In this document: one piece after another, positions 1 through 64,000 of the stretch
Numbering within the stretch: position 1 is the first letter of the stretch
Layout: each line of letters begins with the position of its first letter
NCBI RefSeq assembly: GCF_002804245.1
Contig: NZ_CP024968.1
Location: forward strand, 736,408 to 800,407
DNA: 64,000 nucleotides
From: Mesoplasma coleopterae
GTDB lineage: Bacteria > Bacillota_I > Bacilli_A > Mycoplasmatales > Mycoplasmataceae
Reading direction: 5' to 3'
The notes under the pieces: model-generated
What the model was told of the DNA's origin: nothing
The model's database searches: none
Seen by the model: only the letters and a program-made list of their open reading frames with translations
Translations under genes and position numbers: made by a program

Positions 1-27
1 AAAAACTTTCCTTTTTAGAAAGTTTTT
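1..27 (-). terminator. Intrinsic terminator of the RpiR-type regulator gene
   Basis: A 10-bp inverted repeat (1-10 pairs with 18-27) is read on the minus strand as a hairpin that runs into a U-rich tail at the window edge. The stop codon of the regulator gene (15-17) lies in or next to the loop. Confidence 0.75.
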
Positions 28-755
28 TTCATTACATTTAATACTTCAATGAAAAGCATTTGAATAGCTATATTTCTTATTAAAAATGAAGACGAATTGT
101 AATTGAAATCTAATTTTATAGTTTTAAAATTATATTTTTTTAGTTTTTCTTCAGAAAATCTAGATGTTATTAAATAAATGTTTTCAAAATCAAAGTCACC
201 TTTTAATTCAAAATCAATTTGATCAACAAGACTATCAGTATCTAATCCAGCGAATAAAAAAATATTTACAGCGTTTTCTTTCTTTTTAATCTTTTTCATA
301 TATATATACTGTGTTTCTAATATAATTGGTGTGATATCACCTTCCAATAATAACTCATAAATAAAATTAGAAGCTATTCTTAATTGATATGAGCTATAAA
401 TATAAACATTTTTTTCTTTAATAATACTTAATGCTAAATCATTAATGAAATTTTTCTTACTTCTTATTCATTCATCAATTTCCTTAAATAATGTTTCTGT
501 TCCTCCAACATTATTTATTTTTGATATTTTTTCTTGGTTTTTTAGATTATATATCAATTCTTTGTAACCTGAAAATTCTAAATTTTTGGAAAATTTTGTT
601 ATAGTTGACTCACTTACGTAAGCTTTATTTGCAAGTTCTTTTTGTTTTAAATAAATACCCTTCATAGCATGACATAGAATTTCATTAGCTATTATTTGGT
701 TCGTTGTATTAGTAAAATTTTTTTGTTGTATTTTCAGCTTCTCATAAATATTCAT
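15..755 (-). CDS. RpiR/MurR family transcriptional regulator (HTH + SIS domain)
   Basis: 246 aa in table 4, with one TGA Trp at 468-470. The N-terminal part (about residues 1-77) is an HTH_6-type domain; the helix-turn-helix is around residues 37-58 (ELANKAYVSESTITKF). The C-terminal half, with a beta/alpha pattern such as VYIYSSYQLR, fits a SIS sugar-phosphate-binding domain. The family senses phosphosugars and controls sugar catabolic genes. The start at 755 is chosen because GAGG lies just upstream; a further in-frame ATG at 818 lacks this. It lies 64 bp downstream of a PTS permease in the same direction and probably regulates it. The SIS domain is weakly conserved to the eye. Confidence 0.82.
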
Positions 756-819
756 AATAAACCTCTTTATAAAAATTTTATAATAAAAAAGCAAACTTAG
801 TTTACTTTTTGTTTTCATA

Positions 820-3444
820 TTATTTTTGTTTAACTTCTTTTTTAGCTTTTGCTAAATTTTTTGTTAAAACCTTTAAAGAAATTTTTAATTCTTTTGGTTT
901 TTCATAATCATAAGCTATTTTTAAAGAGTTCAAATCATTTCAATATTCATTTCTTATTTCTTTAATTTCAGATTTTAAATTATATTCTTTGTTAAATTCG
1001 TTTAACATTTCTTCAATTTCTTTTTCTTTGGTTCCAATTATGTTATCCAAAGTTTTAAAGTCAATTAAAGCTTTCAAATCATTTCTTTGATCTTTAAGTT
1101 TTTCAACCCTTTCTTTATATGTCAGATTATTGAATTCATTAACAAGTTTTTTAGCAATTGACAAGTTATTTTTGCTTAAAGCTTTTTTACCTTTTTTATA
1201 AATTCTTTGTTCATGTTTATATTCATTTTCAATTAAAGTTTCAATTTTTGAATCAACAGAAATAACTTTTTGAATTTGTTTCTCAATTAATTTAATTTGT
1301 TTAATTGTTTCTTTATCAATTACTTGTTTCATTTCTTTTACTTGAGTTTTTAAAATTTGAATTTCTTCTTCTGATAAATCATTTTTAACTTTAATAAATT
1401 TTAATAAAGCATTTGCTGATTTAGATACAGCTGATTTTTCATTTGGTCTTTCGATATAAATTAGTAAACTGAAAATAGTTCCTAAACCCAATGCTAAAGC
1501 GGCACCTGTTATATATAAAATACCATTTGTTATGTTTGATAAGTCTGCTGTACCACCCATTGTTGGTGAAGAAAAGAATCCAATAAATTCAAAAACTCCA
1601 AATCCTGTTCCAGCTCTTGCTGTAACACCAACTGCGTTACAATAAGCCCCAGCAATAAATGCAGCAATACATCCTGCTATTAACGGACGTTTTTTAGGTA
1701 AGTTAATTCCATAAAGAATTGGTTCTGTGATTCCTAAACAACCTGCTGGCAACATATGAATTGCATCTTTTTTAAGTTTTGAGTTTTGAGTAACTAAAAT
1801 AACTCCTATTAAAGCTCCAACTTGAGCTCATACTGAAATACCCATAATCATGAATATTCCAGCTCCCCCTCTTTGAATATTATCTAAAATACCTACTATA
1901 ATTAATCCCATGTGTATTCCAAAAATAACTGCTACTTGTCATATACCTATATAGAACCCTACACCTATTCCTAATGGAGCTTGTCCAATTCAATACATTA
2001 GAGTTCCTGCTAATGTTTCAATAACATTTCAAATTGGTAATAATATGAAAAATGAAGTTGGTACAATGACCATAACTAAAATAAAAGGTCTAAACATTAA
2101 TTCTAGTGAAATTGGAATTCATGTTTTAATTCAGTCATTTAAATATTTAGCAGCAATTATTGCTCCCATTACAACAAACATTTTATTTGTCATGGCTGCA
2201 ATTTTAACTTTTGAAATTCCATCTAAGACAGGGTTACCAGTATCTAAATCACCAAAGTTAATTAAAATTCATTCGTGACCCATACCACCTGATCCACCAT
2301 CTAAAAACATTAATGGAGTTGACAATATAAGTGCAATGGATGCTGCTAATATAACATCAAATTTAAAATATTGTGCTGTACTAATTGCTATTGCAATTGT
2401 ACCAAAAACTGTTGTTGTTTTAGCCATTATAAATAGTATAATTCAGCCTATAGCTGCATCTTTTAAAAGAACCTGATTACCGCTTGCTTGTGCTGTAATA
2501 ACTATATCAGGCATTACATTGATTTGAACAAGTATACCCACAATTGCTTGAACAATTGCACAACCAACAATAATTGGTATAGTTTTTACCATTATTGATG
2601 CAAACATTCTAATAAATTGAGCGCCTTTACTTTGCTTTTCTTTATTCTCTGAATTTTCGGCTACAGCTACTGATTTTGCAAACTCATTTTGAGCTATAAC
2701 TTCGTCTTTTAATTTATATACATCTTGTCCTATAACAACTTGTAATTCGTCTCCTTGTCAAATTGTACTTTTTACAAGTGAAAGTCTTCTTATTTTTTCT
2801 TCATTAACTAAATCTTTATTTTTAACCAAAAATCTTAAACGAGTCATGCAGTTATAAACATCTCTATAATTTGAAGGACCACCTACAAACTCATTTAACA
2901 TTCTTGCTTCCTTCTGATATTTATTTTCAGCATAAAAAAATTCTTCAAAGTCTTTTTCATTCATTGAATTTGGATTAACTTTTTCAAGAACTTCTTCAAT
3001 AATTTTAATAGTACAAATTAATTCGCCTTGTTTATAATTACCTTCTTTGAAATTAATAATTTCAATTTTTTTATCAAAAACAATAGGCGTTTCATTAGAT
3101 ATTTTTTCAGCTTCAACCATTTTAAGATCAACTTCAAAAAGTTCATCACCAAGTCTTACTTTTTTATCAAGTTCTAATTTTGTTTTAAAAGGTTTTCCGC
3201 CTAATTTAACAGTATCAAGTCCACAGTGAATTAAAACATTAGTGTCATCAATATCAAAACCATAAGCATGTTTAGTTTCAAAAATCATAACAGTTTTAGC
3301 TTCAACAAAAGGTGAGTAAAACTTATTTTTCTTTGGAAGAATGAGTAAACCATCACCCAGCATTTTTTGTGAAAAAGTTGGATCTGTACATTTTTCTAAA
3401 GATTTAACTTCACAATCAACTGGAGCATAAATTTTTATTTCCAT
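820..3444 (-). CDS. PTS sugar permease, fused IIA-IIB-IIC (glucose/sucrose/trehalose superfamily) with coiled-coil tail
   Basis: 874 aa membrane phosphotransferase that imports and phosphorylates a sugar. Domains in order: IIA-Glc type (about 1-150) with the two histidines seen in this fold, H59 (ETKHA) and the phospho-acceptor H73 (LIHCGLDTVKLGG); IIB (about 180-265) with phospho-cysteine C199 in NCMTRLRF; IIC (about 290-665), multi-spanning, with the GITEPILYGINLPKK motif near residue 572. The IIA-first order is unusual; IIC-IIB-IIA or IIB-IIC-IIA are commoner. The last 200 or so residues are a Lys/Glu-rich predicted coiled coil not found in standard IIC proteins. The motif suggests a beta-glucoside, sucrose or trehalose transporter, but the substrate cannot be fixed. 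The RpiR-type gene downstream may regulate it. Confidence 0.88.
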
Positions 3445-3580
3445 ATTTTCTATTCCTTTCTAGAATATTTTCCAATATTAATTATTTAAAAGACATATAA
3501 TCAATATATTTTCGAAAAAATTTCTTTTTTGGAAAGTTTTAAGCTTTTTTATTATTTTTTAACACCTTACATACAAATAA

Positions 3581-3620
3581 AAAAGCGAACGTCTACTTTT
3601 TAAATACTATTTAAAAGTTC
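3581..3620 (-). terminator. Possible intrinsic terminator after the decayed gene
   Basis: On the minus strand GAAC...GTTC flanks a long AT inverted repeat (ACTTTTAAATA against its near-complement), followed by GCTTTTTT. The stem is AT-rich and imperfect, so the call is tentative. Confidence 0.4.
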
Positions 3621-3644
3621 TTTTATTTGTTGTTTTGTTAATAC

Positions 3645-3951
3645 CTTTTTTCTTTTTCAGATAAATAACTAACTAATGCTATAATTAATAAAATTCTAAA
3701 ATGAAACCAATAAACAATAATGCACAAACAGATAAAAATTATATGTGGTTGTTGTTCACTTGTACGAACTTATTTATATGTTTTTTTAGCCATCAATGTC
3801 AATGAGATCATTCATGCAAGTGTAATTTAATAATTAAATTAAAATCAATATTGAAATTCTTGCAGATTCTGATGCTTGTAAACCAATTCTATATATAATT
3901 GCAAATAATCCAACTATTGAAGTTGTTATGAATTTAATATATAGTTATCAA
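3645..3951 (-). pseudogene. Decayed small membrane-protein gene
   Basis: The minus strand carries stretches that look like a translated membrane protein but sit in different frames. First is a frame with IKFITTSIVGLFAIIYRIG and LQASESARISILILI, closed by TAA. After a frame change come ITLAWMISLTLMAKKTYK and a TAA. In the same frame, beyond that stop, is a hydrophobic stretch ending in VSYLSEKEKRY. No start codon with a ribosome binding site opens any of them. I read this as a roughly 100-residue membrane protein broken by at least one frameshift and one stop. The family is not recognised. Confidence 0.42.
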
Positions 3952-4012
3952 ATATATCGTTTTTTTTGTTTGCATATTATTTCTTTTCTATACGAGGCCA
4001 ATTAAAACAAAA

Positions 4013-4034
4013 AAAATTACCAAAAGGTAATTTT
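4013..4034 (-). terminator. Intrinsic terminator of tuf
   Basis: A perfect 9-bp stem, AAAATTACC with GGTAATTTT and a 4-nt loop, is followed on the minus strand by a run of U. It lies about 20 bp beyond the tuf stop codon. Confidence 0.85.
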
Positions 4035-4055
4035 CTAATTTTCATTTAATAAAGA

Positions 4056-5240
4056 TTATTGAACTGCAATAACTGTTCCAGCTCCAATAGTTCTTCCACC
4101 TTCACGGATTGAGAATTTTGTTCCATCTTCAACAGCAATTGGTTTAATTAATTCAATTGTCATTTCAACGTTATCTCCAGGCATAACCATGTCTGTTCCA
4201 GCAGGTAATGTTACTTCACCAGTAACATCAGTTGTACGGAAGTAGAATTGAGGACGGTATTTGTTAAAGAATGGTTTGTGACGTCCACCTTCTTCAGTAG
4301 TTAATGCATAAACTGATGCTTGTAATTTAGTATGAGGTTTAATAGTTCCAGGTTTAGCTAAAACTTGTCCACGTTCAATACCTTCTCTGTCAACACCACG
4401 TAATAATGCTCCTACGTTATCTCCAGCTTCAGCAAAGTCTAATAATTTTCTGAACATTTCTAATCCAGTAACAACACATTTTTTAGCTTCTTCAACTAAA
4501 CCAACGATTTCAACTTCTTCGTTAACTTTAATTGTTCCACGTTCAACACGTCCTGTAGCAACAGTTCCACGTCCTGTAATTGTGAAAACGTCTTCAACAG
4601 GCATTAAGAATGTTTTATCTGAATCACGAGTTGGAGTTGGGATGTATGCATCAACTGAAGCCATTAATTCTTCAATAGCAGCAACTCATTTAGCTTCTCC
4701 GTTTAATGCTCCTAAAGCTGATCCACGGATAACTGGTGCTCCGTCTCCATCAAAGTCGTAAGTTGATAATAAATCTCTAACTTCCATTTCAACTAAGTCG
4801 ATCATTTCTTCATCATCAACCATGTCACATTTGTTTAAGAAAACAACAATTTTTGGAACTCCAACTTGTCTTGATAATAAGATGTGTTCACGAGTTTGAG
4901 GCATAGGCCCATCAGTTGCAGCAACAACTAAGATTGCACCATCCATTTGAGCAGCACCTGTAATCATGTTTTTAACATAATCGGCGTGTCCTGGACAGTC
5001 TACGTGTGCGTAGTGTCTGTTTTCTGTTTTATATTCAACGTGTGAAGTATTAATTGTAATTCCACGTTCTCTTTCTTCTGGAGCGTTATCGATATTTGCG
5101 TAATCTTTAAATTCTGCTCCACCTTTATCTGCTAAAACTTTAGTAATAGCAGCAGTTAATGTAGTTTTACCGTGGTCAACGTGTCCAATAGTACCAATGT
5201 TAACGTGAGGTAAACTACGGTCAAAAGCTTCTTTTGCCAT
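4056..5240 (-). CDS. tuf: Elongation factor Tu
   Basis: 394 aa GTPase that brings aminoacyl-tRNA to the ribosome. It starts [20 protein letters not shown]; the P-loop GHVDHGKT is near residue 19, DCPGH and NKCD complete the G domain, and domains 2 and 3 follow to the end at IAVQ. One internal TGA Trp interrupts a standard-code reading near 4683. AAAGGAG lies about 10 nt upstream of the ATG. It follows fusA in the usual str order, but the 140-bp gap holds its own promoter-like sequence and a very stable hairpin, so it is probably also transcribed separately. Confidence 0.98.
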
Positions 5241-5300
5241 TTTTGTATTTCTCCTTTATTTATATCTAGCGATATTAGATTTACTTTCTAGTATCTTTAC

Positions 5301-5316
5301 CGCCCCCGTAGGGGCG
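5301..5316 (-). promoter_or_regulatory. Very stable UACG-tetraloop hairpin in the tuf 5' leader
   Basis: On the minus strand the 16-mer reads CGCCCC-TACG-GGGGCG: an all-GC 6-bp stem closed by C(UACG)G, a member of the extra-stable UNCG loops. It lies about 60 nt before the tuf ATG and stands out sharply in this AT-rich DNA. On the plus strand the same hairpin is followed by TTTTTT (5317-5322), the form of a terminator facing the opposite way. It may stabilise the tuf mRNA, affect translation, or block antisense transcription. Confidence 0.7.
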
Positions 5317-5340
5317 TTTTTTATTCTTTTAATTAAGAAT

Positions 5341-5369
5341 ATTTTAACTTTTTACATCAATAAGTGCAA
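5341..5369 (-). promoter_or_regulatory. Candidate tuf promoter
   Basis: On the minus strand TTGCAC (5364-5369), a 17-bp spacer and TAAAAT (5341-5346) resemble -35 and -10 elements. The predicted start is near 5334, placing the 5301-5316 hairpin about 18 nt into the leader. It lies just beyond the fusA stop codon. Confidence 0.5.
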
Positions 5370-5379
5370 TTATATATTA

Positions 5380-7449
5380 CTACTTACCTGATTTTTTAAT
5401 AATTTCTTCTGCAATAGATCTAGGTGCTTCAGCATAATGACTGAAAATCATAGTATAGTTTCCACGTCCTTGTGTGAATGATCTTAATTCTGTTGCATAA
5501 CCAAACATTTCTGTTAGAGGAACTTTAGATTTAATTGTTTGTGCATTTCCTCTTTGTTCTGATCCTTCGATTAATCCACGTTTTGATGAAATGTTACCCA
5601 TTACATCTCCATAGTATTCATCTGGGACAGTTACTTCAACGTTCATGATTGGTTCTAAGATAACTGGATTCATTTTTTTACATGCTTCTTTTAAAGCAAA
5701 TGATGCAGCTATTTTATAAGCCATTTCGTTTGAGTCAACATCGTGCATTGATCCATCAACGATTGTTGCTTTAACATCGATCATTGGGTATCCAGCAACT
5801 ACCCCGTTTGTAAGTGCGTTTTCTAAACCAACACGTGCAGCATTGATATATTCTTTAGAAACACGTCCTCCAGTAATTTTGTCAACTCATTCGAATCCTT
5901 TGTCAACATTTGGTTCGAACTCAATAACAACGTGACCATATGATCCACGTCCTCCTGATTGTTTAACATATTTACCTTCAGCTTTTGCTGGTAATTTAAT
6001 TGTTTCACGGTATGAAACTTGAGGTGCTCCAACGTTTGTTTCAACTTTGAATTCACGTCTCATACGGTCAACAATAATATCTAAGTGTAATTCACCCATA
6101 CCAGCAATAATAGTTTGTCCAGTTTCTTCATCAGTATATGTTCTGAAAGTTGGATCTTCTTCTGCTAATTTTGATAATGCTAATCCCATTTTTTCTTGAT
6201 CCGCTTTAGTTTTTGGTTCTAAAGCTAATTGGATAACTGGTTCTGGGAATACCATTGATTCTAAAATAATTTCATGTTTTTCATCAACTAAAGTATCACC
6301 TGTTGTAGTATTTTTTAAACCAACAGCAGCTGCGATATCTCCAGCATAAACTTCTTCAATTTCGTTACGGTTGTTTGCGTGCATTTGTAAAATACGTCCT
6401 ACACGTTCTTTATCACCTTTTGTTGAGTTTAATACATAACTTCCTTTTGTAAGAATACCTGAGTAAACTCTAAAGAATGTTAATTTTCCAACGAATGGGT
6501 CAGTCATAACTTTGAAAGCTAAAGCTGAGAATGGTTCATTGTCATCTGCATGTCTTTCTGCTTCTTCACCATTTGGTAAAATTCCTTTAATAGCAGGAAC
6601 ATCTAAAGGTGATGGCAAGTAATCAACAACTGCGTCTAATAATAATTTAACACCCTTGTTTTTGAAAGCTGACCCAGCTAATACTGGGAAGAATTCTGCA
6701 CCAATAACCCCTTTACGGATTGCTTGTTTTAATTCAGGAATAGTAATTTCTTCACCATCTAAGAATTTCATCATTAATTCTTCATCATATTCAACAGCTG
6801 CTTCAACTAATTCACTTCTTAAAATTTCTGCTTGATCTTTTAAATCTGCAGGAATTTCAATTTCTTTAGCAATTTCTTCAGCTTTACCATCAAATTCGTA
6901 AGCTTTCATTTCAACTAAATCGATTAATCCTGTGAAGTTATCTTCAGCACCGATTGGTAATTGAATTGGAGCGGCTTTAGCTCCTAAACGGTCCCCGATA
7001 GATTTAACTGAGTAGATGAAATCTGCTCCAGTTTTATCCATTTTGTTAACAAAAACAATACGAGGAACTCTATAAGTAGTTGCTTGTCTTCAAACAGTTT
7101 CTGTTTGAGGTTCAACTCCTGATTGTCCATCAAGAACTGCTACAGCTCCATCAAGAACACGTAATGAACGTTCAACTTCAACAGTGAAGTCAACGTGACC
7201 TGGAGTATCAATTATGTTAAAACGGTTATTTTTTCAGAATGCTGTAGTTGCAGCTGAAGTAATTGTAATACCACGTTCTTGCTCTTGTGCCATTCAGTCC
7301 ATTTGTGAAGCTCCTTCATGAGTTTCACCAATTTTGTGAATTTTACCTGTGTGGAATAAAATACGTTCTGTAGTAGTAGTTTTTCCAGCATCAATATGAG
7401 CCATAATTCCAAGGTTACGAGTATTTTCTAAACTAAATTCTCTTGGCAT
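5380..7449 (-). CDS. fusA: Elongation factor G
   Basis: 689 aa translocase GTPase, close to the usual 690-700 residues. It begins [14 protein letters not shown]; the P-loop [11 protein letters not shown] is near residue 20, then IDTPGHVDF and NKMD, followed by domains II-V ending EEIIKKSGK. Several TGA Trp codons fall at EF-G tryptophan sites. A strong AGGAGG precedes the start at 7449. It is the third gene of the rpsL-rpsG-fusA operon, which moves tRNA and mRNA through the ribosome. Confidence 0.98.
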
Positions 7450-7485
7450 AATTTGCCTCCTATCTAAATAAAATAATTGTTGATC

Positions 7486-7953
<468 letters not shown>

Positions 7954-8033
7954 AGTTTTGACTCCTTTCTTGATTTATAAATTTGTGATACTTATTTGTG
8001 GTTCATCTCACGGTAGTTCTAAATTTAATTAGA

Positions 8034-8447
8034 CTATTTTTTAGGTCTTTTGGCCCCGTATAATGAACGTGATTGTTTACGATTGTTAACTGCTTGAGTA
8101 TCTAATGTTCCACGAATAATGTGGTAACGTACCCCTGGTAAGTCTTTTACACGTCCCCCACGAATTAAAACAACTGAGTGTTCTTGAAGGTTGTGTCCTT
8201 CTCCTGGGATATATGCATTAACTTCCATTCCGTTTGTTAATCTAACACGAGCGTATTTACGTAACGCAGAGTTGGGTTTTTTGGGTGTCATTGTAGCAAC
8301 ACGAGTACATACTCCTCTTTTTTGAGGTGCTGAAACTTTAGTTACTTTCTTTTTCAATGAGTTTACCCCTCTGTTTAAAGCGGGTGCTTTTGTTTTTCAA
8401 GTTTTAGCTTTACGGTTTGTTTTAACTAATTGATTGATTGTTGGCAT
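8034..8447 (-). CDS. rpsL: 30S ribosomal protein S12
   Basis: 137 aa, like Gram-positive S12. It opens [17 protein letters not shown], with TGA as Trp, and contains [15 protein letters not shown] and the decoding-centre loop around [17 protein letters not shown] (8454-8459) precedes the ATG at 8447. A start at 8357 would cut off the conserved N-terminus. S12 controls decoding accuracy and is the streptomycin target protein. It is the first gene of the operon behind a good promoter. Confidence 0.98.
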
Positions 8448-8496
8448 TGTATTTCCTCCTTTCACAATTCCGTGTGTGTTGAACTCACATAAATAA

Positions 8497-8525
8497 ATTA
8501 TACACTTTATTAATGAAAAGTTCAA
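8497..8525 (-). promoter_or_regulatory. Promoter of the str (rpsL-rpsG-fusA) operon
   Basis: On the minus strand TTGAAC (8520-8525), exactly 17 bp, then a perfect TATAAT (8497-8502), about 50 bp before the rpsL start. It is the clearest sigma-70-like promoter in the window. Confidence 0.8.
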
Positions 8526-8549
8526 ACTTATCACAACAAGTGTATATTT

Positions 8550-9098
8550 TTATATTATTTTTAATACTTCTAATAAAGTAATTATAATTTGTTGATTGCT
8601 AATTAAATCGGTTTGCAACTTATTTTTTTGTTTATTCTGTTTTATATAATTTAGTAAGTTTGTTAACAACTCGCTTTTTTGTTCAATATTGTATTTTTCT
8701 TCATTTTCAATCACTTTTTTTATCAACAATGAAATTTTATCTTCAGAAGTAATTATATAATCTTTGTTTTCTTGATAACTCACGACAAATAATTTGTAAA
8801 AATTCTCTTGAATAAATTCAGACATATCTTGAGGATTTTTGTAAAAGACGGCAAGTATTTTTTTGTAGAAAATAAGCTCATTTTCTAGTTGATTTAAAAT
8901 CTTTTCAAAAACAACTAAGTTATATTGTTTAGAACTTTTAATCAATTTTATTAGTTCCTCTAATTGAGCAATATTCTCAATTCTCAAATTGATGTTTAAA
9001 AAGTTTTTAACATTACTATCGAATGAAAAAGCATCAAGCATTTTAAAACTCTGATATGATTTGTTAATTTGGTTGAAAATTATTTTTTCTATACTCAT
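8550..9098 (-). CDS. Hypothetical protein, downstream partner of cardiolipin synthase
   Basis: 182 aa, no recognised family. It is Lys/Glu/Asn-rich, predicted mostly helical, without a signal peptide or clear membrane segment. A ribosome binding site (AAGGAG) precedes the ATG at 9098. It starts only 9 bp after the cls stop, so the two are probably co-transcribed. The last residues (IITLLEVLKII) are hydrophobic. Confidence 0.75.
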   Translation of the reverse strand: MSIEKIIFNQINKSYQSFKMLDAFSFDSNVKNFLNINLRIENIAQLEELIKLIKSSKQYNLVVFEKILNQLENELIFYKKILAVFYKNPQDMSEFIQENFYKLFVVSYQENKDYIITSEDKISLLIKKVIENEEKYNIEQKSELLTNLLNYIKQNKQKNKLQTDLISNQQIIITLLEVLKII

Positions 9099-9107
9099 TT
9101 TAACTCC

Positions 9108-10667
9108 TTATAAAAGTGGTGCCATTACATTGTAAGCTTTAACCACGATTTTTTTTCAAATAGATAAATCTTTGTTGGGCATGAATTTATATTCAAAAGA
9201 TTTTTTCATGTCATGAATCATTTTTTTAGTAATATCTTCATTTAGTCTATTAGATTTAATTAACGCCATTGTTTGTTGATCACAAAATAAAGCTCTATAG
9301 TCCAAGTTTGAACTTCCTGTAAATGATATGGAATCATCAAAGATATAAGCTTTTTCGTGAATAAATGTGTCATTCATAGAGTAAATCTTAACGCCACTTT
9401 CAAACATTTTTTTAGTTCAATGTTTTGATACTTCTAATAATAAAAACTTATCTGATCTTCCAGGTAACAAAATACGTACATCAAGTCCAGTTGAAGCAGC
9501 ATTACACAAAGCATTAATAATTTCTGCCGGGGGTATAAAGTAAGGTGACTTTAATCAAATTCTATTTTGAGCAGAGTGGATTAAATTTAAAAGTAGTTCT
9601 AAACAAATTGGTCTTTCATGGTTTGGCCCGTCAGAAACAATTTGTATAAATTCATTTGTCGAAAAACGAGTTCTACTAACTTTACCAAACATAGGTTCAA
9701 GTTTTTCAATTTTGTTTTGTTTTTTGCCAGCATAAAAATTTCAATCTTTTTTAAAAATTAATTCTATTTCCTGAACACTTTCCCCGACCATTCTAATAGC
9801 TGAATCATTTCAAAAACCAAACACACCACTTTTATTAATGTATTCATCTGACATATTAATTCCACCTAAATAACCAATTTTTCCATCAATAGAAATATCT
9901 TTTCTATGATCTCTGTAATTTGCGTTTCATTTAACAAAAGGAAAATGAATAGGAGAATATGCTATTAAATTTGCACCTTCTTGTAATAATCTCTTTTTAC
10001 TTTTTGTGAATCTTCCATAACTACCTAAAAAATCATATATGATGTAAACTCTGATTCCCTCATGCATTTTCTGAATTAATAAATTAGTCAAATTTTCTAA
10101 AAATTCACCCTCTGAAATTATGTAACAATTTATCAGAACATATTCCTTTGCAGTATTGATATCGTTTAATAAATTTGCAAAATACTCATTACCTGATTTT
10201 AAGTATTTGATTTCTGTATTTGCATATATACTTTCCTTTTGTTGTTCAAAAGTCATCATGAATGATCTTTTAAATTGTGGATTTTCTTGAGCAATTGCTT
10301 TTAAGTTTTCAATGTCATATTGAGTTTTATCTTGTAAAGCACTGACTGAATTTTTATTATATAAATAGTTTTTATTTTTTTTATATTTATAAACTCTTCC
10401 TAAAAATAAGTATGAAATAATTCCAAAAAATGGGATAAAAATTATGAATAATGCTCATCTAATTCTTGTTTCAATCCTTCTTTTTCTATTGCAAAGAACT
10501 ACAATAGCTCATGCTATTGAAAATAAGTGTGTAATAGAAATAAAAAAAATAAAAGGCAAAGGTGTTGAAACAAAAAAGTTAAGACATAAGTTTATTGCTA
10601 TATACAAGGCCCCACCTATGCTGTACATTGCAACTATTGAAGCTGTTGCTACAAACGGTTTTTTCAT
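9108..10667 (-). CDS. cls: Cardiolipin synthase (phospholipase D superfamily)
   Basis: 519 aa membrane enzyme that condenses phosphatidylglycerol to cardiolipin. Two hydrophobic segments lie in the first 80 residues, as in Cls. Both catalytic HKD motifs are visible: the first in DHRKDISIDGKIGYLGG near 9890, the second as HEKAYIFDDS with GSSNLDYRAL behind it near 9370. Several TGA Trp codons split it under the standard code. Its ATG overlaps the TAA of the upstream unknown gene by one base (TAATG), indicating translational coupling. pgsA at 39.5 kb would supply its substrate precursor. Confidence 0.93.
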
Positions 10668-11392
10668 TATCAAGCACCTTCCTTAAATTCAAACATTTTG
10701 CTTTTTTTGGTTAATCATTTATTTACTTTCGAAATTATACTATTAAAATAAAATGGTGAAATTTCCTTTGTTGATTCACTTAATAAATCATTTAATTTTA
10801 ATTTAAATAAAAAATTATTATAAGTGTTTATATTTGCTTCAAAATCTGATTCAAAATATGTTATCACATACATTGAAAGTAAGTAACCATATTTGTAAAA
10901 AGCATCAGCATTGTCCTCTGATATTTTTGAAAATATAGTGCCTATCTCAGAATAATAAAAATGTTTTCTTTTATTAATAATTTCATCAGTAAAGGTAGAA
11001 AAATTTTTTATATCATTGAAAACTTCTTTTTCAAAATTAACTTTAACAATACTTTTATTAGTAATTGTAGGCAGCAATGTTTCAATAATTTTTGTTATTT
11101 TTATTTTTTCAATTTTTATTTCTTTTGTTTCTATCTCATCTAAGTTTGTATAAAGTAACCTTGAATAAAGCACAATATGAATTATTTCACTAACGAATTT
11201 TCTTTTATTTTTTCCTTCTAAACTAATTAAGTTTAAAAATACTTTAAGTATTATATTTTCTTGAGCAAAAACAACTAATTTCTTAGCTTCTTTTTTACTT
11301 ATACCATGTTCCATTAATCAATTATTTATTTCTCTACTTCTTGACTTAATGAAATGTTTTTGTTTTTTGATGCCTTTTGTAATTTTAAACAT
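10667..11392 (-). CDS. Hypothetical protein coupled to cls
   Basis: 241 aa, unrecognised. It begins MFKITKGIKKQKHFIKSRSR, a basic stretch, followed by mostly helical charged sequence. No signal peptide or membrane helix is evident. The start at 11392 has AAGGG upstream and includes a TGA Trp (NNWLMEHG). The stop overlaps the cls ATG by one base. The coupling suggests a membrane-lipid or envelope role, but that is inference only. Confidence 0.72.
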
Positions 11393-11451
11393 TGGAAAAT
11401 CCCTTTATAGTCCTTTAATATTTTAATTTAATTATATTCTTTTATAATAAA

Positions 11452-11481
11452 AAAACACAAATAGCATTTTAGCTTTGTGTT
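11452..11481 (-). terminator. Intrinsic terminator of the 304-aa GNAT gene
   Basis: AACACAAA (11454-11461) pairs with TTTGTGTT (11474-11481) around a small AGC/GCT inner stem. The minus strand then runs into TTTTTTA. It starts within 5 bp of the stop codon. Confidence 0.75.
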
Positions 11482-11485
11482 CATT

Positions 11486-12400
11486 TTATTTTTGTCTAGA
11501 AAGAAGCGGGAACATGAATTTTTTATCTTTTAACCCTGTTGTAACTTCTCTTAAATATAAACATGAATGCAAATTCATGCCTGTTCTTATAAATGAATCG
11601 GTTTTTGTTATATGTATGCCTTCTTTAATGTCTGGCATAAAACCAAAATCAACTCTTTTTATTCCGTTTGGAACAATAATATTTAATAATTCTTCTAAAT
11701 CGACGTTATGTGAGGAAAATGATCCAATAAAATCAAATACACCATTTTTAATTCTAAAACAAACAACTGTTTGTAGTGAAGGAATGTATCATAAATCATC
11801 TTCAAAGTATTTTTGAATATTATGGAATTTAACTAAGCTATCTCCCTTTGTATCCAAAATATTTGATTGTTTACTTGAATGCAAAATTGCCTCTTTCACT
11901 AATTCAAAATCATGGGAAACTGATAAATCTAGTTTAATAATTTTTGAAGATTCTGATTTTTCTTTATTGTTTCATGGAAGAAAAAATAAATATTCTTGTC
12001 TTCTTTCAAAACCTGATTTCTTTAAAATTTCTTCATCCTTAACGCCACAATATGAAATCAGAATATCAACCAAGTTAGAATATTTGTAAATTGCTGCCTC
12101 TATTAAAATTTCTTCTAGGTTTTCATCAAGGTATGCTTCTTTAACAAAAAAGTTTCCAACTTGAACTGCGCTACATTTTTCTCCACTAATGAAAACATCA
12201 AATTTTAAAATACCTAGCGCTGCTATAATTTCATTTTTTTCATTAACAATTGTAATAGGTGAAAAGTTTTCTAATTGCTTATCCTTAAACAATCACTTTT
12301 CAAAATTATTATTAGGTGATCTTTTAATTAAGTTGCTCAAATCTTGGTTGAAGTGTTTATTATCTTTGTGATCAAAAACAATATCATAAGTATCTCTCAT
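11486..12400 (-). CDS. GNAT family N-acetyltransferase, two-part protein
   Basis: 304 aa in table 4. The N-terminal half has the GNAT pattern: PITIVNEKNEIIAALGILKF, then VQVGNFFVKEAYLDENLEEIL, where an acetyl-CoA loop would lie, and later a helix leading to ILKKSGFERRQEYLFFLP. The C-terminal half (about residues 140-304) contains DFIGSFSSHNVDLEELLNII and may be a second, diverged domain, as in Eis-like proteins. AAGGAG precedes the ATG. The substrate is unknown. It stands alone, with its own terminator and a TATAAT at 12433-12438. Confidence 0.68.
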
Positions 12401-12495
12401 GCGAACTTCTCCTTTTTATAAATTACTTATTAATTATATAACACTTTAGTGTTAAAAAGAATACCTAATAGTTGGTTAAATCTTCAATAAAACCT

Positions 12496-13161
12496 TTATT
12501 TTTGTAGCTTTAATTCTTTAATGACTATATCTGCGAGTGGATTAAATATAAAAACTTTTACATTTTTAATATCAGAGTTGCTTTCAATTAATCTTTTTTG
12601 AAGTTGCGCCTCATATTTATATTTATCTTCATAAGGTGATTTGCTAAATTTAAAAATACATAAAAACCAGTTATCATTTGATTTAAGCAGTAAATCTATT
12701 TTTCCATAAAAATTAATATCTGCCTCAACATTAGCTAAAAGTATATTCGCAACAGAATGATTAATTTTATTTTTATAAATAAATTTATTCAAATCATGCA
12801 CAACTGATTTTGCTATGTTAATTGCAATTTTATGGTCTTCATTATTTTTTTCAAATTTTAAAGATTCAGATTTTCTTTGAACAACAGAATTAATAATTAA
12901 TTCTTTAGCTATCTTATTTCTTAAAAATATTTGCTCTAAAACCTTTGAAGACGGACTTTGAATGAACGGAAATTCTTTTTGACATAATTGATCAATTGAA
13001 TCAATATTTAAATTCTTGTTTTCGTCTATATAATAAGTTAAATTAAAATTAATATTTTCATAATCAATTTCTTTAACTAATTTTAAAACTAATGAATCTT
13101 GATCATATTCAAAATAATCAGAAATATCATTTATAAAATGTTTTGATTTTATCGAACTCAT
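12496..13161 (-). CDS. Hypothetical protein, possible PD-(D/E)XK-fold relative
   Basis: 221 aa. The C-terminal third (EADINFYGKIDLLLKSNDNW, then FLCIFKFSK, then KYEAQLQKRLIES) resembles the core of RecB/Cas4-like nucleases: Gly-x-x-Asp strand, second strand with Lys, and a Gln-containing helix. The expected acidic residue of the second strand (D/E-x-K) reads F-K, so it may be inactive. The start overlaps the end of the Sua5 gene (ATGA arrangement), so the two are translationally coupled. Fold assignment is tentative; the gene itself is sound. Confidence 0.7.
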   Translation of the reverse strand: MSSIKSKHFINDISDYFEYDQDSLVLKLVKEIDYENINFNLTYYIDENKNLNIDSIDQLCQKEFPFIQSPSSKVLEQIFLRNKIAKELIINSVVQRKSESLKFEKNNEDHKIAINIAKSVVHDLNKFIYKNKINHSVANILLANVEADINFYGKIDLLLKSNDNWFLCIFKFSKSPYEDKYKYEAQLQKRLIESNSDIKNVKVFIFNPLADIVIKELKLQK

Positions 13162-13655
13162 ACTTTTGTAACAGAATTAAATATTTTTGATGGTTTAGCA
13201 TTTAAAACTTCTTGATCAAAATAAACCTTAACATCTTTATTAAAGTTTTCTAATTCTTCCTTTGAATTTATTGGTTCATCACCATGTTTATTAACACTTG
13301 TAGAAAATATTGGTCCAGTTGAATCTAAAATGGATTTGATATCTTCTCTTACAATAAGTCTAACGGCGATATTTTCTAACCCATTAACTGTTTTAAAAAT
13401 GACTGTTGTTAATTTTTCAAATAATAATTCACAAAATTCATTTTTTTCAATATTTAAAATATCAAGTTGATTGATGTCAGAAATTAGAACAATTAATGGT
13501 TTTTTTAAATTAGCGTTTTTTATTTCATTAATTTTTATTTCATTTTTTTTATTTCAAGCAGCAGATAATCCATATATTGTGTCAGTTGGCAAAATAATAA
13601 CTTCATTTTTTTTTAATTGTTCACTTGCTTTGAAAATTTGATCTTTACTTAACAT
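13149..13655 (-). CDS. tsaC: Threonylcarbamoyl-AMP synthase, short Sua5/YrdC/YwlC type
   Basis: 168 aa, the length of single-domain YrdC proteins. It makes threonylcarbamoyl-adenylate for the t6A37 modification of ANN-decoding tRNAs. The motif ILPTDTIYGLSAAW near residue 20 and SILDSTGPIFSTSVNKHG define the substrate pocket. GAGG precedes the ATG. It overlaps both neighbours: 3 bp into the end of the membrane protein upstream extends to 11 bp, and its last codons overlap the next gene. Confidence 0.9.
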
Positions 13656-15147
13656 TTTTATTTCCTCTTTTTCTTTTTGCTAAAATTTCTGAAAATAAAA
13701 TTTGAGCTCCAACACGCTTTTTAAATATAGTTGTTTTCATAATATTAAATCCAATGATTAAGAAAGAAGAAATCAATATTCCAAATAAAATAAGAGACTC
13801 AGCGATAATATTAATTATTTTTTCTCATGCAAAGTTTATGCTTACGTTTATATTATCCAAGTAGTATGCATCTTTTATTTGTTCATAATCAGTTCCTAAA
13901 ATTGATTTAATTTTTTCAATGAAATCGTGACCCGAAGTATTACCATTTGCTTGTTCAAAATTTCAAGCTTCAACCAAATTACCAACTTGTACTTTTGAAA
14001 TAATGTTCAGGCATGTAAGAAAAACTAAGTTAGCATAAATTATAAAGTATTGAGTTATAAATAAATTTTGTGATTTATTTTCCCCTCTAATTGAAACTGA
14101 GATAAAGTACATGAAAGTTGCCATTGTTGTGCCTAATCCTATAATTGGCAGAGAACAATATACAAAATAGTTATTTTCATATTTCAAAATGTTTGAAAAT
14201 TTATCATCAGATAATGGATTTTCAATTCCATATCTTTTTAAAAGTTCTGGTAACACATGAACAGTTCTAGTTAACATAGAGGCTTTAGTTGTATCAAAAG
14301 AAATCATAATTACATAAATGAGTTGTGGCAAAATAATGCATCCTGCAGCAAACATAGTTCAGTTTGAAATGTGTTTATCTGAGTTTTTAAATATTCTTGT
14401 TAAAAATGCTTTCATTTTATTTTGACCTAATTCTTTTTTTCTGTTGCTTATATAATCAATGTATTTATTGATATTTAAACTTCCTGCTTCAACAATAACA
14501 GCATTTTGTATGCTTAAAGAAAGCATGAAAATAGCTATTATTTGAATGAACAATATTCATCAAACAGCATCTTCAGAAGCTCATTTATACGCTTGGTCTC
14601 TGTTAATAGTAAATTGTTTAGAAATCTCAGTAATAACAGAGGGAACTTCTTTAACAAACTGATTTTGAACTTGATCTATCAAAGATTCAAAAGTAAAAAA
14701 CTCTTGAAATTTCGAAAATTCATATTGGGCTATTGATGACAATAAAGCCGCTATAATTCCAAACGAAATTACAAATACTCAAAAACTTGCTTTAACTTTA
14801 TTATTAACTCCAGTTGCAGTTAAAAATGGTTTAAGTAAAATGAAACCAATTATTGTGGCAATGAAAAAACCTCACCCGATGTAAACAGGAGTTAGAATTT
14901 GAGCTTTAGATGGCAATTTTAAAAATAATGATAATTCTTTTCAATTATCAAAATATATTTTTAAGTTTATGTCAGTAAAAACAATTCAACTAAATATGTA
15001 AGTTGGTATCATAAGTACAAGAAAAATAAACATACTAAAAAATGCAACTTTGTATAAGTGTGCGTTTTTTTCTTGAACAGATAAAATTTTGTTTTTAATT
15101 CCAAAATTTAGTCTGAATTTATTTTTAAACTCAACCCTTTTTTTCAT
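13645..15147 (-). CDS. Unknown multi-spanning membrane protein
   Basis: 500 aa, about eight predicted transmembrane helices (roughly residues 31-52, 80-100, 110-130, 210-230, 265-290, 335-355, 372-395, 455-480) with a basic N-terminus (MKKRVEFKNKFRLNFG) and a basic C-terminus. No transporter motif is recognised. TAGGAG precedes the ATG and also spans the prmC stop. Its end overlaps the Sua5 start by 11 bp. It lies in the run prfA-prmC-this gene-Sua5. Confidence 0.8.
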
Positions 15148-15156
15148 TTAATTCTC

Positions 15157-16017
15157 CTAATTTTTAATTATTAAATATCTTCAATTATTAAAGTAGTCTT
15201 TTTCAAACTTTCAATTATATTTTAAACCTAATTCTTTTTGTAAGAACATTTCTAAATGCTTTTTTTGTTTTCATCCAATTTCAAATACAAGAAGCGTTTT
15301 TTCTTCTGTTTTCATTATTACATCAATATTAGCTATAGCTTTTTTATAAAAGAATAAACCATTATCTTCTGCATATAATGCTAATTTTGGTTCAAATTTT
15401 AATGTTGTTGGATCAACGTCTTTATCATTAAAATCTATATATGGAGGATTACAAAGTAAAATATTAAATTTATTTTTATTTGCTATTAAAGAATCTAAAA
15501 AATTACTTTTTACAATTTCTGTTTTATTACTTAATTTATTTCTGACTATGTTTGTCTTTGTAACAGCTAATGCTTTTTTTGAAACATCAGAAAAAACTAT
15601 TTTATTAATATTTTTATTATTTTCAAGTGCAACTGATATGCCTATGCACCCTGAACCAGAACATAAATCTAAAATATCCATTTTGACGTTATTAGATTTT
15701 ATAAAATCATTTACAAAATCAATCATTTGCTCAGTTTCCATTCTTGGTATTAAAGTGTTTTTATTAACTATTATTTTGTGACCTCTAAAAATTTTATAAC
15801 CTAAAATATAAGCTAAAGGTTTCCCTTTAGCTACACTTTTTGAAATTTTAATAATTTGTTTAAAATGTTTTCTTGATAATTCGTTATCCAATGAAAATAA
15901 AACTTCAGAATATTCTATTCTAGTCACAAAAGAAATTATTTCAATAGCGTCTGATTTACCAATTTTTTCATTTTTTGAAAGCAAGTTTAAAACAAATTTA
16001 ATATTTATTTTATTCAC
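15157..16017 (-). CDS. prmC: Release factor glutamine methyltransferase
   Basis: 286 aa SAM-dependent enzyme that methylates the Gln of the GGQ motif in release factors. SAM motif I is [18 protein letters not shown] and the catalytic NPPYI is present ([10 protein letters not shown]). No ATG with a ribosome binding site fits; the best start is GTG at 16017 inside the end of prfA, giving [13 protein letters not shown] and an 8-bp overlap, which implies translational coupling. prfA, its substrate, is directly upstream. Confidence 0.92.
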
Positions 16018-17101
16018 TGTCTTGTATCTGAGCTTCAACCTTTTGACGTTGTTCGTCATTAACCAATGCAACTATGAAATCATCAATTTTTCCTTCCATA
16101 ACTTGATCAAGTTTGTTTAAAGTTAAACCTACTCTATGATCTGTTACACGGTTTTGTGGATAATTATATGTTCTAATTTTTTCACTTCTAGCCCCTGTTC
16201 CAACTGCATTTTTACGTGTTGCATCAGCTTCTGCTTGTTGTTTTTCAAGTTCTGCTTCATAAATTCTAGCTCTCAGCATGGTCATAGCTATATCTTTGTT
16301 ATCATGTTGACTTCTTCCATCTTGAGAAGCCGCTACTACACCAGTTGGTATATGAGTAATACGAACAGCTGAATCAGTTGTATTAACATGCTGACCACCA
16401 GCACCAGATGAACGGTATGTATCAATTCTTAAATCACTGTTTTTAATTTCAATTTCAACATCACTCATTTCAGGTAAAACAGCAACTGTTGCTGTTGATG
16501 TTTGAATTCTACCCTTTGCTTCTGTTTTGGGTACTCTTTGTACTCTATGAGCACCTGACTCAAATTTTAATTTTGAATAAACCCTATCACCTTTAACCAT
16601 AAATGAAACTTGTGAAAAACCACCTGCTTCTGACGCACTTGCATCAAGCATAGTTATTTTTCAATTTTGAGTTTCAGCATATAATTTGTACATTCTTAAT
16701 AAGTCACCTGCAAAAATGTTTGCTTCATCACCACCAGCTGCACCTCTTATTTCAACAATAACATTTTTGTCATCATTTGGATCTTTTGGTAAAAGCAACT
16801 CTTCAATTATTTTTACAATTGGCTCTACAGCATTTTCATTTTCTGATAATTCCATTTTAGCTAATTCAATCATTTCTGCATCTTTTTCATTACCTAAAAT
16901 TTCTTTTGCATCAGAGATGGCTTTAATTATTGCTTTGTATTCAATAAATTTTTCTACAACTTCAATTAAATTTGCACGTTCTTTGTTAAGTTCTAACATT
17001 TTTTTAACATCAGATACAATTACTTCTGATTGCAAATCATTATCTATTTGTTCAACCCTCTTTTGCATTGTTTCCAACGCTTCATAAGTTTTTGGATTCA
17101 T
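16010..17101 (-). CDS. prfA: Peptide chain release factor 1
   Basis: 363 aa, near the usual 355-360. It recognises UAA and UAG; the catalytic loop [17 protein letters not shown] holds the GGQ. A TGA-coded Trp follows YAETQN. RF2, which reads UGA, is expected to be absent in such genomes, consistent with the code. AAGGGG lies upstream of the ATG. The order tdk-prfA-prmC is common in Firmicutes and mollicutes. Confidence 0.97.
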
Positions 17102-17103
17102 TT

Positions 17104-17715
17104 TTACCCCTTCTCTATTTGATAACAGTTTCTACATCTAGCTTCATAACTGTCATTACCATCAACTAAAATTAACGGTGAATTTCATTCAGCTGGTTTA
17201 CCATCAATGATTCTTTGTGTTCTATTAGCGAAATTACCACATTTTTGACAAATAGCTGTCAATTTATCAACCATTTCTGCTAGTGGTAAGATTCTATCAA
17301 CATTTTTGAATGGTTGACTTCTAAAGTCCTTGTCTAGACCAGTAACTATTACTATAATTCCTCTATCAGCTAGTTCTTCAATGTAATCAACTACTTCTTC
17401 ATCAAAGAATTGAATTTCATCAATTCCTACCACATCAACTTTTTTTTCTAATATTTTTGCTTCTAGTTTTTCTTTCAATTCTTTTGTTGAATTTACTGGT
17501 ATAGACGCTAATAATGTCCCTGCATGAGATGCTACTTCATTAACTGCATATCTTGTGTCTATAACAGGTTTAAAAGCAATTACGTTTCTTTTTGCAAATG
17601 CATGTCTACGTAATCTTTTTATAAATTCTTCTGTTTTACCAGCAAACATACAACCAGTAATTAATTCAACTCAACCTAATTGTTTTTGCTCAATTGTATC
17701 TCTATTTGGTATCAT
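17104..17715 (-). CDS. tdk: Thymidine kinase
   Basis: 203 aa type II thymidine kinase for dTMP salvage. The P-loop region reads LITGCMFAGKTEEF near residue 20; the DEIQFF motif and a Zn site of two CxxC pairs (CQKC and CRNC) are present. It starts at 17715, just after the nrnA stop, and its TAA lies 2 bp before prfA. With tmk and deoD it forms part of the nucleoside salvage set in this window. Confidence 0.95.
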
Positions 17716-17717
17716 AA

Positions 17718-18662
17718 CTATTTACTACCTTTTGTTATAACTGCATCTAAATCTTTAACAAGTTTAGTTATGTCTGATAATGCGTTTAATTTACATCCGC
17801 TGGCTAATTTATGTCCACCACCATCATATTTGTTAGCTACTTTATCAATTTCAAAATCTCTACTTCTAATTGATACTTTAATTTCATCATCAAGTTCAAT
17901 AACCAACACTCAAATTTTAATTTCGTCAATTCCACTCATTGTTCCTAAAGCTGATTTAATTTGTTCATATGAGTATTTTCAAGGCTTTTGATCTTCTTTA
18001 GTAATTGTAATGTGACCTACACCTTTTTTTGATAAAACCAATTTTGAAAAGGCAAAGTTTGCGTACTGTTTTCTTTTCAAATCAGAAACAAATAATGAAT
18101 CATGAACTTCTTTTAAGTTTGCACCATTTTCAAGTAAAACTTTAGCTGCATTAAAAGTTTTATAACTTGTGTTAGGAAATAAAAATCTTCCACTATCAGT
18201 TACTAATCCTTTATATAAATTTGATGCTGCATTTGAATTTCATTTTAATTTCATTGCTTCTGCTCATAATGTAATAACTTCTGTACACGCCATTGCTGTT
18301 TCATGAACAATTTCATTTTTTGCATAAGGATCTATGTTAACATGATGGTCTATTTTAAATGTTTCTATTGCCATATCGTATCTGTCAAAATCTAATCTTG
18401 CTTTTGTTGCTGTATCAACTGTAATAACTAAAGCTGATTTGATAAATTCATCTGATATTTTTTCTTCATAGAAATCTTTATTATCATCTAATCTATCTCC
18501 AGGAACAATAATTGTTTTTCCTGCGAAATTTTCTTGAATTAAATATGCTAGTCCCATTGAACTACCTTGCGCGTCTCAATCGGGTCTAATATGCTTTAAA
18601 ATAATAATATTTTTATATTTTTTAATTTTTTTAACTAATAATTTATAATTTGTTTCTTTCAT
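17718..18662 (-). CDS. nrnA: DHH-family phosphoesterase (NrnA-like nanoRNase/pAp phosphatase)
   Basis: 314 aa. The DHH phosphoesterase motifs are clear: RPDWDAQGS near residue 25 (with a TGA Trp), VDTAT, the DHH itself in FKIDHHVN, and the DHHA1 end GGGHKLASGC. The family degrades 2-5 nt RNAs and dephosphorylates pAp in the cytoplasm. AAGGAG precedes the ATG. It is followed at once by tdk. Confidence 0.92.
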
Positions 18663-18672
18663 TTTTTTCTCC

Positions 18673-20550
18673 TTATATTATTGCTGATATAGAGCGTTCT
18701 TCAAAGTAAAGAACCACTTCGTTTTCTCTTTCAAATGTTTTATCTTCAGAATAAAAGTATATTTTGGTTTTATTTTTGGTTATACCAAAGTACATATTCT
18801 TGTCATGATATTTATTTGTCCTAATAATTCTAACATTTATTGGGACTGAATTATTCTCAATAAACTCTGTTGATACTTCTAAGGGGTTTATAAATATAAA
18901 ACCATTATCATTAAATTTTTTAGTATTAACATTTCATAATCTATTTTCGACATCAATTAAATTTTCTGATTCTTTTGAAAAAGCAAAAACATTTGATTCA
19001 CCTAATTCATTTTTACATATATTTACCAAGTTTTTTTCAAAAAATTCTTTTGTTGTTGTTTTTACTAATTCATCATTTCTTGACCAATAAATTTTTTTGT
19101 CTTTAGCCAAATCACTAATTGTAAACGTTTTAGAATGAAGGATAATAAATGATATATTTGGATAAAATTCATTTATCTTACTAATTGTTTCAAAAAGCAT
19201 TTCATAATCCCTATTTGTTAGCAAGTGCAAGAAGTCCGAAATCACAATATTTTTTTTCCCTAGATTAATTGCTTTCAATATTTTTACATAAATCATGTTT
19301 AATGATGAAAGTTTGAAGCTTCCTTTTAAAAACCATTCAAAATTTATGTCTAAGTTTTTAAAGTTGCTTTCCATTCAATTTTCAGCTTGTCTTACAACTG
19401 GTACAATTTGCTTTTTATAATGCTTTCTAAGTGAGAGAAACTCGTTTTTATTTCCGTATTTGATTTCACCAGTTAAAATTAATTTATGATAATTGTGTAT
19501 GTTAGAAATAATAAATTTTGTTAATAAATTTACTTCTGTTTTTATAAAACTAAATAAAAATTTCTTTTCAGTAGAGTTTTGATCATTAAATTTATCTTTA
19601 ATAACTTTTTTTCAATTACTTAATTCATATGAAACTTCCTGTTGAACTTCTTTTGAAACTGAATATGTTTTGTAGAACTTATCCAATTCAAATTTAAACT
19701 GTGAGCTAATTGTTTTTTTTCTGAATATTAAGATAATACTTTCTAACCTTAGTTTGTTTAATCGAATGTTTAAAAACTTTAATTGTTTTTCAACAATGAA
19801 TCTTGTTTGCTTATATTCAAATAGTGCTTTTCTCTTTCTCAATAGTTTATTGTTAGATTTTTTAGTATTGAACTCACATGTGCAAGAATCACGTAATTCA
19901 TTTAATGACTCAATTTTGTCATAAAGAACTTGTACAAATTTAAATTCCATTTTTCTAAGTAACGTTTCTTTTTCTATGTCATATAAAGCTTTTGACAAAA
20001 CTTTAACTTGCGGTGAAAATTCACTAAACATTTTTTTAGACATACTCTCATTTAGTCTTGATAAAATTTGATCTAAATTATTAATTATTTTTTCGTGTGA
20101 TTCGTTTGAAAATTTAATAAATTTATTAATTGCTTCATCTATGTCTCTTCTAAGTTTTAAATCAGAAAGATCATTTTTTGAATCCAATAATGACAAGTAA
20201 TCATATTTTTTTTCAGCGTATTTTATTCTAGCATTTCTTAAAAATTGTAAATCAGAAAGTAAAGAAAGAGCTAAAATTCATTTGGTAGGTATTAAACGTT
20301 CAAATCACGTATCTGTTTTAATATATTCTGTATGATGTTTAATAAAGTTTTTATTAATAACATCTTGATTATCCACTTGGTATCTTCCTGTTTTATTTTT
20401 TTGTCTTCCAAGAATAATTTTTTTGAAAGATTTTTGTTTTTCAGTTTCTAAATAAACATTTGTTATTTGTCCAGGTTTAGATTCAAAATCAACCTTTTTA
20501 AGTGTTTCTTTATTATTAGCAGGAGTGAAATTTTTGATTTTATATGGCAT
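18673..20550 (-). CDS. Degenerate ABC-type ATPase with coiled-coil insertion
   Basis: 625 aa. The N-terminus has the layout of an ABC ATPase (LKKVDFESKPGQITNVYLE, then KIILGRQKNKTGRYQVDNQDV), but where the Walker A GxxGxGKS/T should be it reads LETEKQKS. About 300 helical residues (120-400) follow. Then come NIVISDFLHLL at the Walker B position, FIILHSKTFTISDLA at the H-loop position and a beta-rich C-terminus like the TOBE domain of MalK/PotA-type subunits. No LSGGQ signature is seen. It is intact, with AAAGGG upstream and eight or so TGA Trp. A transport ATPase that lost nucleotide binding is the best reading; the partner permease is not nearby. Confidence 0.62.
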
Positions 20551-20631
20551 ATTTTCCCCTTTCTAATTTTAAGCATTACATTTATTATATTTTAAATCAT
20601 TTGGGGCTTTAATTAAACTAATTAACTAAAT

Positions 20632-20650
20632 AAAAAACCACTATTGTGGT
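20632..20650 (-). terminator. Intrinsic terminator of rpmE
   Basis: ACCAC-loop-GTGGT stem followed on the minus strand by TTTTTTA, just after the rpmE stop codon. Confidence 0.75.
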
Positions 20651-20655
20651 CTAAA

Positions 20656-20934
20656 TTATTTGTTTTCTTTATTTTTTGATTTTTGATCTTCAGAATTTTT
20701 TTGAGCAGTAGCATTAATTGCTTCTTTTCTTGCAAATTTTGATTTAAATTGTTCAACACGACCTGTAGTGTTTGCAAAGTTTTGTGCACCTGAGAAGAAT
20801 GGGTGACAGTTTGAACAAACGTCAATTCTCATTTCTTCTCTTTTTGTAGTTCCACAAATGAATTCATTAGCACATGTTGTACAAACAAATTTTGCTTCCT
20901 CGAAGTATTTTGGTTGAATATCTTTTTTTGGCAT
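20656..20934 (-). CDS. rpmE: 50S ribosomal protein L31, zinc-binding type
   Basis: 92 aa. The CxxC pairs (CTTC, CSNC) mark the Zn-containing C+ form. The start at 20934 (MPKKDIQPKYFEEAKFVC) is preferred over one at 20952 because AAAGGAG lies 8 nt upstream. The conserved part ends near residue 68 (GRVEQFKSKFAR); the last 20-25 residues are a Lys/Asn/Glu-rich tail beyond usual L31 length. Confidence 0.95.
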   Translation of the reverse strand: MPKKDIQPKYFEEAKFVCTTCANEFICGTTKREEMRIDVCSNCHPFFSGAQNFANTTGRVEQFKSKFARKEAINATAQKNSEDQKSKNKENK

Positions 20935-21022
20935 AGATGTATCTCCTTTCACACTATGTTTTCATATAGATACTTTTTCAGTACTTAAAAATTATATAAC
21001 ATTTTTATTTAAAAGAACAAAT

Positions 21023-21046
21023 AAAAAACCGCTTTCGCGATTTTTT
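21023..21046 (-). terminator. Intrinsic terminator of fba
   Basis: A stem of A6/T6 plus CGC/GCG capped by a GAAA loop on the minus strand, with one C/A mismatch, about 20 bp after the fba stop. The symmetric A/T arms could work in both directions. Confidence 0.75.
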
Positions 21047-21064
21047 AATTAATTGTTAAGGATA

Positions 21065-21955
21065 TTAAGCTTTACCTTTACATCCGAATCATTCTGTTAA
21101 TTCGTTAAATGTTTCTTTTAATGCTTGGTATCCTGGGTTTAATAATTTTCTTGGATCAAATCCTTTTGTTTTGTCATCTAAGTCTTTTCCAGCTTCAATG
21201 TATTTTCTTGTTGCGTCTCTGAAAGCTAATTGTAATTCAGTGTTAACATTAATTTTTGAGATTCCCATTGAGATAGCTTTTTCAACTTGATCTTGAGGAA
21301 TTCCACTTCCACCATGTAACACCATTGGCATTTTACATGCTGATTGTAATTCTTCTAAAGTATCAAAAGATAATCCTGTTCATCATTCTGGGTATTTTCC
21401 GTGAATATTTCCGATTCCGGCAGCTAACATTGAAATTCCTGTTTTTGAAATTTCTGCTGCTTGAGTTGGGTCTCCTAATTCACCGTTTCCAACAACTCCA
21501 TCTTCTTCTCCACCAATTGAACCGATTTCAGCTTCAACTGAAATTTCGTGTTCGTTAGCAAAAATTAATAATTCTTTTGTTTTTGCTAAATTTTCTTCGT
21601 ATGGTAAGTGTGATCCATCAAACATAACTGATGAGTAACCAGCTAAGATACATTTTTTAGCCATTTCAATTGATTGTCCGTGGTCTAAGTGTAATGCAAC
21701 TGGTACAGTGATGTTTAATTCTTCTAATAATCCATTAACCATTCCTACAACAGTAATTGGTCCACCCATGTATTTAATAGCACCTTCACTTGTTCCTAAA
21801 ATAACTGGTGTGTTTGAAGCTTGAGCTGCTTCTAAGATTGCTTTAGTTCATTCTAAGTTATTGATGTTAAAGTGACCGATTGCATATTTGTTTTCGTGTG
21901 CTGCTTTAACCATAGCTGTAGAATTAACTAATTTTTCATGATATAGTCTTGTCAT
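21065..21955 (-). CDS. fba: Fructose-bisphosphate aldolase, class II
   Basis: 296 aa Zn-dependent glycolytic aldolase. Metal and substrate motifs are visible: VALHLDHGQS (two Zn-site histidine positions), HGGSGIP and INVNTELQLAFRDA. The start MTRLYHEKLVNSTAMV at 21955 has AAAGAGG upstream. It is a single-gene unit with its own terminator. It is the only core glycolytic enzyme in the window. Confidence 0.96.
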
Positions 21956-22025
21956 TTATTTATCCTCTTTCTTTTACTTCTTTAAAATTATACAACTTTA
22001 TAAGTTTTAAAAAAATAATTTTAAT

Positions 22026-22889
22026 TTATCTTTTTGCAGTTCACTTAAATGTGAATGTTGTCAGTGTAAATAATCCTGCAAGAATTGCCAATGAACCTAC
22101 TATTGGTTGTCAGCTTGATGTAAAACTATTCACAGCTCCTTGGAATGTTACTTGAGTTCCTTGCATACCTTGGTATGTTTCAGTTCATCCAGTTTTGCTA
22201 AATGAATACATATATAAGAATACTGGATATTTATGCGGGATAAAGTAAGTAAATATAACCATACCTTGACTTTTAAATAGAGACTCAGTTGGTAACATTA
22301 TTCCAGATAAAAATATACTAAAAAAATATACCATCATTACAATTCCTTGTATTGACCCTGATGAATTTGCAATACCTCCAAAAAGAGTTGCTAGTGCAAT
22401 TGATGTTGCACAAATTAAAATAATTGATAATAATAAATATCCAATTTTAATTGAAGAAAAAGCTTTTAAGAATGAGTTTGAATCACCTGTACCCAAAGCA
22501 ATTATACTTAGTATTGCATTGAATGATAAAACAACAATATAAAAGAATATTCCTGCTAATAAATACACCAACCATATAGACCCTATAAACATGCTTTTTT
22601 TAACACCTGTTATATCAATTCTTTTTAAAAACACTGAGTTCTTTCACTCAACAATTGCAGGAGTAAGAGATGTTAAAACGGTAAGACATGGAAGAAGTGC
22701 ATAATTAAATAATGTTTTTCCTTCTTTTCCAAAAATAAAGAAAAACATAACTGAGAAAAATATTGGAACAATAAGCATAAAAATAATACTTCTTGGTTCT
22801 TTGATAAATGATTTATAAACTAGCAATGTTAAATTTTTAAATATGCTTGATTGTTTTTTAAAATTAAATGTATCCATTTTTTTAAACAT
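22026..22889 (-). CDS. ABC-2 type transporter permease
   Basis: 287 aa, six predicted transmembrane helices: one near residues 38-55, then five between about 105 and 280. The layout is that of ABC-2 exporter permeases. Its ATG overlaps the stop codon of the ATPase by one base (TAATG), so the pair forms one transporter. No terminator is obvious before fba. The substrate is unknown; relatives export drugs, lipids or peptides. Confidence 0.85.
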
Positions 22890-23593
22890 TATTTTAATTC
22901 TCCTTTAAAAAATAAATTCATTAAGTCTCTAACAGATCCATGTTTTTTTATTACTTCAGAAATCTTTTTATCAAAGAAAATTCCACCATCTTTAATTATT
23001 ATTATTCGGTTACATAAAATTTCAACTTCTTCTGGGTGGTGAGAAACAAGTAATAATGTTTGTTTATATTTTTTAACATTATCTCTAAAAAAGTCTGTTA
23101 TTTTGTATTGAAGTTCCATATCTAAACCAGTTGTTAGTTCATCTAATATAACAATTTTGGGATTATTCATGACAGAAATCATTGCATTAAATCTTTGTTT
23201 TTGACCACCTGAAAGTTTTTTTAATGGTGTTTTGATAAATTCTTTAATATCAAAAACTTCAGCAATTGTGTTTTCTCATTCTTTTGTAAATTTAGGATAT
23301 ATACTTCTGTAAAAAGCTAACATGTCTAATGGTGTTATTCCCGCTGGTCAATCACCTGTTTGTAATTGAATTCCAATTTCATTTTTAATGTTACCTTCTA
23401 AATTAATTTTTATTGTTCCCTTATCCGGATTGTTGAATTGAGCTATCATTTCTACTAAAGTTGTTTTACCACAACCATTTGCACCCATAATTGCTACTCT
23501 TTCGCCTTCTTTAATATCAAGGTTCAAATTATCTAATACAACTTTATTTTTAAATGCTTTTTTTAAATTACTTATTTCAATTATATTTTTCAT
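22889..23593 (-). CDS. ABC transporter ATP-binding protein (exporter type)
   Basis: 234 aa. Walker A is GANGCGKTT near residue 38, signature LSGGQKQR, Walker B IVILDELTTGLD and H-loop VSHH, so all catalytic motifs are intact. Start at 23593 (MKNIIEISNLKKAF) has AAAGGAG upstream; an ATG 60 bp further up lacks one. It energises the ABC-2 permease encoded immediately downstream. Confidence 0.93.
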
Positions 23594-23693
23594 AATGTCT
23601 CCTTTACATATAAATATAATATTAGCACTAATAAGATAAATAGGAATAATCAAAAAAAATAGTGTAGAATTAAAACAAATAAAAGGAGCAAAT

Positions 23694-24206
23694 ATGGAAC
23701 TTAAAGTTGTTAGGCCTCAATGAGAGCATATAGAAGAAATTTTAAAAGCTTTAGAAGATTTTAAAAAATATCCAAACGATATTATTGATAACATTCAAGG
23801 TTCTTCAGATATACTTTCATTCGATAGAATTGAGGATTGATTAGAGTTTGTTCAAAAAGGTGTTGGGAACCCTGGGTGGATGCCTTTTTATCAATATATT
23901 GCGATAGATGAAAAAAATAAAGTTATAGGTTTCATTAATTTAAGACTTAAACTTAATGAGTATCTTTTAAATTTTGGTGGTCATATAGGTTATGGTGTAG
24001 TTCCTTCTCTCAGAAAAAGAGGGTATGCTACAGAAATGTTAAAACAAACCATAAAAATAGCAAAAAAAGAAGGAATAAATGAAATTTTAATAACTTGTTT
24101 AGAATCTAATATTGCTTCTGAAAAAGTTATTTTAAACAACGGTGGAGTTTATGAAGACTCTAAAGCTAATGGAGACAATATTATTAAAAGGTTTTGAATA
24201 AAATAA
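23694..24206 (+). CDS. GNAT family N-acetyltransferase
   Basis: 170 aa. GNAT core: IAIDEKNKVIGFINLRL, then the acetyl-CoA loop VVPSLRKRGYATEML (R/Q-x-x-G-x-A/G form), then ITCLESNIASEKVILNNGGVYE. Substrate unknown; such proteins acylate small amines or protein N-termini. AAAAGGAG precedes the ATG. It diverges from the ABC exporter and converges on pyrG. Trp codons in TGA form at the start (VRPQW) and end (RFWIK) fix the frame. Confidence 0.85.
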
Positions 24207-24229
24207 AAAATCTCGTAAGAGATTTTTTT
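24205..24229. terminator. Bidirectional terminator between GNAT gene and pyrG
   Basis: AAAAAATCTC pairs with GAGATTTTTT around a GTAA loop, with U-rich tails in both directions, in the 24-bp gap between two convergent genes. Confidence 0.85.
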
Positions 24230-24230
24230 A

Positions 24231-25829
24231 TTACTTATTATTAACTATCGCTTCAACAAATCCTTTGAATAATGGGTTTGGTTTATTTGGTCTTGAAGTA
24301 AACTCTGGGTGATATTGACTTCCAACAAAGAAGGGGTGATTTGGCAATTCTACAATTTCTACTAATTGTTTTTCTTCGTAGATACCTGAAAATACTAAAC
24401 CTTTTTCTTCCAATGGTTTTTTGTATTCATTATTAAATTCGTATCTATGTCTATGTCTTTCAAAAACTTCTGTACTTCCATAAAGTTTTTCAGCTTTAGT
24501 TCCTTCTTTAATTGTTGTTTTGTAAAATGCCCCTAATCTTAACGTTCCACCTAAATTTTGAACATCTATTCCCCTAATGAAATCAAAAATAGGGGCAGCA
24601 CCTGAATGATCAAATTCAGTTGAGTTTGCTTCAGGTAAGTTTAATCAATCCCTGGCCATTGAAATAGTTGCAATTTGCATTCCTAAACAAATTCCTAAAT
24701 AAGGTACATTATTTTCTCTAGCAAACTTAGATGCTAAAATCATTCCTTCAATCCCTCTATCTCCAAAACCACCAGGAACTAAAATACCTTTTGCATTTTG
24801 TAAGACATCTTTATAGTTTGATTCATTTAATTTGTCAGCTTGAACTCAATTTATTTTTAATTTTCTTTTAAACTCATAACCTGCAATTTTTAAAGATTCG
24901 ATAACTGATAAATAAGCATCTTGCAATTCAATATATTTTCCTACAAATGTAACTTCAAACTCTTCGTTTGATGCCTTAATTTTTTCACAAAATTTTGTTC
25001 AAGAGTCCATATCTGTTTTTTTAGTTTTAATTTGTAATTGATCTAAAACTAATCCGTGTAAGTTTTGTTCATACATTTCTAATGGAACTTCATATATTGA
25101 TTCTTTGTCAATAGCGTCAATAACATTACTTGTAGGAATATTGCAAAATAGTGATATTTTTTCTTTAATTTCTTTTGAAGAATGTTTATCAGTTCTTTGA
25201 ACTATAATGTCTGGTTGAATTCCTAAACTTAATAATTCTTTCACAGACATTTGAATAGGTTTTGTTTTGTATTCTTTTGATGCGTTTAAATATAAAAGCA
25301 ATGCTACATGAATAAATACAACATTTTCCTTTCCTTGCTCCATTCTTATTTGTCTAATTGCTTCAATAAATGGTTGAGATTCAATATCACCAACAGTACC
25401 ACCAATTTCAGAAATAATAACATCGGCTCCAGAAGATTTAGCAGCCTGATAAACTTTATTTTTAATTGAATCAGTAATGTGAGGAACAACTTGAATAGTT
25501 TGTCCTCCCCAATCTCCACGTCTTTCAGCATTAATTGTTTCCAAGTAAATTTTACCTGCTGATGTCGAAGACATCTTTGTTAATTTCTCATCAATGAATC
25601 TTTCATAATGTCCTAAATCTAAGTCTGTTTCTCCTCCATCATCAGTAACAAAAACTTCACCATGTTGATAAGGACTCATTGTTCCAGGGTCCACATTTAA
25701 ATATGGATCAAATTTTTGCATAAACACTTTTAATCCACTTGCTTTTAATAGGTTTCCTAATGAACTAGCTGTAATCCCTTTTCCTAAACCTGAAACTACC
25801 CCACCTGTTACAAACACAAATTTTGCCAT
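24231..25829 (-). CDS. pyrG: CTP synthase
   Basis: 532 aa. The N-terminal amidoligase domain starts [19 protein letters not shown]; the C-terminal glutaminase has the catalytic cysteine in YLGICLGMQ and the H/E pair in [10 protein letters not shown]. It converts UTP to CTP with glutamine and ATP. Several TGA Trp codons lie in the second half. AAGGAG precedes the start. rpoE lies directly upstream as in many Firmicutes, separated by a terminator hairpin. Confidence 0.97.
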
Positions 25830-25857
25830 AAATCTATCTCCTTCTTCTTAAAAAAAT

Positions 25858-25893
25858 AAAAAAGTTGCTAAAACATAAAAGTCGCAACTTTTC
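25858..25893 (-). terminator. Intrinsic terminator of rpoE
   Basis: AAAAGTTGC pairs with GCAACTTTT around a 15-nt loop and is followed on the minus strand by a T-rich run. It lies between rpoE and pyrG. Confidence 0.7.
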
Positions 25894-25901
25894 TTTAATT
25901 A

Positions 25902-26318
25902 TTACATATTTTCGTCTTCATCTTCATTATAATAGATTGAAGTTGAATCGTCTTCTTCCTCTTCAACGAATAGATCATCATAAATTTCAGGATTTTCGTC
26001 ATCCTCATCTTCTGATATTTTATCTTCTATCTCATCATCAGTTTCAATTGTTTTATTTTTAATTGGTTTTGAGTCAAACTTTTTCTTAACATCTTCAATT
26101 TTTGAGTCATCGCTTAAAGCTCACTCGCCTTTAGTAGAAAGAGCAAATCTAACATCAAGAACTAAATCACTATATAAATCTGCAATAGCTTCATTTTCAT
26201 CATTTTTATGATTGATTGCTTTATCTTTAATTGCATCTCAAATAGCCATTAATTTCATTGGATTCTTACGTTTTTTTAAAACTTGGTAAACTAAATCAAT
26301 ATTTGATAAACTTTCCAT
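25902..26318 (-). CDS. rpoE: RNA polymerase delta subunit
   Basis: 138 aa. The N-terminal folded domain (about 1-75; AIWDAIKDKAI, ADLYSDLVLDVRFALS, GEWALS) matches delta. The rest is a long acidic Asp/Glu tail (EDEDDENPE, VEEEEDDST), the disordered part that displaces nucleic acid from the polymerase. The delta subunit improves recycling and promoter selectivity. The acidic repeat makes opposite-strand frames look open, which are artefacts. Upstream of pyrG as in Bacillus. Confidence 0.93.
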
Positions 26319-26342
26319 TCTATTCACCCTTACTTTCTATTT

Positions 26343-27550
26343 TTACATTACTTCTTTTGGGAAAAAGTATTTTTTAATTGTTTTTTCATCTTCAATATAT
26401 TTAACTGTATTAGCTAATAAACTAAATTTGGTTAATGATTTCACCGTGTTGTTTTTATCAACTATATATATAGTTTGATCTTTGCCATCAATTTCACCGT
26501 CTTTATAAATACTTGGTTTTTTGAATTTTGGCTCGATAAAGTAATATTTTGTTTCTTTTCCTTCTTCTTTTAATAAAGTTTTAATTTCCCTTATTTTAAA
26601 TTCATCAGCTTCCTTTAATTTTAAGAAATTTCTATTAATTAATCTCTCTGATAAATCACTAAGAATATGATCGTTTTCATTCTGACAACTTTTCATGATA
26701 TCAATCATTGTAAAATCATCTAAAATTAAGTATAAATCTATCGGAATATTTTGTCCATTAAAAATATAACTAAAATAATTTTTTATTCTTTGGTCATTAA
26801 ATTCATATCCTTTTTTGTTTAAATCAACTATTCTTTCAAATCAACTTATAAGTGTTACATCAAACCCTGTTGATATTTTATGCTCATAAACTTGTTTGTA
26901 CATATGATATCTTCCAAGTAAATAAGATTCGATTGCATGAATCGTTTTTTTTGGAAAAACAATCTTATCATCTACGATTCTAACACTTCTAATTAAAAAC
27001 TCTGTATCTAATGAAGCGTAGTTAACACCACAGTAATATGAATCTCTCATTAAGTAGTCAATTCTATCTGCATCTAATTGACTACTTACTAAAGAATTTA
27101 AAATTTTATTTGGATGTTTTCCTTCTAATATAGCAATTATATCTTCTGGATTAACTTTATGTTTTTTTAATATTTTCGAAATATTTCCTTTTGGATTTCT
27201 AATTATGTCAGCACTATATTCTTCGTGACTTCTCTTACTTATTTTTTCAAATGTATGAGAAAATGGTCCATGTCCAATATCATGCATTAATCCTGCAAGT
27301 AAAACATTTATTTTATCTTTTTCAGATATTTTAATAAAATCTGGTGATTGAAGGAATTGTGAAATTATATGATAAACACCAATACAGTGTGTAAATCTTG
27401 TATGTGATGCTCCTGCATAAGCAAATTGAGCACCACCTAGTTGAAGTATTCTTCTTAAGCGTTGCATTTCTGGGGTATTAATTATTTCCATGAAAATTTC
27501 ATCATGTATAAAATATCACCATGCACACTATCTCTAAAAACTTTTTCCAT
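26343..27550 (-). CDS. HD-domain phosphohydrolase with frameshift near the start
   Basis: About 400 residues of the SAMHD1/dGTPase-like YwfO family. From 27491 down the frame is intact: TPEMQRLRRILQLGGAQFAY, SHTRFTHCIGVYHI, the HD pair in LMHDIGHGPFSHTFE and LDADRIDYLMRDSYY. The conserved family N-terminus (MEKVFRDSVHGDI) is encoded from the ATG at 27550 but in another frame; a missing base in a T run near 27508-27513 would restore it. A TAG closes the downstream frame at 27528, so otherwise translation must begin at 27491 without a ribosome binding site. Either a recent mutation or a sequencing error. It lies 8 bp after gltX. Confidence 0.78.
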
Positions 27551-27558
27551 ACTAATAC

Positions 27559-29034
<1,476 letters not shown>

Positions 29035-29051
29035 TTATTTTACCAATTTTT

Positions 29052-30866
29052 TTATTTTTTTGTTTTCTTTTCAGCTTTTTGCTTTTCAACTTTGTTTTTT
29101 TGTTTTTCAACTTTATTAGCTTCTTTATCGGCTTGTTTTGTTTTTTTACTTTCTTCTTTTAAATTTTTATTTTCTATTAATGTTTTTAGTTTTTTTTCTG
29201 AAATTAATTCAGTTCCTTCATCAAATAATAATTCATCTTTCGCTACAAGTGTGGCTGCAAAAACTCCTCCAGTTACATTAGTTGCTGTTCTACCCATGTC
29301 AAATAAACCATCAATTGCTCCAAAAATTGCATATACAGGGGCAAAGAATGTTCCAAAACCAATTCCATTTAAAACAGCTGATGTAACAACTGTTGCTGTA
29401 CCAGGTACACCAGCAATTCCAATACTTGCTACTATTGTTGTGAATAATCCTAAAATAAAGAATGCAAAAATATTCATCTCAGCAACCGTTGCTGATCCTG
29501 TATATAAAACAGATGTTATTAGTCCGGCTTGAACTCCTGCACAAGCTACTAATCCAAGAGATGTTGATAAAGGTGCAACAATACTTGTTACTTTATCTTT
29601 AATTTTCATTTCATTTGTTAAAGTGTCAATTGTAACTGGCAATGTTGCATTTGATGATTGTGTTGAGAAACCTTGGATTAAAGGTTTTCATGCATTTTTT
29701 CATCATGCTTTTACATTTATTCCTGATAAAAATAAAATTAATGTCATAAATCCTAACATAATTATTAAACCTAAATATCCAACAGCTAATATTAAACCAA
29801 TAGATGCAAGTGCTCCTATTGCTCTAGTTGTAATTGATGTTGTTAGCATAGCCATTACTGCTAATGGCATTATTTTCATAAATGTCATTAATATAGACAT
29901 AACTATATCTCAAGCTCTGTCCATGAAGTTCATTAAATTATCCATTGACTCAGGATGTTTTTTCCTTACAAATGTTGTAGCATATCCAATTAAGGCAGCA
30001 AGAACAATAACAGGTATAATTGCTGTTGCTGATAATGTAGCAACAAAATTAGATGGTATATACCCTCAAATTATTTCTGGTAATGCTTTAGAGTCTGTTC
30101 TTCCAGAACCGCCAGGTATTTGTTGATCAAAATTTAATCCCTTTCCAATTTTTAAAACATATCCTATTCAGAAAGTTATTGTGAAAGCTATAGCAACGTT
30201 AATTAATAATATAGCTATAGCTTTTCCTGATATTCTTCCCAAACCCTTACTTCCAGGTTTAGCAACAACTCTAAAAATTGCAATAAATACAACTGGTATT
30301 GTAATTAGTAAAATACCATTAATAAATATTTGTCTTAACATTGATGCTCATGTATTGAATTCAATTATTCAATCAATCCCAGATTTGATTTCTGGTGAAA
30401 AAGAAATTGCAGAAATAAAAGCAAGATTTTCACCTTTAGCATCTTTAAATAAAGATAGTTTTGTTAGACCATTTACTACTGCTTCATATCCTTCTATTCC
30501 GATTATTGTTTTTATTTGAACATAATTACCTTTTATTTCATCCATTCCCTGAAGATTTGGTTTTTGAATATAATATTCTGAAATATCTAATCAGTTACCA
30601 TCAACTAGTGCCCAAGCTGATTTTCCATCATGTGAAAATCATGAACCTCCAGGGAAACCTATAATTGCTTGAATAACTATACCAAATATCAATCCTATAC
30701 TCATTCCAATTAAAATTCTGTATACAAACTTAATTTTTATTTGTTTCAATCCATATCAAAACCCACCCATTAAACCAAAAAACAATACAATCGCTAAAAG
30801 TGATTGCCATGTGCTTATGCTTAAAAAGTTTTGAAGAAAAGTTTCTTTAAAACTACTTAATAACAT
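29052..30866 (-). CDS. Dicarboxylate/amino-acid:cation symporter (DAACS, TcyP-like)
   Basis: 604 aa, longer than the usual 420-460. About eight to ten membrane segments; signature regions are STWQSLLAIVLFFGLMGG at the start, then DTLTNEMKIKDKVTSIVAPL and IAGVPGTATVVTSAVLNGIG, which fit the substrate-binding HP1/TM7-HP2 region of the glutamate/cystine symporter family. A large soluble insert lies near residues 60-140, and the C-terminus is a Lys/Glu-rich tail of about 60 residues (KQADKEANKVEKQKNKVEKQ). The substrate may be cystine, glutamate or aspartate. AGAGGA precedes the ATG. Confidence 0.83.
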
Positions 30867-30896
30867 TTTTATATCCTCTTTTTTTCATTATTTATT

Positions 30897-32225
30897 TTAT
30901 ATTAATTTACTTATAGCAATATGAATAATATCTGTTGTTCGTGAAAATGGTGGAGAATATGGTAAATCAATTTGCTCTAAAGCTTCATCCACTTTAGTCT
31001 TTGCTCAAATTAATCCAACAAGTCCATAAATTCTTAAAACAGATTTATTTTTACCTATCATTTGTGCGTTTATGATTTCTTTTGTCTTCAAATCAATAAT
31101 TATTCTTAATCATAAATCTTCTTGACCACTTACATAATTAGTATGATCTTTATCATTTATTAATACTTCTTTTGTTTGTATGTTGTTCATTTCAATAAAC
31201 ATTCTATTTTCACCAGTTCTTGCTAGTTCTAAGTCAAAAAACCTTATTATTGTTGTTCCTAATGCTCCAACGAATTTACTAGATTTATTTTCATTTATAT
31301 TATTTGCTATAATTTTTGCTTGTTTGTTAGCAACAGTTGCTAGGTAAAATGTTCTTGTGTTTTTATATAAATAACTCAAACTACTACAACAATCTCCCCC
31401 TGCATAGACATTTGGAATATTAGTTTCACAATATTCATTAATTTTAATAGCTCCATTTTTTTCTAATTCCAATTTTGAATCCTTTAAAAAATGTGTATTT
31501 GGTAAAACACCAATACTTAAAATAACAACATCACACTCAATAATTTCACCTTTTATTGTTTTGGCTGCACAAACTTTATTATTTGAATCTTTTATAAATT
31601 CGATTATTTCATTTTCTTTACATAGTTTTATATCTTGTTTAGTAATTTCACTTTCAACTAATTCAGTAAACTCTTTATCAAATAAATTTTTAAGCACACG
31701 ATCGGCCTTTTCAATGATTGTTATTTTTGCTTTTGTTGCGTGTCTGATATTTTCAACCATTTCAAGCCCTATAAGTCCTGATCCTATTATTAGCACTTTA
31801 CTACTATCAGTAATAGTGTTTTTAATAATTATTCCGTCCTCTTTAGAATTAACAGTAAAAATATTCTTAGCATCAATATTCTTAATATCTGGGATTATAG
31901 GTTTAGCTCCAACAGCAATTACCAAATTATCATAAGTAATTTTTTCATTTTCAAATGAAATGACTTTATTATCAAAATCAATATTTTTGACTTTAGTTTT
32001 ACTTAATACAGAAATTCCTGATTCTTCAAACTTTTCAATTTTTCTTGCAATTAATGTTTCAGGATTTTCAAAATTGTGACCTACATAATATGGGATTCCA
32101 CATGCGCCCAATGAAACATATTCTTTATCTTGAATAACAATTATTTCGCTTTCATGATCTAATCTTTTAAGTTTAGCAGCAACACCCATACCAGTTGCAG
32201 AACCACCAATAATAACAGTTTTCAT
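30897..32225 (-). CDS. FAD/NAD(P) oxidoreductase, CoA-disulfide reductase / NADH oxidase family
   Basis: 442 aa. The N-terminal FAD loop MKTVIIGGSATGMGVA, the redox cysteine C42 in GACGIPYYVG, the NAD loop VLIIGSGLIGLEMVE and the FAD motif VYAGGDCCSS are all present, and a dimerisation domain ends the protein. The single active Cys with PYYVG is closer to CoA-disulfide reductase than to water-forming NADH oxidase, but mollicute homologues are often called nox. It would keep thiols or NAD+ redox balanced. AAAGGAG precedes the ATG; the gene diverges from topA. Confidence 0.87.
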
Positions 32226-32402
32226 TTTTACTCCTTTTTTGAAATTATTTATATTATAGTCTTATTTTTAAAAAAGTAAAAAGTTATGATAAAACTATAG
32301 TTTTAATTTAATAATATATATAGTCAGAAATTTAAAAAAAGCGATTTTAGTTGAAATTTTTTCTTGAAAAGGTTTTAATTAATCAATGAAAGAAGTGTGA
32401 AT

Positions 32403-34334
32403 ATGACAAAATATTTAGTATTACTTGAATCACCATCAAAGGTTGACAAAATAAAACATTACCTTACAAAAAACTTTCCAGAGGATTCTTTTGAGGTTTT
32501 AGCTAGTGGTGGGCACATTAATAAAATCGCCGACTCAGGGCCTTGAGGTTTAGGTATAGACCTTCAAACAATGACACCAACTTTTAAGATTGAAACAACC
32601 AAGAGAAAAAATGTTTCTGAAATTACTAAAGCTGGAAAAAATGCTGACAAAATAATTCTTGCTTCCGATCCTGACCGTGAAGGAGAAGCAATTGCTTGAC
32701 ACCTTGCAAATTTGTTTACAAAAGATAACAAGGAAATAAAGAGAATAACATTTAATGAAATTACTGAGAGTGCTGTTGTCAAAGCTTTTGGTGAAATGAG
32801 AGAAATTGATTTGGATTTAGTTAATGCGCAATTATCTAGACAAATGCTAGATAAAATAATTGGGTACATGGTTTCTAATTCTTTGCAAAAAAGTACTGGA
32901 TTATTAAGTGCTGGTAGGGTACAAACTCCAGCATTAAAAATTCTTGTTGATCGAGACAAAATTATTAAAGCTTTTGTTGAAACTATTTACAAAAAAATAT
33001 TTGTTGTTGACCAAAAACAAAATGTTAAATTATTTTTATATAAAGATGATAATAACCTAGTGGTTAATGATCCAAAAAACTATTACATATCTGAAGAACA
33101 ATCAAAAGTTATTAAAAATAACTTAGGCGTTGAATACAAGTGTACAAAATATAAAGCTAAAGAGTTTGAAGTTAGAAGTTTCAAACCTTACTCTACAGCA
33201 AGTTTATTACAAGATGGATTTAGTAAATTAAGAATGAGTGCTGCTCAAATTACAGTTGCTGCTCAAAAACTTTATGAAGCTGGACTTGTTACTTATATAA
33301 GAACAGACTCAAATAGATACTCAAGTGACTTTGTCGTTGAGGCTAAAAACTTTATTAATAAAAATTTCAAAGGTGATCTTTTTAAAGAAGCTGTTACAAT
33401 TAAAATACAAGCTAATGCTCAAGAGGCCCATGAATCAATCAGACCAACTGATTTAAATCAAAGACCTGAAAACATATCTTCTCAAATAGAAGATAAAAAT
33501 ATGATTAGACTTTATAATTTAATTTGGTGAAATACTGTTAAATCATTAATGAAAGGTCCAAGTGGTTTCTACCATAATTGAACTTTCTGAAATAATGGTT
33601 ATGAATTTAAACAAAGTTGAAAAGAAGTTTTAGATTTAGGATATAACAAATTAGATAAATCAGAAACCGATGAAGATATTGAATTAGACGAAAATGATGA
33701 TGAGATTTTAAATGATGATGAAGTTAAACCTCCTTTTGAATTTAAAGAAAATTATGTATTTACTATAGGTAAAGAAGCAATTGTTACTGAAGATGCTAAA
33801 ACTTCTCCTCCAAGGATGTTTAACCAAGCTAGCCTTGTTAGAGAATTGAAAGATTTAGGAATTGGCAGACCTTCAACTTATACTCCAACTCTTTCGAAAC
33901 TGAAAGAACGTGAATATGCTATACCTCATAGAGGTAAACCTTTTGAAGTAACTGAAAAAGGTTATCAAGCAGAAGAATTTTTATATGAAAAATATGAAGA
34001 TTTCTTTAATGTTAATTACACTGCTAAAATGGAACAAAATCTTGATAAAATTGCTGAAGGAAACTTTGATCATAAAGATTGAATTAAATCTATTTATGAA
34101 GAACTTAGTGAATCAGTTAAAGCACAAATTCAAGAAGCAAAAACTAGTGACATTAAATGTCCTAGATGTCATGAAGGTAGTCTAGTATTTATTAAATCAA
34201 AATTTGGTAGAGGAAGAGGTTGTTCAAACTTTACTACTACAAAATGTGGATACCGTGAATATGAACAAAAAGACGGTTCTTGATTAGAATATGTAGCTAA
34301 ACCAAAAGAAGAAAAAGAAAAGGCAAAGGATTAA
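32403..34334 (+). CDS. topA: DNA topoisomerase I
   Basis: 643 aa type IA enzyme that relaxes negative supercoils. The Toprim domain begins LVLLESPSKVDKIK with the acidic DPDREGEAIAW motif; the catalytic Tyr is Y298 in VTYIRTDSNRYS; one C-terminal zinc ribbon is seen (CPRCHEG...CSNF...CGYREY). It is shorter than E. coli TopA because fewer Zn ribbons are present, as in Firmicutes. It is one of only three plus-strand genes. The ribosome binding site is weak (AGAAGTG). Confidence 0.95.
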
Positions 34335-34349
34335 TTCTTTACCTTTTTT
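34318..34349. terminator. Terminator after topA, shared with the convergent nuclease-like gene
   Basis: AAGG and AAAG (34320-34328) pair with CTTT and CCTT (34337-34345) with one bulge each side, followed by TTTTTT on plus. The topA stop codon lies in the loop. Confidence 0.65.
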
Positions 34350-34350
34350 A

Positions 34351-35025
34351 TTACGATTTTAAAATTGAAAAAATTTCTTCTTTTTCTTTTAATGCATTTT
34401 CCAGTGTTTCATCATCTATTAAATAAATTTGCTTGTTAATATTATTACAATTTATTACAAAATAATTTTGCAATTCAAAATTTATAAATTTAACTTGTTT
34501 AAATCTTTCTTTCAACAATTCGTTGTATAAAACAACTTGTAATGCTTCTTTATTTTTAGCAAGTAACTTTGTTGTTTTAATGTCACCAATCACATATTTT
34601 TTTAGTTTTGAATTAATTAATAATATATCCAATGTACCAACATATTCTTTACCTATCATTGATAATTCACTTATTATTTCTCATCCTTCTGTCTCAGGAT
34701 ATTCAGCCATTATTTCATTTAAAACTCATATTAATCAGTCTTTCATTTCAGCATGTGAATAAGCTTTACAACAACTTTTTTCAACTCCATTATTTATGAA
34801 ATCTTCAGCAATTTTATGCAAATGAAGCCCTCTAGTTATTCCGAATTCAAGTATTTGTTTTCCTTCTGGTGTTTCGGCAAATGATGTATCAAAAACATGA
34901 TGGGGTAATAAGTCGATTAACTTAGTGACACTTGGCTTTTCTACCTCTATTCCATCTAAATAATATTTATGTGTTTTTTCATCAATAAACACATTATTTT
35001 TTAAAATTTTTTCAACTTTTTTCAT
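34351..35025 (-). CDS. Small PD-(D/E)XK nuclease-like protein
   Basis: 224 aa. The middle of the protein shows a RecB/Cas4-like core: a conserved His helix (RGLHLHKIAEDFIN), a Gly-x-Leu-Asp strand (EYVGTLDILLI), the D-x-K strand (VIGDIKTTK) and a Gln helix (EALQVVLYNELL). All active-site residues appear present. Members cut DNA or serve in repair or phage functions. GGTGGT precedes the ATG. No helicase or recombination partner is adjacent; it converges on topA. Confidence 0.75.
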
Positions 35026-35151
35026 GCTCTACCACCTTAAAAACTTATTATACAAAAAAGAATAAATTATATTTAACATTTGAATGTTAGAAAAATTAAC
35101 TAACCAATTAATTTAATAATAACAAAAGATTAAAATTAAGCGGCAAGTATT
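35026..35151. other. Short AT-rich spacer between uracil permease and nuclease-like gene
   Basis: About 125 bases with no gene. It holds the upstream region of the nuclease-like gene (minus) only; no clear terminator for the permease gene is seen. Confidence 0.5.
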
Positions 35152-36546
35152 TTATTTTTTGAATTTTGATTTTACTCATTTTATTATTCAAAATCCTTCA
35201 TTAAGTTTAGTTGGTAATATTAAATTTAGAATAATTCCTGTAAATGCTGCCAATCCTAATCCTGGAAGATTGAATGAACCAATGTCTATTCCTTCACCAA
35301 GCACACTAAGAACAACTCCTATTACTAAAACAGTTGCTGAAATAAATACATTTCGCATATTCATAAAGTCAGTTTTACTTGTAACCATAATTCTTACACC
35401 ATTTATACTTATAAATCCAAACATGATCATTCCAACACCACCCATTACTGGTTCTGGTAGCATAGATATTGTTTGGTTAACTGGCGCAACAAATGATAAT
35501 ATAATTGCTATAACAGCAGCCCCACCTGTAACTCACACAGACGCAACTTTTGTCATACCTACAACCGCCGTATTTTCACCATATGTTGTATTTGGTGGTC
35601 CACCAACTATACCGTCAAATACAATTGAAATACCATCTGCAATTAATGTTCTATGAATACCAGGGTCTTTTACAAAATCCTTTTTAGTTATATATCCCAT
35701 AGCTATATGATCACCAATATGTTCAGCCATTGCAATTATTGCTAATGGTGAAATTGCTAATATAGCAGGCAAAATATTTTTTGCTTCTTGTTTTCATAAA
35801 GGTTTAAACGAAGGATATCACTCTCACTGTGAAACATCAGTTATTTTTGTGGTATCTATTAATGCTGAATTTTTCATTGAAAAATGAATTATTAAACTTA
35901 ACGCAAAACCTGACAAAATACCAATCATTACCGGTATAACTTTTGCTATACCTTTAGCTTTTAATGTAACTATCACTGTTATCATAAAAGTGAACAAAGC
36001 AATTAATGCAGCAATTCATTGTTTATAACCCTTTGCTGCCTCAGTTCAACTTTTTGAACTTGTTATTCCTGCGTTAACAAGTGCTGATGGAGCAGCACTT
36101 AATCCAATAACCATTATTAAAGGCCCTATAACAATAACTGGGAATATTTTTTCAATAAAATCAGTGCCCAAATAGTAAACTAATATTCCAAATAAAATAT
36201 AAATTAGTCCTGCAACCATAATAGCCACAAATACTGAATTTCCATAAGCTTGATAATTCATTCCAATTGCTGTCATATAAGCAAACGAACTTCCTAAATA
36301 CATTGGAACTTTTGCCTTAGTAAGAGCAATATAAATTAATGTACCTACCCCTGAACAAAATAAAGCCATTGATGATGTCATAACAATCTCACCTGCTAAA
36401 CTATTAATAATAATTGGCACAAGTACTGTTGAACCAAACATTGCAAATACATGTTGAATTGAAAATATAAATCACTGACCATAGCTTTTAGGTCTTTCTC
36501 TAGGTTCTAAAACCAAGCCAATTTCTTCTTGTTTTACTTCTTGCAT
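35152..36546 (-). CDS. uraA: Uracil permease, NCS2/UraA family
   Basis: 464 aa with about 12-14 membrane helices. The UraA-type start region QHVFAMFGSTVLVP and the substrate motif MAEHIGDHIAMG (glutamate on TM8) followed by GGPPNTTYGENTAVVG are diagnostic for uracil/pyrimidine permeases. AGGAGGAG precedes the ATG. The gene lies 26 bp behind a strong hairpin plus U-run and a short leader ORF, so its expression is probably set by attenuation (see separate entries). Confidence 0.88.
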
Positions 36547-36571
36547 TTTCTCCTCCTCTTTCCGTTTTTAC

Positions 36572-36605
36572 AAAAAAAATAATCGTCTATAAAAGACGAT
36601 TATTT
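36572..36605 (-). terminator. Terminator/attenuator in the uracil permease leader
   Basis: A perfect 12-bp stem (36594-36605 with 36577-36588 on the minus strand) and 5-nt loop run directly into a string of eight U. It lies between the leader ORF and the permease start, 26 bp from the ATG. The leader ORF stop codon (36600-36602) falls inside the 5' arm, so a ribosome at the stop would block folding. Confidence 0.8.
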
Positions 36606-36671
36606 GGTTGTTAAAAACTTATTTATGATTATTGACGGCTTATTGTGAATTACTGTAATTAACTTTTTCAT
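36600..36671 (-). CDS. Short leader ORF before the uracil permease (23 aa)
   Basis: 23 codons (start MKKLITVIHNKPS, end KFLTTK) behind a perfect GGAGG Shine-Dalgarno at 5-nt spacing, better than that of many full genes here. There is no marked amino-acid bias. The stop codon is buried in the terminator stem. The arrangement resembles translation-coupled attenuation of pyrimidine genes in other bacteria (pyrBI type), but with a different peptide. It could also be a small independent protein. Confidence 0.6.
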   Translation of the reverse strand: MKKLITVIHNKPSIIINKFLTTK

Positions 36672-36711
36672 AATAACCTCCAATAAATCCTAAAAATTAT
36701 TATAGGTTATT
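36672..36711 (-). promoter_or_regulatory. Inverted repeat and -10-like site upstream of the leader ORF
   Basis: AATAACCT (36672-36679) and AGGTTATT (36704-36711) form an 8-bp inverted repeat 24 bp apart. The left arm includes most of the leader ORF Shine-Dalgarno; the right arm touches a TATAAT (36699-36704). It could be an operator or, in a longer transcript, a stem hiding the leader ribosome binding site. Confidence 0.4.
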
Positions 36712-36724
36712 TAAATAAAAAAAT

Positions 36725-37417
36725 CTATATTCCTGTTGAATTTAATTGAATTTGTAATTCCTTATAGTTTGGACAATATCTTTCAACGAAGTGCCAGAAC
36801 TCTTTTGAATGATTTGGATGCAATATATGAGTTAATTCATGGATGATAACATAACTAATAATTTCATCTTTAAAATGTAATAATTTAGTATTATACGCAA
36901 TTTTTAATTCTTTTGGCAAACAATATCCTCATTTTGCTTTCATTAGCTTAACATTAACATTTCTAAATTGAACATTCATTTTTAAACTTCAATCTATTGT
37001 TCTTGATATAAATCAGTTTTTATAATGCTTAGCTAATATGCTGTATAGTTTTTTAATTTGTTCTTCTTGATCAAAATAATTTTTCATATAAATTTTATTA
37101 TTTTCAATTTTTGATCTCGTTAAAGTTTCATCTATTATAATTTCCATTTCTTCATCAAATATTTTAACTCAAGGTTTTAATGTATTTAAATCATACACTG
37201 AGGCAATTATATGTTGATTTTGAACGGAAACAATTTTTGAAATATTTTTATATATAATTTTTTCAACTTCTCAGTCAGGAGTATTAAGTGGCGCGCTAAT
37301 TCTCACTTCACCTTGCACAACCCTTAAAATGATGTGTTTTTGTTCCTTATATGTAATAGTATAGTTTAGATTATTACCTTGATATGACAAGGTTTTTTTC
37401 ATTTTTATACTAGACAT
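36725..37417 (-). CDS. YgjP/SprT-like zinc metallopeptidase (DUF45)
   Basis: 230 aa, the family length. The zinc signature HELTHILHPNHSKEFW with the HExxH helix, a third His and the following FVERYCPNYKELQ are diagnostic for the M48-related YgjP/DUF45 family. Function in bacteria is not settled. The start chosen at 37417 overlaps the ychF stop (coupled); an in-frame ATG at 37402 is possible. Neither has a Shine-Dalgarno. TGA Trp codons occur at four sites. Confidence 0.85.
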
Positions 37418-38504
37418 TAAATTTAAAGAAACAAACATCACCATCTTGCATTACGTAACCTTTACCTTCAAGACGCATTTTACCAGATTCCTTAACTTTC
37501 TTTTCGTCACCTAATTCAATTAAATCTTGTACATTGTAAATATCAGCTTTAATAAAACCTCTTTCAAAATCAGTATGAATAACTCCTGCACATTGAGGTG
37601 CTGTTCATCCTTTTTTGTATTGTCAGCTTCTTGCTTCTTGGGGTCCTGCTGTAAAATATGTTTCTAAGTCTAATGCTTCATAAGCAGCCTTAATAACTTG
37701 CTCTAATCCTGAATATTTAACTCCCAAATCATTTAAAAATTCTGCTTTTTCTTCAGGAGTTGCTTCACTTAAATCTTCTTCAATTTTTGCACAAATTTTA
37801 ACTACTGAGGCATTGTTCTTAGAAGCAAACTCTTTAACTTGTTTAACATAATCATTATCTTCCATTAATTCGTCATCATTAACATTGGCAACATAAATAA
37901 AAGTTTTAGCCGTTAAAAATTGGAATCCCTTAAGAATTTTGTTTTCTTCTTCATTTAATTCTAAAGTATTTAAAAGTTTATTTTGTTCTAAACAAAGTTG
38001 AGCTTTTTTTAATACTTCCATTTCTGCTGCAAAAGTTTTATCTCCACCGCGAACTTTTGGAGTGATTCTTTCAATACGTTTTTTTATAGTTGCTTCATCA
38101 GATAACATTAATTCTAGATTAATGATTTCGATATCTCTAATAGGATCAACATTCCCTTCAACGTGAGTAATGTCTTTATTGTCAAAACATCTAACAACTT
38201 CACAAATAGCATCAGTTTCTCTAATGTTAGCCAAAAAAGCATTACCTAAACCTTCACCCTTTGAAGCTCCAGCAATTAAACCTGCAATATCAACAAATTC
38301 AATTGTTGTTGCTATTTTTTTCTTTGAATTAAAAATTTCATTTATTTTATCTAATCTTTCATCTGGAACTTCAACAACTCCCACATTAGGTTCTATTGTT
38401 GCAAATGGGTAGTTAGCTGCTTCCACATTTGAATTTGTTATAGCATTAAATAAAGTTGATTTACCTACATTTGGTAATCCTACAATTCCTACTTTTAAAC
38501 TCAT
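37410..38504 (-). CDS. ychF: Redox-regulated ATPase/GTPase YchF
   Basis: 364 aa, the family length. The P-loop is VGLPNVGKSTLFNA at residue 6; the switch region follows, and the TGS-like C-terminus runs to DGDVCFFKFNV. YchF (Obg family) binds ATP rather than GTP in other bacteria and associates with ribosomes. TGA Trp falls in QEARSWQYKKGW. AAGGAG precedes the ATG, which follows the DUF951 gene by 2 bp. Confidence 0.95.
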
Positions 38505-38506
38505 GA

Positions 38507-38704
38507 CTATTCTCCTTCTTTTTTAATAATTTCTTTAATTTGTTTGTCTAAAATATTTCTTCTTAATTCTATAAATAAATCAAACTTATCTGTGCTTCTA
38601 AATTTATATAAAGCACCAATACGAATAAGTTCTCATTTAAAGGTTCCGCTTGGGTGCGGCTTTTTTAGAATTATAATGTCACCTATTTCTAATTCAGCGT
38701 GCAT
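38507..38704 (-). CDS. DUF951 family protein (YyzM-like)
   Basis: 65 aa, too short to be obvious by length. It contains KKPHPSGTFKWELIRIGALY; the family signature is KKPHPCG-x-x-x-W-E, so the usual Cys is Ser here, and Trp is coded by TGA. It starts within the rsmG stop codon (TAATG) and ends 2 bp before ychF. The rsmG-DUF951-ychF order is common in Firmicutes. Function unknown; possible nucleic-acid-binding role. Confidence 0.88.
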
Positions 38705-39408
38705 TATTTTTTTCCACTTTCTTTAACTATTTTTGCATAATCTCTTGGATATAACTCAGGCGTTGATTGTTTCTTTGAATAAAATAAATTTATTCTTTCA
38801 CCAAATCCAGTATCTTCAAGAATCTGCTTTTTATCTAAACTAAGTTTTAATTTTTGATCAATATTTTTTGAATTTTTTATTTCATCATCTGCTCTTGGAC
38901 CCTTTAACAAAATAATTTGTCCGCCAATCTTAGCAAATCTAGATGCTAATTCCAAAATAACATCCAGATATGCAACAGCTCTTGAAATAACTACGTCATA
39001 TTTTTCATTTTCTATTCTTGCTAATTCTTCAGCTCTTACATGTTTTGCAACAATTCTTTCTAATTTTAATTTTTCTATTACAATATTTAGAAAATTCACT
39101 TTTTTATTATTTGAATCAACCAATGTTATTTCAGTTTCTGGGTAAAATATTTTTAAAACTATTCCTGGGAATCCTGGACCAGATCCAATATCTAAAATAT
39201 TTTGATCAGATATTTTAAATTCTTTAGTAAATAATAAAGAATCCAAAAAATGTTTTTCATAAACTTCTTCTTCACTAATTATTCTTGTCAAATTATACTT
39301 TGCATTTTCTTCAAGAAGTATCTTATAATATTCGTTTAATTTTTGTTTTATTTGTTCTGATGGAATAAAGCCTAAAATATTTTCAAAAATTTTTCAATTA
39401 TTAAACAT
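38704..39408 (-). CDS. rsmG: 16S rRNA (guanine-527-N7)-methyltransferase
   Basis: 234 aa. The SAM site ILDIGSGPGFPGIVLKIF, then VDSNNKK, and VISRAVAYLD are typical of RsmG/GidB. The start at 39408 (MFNNWKIFENILG) has GAGG upstream. It methylates G527 of 16S rRNA; loss gives low-level streptomycin resistance. First gene of a coupled run with DUF951 and ychF. Confidence 0.95.
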
Positions 39409-39483
39409 TATTCCATCCTCTTTTCTTATTTAACTTAAATTATTATAGCACATAGCGTGTTTTTTTAGACATGGCAAAAGAAA

Positions 39484-39500
39484 AAGGAACCAAGTTCCTT
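39484..39500 (-). terminator. Intrinsic terminator of pgsA
   Basis: AAGGAAC and GTTCCTT form a 7-bp stem with a 3-nt loop, followed on the minus strand by TTTCTTTT, just after the pgsA stop. Confidence 0.8.
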
Positions 39501-39506
39501 AATTAA

Positions 39507-40115
39507 TTAAAATAAATTTTTTCTAGCTTTTAAGAAATAATCTAAACCACTATATAAACTAAATGCTACAGCAATATACATTGGTATTAAAACTAATTGC
39601 TCTTGTCAAACCTGCATTTCAAAAGTAAATGAACTTATAAAGAATAAAATTGATAATCCAATCATTTGAAATACAGTTTTTAATTTACCAAAAATTCCTG
39701 CTGATAATGTTACATTTTTAGAACTTAATATCATTCTAATAAAATCTACAAATATATCTCTTAATATTAAAATTAAAGTAACTCACACAGGAATAATTTC
39801 AATGCTTGATGCAAATAAAATTAAAGTTGAATTAACTAATAATTTGTCAGCTATCGGATCAAAGAATTTTCCAAAATCAGTAACTTGATTGTTTTTTCTA
39901 GCTAAGTACCCATCTAAAAAATCTGTAATGCTTGCTACTATGAAAACAATTCCTGCTAATAGCATAGTTAGAGTTAATTTATAATTTTCTCCAAATATAT
40001 AATTTTTATCTCAATGATATATGTTTGCTATAACTAGCATAACAACAACAGGTACAAGTAAAAGTCTTATTAGTGTTAATATATTAGGCAGATTTAATTT
40101 TTGTTTTTGATTCAT
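39507..40115 (-). CDS. pgsA: CDP-diacylglycerol-glycerol-3-phosphate 3-phosphatidyltransferase
   Basis: 202 aa membrane enzyme. The CDP-alcohol phosphotransferase signature is clear in [18 protein letters not shown] then FFDPIADK. It commits CDP-diacylglycerol to phosphatidylglycerol, the precursor used by the cls gene at 9-10.7 kb. The start at 40115 lies 32 bp inside the end of the upstream permease gene, in another frame, so translation is probably coupled. Confidence 0.93.
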
Positions 40116-41724
40116 TTTTCATTTCCTTAAGTTCTTGTGCTTCTTTGGCAGCCATTCAGTTATTAACTTTCATGTCTTTGTCAATTTCGCCATCAAAACC
40201 ATTTTCAAATGGACGTTTCTTGAACATTCTTTCTTGTAATAATCATACAACAAATGTTGCGACTAAAGTTACAATAAATATTATTGTAAACATCATTCCA
40301 CCATTTTCCGTTCACTTAGTTTTTTGTCCCACTGAATCTAATAACTGAGGCGCTAAGAAAACAATTAACCCACAAATAGTAAAGAATAAGAAGAATACTG
40401 TCCCTATAATTGCAGCAGGTCAAAAGAATTTAACTTCGTCAACTTTCACTTTTTGAGTTTTTCTATTAATCATTGCCGCTATCATAAGAATCGAAATTAC
40501 TATAAAAATTAAAACTACACAAACCGAAGACATAATTCCTACATAAAACATTGGCCCTGTTAGATACCCGACTTCTTTTCCAGTTTGTGGTGTCACTGTA
40601 CTAATTCCTTTTCAATCCCCATGTACAGATAAACCACCAATCAAAATTAAAGCAACATAAAATGTTCCTGATATTGCTGCTTGTGTAAATGCAGCAGTTT
40701 TGAAACTTGCTTTTCCTTCTTTTAAGTAAACTAGCTTCATATTGTGATCTGATAATAAATTTGAAGTTCCAAAGTGTGTAAACATATTGATATTGAATAA
40801 GCAAATAAAGAACATTATTAAATACACAACAGTATTAGCTGCTTTTTCTGCTTTTGGCGATGGATTTGTATTAAACCCTGCAAATACTGTTTTTAAAACA
40901 CTTTGAACACTACCATCTCCACCTAAGAATAATGAAAATGCCATTAAAACATAAAATAAAGTTATAAATATTAAGCCTGCAATAATTGCTATTGGAACTA
41001 CTTTTTTATTCTTTGCACTTTTTTGAGTATTAGCTGTAAAAATATAACCATCAAATGAAAATAAAATAGCCCCCATTCCACCTAAGTAATTCATAAATAT
41101 TGGAGAAATAATTTCTTCGTTATCATTTGGTCTTAAACCCATTCCAGGCATTGTTTTGTGATTTATTGCATAAATTATAAATCCTGCGAAAAATGCAACT
41201 ATTAAAGGTATAAACTTTATAAACATAGTTAAAAATTGAATTTTTCTAGATGCATTTGCTGAATAAACATTTACAAATGCAAATAGTACAAATAAAAATA
41301 ATCCAACAATTATATAAGTGCTTAGCAATGCAGCTGGATTTGGTGTCACACCAGTGAACACAAAGAAATAAGCAATTGTTAAGCTTACAAATATTGATTG
41401 GTAAGCTGGCATATAAATTGTTGTATACAGAATTGAAACAAATGATGCAAATTTTCTGTTAATAAACAATTTACATCAATTACTTACTGTACCATTTCCT
41501 TGCTTTTCTGTTGATTTTGCAATTTCCATAAATGCAACGATTGAAATAACACAAACCATACCTATAACAAGTCATAAAACTGTTGCTATTCAAGGACTCT
41601 TTGTTTGTGAAATCAATTCTTGATTCTTTACGTAAATTCCTGAACCAATACATATTCCTACAATAAGTAAAAATAAGTATCAAAATTCATAAACTTTTGA
41701 ACTTTTATCTTTTTTCTTAAACAT
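40084..41724 (-). CDS. Amino-acid permease, APC superfamily
   Basis: 546 aa with about 12 membrane helices. The APC start GICIGSGIYVKNQE (substrate backbone-binding GSGIY region) and FSFDGYIFTANTQKSAKN are typical. The C-terminal cytoplasmic tail is charged ([18 protein letters not shown]). Many TGA Trp codons split it under the standard code. The substrate is unknown. It overlaps pgsA by 32 bp. Confidence 0.85.
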
Positions 41725-41801
41725 AAATTTTTTCTCTTTCTTTTTACAAGTTTATAAAAAATATATCAAAGAAATCATAACAAAACAAGTCATAAAATAA
41801 A

Positions 41802-41819
41802 GACACACTTATGTGTGCC
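41802..41819 (-). terminator. Intrinsic terminator of the nucleoside operon (after deoD)
   Basis: GGCACAC-AUAA-GUGUGUC on the minus strand, with one mismatch, followed by TTTATTTTATG, just after the deoD stop. Confidence 0.78.
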
Positions 41820-41828
41820 ATTTAATTC

Positions 41829-42545
41829 TTAATTATTTTTATTTGTTTTAACTGCTACCTCTAAAGCAATTTCAACCATTTGCATGAAGTTATTTTGTCT
41901 TTCTTCAGCTGTTGTAATTTCTTTTGTTACTAAGTTGTCTGAAATTGTTAATAAACATGCTGCTTGCTTTTTAGCCTTAATAGCATTAGCAAATAATGCT
42001 ACAGATTCCATTTCAACAACGTCTAATTCATTTTCCTTTACAAATTCAGTAATATCATCATGTCGATAGAATACATCAGCTGAGTGAGCTCTTCCTGTAA
42101 GAGTTTTTATGTTTTTGTCTTTAGCAACATTTTCAATTAATGAATAAAGTTCAGTTCCTGCTTTAATAACTTTATCATCAATATTAGCAGCTAATTTAGC
42201 ATAGTTACTATCACCATAAGCTTCTTTAACATTATAAACATCATAAACTTTAATTTCTTCTTTGTAACTTCCTGCTGATCCAATTCTAATAATATTTTCA
42301 ACATCATAGAAATTGTATAGTTCGTATGAATAAATTCCAATACTTGGGCATCCCATTCCACTTCCAGCTATAGTTACTTCTACACCTTTGTAAGTTCCAG
42401 TATACATAAACATATTTCTAACTTCATTAACTAATTTAACATTTTCTAAATATGTTTCAGCAATTTTTTTAGCTCTTAATGGATCCCCAGGCATTAAAAC
42501 TGTTTTTGCAATATCTTCTTTTTTAGCACTAATGTGTGGTGTCAT
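41829..42545 (-). CDS. deoD: Purine nucleoside phosphorylase, DeoD type
   Basis: 238 aa hexameric-type enzyme that splits purine (deoxy)nucleosides with phosphate. It starts MTPHISAKKEDIAKTVLMPG; GDPLRAKKIAE, IRIGSAGSYKE and VVEMESVALF (ribose/base site) are diagnostic. The last Asp-containing segment is ISDNLVTKE. It has no Trp, so it is intact in any code. AGAGGAA precedes the ATG. It is the last gene of the riboswitch-led nucleoside uptake operon and would use the imported nucleosides. Confidence 0.97.
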   Translation of the reverse strand: MTPHISAKKEDIAKTVLMPGDPLRAKKIAETYLENVKLVNEVRNMFMYTGTYKGVEVTIAGSGMGCPSIGIYSYELYNFYDVENIIRIGSAGSYKEEIKVYDVYNVKEAYGDSNYAKLAANIDDKVIKAGTELYSLIENVAKDKNIKTLTGRAHSADVFYRHDDITEFVKENELDVVEMESVALFANAIKAKKQAACLLTISDNLVTKEITTAEERQNNFMQMVEIALEVAVKTNKNN

Positions 42546-42574
42546 ATTTATTCCTCTTTTTTTCTACTATTATT

Positions 42575-43474
42575 TTATCTTAAAGTTTTATCAAATGGTA
42601 CACCACTAGCTTGAGGCGGTGATGATCATTTTGAAGCAATTACCATAACAACAATTGACATGATAAATGGAAGTGCTCTTGGCAATGAGTTTAAACCTGT
42701 TATTTTTTGTCCAATACTGAACATTATTGAAAATATTATTGAAAACATAACAATTAAACTTACTCTTCATTGACCAATTATCATAATTGCTAATGCGATG
42801 AATCCCAATCCTTGAACGCTTCCATTGAAGTTTTGTAATGATTGTGTAATAACAAACATTGTTCCAGCTAAACCTGAGATTGCCCCTGAAATAGTAATGC
42901 AAATAAATCTATATTTATTAACTTTAACTCCAGCTGCATCTAAAGCTTGTGGATTTTCACCAGCGGCTATATGTCTTGTTCCAACTTTTGTAAAAGTAAA
43001 ATATAAACCAATGCTAACTGTGACAAATAATGTAAATATGGCATAAAATATGAAATAGTTAAATGATATCAGCTTAGGGCTAATTGAACCTAAAACAGTT
43101 CCACCAGTGCCAAATCCTTGAATGTGAACTATAAATAATGCAATCCCTTGAGCAAGTAAGTTAATTACTGTTCCTGAAATAATTTGATCTGTTTTTAATT
43201 TTAATACCATTAATGTTTGTAGCAATGAAAATATTCCAGCAACAACCATTGAGAATATAGCACCAATTACTAAATAAAGAATGTGTAAATCTTCATAATT
43301 ATTTGTAGTCTTCTTAACCATAAAGCAAAATGATACGTATGCTAAGGCACCAATTGTCATAAATCCTTCAATACCTAAATTTACAACTCCTGATCTTTCA
43401 GAAAACATTCCCGAGATAGCTCCCAATGTAAAAACAACAAAGAAACCTATTGCTAAACTAAATATTGCTTCCAT
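42575..43474 (-). CDS. Nucleoside ABC transporter permease (second subunit)
   Basis: 299 aa, about 8-9 membrane helices, BPD_transp_2 family (RbsC/NupQ type). Motifs include GAISGMFSERSGVVNLGIEG near the start and the loop RHIAAGENPQALDAAGVKVN, the coupling helix that contacts the ATPase. Its start lies 17 bp inside the first permease gene. It ends with TGA Trp KW before SSPPQAS. The set upstream defines a BMP-type purine nucleoside importer. Confidence 0.93.
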
Positions 43475-45293
43475 AAAGTTTTACTACCTCCATTTGTTTT
43501 TCTATTAAGTCTATTTTTAATTTTTTTATTTTTAATTTTCTAAAAGTTTTAGAAGCTGATTTTGATTCTAGTTTTTTGATTTCAATTTTGTAATTTTGCT
43601 TAATATCTTTTAAGTATTTTTTTGCTTCTTGTTTTGTTAAAGCAAAATTATTCTTAAATTCTTTAATTTGTAATTCTTGTTTTTGAATTAAAGAATTGGC
43701 TTTTTCTTCTAATTTATTTTTTTCTTTTAACAATTTTTCAAAATTTTCATTTGTAGCATTTTTCAATTCTTCATTTATGTTTTGAATCTCTGATTCTATT
43801 AAAACTACTTGATCTAAAATAGGAAACGTTGTGGAACTGTATTTACCTTCATAAACTTTTTTTAATCCATTGATTGAGTTTTTATTATATGCTTCTAATG
43901 TTTTGTTGATCAATGATTTTTTTTCCATTTTCAAATCTTTTATTTCATTTTTAATTTTTGAAATTTTAAATGTTTTTGCTTCATTATATTCATAGATTAG
44001 ATTACTTAATTCTTCTTTCAATTTTTCAACATCTGTTGTTGTTTTTAAATTTGATTTTAATTCTTTTATTTTTGTTTTTTCTGAATTGAATTCTTTATTC
44101 TGTAATATGAAATGTTTTTGTTTTTTAAGTTTTCTTATTTTTGAATTGATAATTTGAATCTCTGATTTAAAATTTGGATTTTTAAATTTGTGAATTATTG
44201 TACAAATATAATTTGTTACATTTATTTTCATTAGTAATAGATACATTGTTGAGAATAAAATTATAATCCCAAATAATAGATCTGAAGTTTCTGATGGAAG
44301 ACCCATATATTGTGGAGAGTTCATTGTTAATTGAATACCATCTTTTAATACTGCTCATAATATAGCAATTGGAATTATTCCTAAGAAATTATTAAACGCA
44401 ACTAATGCTATTGGTATACCATCAAATCCTAATAATGGCATAATGTCATTTGCTACTGATATATTACTTTTTAAACCAAAGTAGTAGAAGAACCCTGCAG
44501 CAGATATAAACACCCCTTGTAACGCAGTAACACCTATGATAAATGTATTTGTTTTAATTCCTGCATACTTAGCAGCTGTTGATTGCATTCCAACAACTTT
44601 ATATTTATACCCAACTGTTGTAGTTTCACAAACTACAAAAACAATTATTATTGAAGCAATTGCAAATACAATTGCAAATACTCATAATTGAGAACCAAAA
44701 ACTTCTGGCAAGTTAGGCGAATTCAATTGAGTATCAAATTTAATAAACAATACATATTTAAGTAAGTATCATAAAATTCAGTTGATAACAATTGAAGTTG
44801 CTACCTCATGAATGTTGAATAAAACTTTTAATATACCCGTTAGTGAAGAAACTATAGCTCCTGAAACTATAAATATCAAGAATAATAAAATTCCATATCC
44901 AGCAGGTAAATTAGAGAAATCTGCTCCTCCTGTTATTGCATTAAGGAATAAATAAGTAATTAATAAACCACCAATTGCTTGACCGCTTCCTCCCATGTTA
45001 AATAATTTAATTCTAAAACCTAAGGCTAAACCTAGACCTAACAATATAAACACTGCTAGTAAAATAATTGTACCTTCTGGTTCTACTGGTGAGGCAAATG
45101 GTTTAATTATACTGCTAAAAATAAACCCAAAACCATTCATACCAAAACAATATAGGAAAATGATTCCACATAATAAACCAAGAATTATTGATATAAATGA
45201 AACTTTAACATAAGATGTTTTTGTTTTAAATGTTGTTGATTTTATGTAAGCAATTGATTTTGTTTTAAATTTTCATTGATTAATTTTTTTCAT
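43458..45293 (-). CDS. Nucleoside ABC transporter permease (first subunit) with coiled-coil C-terminal extension
   Basis: 611 aa. Residues 1 to about 350 are a normal BPD_transp_2 permease (FRIKLFNMGGSGQAIGG, VVGMQSTAAKYAGIKT as coupling region). The last 250 or so residues are a Lys/Glu-rich predicted coiled coil (KSEIQIINSKIRKLKKQK, then many KEEL/KNE heptad-like units). Such a tail is not part of the usual family, which is about 350 residues. ATG at 45293 follows the ATPase gene by 3 bp. Confidence 0.9.
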
Positions 45294-45296
45294 AAA

Positions 45297-46832
45297 TTAC
45301 TCCACTACTGATGAAACCATCATTTTCCCTACTATTTCTCTTGTTGCTTCCTTACCTGAAACTTCACCAACTATTTCACCTGAGTTTAAAACTAAAATGC
45401 GATCTGACAATTGCAATATTTCAGATAATTCATATGAAATTAATAAAATTGCTTTTCCTTCTTCTTTTGCTTTTAAAATTTCAGCATGTATAAACTCAAT
45501 TGATCCTACGTCTAACCCTCTTGTCGGTTGGAAAATAATTATAAAATTATTTTCTCTCGATAGTTCTCTACCTATAATCATTTTTTGTTGATTACCACCA
45601 GATAATTGTCTTGCTATTGCAAAGCCTGCATCAGCATTTCTAACATCAAATTTACTTATTATTTGTTGTGTTTTTGTTTGCATTGCTGTTTTATTAATAA
45701 AACCACGTTTACTATATTTTTTTGTTGAAATATCTTGAAGAGCCACGTTTGTTATTAAATTAGCATCTAATACTAATCCAAACTTATGTCTATCTTCTGG
45801 TATAAATCCCATTTTATGTTCATTATATCTTTTACTAATTGATTCATTAACTATGTTTTTATCTTTAACATAAATTTTTCCACTTTCAACCTTGACCATT
45901 CCGCTGATGGCTTCAGCTAATTCAATTTGACCATTTCCTTCAACACCAGCTATACCAAGAATTTCTCCTGCTTTAATTGATGTTGAAAAATTTTTTAAAC
46001 CTAGTACTTTATTATTACTATGTTTTTTTACATTTAAATCTTCAATAACAATTAGGTTTTCGTTATTATTTGGTTTATGATTATTTTTTATTTCAACTAT
46101 TTTTCTTCCAACCATTGCTTCTGCTAATTTGCTTGCAGAAGTTTTTTTAACATCGTATGTACCTACGTATGTACCTTTTCTAATGATTGTAGCTCTATCA
46201 GCAACTTCTTTAATTTCTGCCATTTTATGTGTAATTAAAATTATAGTTTTACCCATTTCTTTTAACTCTTTAATAACTTTTAAAAGACCATCAATTTCTA
46301 TAGGTGTTAAAACTGCTGTTGGTTCATCAAATACCATTATTTCAGCTTTTCTATAAAGGATTTTCAATATCTCAACTCTTTGCTTCATACCAACTGAAAT
46401 ATCTTTAACTTTAGCATTTAAATCTACTTCAAGATTGTACTCAGTCATTATTTTAGTTAAATCTTCAATTATCTTTTTCTTATTAATAATTTGTTTATAT
46501 TTAGTTTCTTCTGATCCTAATATTATATTTTTTCAAACTGGAAAAATATCTACTAATTTAAAGTGTTGGTGTACCATACCAATCCCAAGCTTTGTTGCTT
46601 TAACTGGTGATGAAATGATTTCTTCTTTTCCATTTATAAATATATTTCCTTCTGTTGGTTCATATATACCAAAAAGGATTGACATTAATGTTGATTTACC
46701 TGCACCGTTCTCACCCATTAACGCATGAACTTCGCCTTTTTTAACTTCTAGATTAATGTTTTTGTTAGCAACGATTTTTTTATTAAAAATCATTGAAATA
46801 TTTTTCATTTCTACAGCATTAATATTATTCAT
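45297..46832 (-). CDS. Nucleoside ABC transporter ATP-binding protein (two ABC domains)
   Basis: 511 aa with two ATPase domains, as in NupO/RbsA. Domain 1 has Walker A GENGAGKST and Walker B MVFDEPTAVLTP with signature DISVGMKQR; domain 2 has GVEGNGQIE as a weaker Walker A, signature LSGGNQQK and IIFQPTRGLDVGS. GGAG precedes the start. It energises the two permeases encoded downstream and works with the lipoprotein upstream. Confidence 0.94.
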
Positions 46833-46841
46833 GATTCTCCT

Positions 46842-48221
46842 TTATTCTTTACCTGATTCTGGCTGAGTTTCTAAATTGTCAATAACTGTTTTGGCATAAT
46901 CAGCAACTGGTTCAACAGCAATAATTGTTCCTGAAGAAGGTATTACTCCATTTATATATTTAGAAAATAATAATTTTGATGCTTCTGTTAGCGCTTGTGG
47001 AGTAAAGTATTCTTTAATTTTATTTGCTAATGAATCGTCTAATAGATTGGCACCACCTGAAGACATTGTTCCATTTACTCAAACATCCATTCCTGTTCAG
47101 GATTCTTTCGCTTTAATGTCAATGTCCTCAAAAGTTGATGTACCATCTTCTTTTTTAACTTCTTTTGTCAATTGAATTTTATCTGAGTATTTTAATCCTA
47201 CTTTTTCTAAAATATCCGGGTATTCTTTATTATCCATTCATTCTGGTGTATGAGCTAATGAAACAATTGTTGAATTTTTTAAATCCTTTTCAGCTGATGT
47301 TATGAATCTATTTTCAGCATCTTTACCATATGATTCTGCTTGGTCTGTATCAACACCTATAACTTTTCAAGAATTGTCATAACTGATTGCGTCTGAGGTT
47401 TGAGAACCAGCAACTGGCATTAAAACATTTGGTTTGACAGATTTAGATGTATCTTTCAAATTATCTAGTACTAATTTTGATTGTCCAATTAAAAAACTAT
47501 TTGAAAATCACGTTGTGTCATCTTTAGATTTGGGTCATCCATTTTGAGCTTTTCTAACAGTTACTTTTGTTGCTATATCTTTGTCAATATTAAAATTTTC
47601 TAAAAATTGATCATTTGTTTTTAATTGATTGAAAACATCTATTGAAGCCAAGTAACCGACTATAAAGTTGTCAACTGATGCAGGGTTAGATACTCCTCCA
47701 AATGCTCCTAAAGATAACGTATTATTAGTATAGTTACCATTATTTAGAGAATAGATAATTGATGCCATTCCTGCATAAAACCCTGAAACATCTCCTCTAA
47801 AAACAACTCCAATTTCATTATTAGCAGCGCTGTTTGAATCTAAAATTATTGTTGAACCTGAATTTTCCATTACTTTTGCAGCCTGGTGGTCACCCTCTCC
47901 TGGCATAGCATGGTGAAAACCTGGAAGTAATAAAGTTTTTGCATTATTACTCTTAGCTGTTTTGTAAGCTCTTTTCATAGTTTTTGGTGCAGTTGAATCA
48001 GGTTGAATATAACCAATTTTTAGATCCTTGCCCAAAATTTCTTTAACAAACTCTGTTCCAGCTTCATATGCTGATTGATTAAACGATTTATCATCAATCT
48101 TACCTGCATCAGTTACTAAATATATTTCACCAAAATGTTTCTCAGTTCCGCAAGAAACAACGGTTGTTAAACTTGTACTTATTATTGTTGTGCTTAACAG
48201 TGATAACAATAGTTTTTTCAT
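46842..48221 (-). CDS. BMP-family nucleoside-binding lipoprotein
   Basis: 459 aa surface lipoprotein. The signal MKKLLLSLLSTTIISTSL ends in a lipobox TTVVSC with the lipidated Cys at residue 24. The mature part has the Bmp/Med/PnrA fold motifs: LVTDAGKIDDKSFNQSAYEA and DSNSAANNEIGVVFRGDVSG. It captures purine nucleosides for the importer. Several TGA Trp codons fall in its second half. AAGGAG precedes the ATG. It is the first gene after the riboswitch. Confidence 0.93.
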
Positions 48222-48249
48222 CTTTACTCCTTCTAAACAAAGAAAAAGA

Positions 48250-48271
48250 GGTTTTTTAGTACTAAAAAACC
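48250..48271 (-). terminator. Riboswitch expression-platform terminator
   Basis: A perfect palindrome (48250-48271) forms GGUUUUUU-AGUACU-AAAAAACC, followed on the minus strand by UCUUUUUCU. It starts 6 nt after the aptamer P1 stem and 28 nt before the lipoprotein start, the usual transcription-off design. Confidence 0.85.
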
Positions 48272-48277
48272 CCCACG

Positions 48278-48338
48278 CTTATAGTCTGAGGATAGGTCCA
48301 AAGGCAGGTCGACAACCCATTATGTTGTCATGTATAAG
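48278..48338 (-). ncRNA. Purine riboswitch, guanine-class (Mesoplasma variant)
   Basis: 61-nt aptamer on the minus strand. P1 pairs CUUAUA (48333-48338) with UAUAAG (48278-48283). P2 is GACAAC/GUUGUC with loop AUAAUGG; P3 is short with loop around CCUA. J3/1 contains GACUAU, the C that pairs with guanine ligands (U in adenine riboswitches). J2/3 (GACCUGCC) differs from the standard guanine form and resembles, but is not identical to, the 2'-deoxyguanosine riboswitch of Mesoplasma florum as I recall it. It precedes a terminator and the nucleoside uptake operon. Confidence 0.88.
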
Positions 48339-48362
48339 TTTTTCTATTCAATTGTTTAAATT

Positions 48363-48368
48363 ATTATA
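48363..48368 (-). promoter_or_regulatory. -10 box of the nucleoside operon promoter
   Basis: A perfect TATAAT on the minus strand, about 25 bp before the aptamer start. No convincing -35 at the usual spacing; only an A/T run. Confidence 0.5.
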
Positions 48369-48404
48369 ACTTTTTTTTATTCAAAAAAAAGCAAAAACAA
48401 AAAA

Positions 48405-48420
48405 AACACCTTTTGGTGTT
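48405..48420 (-). terminator. Intrinsic terminator of the HU-fusion gene
   Basis: AACACC-AAAA-GGTGTT followed by TTTTTTTT on the minus strand, 8 bp after the stop codon. Confidence 0.82.
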
Positions 48421-48427
48421 AAAATTA

Positions 48428-49525
48428 TTATTTTTTAATTTCTTTTTTAACTTTTGTTAATCCTGTTCATTTACCCTTTGACATATTCTCTTTCAAGTGT
48501 TTATTAGCCTTAAATTTAACTGTATTTGAAGCCGGAATGTCGATAACAGCACCTGTTGATGGGTTTTTACCTTTTTTAGCTTCTTTATGAACTTTTGTAA
48601 GTTTTCCAAAATTTGAGATAACAATTTCTTCATTTTTTAAAATTGCGTCAGCCATAACTTCGAAAGCACTATTAACAACTTCTTTAACTGATTTTTTACT
48701 AAATTCAGGATGAGTTTTTTCTAATTTAGTTAAAATATCTTTTTTAGAAACCTGGTTATAACGTTTTTTAATTACATACTTTGATTCAGTTTTTGAAGGA
48801 ATAACTACTGGAGCTACTTTTTCTTTAATAACCTTAACTTCTTCAACTTTAGGTTCAGCTACTTTTTTTGAAGATACTGGTTTTTTAGTTGTTTCTTTTT
48901 TAGGTGTTGTTTTTGTTTTAGCAACTTTAACTTCTTCAACTTTAGGTTCAGCTACTTTTTTAACAGCAGGTTTTTTAACTTTCTTTTTAGCAGGTTTTTT
49001 AACAATAACTTCTTCTTCTAATTTTTCTTCTAATTTAATTGCTTCTTGTTTGATTTCTTCTTTTGAAATTTCTTTAACTTCTTCAATAGCTGTTGTAGAT
49101 CCTTTTTCAGAAAGAATTTTGTTAATTTTGTTTTCTCTAACAAAGCTCATAATTATTGAAATAACTAAGAAAATTATTCCTACAATTGCAATTCAATTAA
49201 TTAATAAGTCTCAGAAAATTGGCAATAAGAATGTGATATATCCTTCACTTCCAAATTTTGATGCTAATTTAAACTGAGCTAATGATTTAAATCCCATTGG
49301 TCCTGAAATAAAATGACTTAATCCTTCATTTCCTGTAAATCATGCTGCATCGATGTATTTTGTTTCAACAAGACCTGATTCAGTGATTGTTTTAAATCAA
49401 TCTGATGTTCCATTTGTTGCTTGGTTTAAAAGTTTAAACGCGATTATTAAAACTATAAATAAAACTAAAACAAATATTAAACCAATTGATCTCGTATGTT
49501 TTTTATTTTTCATTTCAATTGACAT
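48428..49525 (-). CDS. Membrane-anchored HU/IHF-like DNA-binding protein
   Basis: 365 aa with an unusual layout. Two hydrophobic helices (about residues 13-33 and 98-127) enclose a 60-residue loop. A long charged linker (about 130-245) is rich in Lys/Pro/Ala/Glu, with KKVAEPKVEEVKV repeated twice, reminiscent of histone H1-like tails. The C-terminal 100 or so residues are an HU domain: VSKKDILTKLEKTHPEFSKK, FEVMADAILKNEEIVISNFG and the DNA-binding arm KKGKNPSTGAVIDIPASNTV. The frame is continuous, with several TGA Trp in the membrane part. AGGAGG precedes the ATG at 49525. It may tether the chromosome to the membrane. Confidence 0.85.
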
Positions 49526-49589
49526 ATTTATGCCTCCTTCTTTTTTATATTAATTATAAACAAATATTTGACTAAGTGAACTTTTAGTG

Positions 49590-51470
49590 TTACATTTGTT
49601 CGTTGGCATAGTTATTTTTAAGGTAAAACAACAGCATTTGTATGTCTGCAGGATTTACCCCAGTAATTCTAGATGCCTGCCCTATATTTAAAGGCATTAC
49701 TTTTTTTAGTTTTTGTCTAGCTTCAGTAGCTAAGTTTTCAATCTTATCATAGTCAATATTTGATGGTATTTTTTTCTTTTCAAGTTTAATTAATCTTTCG
49801 ACTGTTTTTCTTTCAGTTTTAACATATCCTGCAAATCTAGTTTCGATAACAATTGATTGCAATTGATTATTTTTTAAACTCTGTAAAGACTTAATATGTG
49901 GAATCATAACATTTATATCAACAGTTGGTATTTTTAAAATTTCAATACCACTATATCCATGATTTAAATCAGCTTGCCCTAGTTCTTTTAATTCGATGGC
50001 AAGTTTTGATTTTGGTGTAAATCTAATTTCTTCTAACTCTTTAATTGCTTCATTTATTTCTTGAGTATAATTTAAATATTTATTGTATTCTTGATCCTTA
50101 ATTAATCCAATTTGAAAACCTTTTTCTTTTAATCTATGTTCTGCATTATCATTTCTTAAAAGCAATCTATGTTCTGCTCTACTTGTTAAAAGTCTGTAAG
50201 GTTCTCAAACCCCTTTATTAATTAAATCATCAATCATTACGCCAATATATGCTTCATCTCTTCTTAAAATTAATGGTTCTAAATTATCAACTTTTCTTGA
50301 TGCATTTATTCCTGCTATTAACCCTTGTCCTGCAGCTTCCTCATATCCACTTGTCCCATTTATTTGCCCAGCTGTAAATAAGTTACTAATATTCTTTAAT
50401 TCCAATGACGGTTTTAATTGCATTGGGTTTATACAGTCATATTCAATTGCATAAGCTCAAGTTTTAACTTCTGCCTTTTCAAATCCTGGTAAAGATCTAA
50501 TCATAAGCAATTGAATATCAGTTGGCATTGATGTTGAAAAACCTTGAATATATCACGCATCTCCTTTTAGTGATTCTGGTTCAATAAAAATTTGATGAGT
50601 TTCTTTTGAAGAAAACCTTACAATTTTATCTTCAAAACTTGGACAATATCTTGGTCCTATCGATTCAACTTTCCCAGAGTACATAGCAGACTTTGTTAAG
50701 TTATCTTCAATAATTTTTTTTGTTTCTGGTGTTGAGTGAATTAAATAACAAAGTTCCTGATTTTCAATTGGAGTATACTCATCTGTAGAAAAACTAAAAG
50801 CCAATTTTGCATTAGTTCCTGGTTCTTTAATAGCTTTAGAAAGATCTACAGAGTTTTTAAAAATTCTTGGAGGTGTTCCAGTTTTAAATCTAAATAGTTC
50901 AATGCCCGCTTTTTTTAATGATTGACTTATTCCATTTGATGTTGGTTCTTCATTTGGACCTGAAGAATATTTTTCATGACCTGTTAATATTTCAGATTTA
51001 AGATATGTTCCAGTAGTTAAAATAACACAAGTTGCATTAATAATATCTCCATTGTTTAAAACTACACCTTTTACTGAATTATCGTCAATAACAAGATCAG
51101 ATGCTATTGCTTCAATTAATTCTAAATTAGATTGTGTTTCAACAACATTCTGCATATACTTTGAATATTCTTCTTTATCTGATTGAACTCTAAGAGCTCA
51201 TACTCCAGGACCTCTTGAAGAATTAAGAAGTTTTGTTTGTAAAGCTGTTTTATCAGCGGCTTTTGCCATTTCTCCACCTAAAGCATCAATTTCTCTTACT
51301 ACAATTCCTTTTGCAGGGCCACCAATACTCGGATTACAAGGCATAGCAGCTATTCTGTCTTTGTATAAATTTATAAGTGCTGTTTTTTTATTTAATCTTG
51401 CTGAAGCTAAAGCTGCTTCAACACCTGCGTGACCACCACCAATTACAATAACATCAAAATGTTTATTCAT
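49590..51470 (-). CDS. mnmG: tRNA uridine-5-carboxymethylaminomethyl modification enzyme MnmG (GidA)
   Basis: 626 aa FAD protein, the family length. It starts [20 protein letters not shown] with the dinucleotide-binding loop; [13 protein letters not shown] and the C-terminal [18 protein letters not shown] are typical. With MnmE it modifies U34 of several tRNAs. GAGGAG precedes the ATG at 51470; an ATG 15 bp further up lies in the ribosome binding site. Several TGA Trp split it in the standard code. Confidence 0.97.
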
Positions 51471-51551
51471 CTTAATTCTCCTCATCCAGTTGTTTATTTC
51501 TATATAATTTTAGCTTTTTTTGTTTCATAAACAAGAACAAACTTTAAAACA

Positions 51552-51574
51552 AAAATGGAGAGTAACTCCATTTT
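51552..51574 (-). terminator. Intrinsic terminator of ftsH
   Basis: AAAATGGAG pairs with CTCCATTTT around a 5-nt loop, then TTTGTTTT on the minus strand, just after the ftsH stop. Confidence 0.8.
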
Positions 51575-51576
51575 AA

Positions 51577-53574
51577 TTATTCTTCAATATCTAAATCTTC
51601 TACTTTAATGTCGATAATTTCACCTTTTTTGATTTTTTCATTTTCTTTAGCCATTCTGTCTTTTAGCTCTAAAACTTCTTCAGGTAATTTTTTATTTTTA
51701 TTAATGTATTCGATTTGTTCTGCAGTAATAGTTTCAAGCACTCTTAATGATTCTGCCAATAATTCTAGAGTCTCCATATTTTCTTTAATTATTTTTAAAG
51801 CAATTTTATAAGATTCTTCAAGAATTTTTGAAATTTCAGCATCAATTTTAGCTGCGGTTTCATCAGAATATGTACCTTCCATTTTACCATATGATTCTTC
51901 AGCCATTGTTAAGTATTTTGTCATACCTAAACTTGACATACCAAATTGAACAACCATTCTTCTAGCAATGTTTGTTGCTTTATCTAAATCGTCATGAGCA
52001 CCTGTTGTTACGTTTTCTTTTCCAAACATAATTTCTTCAGCGGCTCTACCACCTAAATATCCAGCAATTGTTGCAAATAAATCCTTTTTAGAAGAAAATA
52101 CAGTTTCATCTTTTGGTGTCATAATTGTATAACCACCTGCATTACCACGCGGGATAATTGTAACTTTTTGAACTTTTGATGCACTATCAAGTTTTAATCC
52201 AATTAATGCATGTCCTGATTCATGATATGAAACAATGTCTTTATCTTGTTTAGTCATTGCACGTGATTTTTTAGCTGGTCCACCAACTACACGATCAATA
52301 GCTTCATCAATTTCAGTAATTGTAATAATGTCACGTTTTTCTCTAACCATTAAAATTGCAGCTTCGTTTAAAACATTTTCTAATTGAGCACCAGAGAAAC
52401 CTGGAGTTCTTTCAGCAACCCTATATCAATCAACTGAACTATCAATTTTTTTACCTTTAGCATGTAATTCTAAAATAGCTTTACGTTCTTTAATATCAGG
52501 TAATGAAACTTGAATAACTCTATCAAAACGTCCTGGTCTTAATAAAGCAGGGTCTAATACGTCTGCACGGTTTGTTGCAGCCATAACAATGATTCCTGAG
52601 TTAGTTCCAAATCCATCCATTTCAACCAATAACTGGTTTAATGTTTGTTCATTTCCACCTGAACCCATACCGTTATTTCTTTTTCTACCTACTGCATCAA
52701 TTTCATCAATGAATATAATTGCAGGTGCTGCTTTTTTAGCGTCATTAAACATTTCACGAACACGACTTGCTCCAACACCAACAAACATTTCTTCAAATTC
52801 AGAACCAGCAATTGAGAAGAATGAAACTCCAGCTTCTCCAGCTACAGCTTTTGCTAATAAAGTTTTACCAGTTCCTGGCGGACCTTCCATTAAAACACCT
52901 TTTGGTGCTCTAGCTCCAGCTTCTGCATATTTTGCAGGGAATTTTAGATAATCAACTAATTCAACTAATTCTGATTTTTCTTCTTCAATACCTGCAACGT
53001 TAGCAAATTTAACATCTGATTTTTCAGCACGAGCTCTATTTTTACCCATACCAAAAATATTTCCTGCTCCAGCTCCAGCTCCAGCAGAACCTTTCATCAT
53101 GAATCAAATTATTCCACCAAATAATAATACATAAATTAATAGTGGTGCTAATGAAACTAATAGTGCCATTCCAACTGACCCTTGGTAAACAAGTGATGGT
53201 CAAGGAAACATAGGATATATATCTTCAGGAAATAAAGTTTTTAACTGATCTGTGTTAATGTATGAAATAAAATTTACATATTTTGAATTTACATCAGGTC
53301 TAAATGCACCTTTTATTACAACTGTGCCATTTGTTCCTTGATATATTACAACATTTTTTCAAAACTCATCTGCCTTGGGATTAATGTTTGGCAAATGTTT
53401 TCCTATTTCTGTATCGCCGATTTTTCCTCCATGTATTCATATTCTTAGTGTTTCACCACTTCAAACCTGAGTTGTTCCTTTAACAGTAACGGCAATAATA
53501 ATTATTGTAACTATAACAGCTAATAAGATTATTAACCAAAACCATAAAGTTGACTTACTTTTTTTAGTCTTCAT
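51577..53574 (-). CDS. ftsH: ATP-dependent zinc metalloprotease FtsH
   Basis: 665 aa membrane AAA+ protease. An N-terminal helix (about 9-30), an extracytoplasmic domain and a second helix (near residue 135) precede the AAA domain: Walker [12 protein letters not shown], Walker [12 protein letters not shown] and second region of homology [18 protein letters not shown]. The Zn site is HESGHAL. Six or so TGA Trp are in the N-terminal third. It degrades misassembled membrane proteins and is adjacent to tilS as in many Firmicutes. Confidence 0.97.
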
Positions 53575-53636
53575 TTTATTCCTCCGTCTCAAGATTTTTA
53601 TTCTATTTTAATAATACCATTATTTAAATTATTACT

Positions 53637-54833
53637 CTACTTAATAGTATTCAAGATTTTCTTTGTTCTTTTACTATAAACAACAGCTTTTAACATTCTA
53701 TTTTTGTATCTAATTTTTTTATCAATTAAATATCTATTCGTTTTTTTACCTAACGTATAAGTGTCTAATTTGTACTTTAAAAAATCATTAGTAATAACAT
53801 AAGGATAATTTTCTTTATTTCGTTTAATTGCATTCACTAAGTCTAACCAATTTATGAATTCTTCCGCAAGATATAAATCTTCTTTCGACTTAATTACAAA
53901 AGTTTTTGGCTCTATTACTTTGGTTTCAATTAAAAATAAATTATCATAATCTTTTATTATTGAATAATTTCCAATTTTGATCTCTCAAAAAACTTTTTCA
54001 GAAACTTTAATATTTTTAGCTATTTCAAAAATTGTTTTATTTCTTCTATTTTGTATAACAAAATCTTTTTTTATTAATTCCAATCACTTGTAAATAGTTC
54101 TTTGAATAAATTCAAGATTACTATCCTGTAAATTTTTATTAATTTTAAGTTCGTCCGCTGACATATTATTATTAACATATCAATCAACTTTCAAACTCTT
54201 TTTCTCAAGCTCATTATTTAATAACTTTATTTGTTCCACTATCTCAGGGAATAAATTTTCTGATAACTCTGCTCTTATTTTGTTTCTTTTATATTTAATA
54301 TCTTCATTTGTTGAATCAACTGCATACGGTACTTTTTCTTCTTTTAATGCGACTAAAATTTCTGATTTTAAAATGTTTAACATTGGTCTAACAATAATTA
54401 AATCTTTATATATAGAAGTTTTATTTAAGCCATAATGTTTAACAAAACTTTTTCTTTCTTGTTGTAATAAAAAAGTTTCTACTAAATCATTTCTATTGTG
54501 AGCTATTAATACATTTTTAATATTGTGTTTTTTGGAAACTTCAACAAAAAAATCATATCTAGTTTTTCTAGCTCAACTTTCAAAATTTTCTTTAAGTAAA
54601 GAGTAGTCTTGCTCAATTACAAGTTTTTCTAATTTCAAATTATTTTTTGCACAAAATTCTTCAACTATTTTCTGATCATTATCTGAATCATTTCTGAAAT
54701 TATAATTAACATGACAAACAACTAAATCTTTTACACTCATTTTAACTAATTCATTCAACATAAACATGCTGTCAGGTCCACCTGAAACTGCAACTAAATA
54801 TGAAAATGACGTATTTATTTTAAATTTTTGCAT
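53637..54833 (-). CDS. tilS: tRNA(Ile)-lysidine synthetase
   Basis: 398 aa. The PP-loop is LVAVSGGPDSMFML near residue 14, followed by CHVNYNFRNDSD. It puts lysidine at C34 of tRNA-Ile(CAU) so that it reads AUA, a common codon in this AT-rich genome. TGA Trp at several sites. It sits between trmN6 and ftsH; the hprT gene found between tilS and ftsH in Bacillus is absent. Confidence 0.95.
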
Positions 54834-54838
54834 AATTT

Positions 54839-55561
54839 CTAGTCCTTAAAGTATTTCAATAGTTCATTAGTATATGATTCATCTTCTTTATGTGAAATTA
54901 AAGGCTTAATTATTTGCATTCCTTCATTTCCTTCTAAAATTGCATCAATTAAAATTGTTTTAGCTTCTTCTCCAACTTTTGAATGAATGAATTGCATTCT
55001 TTTAGGCGCGAATTTATATTTATAAAGCAAATTAATTATTTCGCCAGTTCTTTCAGGTCTATGAACTAATGTAAAAGAGCCTCCATTTTTTAGAATCAAT
55101 CCTGCATTTTTTATTATTTCTTCAAGAGTTATTAAAGTCTCGTGTCTTGCGTTAACAACTTCTTCGCTAATCTTTTTTACTTTTGATTCTTCATGTTTTT
55201 TAAAAAATGGAGGATTACATATTACTGCATCAAATTTATTAGCCATTTCTTTAGCATAGACTTTGATATCTTTATTTACTATTTCAACTTGATCTACAAG
55301 ATTATTTAATTTTATGTTTTCAATTGCTAAAGCTGCAGCCTTTTCTTGAATTTCAACTCCAACAATTTTTGCATTTGTATATTTTGAAATTATTAAAGGT
55401 ATAACTGCATTATTAGTGCCAAAATCAACAATTTTATTTATTCCACTTTTCAAATTTACAAATCTTGCTATAAGAATACTGTCTAATGTAAAGTTAAACA
55501 TTTCAGAATCTTGATAAATTTTTCTATTTTCATATCCTAGTAAATCATTCAAAATTTTCAT
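54839..55561 (-). CDS. trmN6: tRNA1(Val) A37 N6-methyltransferase-like protein (TrmN6/YfiC/YabB)
   Basis: 240 aa SAM-dependent methyltransferase, no Trp. The SAM motif region NKIVDFGTNNAVIPLIIS and the catalytic NPPF in AVICNPPFFKKHEESK mark an N6-adenine enzyme. The Bacillus counterpart YabB lies in the same place next to holB. Its start overlaps the holB stop (ATG at 55561 against TAA). Confidence 0.88.
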   Translation of the reverse strand: MKILNDLLGYENRKIYQDSEMFNFTLDSILIARFVNLKSGINKIVDFGTNNAVIPLIISKYTNAKIVGVEIQEKAAALAIENIKLNNLVDQVEIVNKDIKVYAKEMANKFDAVICNPPFFKKHEESKVKKISEEVVNARHETLITLEEIIKNAGLILKNGGSFTLVHRPERTGEIINLLYKYKFAPKRMQFIHSKVGEEAKTILIDAILEGNEGMQIIKPLISHKEDESYTNELLKYFKD

Positions 55562-56304
55562 TAGATTACCTCACTTACATGTATTAAAAAGACGTCTATC
55601 GCTAAATTGGTTTGAAATGTGAATTTTAAATCATTAATTAATTGCTGTGTTGCTTCTGCTATATTTAAGTGATTTTTAATTATTGTTCTACCATAAGCTT
55701 CTTCAAGCATAGCTATTAATTCTGATTTTTCTATTTTCTTTAATTCAGAGTTTGAAAGCAAAATAGAATTTTTATCTTTTTCTAAAATCAGCTCGATTAA
55801 GTTTTTAGGAGTTTCTGTTTTTATTTCATTTTCTAAGACAACTAATTTACATCTTGATTTAATTGTTGGTAGCACCTGACTTTTATTTTTAGTTAGCAAA
55901 ATAGCAATAGTATTTTCTGGTGGTTCTTCTATGAATTTTAGTAAAGAATTACCTGATTCATTTTTTAGATTTTCTGCATTAGCTAAAACATAAACTTTAA
56001 ACTTATTAACTTCATTTGTTGTTAAAGAGAATTTTTGCATAAGTTCAATAATATCTGTCTTGTTAATAGCTAAGTTTCCATCACCAAGAAACACAAAATT
56101 TGACAAACTTTTGCTTTCAAATCTTTTACAATTTTTACATTGGTCATTTTCAATACTTAAATTTTCACAAAAAATTATTCTCGACAATTCGTTCGCAAAA
56201 TTGTTTAGATTTTCTTGGCTATCATTTGATACTAAAATAGAGCTAAACATTTTTTGATTTTTTAATTGCTCAACAAACTTTTCTAGTGCTTCTCTTTTTT
56301 TCAT
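55561..56304 (-). CDS. holB: DNA polymerase III delta' subunit
   Basis: 247 aa clamp-loader subunit. It has CENLSIENDQCKNCKRFES, a cysteine zinc site like that of the DnaX family, NESGNSLLKFIEEPPENTIA in the DnaX-like fold and ILVSNDSQENLN in place of a Walker A, as expected for the non-catalytic delta'. The C-terminal domain is short. It overlaps tmk by 4 bp and trmN6 by 1 bp. Confidence 0.9.
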   Translation of the reverse strand: MKKREALEKFVEQLKNQKMFSSILVSNDSQENLNNFANELSRIIFCENLSIENDQCKNCKRFESKSLSNFVFLGDGNLAINKTDIIELMQKFSLTTNEVNKFKVYVLANAENLKNESGNSLLKFIEEPPENTIAILLTKNKSQVLPTIKSRCKLVVLENEIKTETPKNLIELILEKDKNSILLSNSELKKIEKSELIAMLEEAYGRTIIKNHLNIAEATQQLINDLKFTFQTNLAIDVFLIHVSEVI

Positions 56305-56918
56305 AATTCTATCTTTTCTAAAATAACATTTTTAGTTTGTTCAAAAACTTCGTCAGGTGTTTTTGACGCATCAATAACAGTTATTCTTTGCGCTTCTTTT
56401 TTTGATAAGTCTTCAAATGCTTGTTTTACAGACTCTTTAAATTTTCTTCCTTCTTCATCTAATCTATTTTTTTCATCATGTCTTCCAGAAAGTCTTTTTT
56501 CAGCATCTTCGAAACTTAATTCAAAATATAAAGTTAAATCTGGTAAGAATCCTTCCAAAATAGTTTTTTGTAATTCGTTTAAATAATCTACACCAAGTCC
56601 TCTTGCTCCACCTTGATATGCAGTTGTTGAATCCATAAATCTATCAGAAATAACTATATAACCTTGCTCAAGATAAGGTTTGATTACTTTTTCAAGATGT
56701 TCTTTTCTAGCTGCAATAAAAAGTAAAGCTTCTGTTCATGGTTCCATGCCTTGACTATCTTTATTTAATATAAGATCTCTGATTTTTTCAGAAATTGGTA
56801 AACCGCCTGGTTCTCTTGTCATAACAACCTTGTAGTTTAAATCTTCTAAATGCTTTTTAACCCTTTGCAGCGCAGTTGTTTTACCACTGCCATCCATTCC
56901 TTCAATTGTTATGAACAT
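56301..56918 (-). CDS. tmk: Thymidylate kinase
   Basis: 205 aa. The P-loop is [14 protein letters not shown], the DR motif is [15 protein letters not shown] and the lid carries [15 protein letters not shown]. It phosphorylates dTMP to dTDP and acts after tdk. The start at 56918 has GAGGTG upstream and overlaps no neighbour except holB (4 bp). A more distant in-frame ATG at 56954 lies in recR. Confidence 0.96.
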
Positions 56919-56919
56919 A

Positions 56920-57510
56920 CTACACCTCATATTTCTTTCTATTTTTGAATGCACTTTCTAAAGTTGTTTCATCCATGTAGTCAAGGCTTCCACCCATTGG
57001 AATACCTTTTGCAATTCTTGTAATATTTATATTTAAATTCTTTGTCAATTGGTAAATATAATTCGTTGTTAGTTCTCCTTCAAAAGTTGCGTTCAAGGCT
57101 AAAATCAATTCACTATTTTTGCCGATTCTTGACAGAAGATTTTCAAAATTAATTTCTGATGGCGATTTTTTCTTATTTAAATTTATTTCAGATCCTAAAA
57201 TATGATAAAGACCTTTATATTTATTAATTTTTTCAATGTTATTAACGTCTAATTGACTTGCAACAACACAAATAACATTTTGATTTCTACTTTCATCAGA
57301 ACAAATTATGCACTTGCTTTCAATTTCATAATAGTTACAGATTGAGCAAATAGAAATATTTTCTTTTATTAGATTAAGTTGTTTAACAAAATTGTCTAAA
57401 GCAAATTTATCAATTATTAAGTTGTTAACTAATCTCTCACTAGTTTTCTTAGTAAGACCGTTGTTTTTATTAATGTTACTTATAATTTCTTCAAACAATT
57501 CTTTATTCAT
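56920..57510 (-). CDS. recR: Recombination protein RecR
   Basis: 196 aa. N-terminal helix-hairpin-helix ([16 protein letters not shown]), a C4 zinc finger ([16 protein letters not shown]) and the Toprim fold near [16 protein letters not shown] (usually YHVLGG) with [18 protein letters not shown]. It helps load RecA at single-strand gaps with RecO. It follows dnaX by 2 bp; the YbaB/YaaK gene usually between them is absent. Confidence 0.95.
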
Positions 57511-57512
57511 AA

Positions 57513-59489
57513 TTAATCCTCTATTTCTAATTCATCAATGTTAAATAATCTCGATGCTGCTTCAATTGTTTTATCATCAAAATGACTTAAAACGACTGAT
57601 TGTTTTTTGCTGTCAAAATAATCATCATAATTTATTTGCTTATATGTTGGCAATTGTCCATTTTCTTTTAATTTTTTAAATGTTACTTTTATTTCATTTC
57701 AAAACTCTTCATCAATTGGTAAAAATAATAATTTATCAAACTCTTTTTGTATTAGCTCTCTTTGTTCTTCATTTTGCAATGTTACTAATAAATTGTTAAC
57801 ATTTTCAAAATCCTCTGATCTTAAAAGTATTTCATTTTGTGATGCAGCTATAACTTTAAAGTTAAAGAAATTTATGTATTTTTTTGCTAACTCTGGATTT
57901 ATTAAATTATCCTTTTCATCTGCATCAAAAAAACTATTAAGTTTTGCTTCAATTTCTTCACGTTTATTTTTGCTTGCACCAACTAATAAATTTATTACTT
58001 CCGAGATTTCAATTTTATATGTTTTCTTTTCTTCATTAGCAACTAGGTTTTTATTTAATTGTATTTTAAGATTTGTTAATGTTTTGATTTCAAAATTTTC
58101 TTCATTAACTTTTGGTTCGACGACTACTTCTGTTATTTCATCTTCATTTTTTTCTTCAACAATTAATTTACTTTCTTCATTCTCAACAATATTTTCTTTA
58201 AATAAAACTTGTGTTTCTTGAGTTGGTAAAGTTTCTACAACACTTTCTTCTACAGGTTTTTCTATTTGATTACTATTTGATTCTTCCAAATTATTTGTTA
58301 TAAATGGTTCAGAAATTATATTCGTTCCTTCAGAAATTTTTTCAGCAATTATTTCATCTTTTGTTTCAATAATTGGTTTTATTGTTTCACTTACTTTAAT
58401 TTTCTGTTCAACTGGATTTTTTAGTGTTTTTAATACACTAATTAATAAATAATTAAAGTTAATGCTTGTACCTTTAGTTTTAGCATATGCCTCACTTAAA
58501 TTATCAGCTACTTCAAAAAGTGATTTAACTTCGGTATTTGAAAAATTAGATAAATCTGATTCTTCTAAAATATTTAAAACATTAGAATCTTTTGTAAATT
58601 TGTATTCAATTATTTCTTTTACAATTTCGATCAAGTTTAGTGTTAAGACATCAAAATCCATCCCTTGATTATTTGCCTTTTCAAAATAATTTATTATTGT
58701 TGCAGGTTCGTTATTTAATATGTTTACTAATATCTGAATTTTTTCAGTTTTTGTTGCTACATAGAAAACTGCTTTTAAGTCCTCAATAGTAATGTGTTCA
58801 GAAGTAACGGTCATTAGCTGTTCAATAACATTTGAAGCATCTCTCAATGATCCCTCAGAAATAATTGCTATTTCTTCTAGCACATCTTTGTCTATTTTAT
58901 ATCCTTCATTTTCACAAATAAAATTTAATCTGTTCATAAGTGAGATTCTGTCTATTTTTTTAAAATTAAATATTTGACATCTTGAAAGTATTGTTGCTGG
59001 TATTTTTGCATATTCAGTTGTTGCCAAAATAAATATAGCATGTATTGGTGGTTCTTCAAGAGTTTTTAGAAGCGCATTAAATGCAGCCTTTGTTAACATA
59101 TGAACTTCATCTATAATATAAATTTTATATTTGCCAATAAATGGTAAAGAGTTAATATTATTTTTTATTTCTCTAATTTCATCAACACCATTATTAGATG
59201 CAGCATCCATTTCAATAATATCTGGATTTCTTTGTTCATTAGAAGCAAGACAACTTTCGCAAACTTCACATGCTAATCCGTTTAAAAGGTTTGAACAGTT
59301 AACACTTTTTGCTAATATTCTGGCTATAGATGTTTTACCAGTTCCTCTTTGTCCAGCAAATAAAAATGAATGACTTATTTTATTATTCTTTAATTCATTT
59401 TTTAATATTTCAACGACATTTTGATGTCCTGCTATGTCTTCAAAATTACTTGGTCTGTATTTTCTATATAATGCTTTGTTTTGTTCCAT
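57513..59489 (-). CDS. dnaX: DNA polymerase III gamma/tau subunit
   Basis: 658 aa. The start MEQNKALYRKYRPSNFEDI at 59489 has GGAGGG upstream. Walker A is FAGQRGTGKTSIA, the four-cysteine Zn site is in LACEVCESC and upstream SVNC, and YIIDEVHMLTKAAFNALL is the Walker B region. The tau-like C-terminal half is acidic and low complexity (EEKNEDEITEVVVEPKVN). It drives clamp loading. recR follows by 2 bp. Confidence 0.96.
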
Positions 59490-59671
59490 AAACCCTCCAA
59501 TAAATAAAAATATATTTATTATTAATTTTAACATTTTTGGGTGTTTTTATAAACCTGTTTCAGATATTTAAAATAAAGAAATTTTCAATTTTAAAAGTAC
59601 TTTATTTATTTATAAATATTATTTTTTAAAAACAAAAAAAGAATATGATTTTTATAAAGGGGGACAGAAAC
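59490..59671. other. Divergent promoter region between dnaX and the HAD gene
   Basis: About 180 AT-rich bases with no gene. It must hold promoters for dnaX (minus) and the HAD gene (plus). Several A/T-rich -10-like hexamers are present; none is strong enough to assign. Confidence 0.45.
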
Positions 59672-60472
59672 ATGAAATGATGAATATCTGACTTTGACGG
59701 AACACTTACAGTTAATTCAAAAAAAGAAGTTATAGCAGAAAAAGATTTGAATTTTATTGAAAGATGAACTAAAGAAAATAATTTTATCATTGCCACTGGC
59801 AGAGATGTTAGTTATATAAATTATTTAATTGAGCACTATAATTTAAAGTCTGAATATAAGATGGCAAACAATGGTGCTTCCTTATATAAAGGTAATGAAT
59901 TAATTTTTAATCAATCTATTGAAATGGAAGGGCGTAAAAAACTTTTTGAAATTGTTAATATGCTATACAAATTTTGTGGGATAAAAATAGCAGATCATAA
60001 TAATTGCATAATTCTTTCTGGTATTGAAGAAGAAACTCCAAGATACAAAGAAACTATTGTACATGAAAAGTGATTTAAAATGGAAGATAACTTTAAGGAG
60101 TATGCAAATGAGATTTTAAATAATAAAGATCTTAATAACATAACATTTTTTGCACATCCTCAGGATTTTGAATACATTCTAAGTTTATTTGAAGGATTCA
60201 AAAATTTAAAAATCATTCAAACTTCTCCATACAATTTAGAAGTAATGCATAAAGATGTTTCTAAATACTCTGGCATAAAATTTTTAAAAGAAAAATATAG
60301 TATTTCTGACGATAATATTATTGTTAGCGGAGATGGAGATAATGATTTTGAAATGCTAAGCGGATGTACAAATTCTTTTGCAATGAAAAATGGAACAATG
60401 AAAGCTCATATGGCTGCTAAACATATTATTTCAAATGTTTTTGAAATAGAAAATTTTATTTCAATAAAATAA
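59672..60472 (+). CDS. HAD-superfamily hydrolase, Cof type
   Basis: 266 aa. HAD motif I is ISDFDGTLTV at residue 5, motif II IATGRD, motif III/IV SGDGDNDFEMLSG with the late Lys in FLKEKY. The Cof-type C2 cap lies between. These enzymes dephosphorylate sugar phosphates, nucleotides or flavins; the substrate is unknown. AAAGGGGG precedes the ATG. It is plus-strand between tadA and dnaX, which are adjacent in Bacillus, so it was inserted here. A second, same-length HAD gene lies at 61058-61858 on minus. Confidence 0.9.
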
Positions 60473-60499
60473 GACCACAAATAATTGCGGTCTTATTTT
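60466..60499. terminator. Bidirectional terminator between HAD gene and tadA
   Basis: AAAATAAGACC (60466-60476) pairs perfectly with GGTCTTATTTT (60489-60499). It serves both convergent genes; it overlaps the HAD stop codon and the tadA 3' end. Confidence 0.85.
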
Positions 60500-60924
60500 C
60501 TTTTATGTTTAAAAAAATCTGATATCAAGTTTTGATATTTTAATTCCAATTTCGAATCTTCAAGTTTTGTTATATTCATTTTAATTTCATCTATATTAAC
60601 ATCGTTTCTAAAACTCATTTTAATGTTCTCTGTTAAATAAACTACATTACTGATTTTTGCTTGTTTAATTGCTCCATAACACATTAAACATGGTTCTAAA
60701 GTAGTAAAAAGAGTGAGATCAGACAAATTAGCATTATTCATTTTTCTTATTGCTTTATTAATTACATTTATTTCTGCGTGCCCTGTTATTTTTTTTCTTT
60801 TATAACTATTATTGTTTGAATGAAAAACTATTTTCTTATCCTTTATTAGGCAAGAAAAAACAGGTACGTCCTTTGTATTATTTTTAATTTTAATATTATT
60901 TATATATTTTTCAAAATTTATCAT
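60493..60924 (-). CDS. tadA: tRNA adenosine-34 deaminase-like protein
   Basis: 143 aa. The zinc deaminase motifs are GHAEINVINKAIR and TTLEPCLMCYGAI. TadA makes inosine at A34 of tRNA-Arg. The usual PCPMC reads PCLMC. N-terminal and C-terminal ends are a little shorter than in E. coli. The position next to the SRP RNA and dnaX agrees with tadA of Bacillus (yaaJ). No Trp. Confidence 0.85.
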   Translation of the reverse strand: MINFEKYINNIKIKNNTKDVPVFSCLIKDKKIVFHSNNNSYKRKKITGHAEINVINKAIRKMNNANLSDLTLFTTLEPCLMCYGAIKQAKISNVVYLTENIKMSFRNDVNIDEIKMNITKLEDSKLELKYQNLISDFFKHKRK

Positions 60925-60946
60925 AGTTTAATTATAAACAAAAAAA

Positions 60947-61022
60947 CCGTGATACAAGACACATTCTCTTATAGCTGCTACCTTCCGGTCCTGACTCATT
61001 CGAGCGTAATCTTTATCACGGC
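60947..61022 (-). ncRNA. ffs: Signal recognition particle RNA, small bacterial type
   Basis: About 76 nt on the minus strand. The ends pair (GCCGUGAUA with UAUCACGG), and the core has the universal SRP helix-8 sequence around GUCAGGACCGGAAGGUAGCA with the GGAA tetraloop. It lacks an Alu domain, so it is the short 4.5S type. A run of seven T (60940-60946) follows directly, so the terminal helix also acts as terminator. It binds Ffh and targets membrane proteins. tadA lies just downstream. Confidence 0.95.
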
Positions 61023-61028
61023 AATAAT

Positions 61029-61034
61029 ATTATA
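61029..61034 (-). promoter_or_regulatory. -10 box of the SRP RNA promoter
   Basis: A perfect TATAAT on the minus strand, 6 bp before the predicted RNA 5' end at 61022, which supports that end. It lies in the gap after the HAD stop; the -35 is weak (TTTTAA). Confidence 0.65.
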
Positions 61035-61057
61035 CATTTAAAATATCTTTTTTAAAA

Positions 61058-61858
61058 CTAATCTATTTTAATATCACTTAATTTATCAATCACATATTTA
61101 GCTTTATCTCTTATATTTACATTATGTTCTTGAATTACCATATAAGAATTTTCAAAGAATTCTTTAAACATTGAAAGATCATTATTGTCATCACCTGCAA
61201 CTATTATATCTTTTTTATCAATGTTAAATATTTTTGCCATCTCTTTTATAGCATTTCCTTTTGAAACTTCAGCATTGTGAATTTCATTAAAAGTAATTTC
61301 TTTTAAATTATTTGAAACATAACTAAAACTTATTCTCTTATTTTTAAGGTTTTTCATAAGTGTATTCCATGTTGACGTTTTACAACTCATTTTAAAACAA
61401 ATCATTTCTTTGTCCTTAATGTAATTAAAAGGTCTATTTTGAGGTTTCATACCCATAAAAGTTTCTGACATTTCTTCTTCTCAATGATCATGATAAAAGA
61501 AATTCTCTTCTCCTTTAAATGAATAAACTAAACTAAATATTTCGCTTCTATTGTTTTCAACAAAATTAATTATTTCGTTTGTTAAATCAACTGGCAAGTA
61601 TTTTGCAAATAATTCATTGCCTTTATTATCATATATTGCTGCTCCTGCATTTGTTAAATAATAATCAGGTATAAAATCAGGGTAATTTTCTTTTAAATGC
61701 TCAGATATATGTTCAAATGGTCTTCCTGTAGAAACTATTATTTTATTTCCATTTTTTTGCATTTTTTTAACAAAATCCATATCATTTTTAGTAATTAAAT
61801 TTTTTTCATCTCTACTATTTCTTAAAGTTCCATCAAAATCTGTAAAAAGTCATTTCAT
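61058..61858 (-). CDS. HAD-superfamily hydrolase, Cof type
   Basis: 266 aa, exactly the length of the plus-strand HAD gene 600 bp away. Motif I FTDFDGTLRN, motif II VSTGRP, motif IV VAGDDNNDLSMF; the Cof-type cap lies between. Identity with the neighbour is modest by eye (about a quarter to a third), so it is an old duplicate or a family relative. Start at 61858 with GGAG upstream; a TGA Trp is the third codon (MKW). Substrate unknown. Confidence 0.9.
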
Positions 61859-61930
61859 ATATTATTCTCCGTTAGTTTTCTTATTAAAATTATACATTTA
61901 ATGTGATTGCCTAAAATGTTTTTAATAATA

Positions 61931-61951
61931 AAAAATAACAGTTTCCTGTTA
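61931..61951 (-). terminator. Intrinsic terminator of the rpmH-rnpA-yidC operon
   Basis: TAACAG-GAAA-CTGTTA with a GNRA loop on the minus strand, followed by TTTTTTATT, 5 bp after the yidC stop. Confidence 0.82.
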
Positions 61952-61956
61952 CTATA

Positions 61957-63204
61957 TTATTTATTTAATTTTGCTAATCTTCTTTCTTCTTGACGTTTTC
62001 TACGTTGAACTTCTTGTACAGAACGGTTGGCTTTATGCTGATTTCAGAAGAAGAAACCTAAAGTTTGTATAATTTGGAAAGTTGATGAGAATATTCAGTA
62101 AATTGCAACCCCTGAGGCAACTGATGCAACAACAAAAATGAATACGAATGCAAATACACCTTGCATGATATATTGTTTTTTACGTGATTTTCTTTGTGCT
62201 TCAGTTAATGTTACTGATTTTTGTTTAATTGATTGTAAAATCAATGGCAATAACATTGATATGATTTGCAATGGTAAATAAACAGCAAGCAATGAAAGAT
62301 AAATCACTTCTCCATTTAACATTTGTGATCAAGGTTTTTCAATTAACGCAATCAATCCTACGTTGGCGATTTTCAATGATTTTGTTGATCTAACAATTGC
62401 ATAAATAGCAAATAAGAATGGCATTGATGCAAAAGCTCCAGCCATTGATGAGAATGGGGAGAAACCTTCTTTTTTCTGTAATGCTTGCATTTCAGCTGAC
62501 ATTTTTTGTCTTGCCTGAGGTGATTTATCACCTTTGTATTTAGCTTGAATGTCTGCTTGTTTTAGTTGGAATGCTTGTTGTTTATGTTGATTTACTTGAG
62601 ATTTTCAAGTAAAAGCTAATGATATAGATTTAATAATAATAACTGTAAATAAAATTGCAAATATAACTGATACTCCATAACTTGTATTTCCAAATTCTGG
62701 ATTTAGTGTTCCTGACATTCCCTTAATTAATGAATTAAGTAATAATGCTGTTGGATAAACGAAGAATCCATAGAAAGGTGAACCAGTTTTTGAAAAGGCT
62801 TCTGATCAAGAACTGATAACATTATATGCATATTGTTGACCATTCAAACCACTTACTATTACTGATCAGTTTTGCGAAGGTTTTTCACCTAAAGCTGAAA
62901 TAACAATTTCAAATGAAACACCTGGCATATAAACTCTTCTACCTGTCATATCTGTAACTTCTTGAATTAAATATGGATCTTGATACATTTGTACACAACC
63001 TCAAATCATTGAGATTATGATAAATAAGAATCCTAAAATTTTAACTCATTTTCAAATAAGTTTTAATATTCTTTTTCTGTCGTTACTATCTGACATTTTT
63101 TGTCAAAAAGTTTTTTTTGTTTTTGTGGTGCTATTTGAGTTCATGTATGACATAACCCCATTTTTCTTATGGTTAGACATAAATAATTGATTTTCATTAT
63201 ACAA
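61957..63204 (-). CDS. yidC: Membrane protein insertase YidC
   Basis: 415 aa. It has five to six membrane helices and the OxaI/YidC core: NSLIKGMSGT, VIFAILFTVIIIKSIS (preceding the conserved Arg region), MQALQKKEGFSPFSSMAG and EKPWSQMLNG. A charged basic tail ends it (RSVQEVQRRKRQEERRLAKL). The best start is TTG at 63204, 8 nt after a strong AAGGAGG; the first ATG in frame (63180) has no such site and an ATG at 63197 is out of frame. It inserts membrane proteins with or without Sec, receiving SRP clients. Confidence 0.93.
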
Positions 63205-63220
63205 AACTAGCACCTCCTTG

Positions 63221-63553
63221 CTATTTTAAAAATCTGACGATTAACTTATTTAATTCTTTCTGATTTTGATCAAAAGAATTTTGCATCATTCTATTTCTTG
63301 CGATGATTATAATATCGTATGAGAATTCAGGTGATGTTTTAATTTGATCTTGAATCATCATTCTGATTTGTCTTTTTATTTTATTTCTGGTGACAGCATT
63401 TCCTAACTTCTTACCAACACTTATTCCATATCTAAAATATCCTTTATCATTTTTAGTGTAATAAATGACAAACGAAGAATTTCTATGAAATTCTTGTTTA
63501 CTTATTATTTCCTGAAATTCAAAATTCTTTTTTATAATTTTTTTATTTTTCAT
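63221..63553 (-). CDS. rnpA: Ribonuclease P protein component
   Basis: 110 aa, basic. The RNP-binding motif in RYGISVGKKLGNAVTRNKIKR is diagnostic. It assists the RNase P RNA in 5' processing of tRNA precursors. The ATG lies 12 bp after rpmH and the stop 16 bp before the yidC start, giving the conserved rpmH-rnpA-yidC origin-proximal order. Confidence 0.96.
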   Translation of the reverse strand: MKNKKIIKKNFEFQEIISKQEFHRNSSFVIYYTKNDKGYFRYGISVGKKLGNAVTRNKIKRQIRMMIQDQIKTSPEFSYDIIIIARNRMMQNSFDQNQKELNKLIVRFLK

Positions 63554-63565
63554 TTCACAAAAAAA

Positions 63566-63700
63566 TTAAGCAGTTAATTTAGCTCTACCTTTTGCTCTAC
63601 GAGCTTTAATAACTTTTCTTCCATTTTTAGTAGCCATTCTAGCTCTAAAACCGTGAACACGAGCGTGTTTAATTTTTGATGGTTGTCAAGTTCTTTTCAT
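63566..63700 (-). CDS. rpmH: 50S ribosomal protein L34
   Basis: 44 aa, the family length, very basic: [20 protein letters not shown] then [21 protein letters not shown] codes the Trp at residue 5. AAGGGGG precedes the ATG. It is the first gene of the origin-proximal leftward operon. Confidence 0.97.
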
Positions 63701-63996
63701 TGTATTCAAACCCCCTTTTAAAGTTGATAATTCTTGTTAATTATAATATAAGTGCTATAAAAAGTATAGTTATTTATTGTTATTTTTAAGAAAATTTATC
63801 CTTCTGATTTTTTAACCTGTTTTTTCAACTTATTTTTTAACCTTTTGTGGAAAAGTGGAAAAAAGTAAGAAAAATACTATACTATTGTTTTTTTTCTTAT
63901 TTAGTTCTGTTTATTTCTTTTTAATTTAAATTTTTATCCACACATTGTGGAAAACTATAACTATTATGTGTTTTAATTTATTTTATGAAGGGGAAC
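63701..63996. other. oriC region with DnaA boxes (rpmH-dnaA spacer)
   Basis: About 300 bases with no gene, very AT-rich. DnaA boxes: TTATCCACA perfect at 63934-63942 (plus), TTTTCCACA on minus at 63946-63954 and at 63846-63854. The two at 63934-63954 are close and inverted. Leftward rpmH-rnpA-yidC on one side and a rightward start codon on the other fit a mollicute origin. A minus-strand TATAAT (63740-63745) is the likely -10 of rpmH. Confidence 0.85.
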
Positions 63997-64000
63997 ATGC
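63985..64000 (+). CDS. Possible first codons of dnaA, cut by the window edge
   Basis: Two in-frame ATG codons (63985 and 63997) lie in the last bases. AAGGGG lies between them, 3 nt before the second, too close for a standard ribosome binding site. dnaA is expected here from the origin context, but no diagnostic sequence is visible, and its true start may lie beyond the window. Confidence 0.3.

Follow-up and report, generated by a model that had tools for sequence, protein, structure and literature searches.

A predicted membrane-anchored HU protein family in Mesoplasma and related groups, a likely chromosome tether

Introduction

HU is usually pictured as a freely diffusing protein that bends DNA, and it binds DNA without sequence preference. 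The locus described here raises the question of what an HU domain would do at the end of a protein that appears to sit in the membrane. It lies in the window, the whole 64,000-nucleotide stretch that we analysed, which lies at the very end of the 800,407-bp chromosome of Mesoplasma coleopterae (G000:C1:736408-800407). An earlier note on this DNA had described an HU domain fused to membrane helices, while public records name the product simply as an HU family protein. We ask whether the frame encodes one protein, which way it would lie in the membrane, where it is found and what role would suit it. Our reading as a whole, which we hold to be fairly probable, is that two predicted N-terminal transmembrane helices and a C-terminal HU domain likely make this protein a tether that holds the chromosome at the inner side of the membrane. 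Genomes are grouped below into g1, the genus-level group of the window genome (seven genomes searched), and related groups, among them g3 (one genome, G153) and g11 (four genomes).

Results

One gene and one product

The gene, its signals and its upstream neighbour are as follows.

48428..49525, minus strand: gene for the predicted membrane-anchored HU protein (365 aa, NCBI table 4)
49533..49538, minus strand: ribosome-binding site AGGAGG, 7 nt 5' of the ATG, read from the sequence
49553..49580, minus strand: promoter-like site TTCACT-16-TATAAT 5' of the ATG, 10 of 12 matches, suggestive
48405..48420, minus strand: terminator-like intrinsic hairpin 3' of the stop codon
49590..51485, minus strand: mnmG (gidA), conserved upstream neighbour (TIGR00136, E 1.9e-249)

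Read under table 4, the frame starts with the ATG at 49525 and stays open as far as the stop at 48428, with TGA taken as Trp at five places. The earlier note had a single frame running from a membrane N-terminus through a linker to HU, and one open reading frame of 365 codons bears this out; to that description we add the strand, which is minus. The ribosome-binding site AGGAGG precedes the start in all seven g1 orthologues, and AGGAG does so in G153. Given this site, the promoter-like site 5' and the terminator-like hairpin 3', the gene has the look of a unit of its own; across the region promoter-like sites are no commoner than in shuffles (7 vs 6.8), and terminator-like hairpins number 2 vs 0.3 expected.

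A separate HU product from an internal start, which the earlier note had named as an objection, was considered and rejected, as start codons of every kind are absent from the window gene from residue 126 up to the HU domain. Among the eight g1 and g3 genes, the sole codon before HU with a ribosome-site-like AGGA is GTG233 of G161; start codons ahead of HU are present in G158 and G162, without such an AGGA. An assembly artefact is likewise rejected, given intact orthologues in 7/7 g1 genomes and an independent record, P0002. This best database match, an HU family DNA-binding protein of Mesoplasma coleopterae, is listed at 100% identity and differs from the window protein by one residue in our alignment (A1). 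At least 16 database relatives were found at E up to 0.001 among 7,993 candidates scored; 15 of the relatives listed are named Mesoplasma, and one other has 37% identity. The records include P0008 from Mesoplasma florum L1, which carries the gene, P0036 from Mesoplasma seiffertii and P0037 from M. syrphidae. Absence of the fusion from close relatives had been named as a ground for doubt; the opposite was found, with the fusion in every one of the seven g1 genomes. A phage origin was also rejected: 19 phage records match, at below 60% identity and none covering 80% of the query, and the eight of these matches listed involve the HU part and its edge only.

Two predicted helices with both ends inside

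The N-terminal part of the protein divides into three features.

49430..49486, minus strand: predicted transmembrane helix 1, residues 14-32 (mean hydropathy over 19 residues 3.16; AF2 helix)
49208..49429, minus strand: predicted outside loop, residues 33-106, with GPxGFKS (charge bias; conserved G75)
49151..49207, minus strand: predicted transmembrane helix 2, residues 107-125 (mean hydropathy over 19 residues 2.88; AF2 helix)

The two transmembrane helices are predicted on hydropathy together with a modest AF2 model. Both hydropathy peaks together were matched by 0 of 20,000 shuffles of residues 1-140, and the top peak alone by 39 of 20,000. The earlier note had counted a lack of predicted helices against the fusion; two are predicted. 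No 19-residue segment reaches 1.6 in any of the 33 short HU proteins of the fetched loci. The AF2 model, built from 17 sequences, is poor for the protein as a whole (mean pLDDT 53); it places one helix at residues 11-38 (block pLDDT 82 and 86 over residues 11-30) and another at residues 79-142 (block pLDDT 76-87 over residues 101-130). Helix 2 contains N110 and adjoins the invariant D106. Across 19 aligned anchor modules K31, N34, G75, D106 and N110 (numbering of the window protein) are invariant; in the loop, W62 and F63 are invariant in 17 rows and GPxGFKS is conserved; the loop is 31-45 residues long in ten of 26 fusions.

Topology was read from the Lys+Arg density of the flanks before helix 1 and after helix 2 vs the edges of the loop in the 26 fusions found (see below). 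The charge bias points to N-in/C-in in 25/26, narrowly so in L071 and L074 (0.13 vs 0.10), with L017 as the one fusion that lacks it. By this positive-inside bias the window protein would be an integral two-helix membrane protein with both ends inside, as the earlier note had it, in each case as a prediction only.

Linker, HU domain and tail

The remainder of the protein comprises a linker with an internal repeat, the HU domain and a short tail.

48752..49138, minus strand: Lys/Glu-rich linker, residues 130-258 (composition; low pLDDT; fast evolution, indels)
48923..48958, minus strand: internal repeat copy 1, residues 190-201
48830..48865, minus strand: internal repeat copy 2, residues 221-232
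48482..48748, minus strand: HU domain, residues 260-348 (PF00216, E 8.7e-24)
48527..48574, minus strand: DNA-binding arm, residues 318-333, with NPSTG (alignment with the genome's free HU)
48431..48478, minus strand: C-terminal tail KGKWTGLTKVKKEIKK, past the PF00216 match

The linker holds 35 Lys and 22 Glu among 129 residues, and AF2 pLDDT stays below 50 across residues 142-257. The internal repeat reported earlier is present as two copies of the 12-residue KVAEPKVEEVKV, identical at 35 of 36 bases. The HU domain scores 84 bits against a PF00216 cut-off of 22.4 and covers profile positions 2-89 of 90; against solved HU-type proteins, the best match of profile A1 is at 7.8e-21. Since the AF2 model is weak in the beta region of HU (pLDDT about 50), the assignment of the HU fold rests on sequence. 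The DNA-binding arm, said in the earlier note to be retained, is intact on alignment with the free HU (GKNPSTG, with the NP tip kept). W353, T354 and G355 of the KWTG tail are invariant in 17/17 rows, and the tail recurs in several paralogues.

A family of anchored HU proteins

A PF00216 search over 60 genomes of the GTDB family, with fetched loci re-read under table 4, found HU in 59/60. Among the HU proteins of the loci fetched by then, 35 distinct ones exceed 110 aa and 33 are short. Twenty-six of the 35 have two predicted helices, one has a single helix and eight have none; these eight include four in g10, L080 in g12 and L075 in g11, and the anchor is not universal among long HU proteins. 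The two-helix fusion is present in 12/60 family genomes (7/7 of g1, 1/1 of g3 and 4/4 of g11), and mnmG-linked orthologues are intact in 7/7 g1 genomes and 1/1 of g3. For groups g7-g9 the search gave no HU frame longer than 130 aa; frames in it were cut at TGA, and the secure results are those from fetched loci re-read under table 4.

Order-wide, profile A1 matches in 190/320 genomes, mostly via the HU part, and rows spanning anchor and HU occur in g1 and g3 only. A search with the anchor alone (A2) listed 15/320 genomes, of which the 12 accepted are those with two-helix fusions; G164 and G169 were dropped as open frames of 41 aa, and G200 for a match at E 6e-4 confined to model positions 6-52.

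Anchored HU forms a family, which the earlier note had missed along with the second head described below. The M. coleopterae genome has three predicted membrane-anchored HU proteins, namely the window gene, a 277-aa protein near 511 kb and a 379-aa protein near 544 kb, and one separate free HU.

Several relatives depart from this pattern. Divergent anchored-HU paralogues (L005, L082, L083, L085-L088) have lost the NP of the arm and carry the DGS domain (see below) between the helices and HU. Copies interrupted by stops or frame changes occur in G204 (L104/L163) and G161 (L116). In G162 (L090:1062-2333, plus strand) an inverse fusion puts the HU-like domain first (PF00216 E 3.5e-6, most of the arm missing), followed by one predicted helix after a Lys/Arg run and then about 270 residues predicted outside, which again places the HU-like domain on the predicted inner side. 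The g10 genomes G200 and G201 (L078, L079) each encode two long HU proteins of 228-246 aa without predicted helices, whose N-terminal extensions look different. Near 786-787 kb of G161, an HU fragment adjoins a weak ParA-like fragment (L157 and L089), perhaps a plasmid or mobile-element remnant.

Position on the chromosome and neighbours

In 9/12 genomes (7/7 of g1, G153 as 1/1 of g3, and G203 as 1/4 of g11) mnmG stands immediately before the fusion, on the same strand; TIGR00136 identifies mnmG in the window, G153, G202 and G203. The other g11 genomes, G202, G204 and G205, have purB ahead of the fusion instead (named in G202 and G204, recognised by likeness in G205); in G202, purB, purA and a further gene separate the fusion from mnmG. 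Because this mnmG/purB synteny is shared across g1, g3 and g11, the gene was probably already at this place in their common ancestor.

The earlier note had put the origin about 15 kb away; the 5' end of the gene is 14.5 kb from the chromosome end, and a DnaA C-terminal domain lies at 1054-1257 past the junction. In six g1 genomes, the corresponding distance to the end of a record starting with dnaA is 13.5-20.1 kb, and in G160 and G153 the fusion is 17-18 kb from the DnaA match, making it origin-proximal in 8/8 g1 and g3 genomes. The two paralogues of the M. coleopterae genome sit far from the origin. The closeness may merely be inherited synteny with mnmG, with no function needed.

Next downstream of the gene is a PnrA-like lipoprotein gene (PF02608) at 46842-48221, followed by genes that we take to be its ABC transporter; 5' of the PnrA-like gene, a 2'-dG-I riboswitch aptamer (RF01510, 71.2 bits) lies at 48277-48339 on the minus strand. 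A nucleoside-uptake partner was considered and rejected, as the downstream neighbours are not conserved: G153 and the four g11 genomes have no PnrA or transporter neighbours downstream of the fusion, and G157 keeps transporter homologues with no PnrA-like ORF seen.

Selection and ancestry

Omega was estimated by the Nei-Gojobori method for six g1 pairs, taking residues 1-135 as the anchor. Within g1 it is 0.09-0.29 in the anchor, 0.11-0.26 in HU and 0.37-3.22 in the linker, and vs G153 it is 0.48, 0.38 and 0.88, respectively; several dS values are near or above 1, which makes those omegas rough. The loop lies at 0.11-0.39 within g1, and helix 1 alone at 0.27-0.58, with one pair without changes, and is less constrained. 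The value of 1.38 for helix 2 vs G153 (24% identity) probably reflects local misalignment. The anchor and the HU domain are under purifying selection while the linker drifts.

In a tree of HU domains from 66 sequences, computed without L090 and, for its gaps, L081, all 26 fusions fall together on one side of a split (UFBoot 90). With them lie two helix-less relatives, L075 and L014; L014 is an HU part cut off from a broken fusion of G204. On the other side are the 33 free HU together with five further long HU proteins. This is consistent with one old fusion origin of the anchored HU.

A second head on the same anchor

The anchor also carries a 70-residue domain that we call DGS after its invariant motif (DGS...LRDxTKKEL; alignment A5). 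Proteins of 267 aa encoded at 509 kb and 655 kb of the M. coleopterae genome have it in place of HU. These two loci (L065 and L066, on G000:C1) hold near-identical anchor-DGS copies with 97% protein identity, probably a recent duplication, each near a gene for a protein beginning MKKLLQLLAIVSLTSS. DGS lies beside HU in several fusions (L005, L013, L069 and others), and in L080 of g12 it follows HU in a protein without helices.

In the same clade, DGS ends the ribosomal proteins bS6, bL20, bS16 and uS5 and a PTS EIICB protein. Loci L134, L136-L139, L141-L143 and L149-L152 (g3, g10, g11 and g12) show C-terminal DGS domains joined by low-complexity linkers to these hosts and to two-helix membrane proteins; the N-terminal domains of DGS-tailed proteins are Pfam-confirmed in six and assigned by likeness in the rest. 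The g12 two-helix DGS proteins look like the anchor, with homology that is not significant (hhalign probability 3%). A search with A5 listed 19/320 genomes, of which 17 were kept, in g1, g3, g10, g11 and g12; G176 and G310 were dropped as partial matches with E above 1e-4.

The structure model of DGS is of fair confidence (pLDDT 83-91). Foldseek returned 0 matches for it at E 0.001; the DGS profile against PDB sequences gave rows at E 0.0056 or worse, which look like chance helical matches, and VIA-align barely covered the DGS part and gave no fold match.

Discussion

An old, conserved family of HU proteins with predicted membrane anchors is, on sequence evidence, real. Prediction gives good support to a membrane location of the window protein with its HU domain in the cytoplasm: the charge bias, the kept arm, the conserved architecture and position, and the purifying selection all point the same way. 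The fusion of HU to membrane helices described in the earlier note holds up.

Tethering of the chromosome to the membrane by anchored HU is likely, and is the best account that we can infer from these sequences. Both ends of the protein would lie inside, with a 74-residue loop bearing the conserved GPxG motif outside, and the Lys/Glu-rich linker of variable length would serve as a flexible leash. The HU head would pair with another HU domain, either of its own kind or free HU, and the pair would bend and hold DNA without sequence preference, such that many anchored copies could keep the edge of the nucleoid at the membrane. The family is specific to this lineage, with one anchor module carrying HU, the second small domain, or both.

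Might membrane attachment also help to position or separate chromosomes where ParB is not found? Such a role is speculative, and the origin proximity (8/8) and the ParB result (0/7) point to it weakly. The ParB HTH domain PF17762 was found in 0/7 genus genomes with a profile that matched 9/14 control genomes, and a ParA-type PF13614 domain above cut-off in 0/7, with a weak match in one; such profile tests miss divergent forms. Since HU is non-specific, anchored HU alone could not mark the origin. Syn3A is also without ParABS and, in the accessible part of a modelling study, is modelled as segregating mainly by SMC (PMC13142093), so that a lack of ParB does not imply a tether.

The alternatives differ in how well they survive. 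The tether could be one arm of a wider scaffold joining membrane, nucleoid and ribosomes, its counterpart being the DGS anchors. The sharing of one anchor by HU, DGS or both speaks for it, as do the DGS ends seen within this clade on bS6, bL20, bS16, uS5 and a PTS transporter. However, the window protein itself has no DGS domain, and DGS matched no known fold; this scaffold is doubtful. Just as tentative is its extension to a docking system, in which swappable HU and DGS heads on a two-helix anchor would fasten nucleoid and ribosomes and support segregation without ParABS; if true, this would be a form of chromosome organization and segregation without ParABS in wall-less bacteria.

We consider it improbable that the protein is a membrane-bound sensor or regulator whose outside loop senses a signal, changes DNA binding by HU and so alters expression. 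The loop is conserved (GPxGFKS, with W62 and F63 invariant) and under purifying selection within g1. However, HU shows no sequence preference in its binding, the gene seems to stand as a unit of its own with mnmG as its sole conserved neighbour, and the shrinkage of the loop in ten of the 26 fusions suggests that it is mainly a connector. Far less probable is a surface DNA catcher for nutrition, with HU outside and environmental DNA feeding the adjoining nucleoside uptake genes. The PnrA-like lipoprotein under the 2'-dG riboswitch and the presumed transporter genes would suit it, but the charge bias puts HU inside, a terminator-like hairpin separates the anchored-HU and PnrA-like genes, and such neighbours are absent downstream in G153 and the four g11 genomes, with no PnrA-like ORF in G157. 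Least probable of all is a neutral or decaying fusion, an HU captured by a membrane gene that does nothing useful: some copies are broken or truncated (L104 in G204, L116 in G161) and one paralogue group has lost the arm proline, but in each of the eight g1 and g3 genomes the copy next to mnmG is unbroken, and omega lies well under 1 in both anchor and HU.

The likely tether bears on how near-minimal bacteria attach and separate their chromosomes, now modelled for Syn3A (PMC8339304). The accessible parts of that modelling (PMC8339304, PMC10445541) give a single HU of low count in Syn3A and 9,500 HU copies in M. florum, a count given there without saying which HU protein is meant, and name membrane attachment as a possible factor. 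Since M. florum, a species described as having no pathogenic potential (PMC7745072), carries the gene (P0008), the tether question is directly testable there by removing one or a few genes. One genome with three predicted anchored HU proteins and one free HU also contrasts with the statement, in the accessible part of an HU survey (PMC5683647), that Mollicutes species have only one HU polypeptide; that part does note long N-termini in some Mollicutes HU, and the word transmembrane is absent from the survey. Among the literature matches listed (titles and abstract openings, with few subscription journals), none describes a membrane-anchored HU domain from Mollicutes.

With free HU of the HU/IHF family (PF00216), the window protein shares an HU domain that scores over the Pfam cut-off and has the NPxTG arm. 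It differs from the canonical soluble HU of about 90 residues in being a 365-aa predicted membrane protein with two helices, a linker and a WTG tail, and for none of the HU and IHF equivalogs listed from NCBIfam does its score reach the cut-off. Noc, which is related to ParB, binds DNA site-specifically and touches the membrane with an amphipathic helix. Such membrane-binding nucleoid proteins likewise join DNA binding and membrane contact in one protein, whereas the window protein does so with HU and two predicted membrane-spanning helices, and its domain search gave no row for a ParB-type HTH domain. Burroughs et al. in 2017 reportedly described HU-CCDC81 proteins of Bacteroidetes that are joined to SPOR domains, membrane-bound and proposed to act in chromosome partitioning. 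A membrane-anchored domain of the HU superfamily would be common to both, but the window HU is of another clade: its domain search gave no SPOR row and no row for PF18174 or PF18175 at E up to 1, with sub-cut-off rows for these in some paralogues. Finally, the actinobacterial HupB type, as given in the accessible part of the HU survey (PMC5683647), resembles the window protein in joining an HU core to a Lys-rich extension. The window protein differs in that its extension stands ahead of HU, contains much Glu besides Lys, and connects to two predicted membrane helices.
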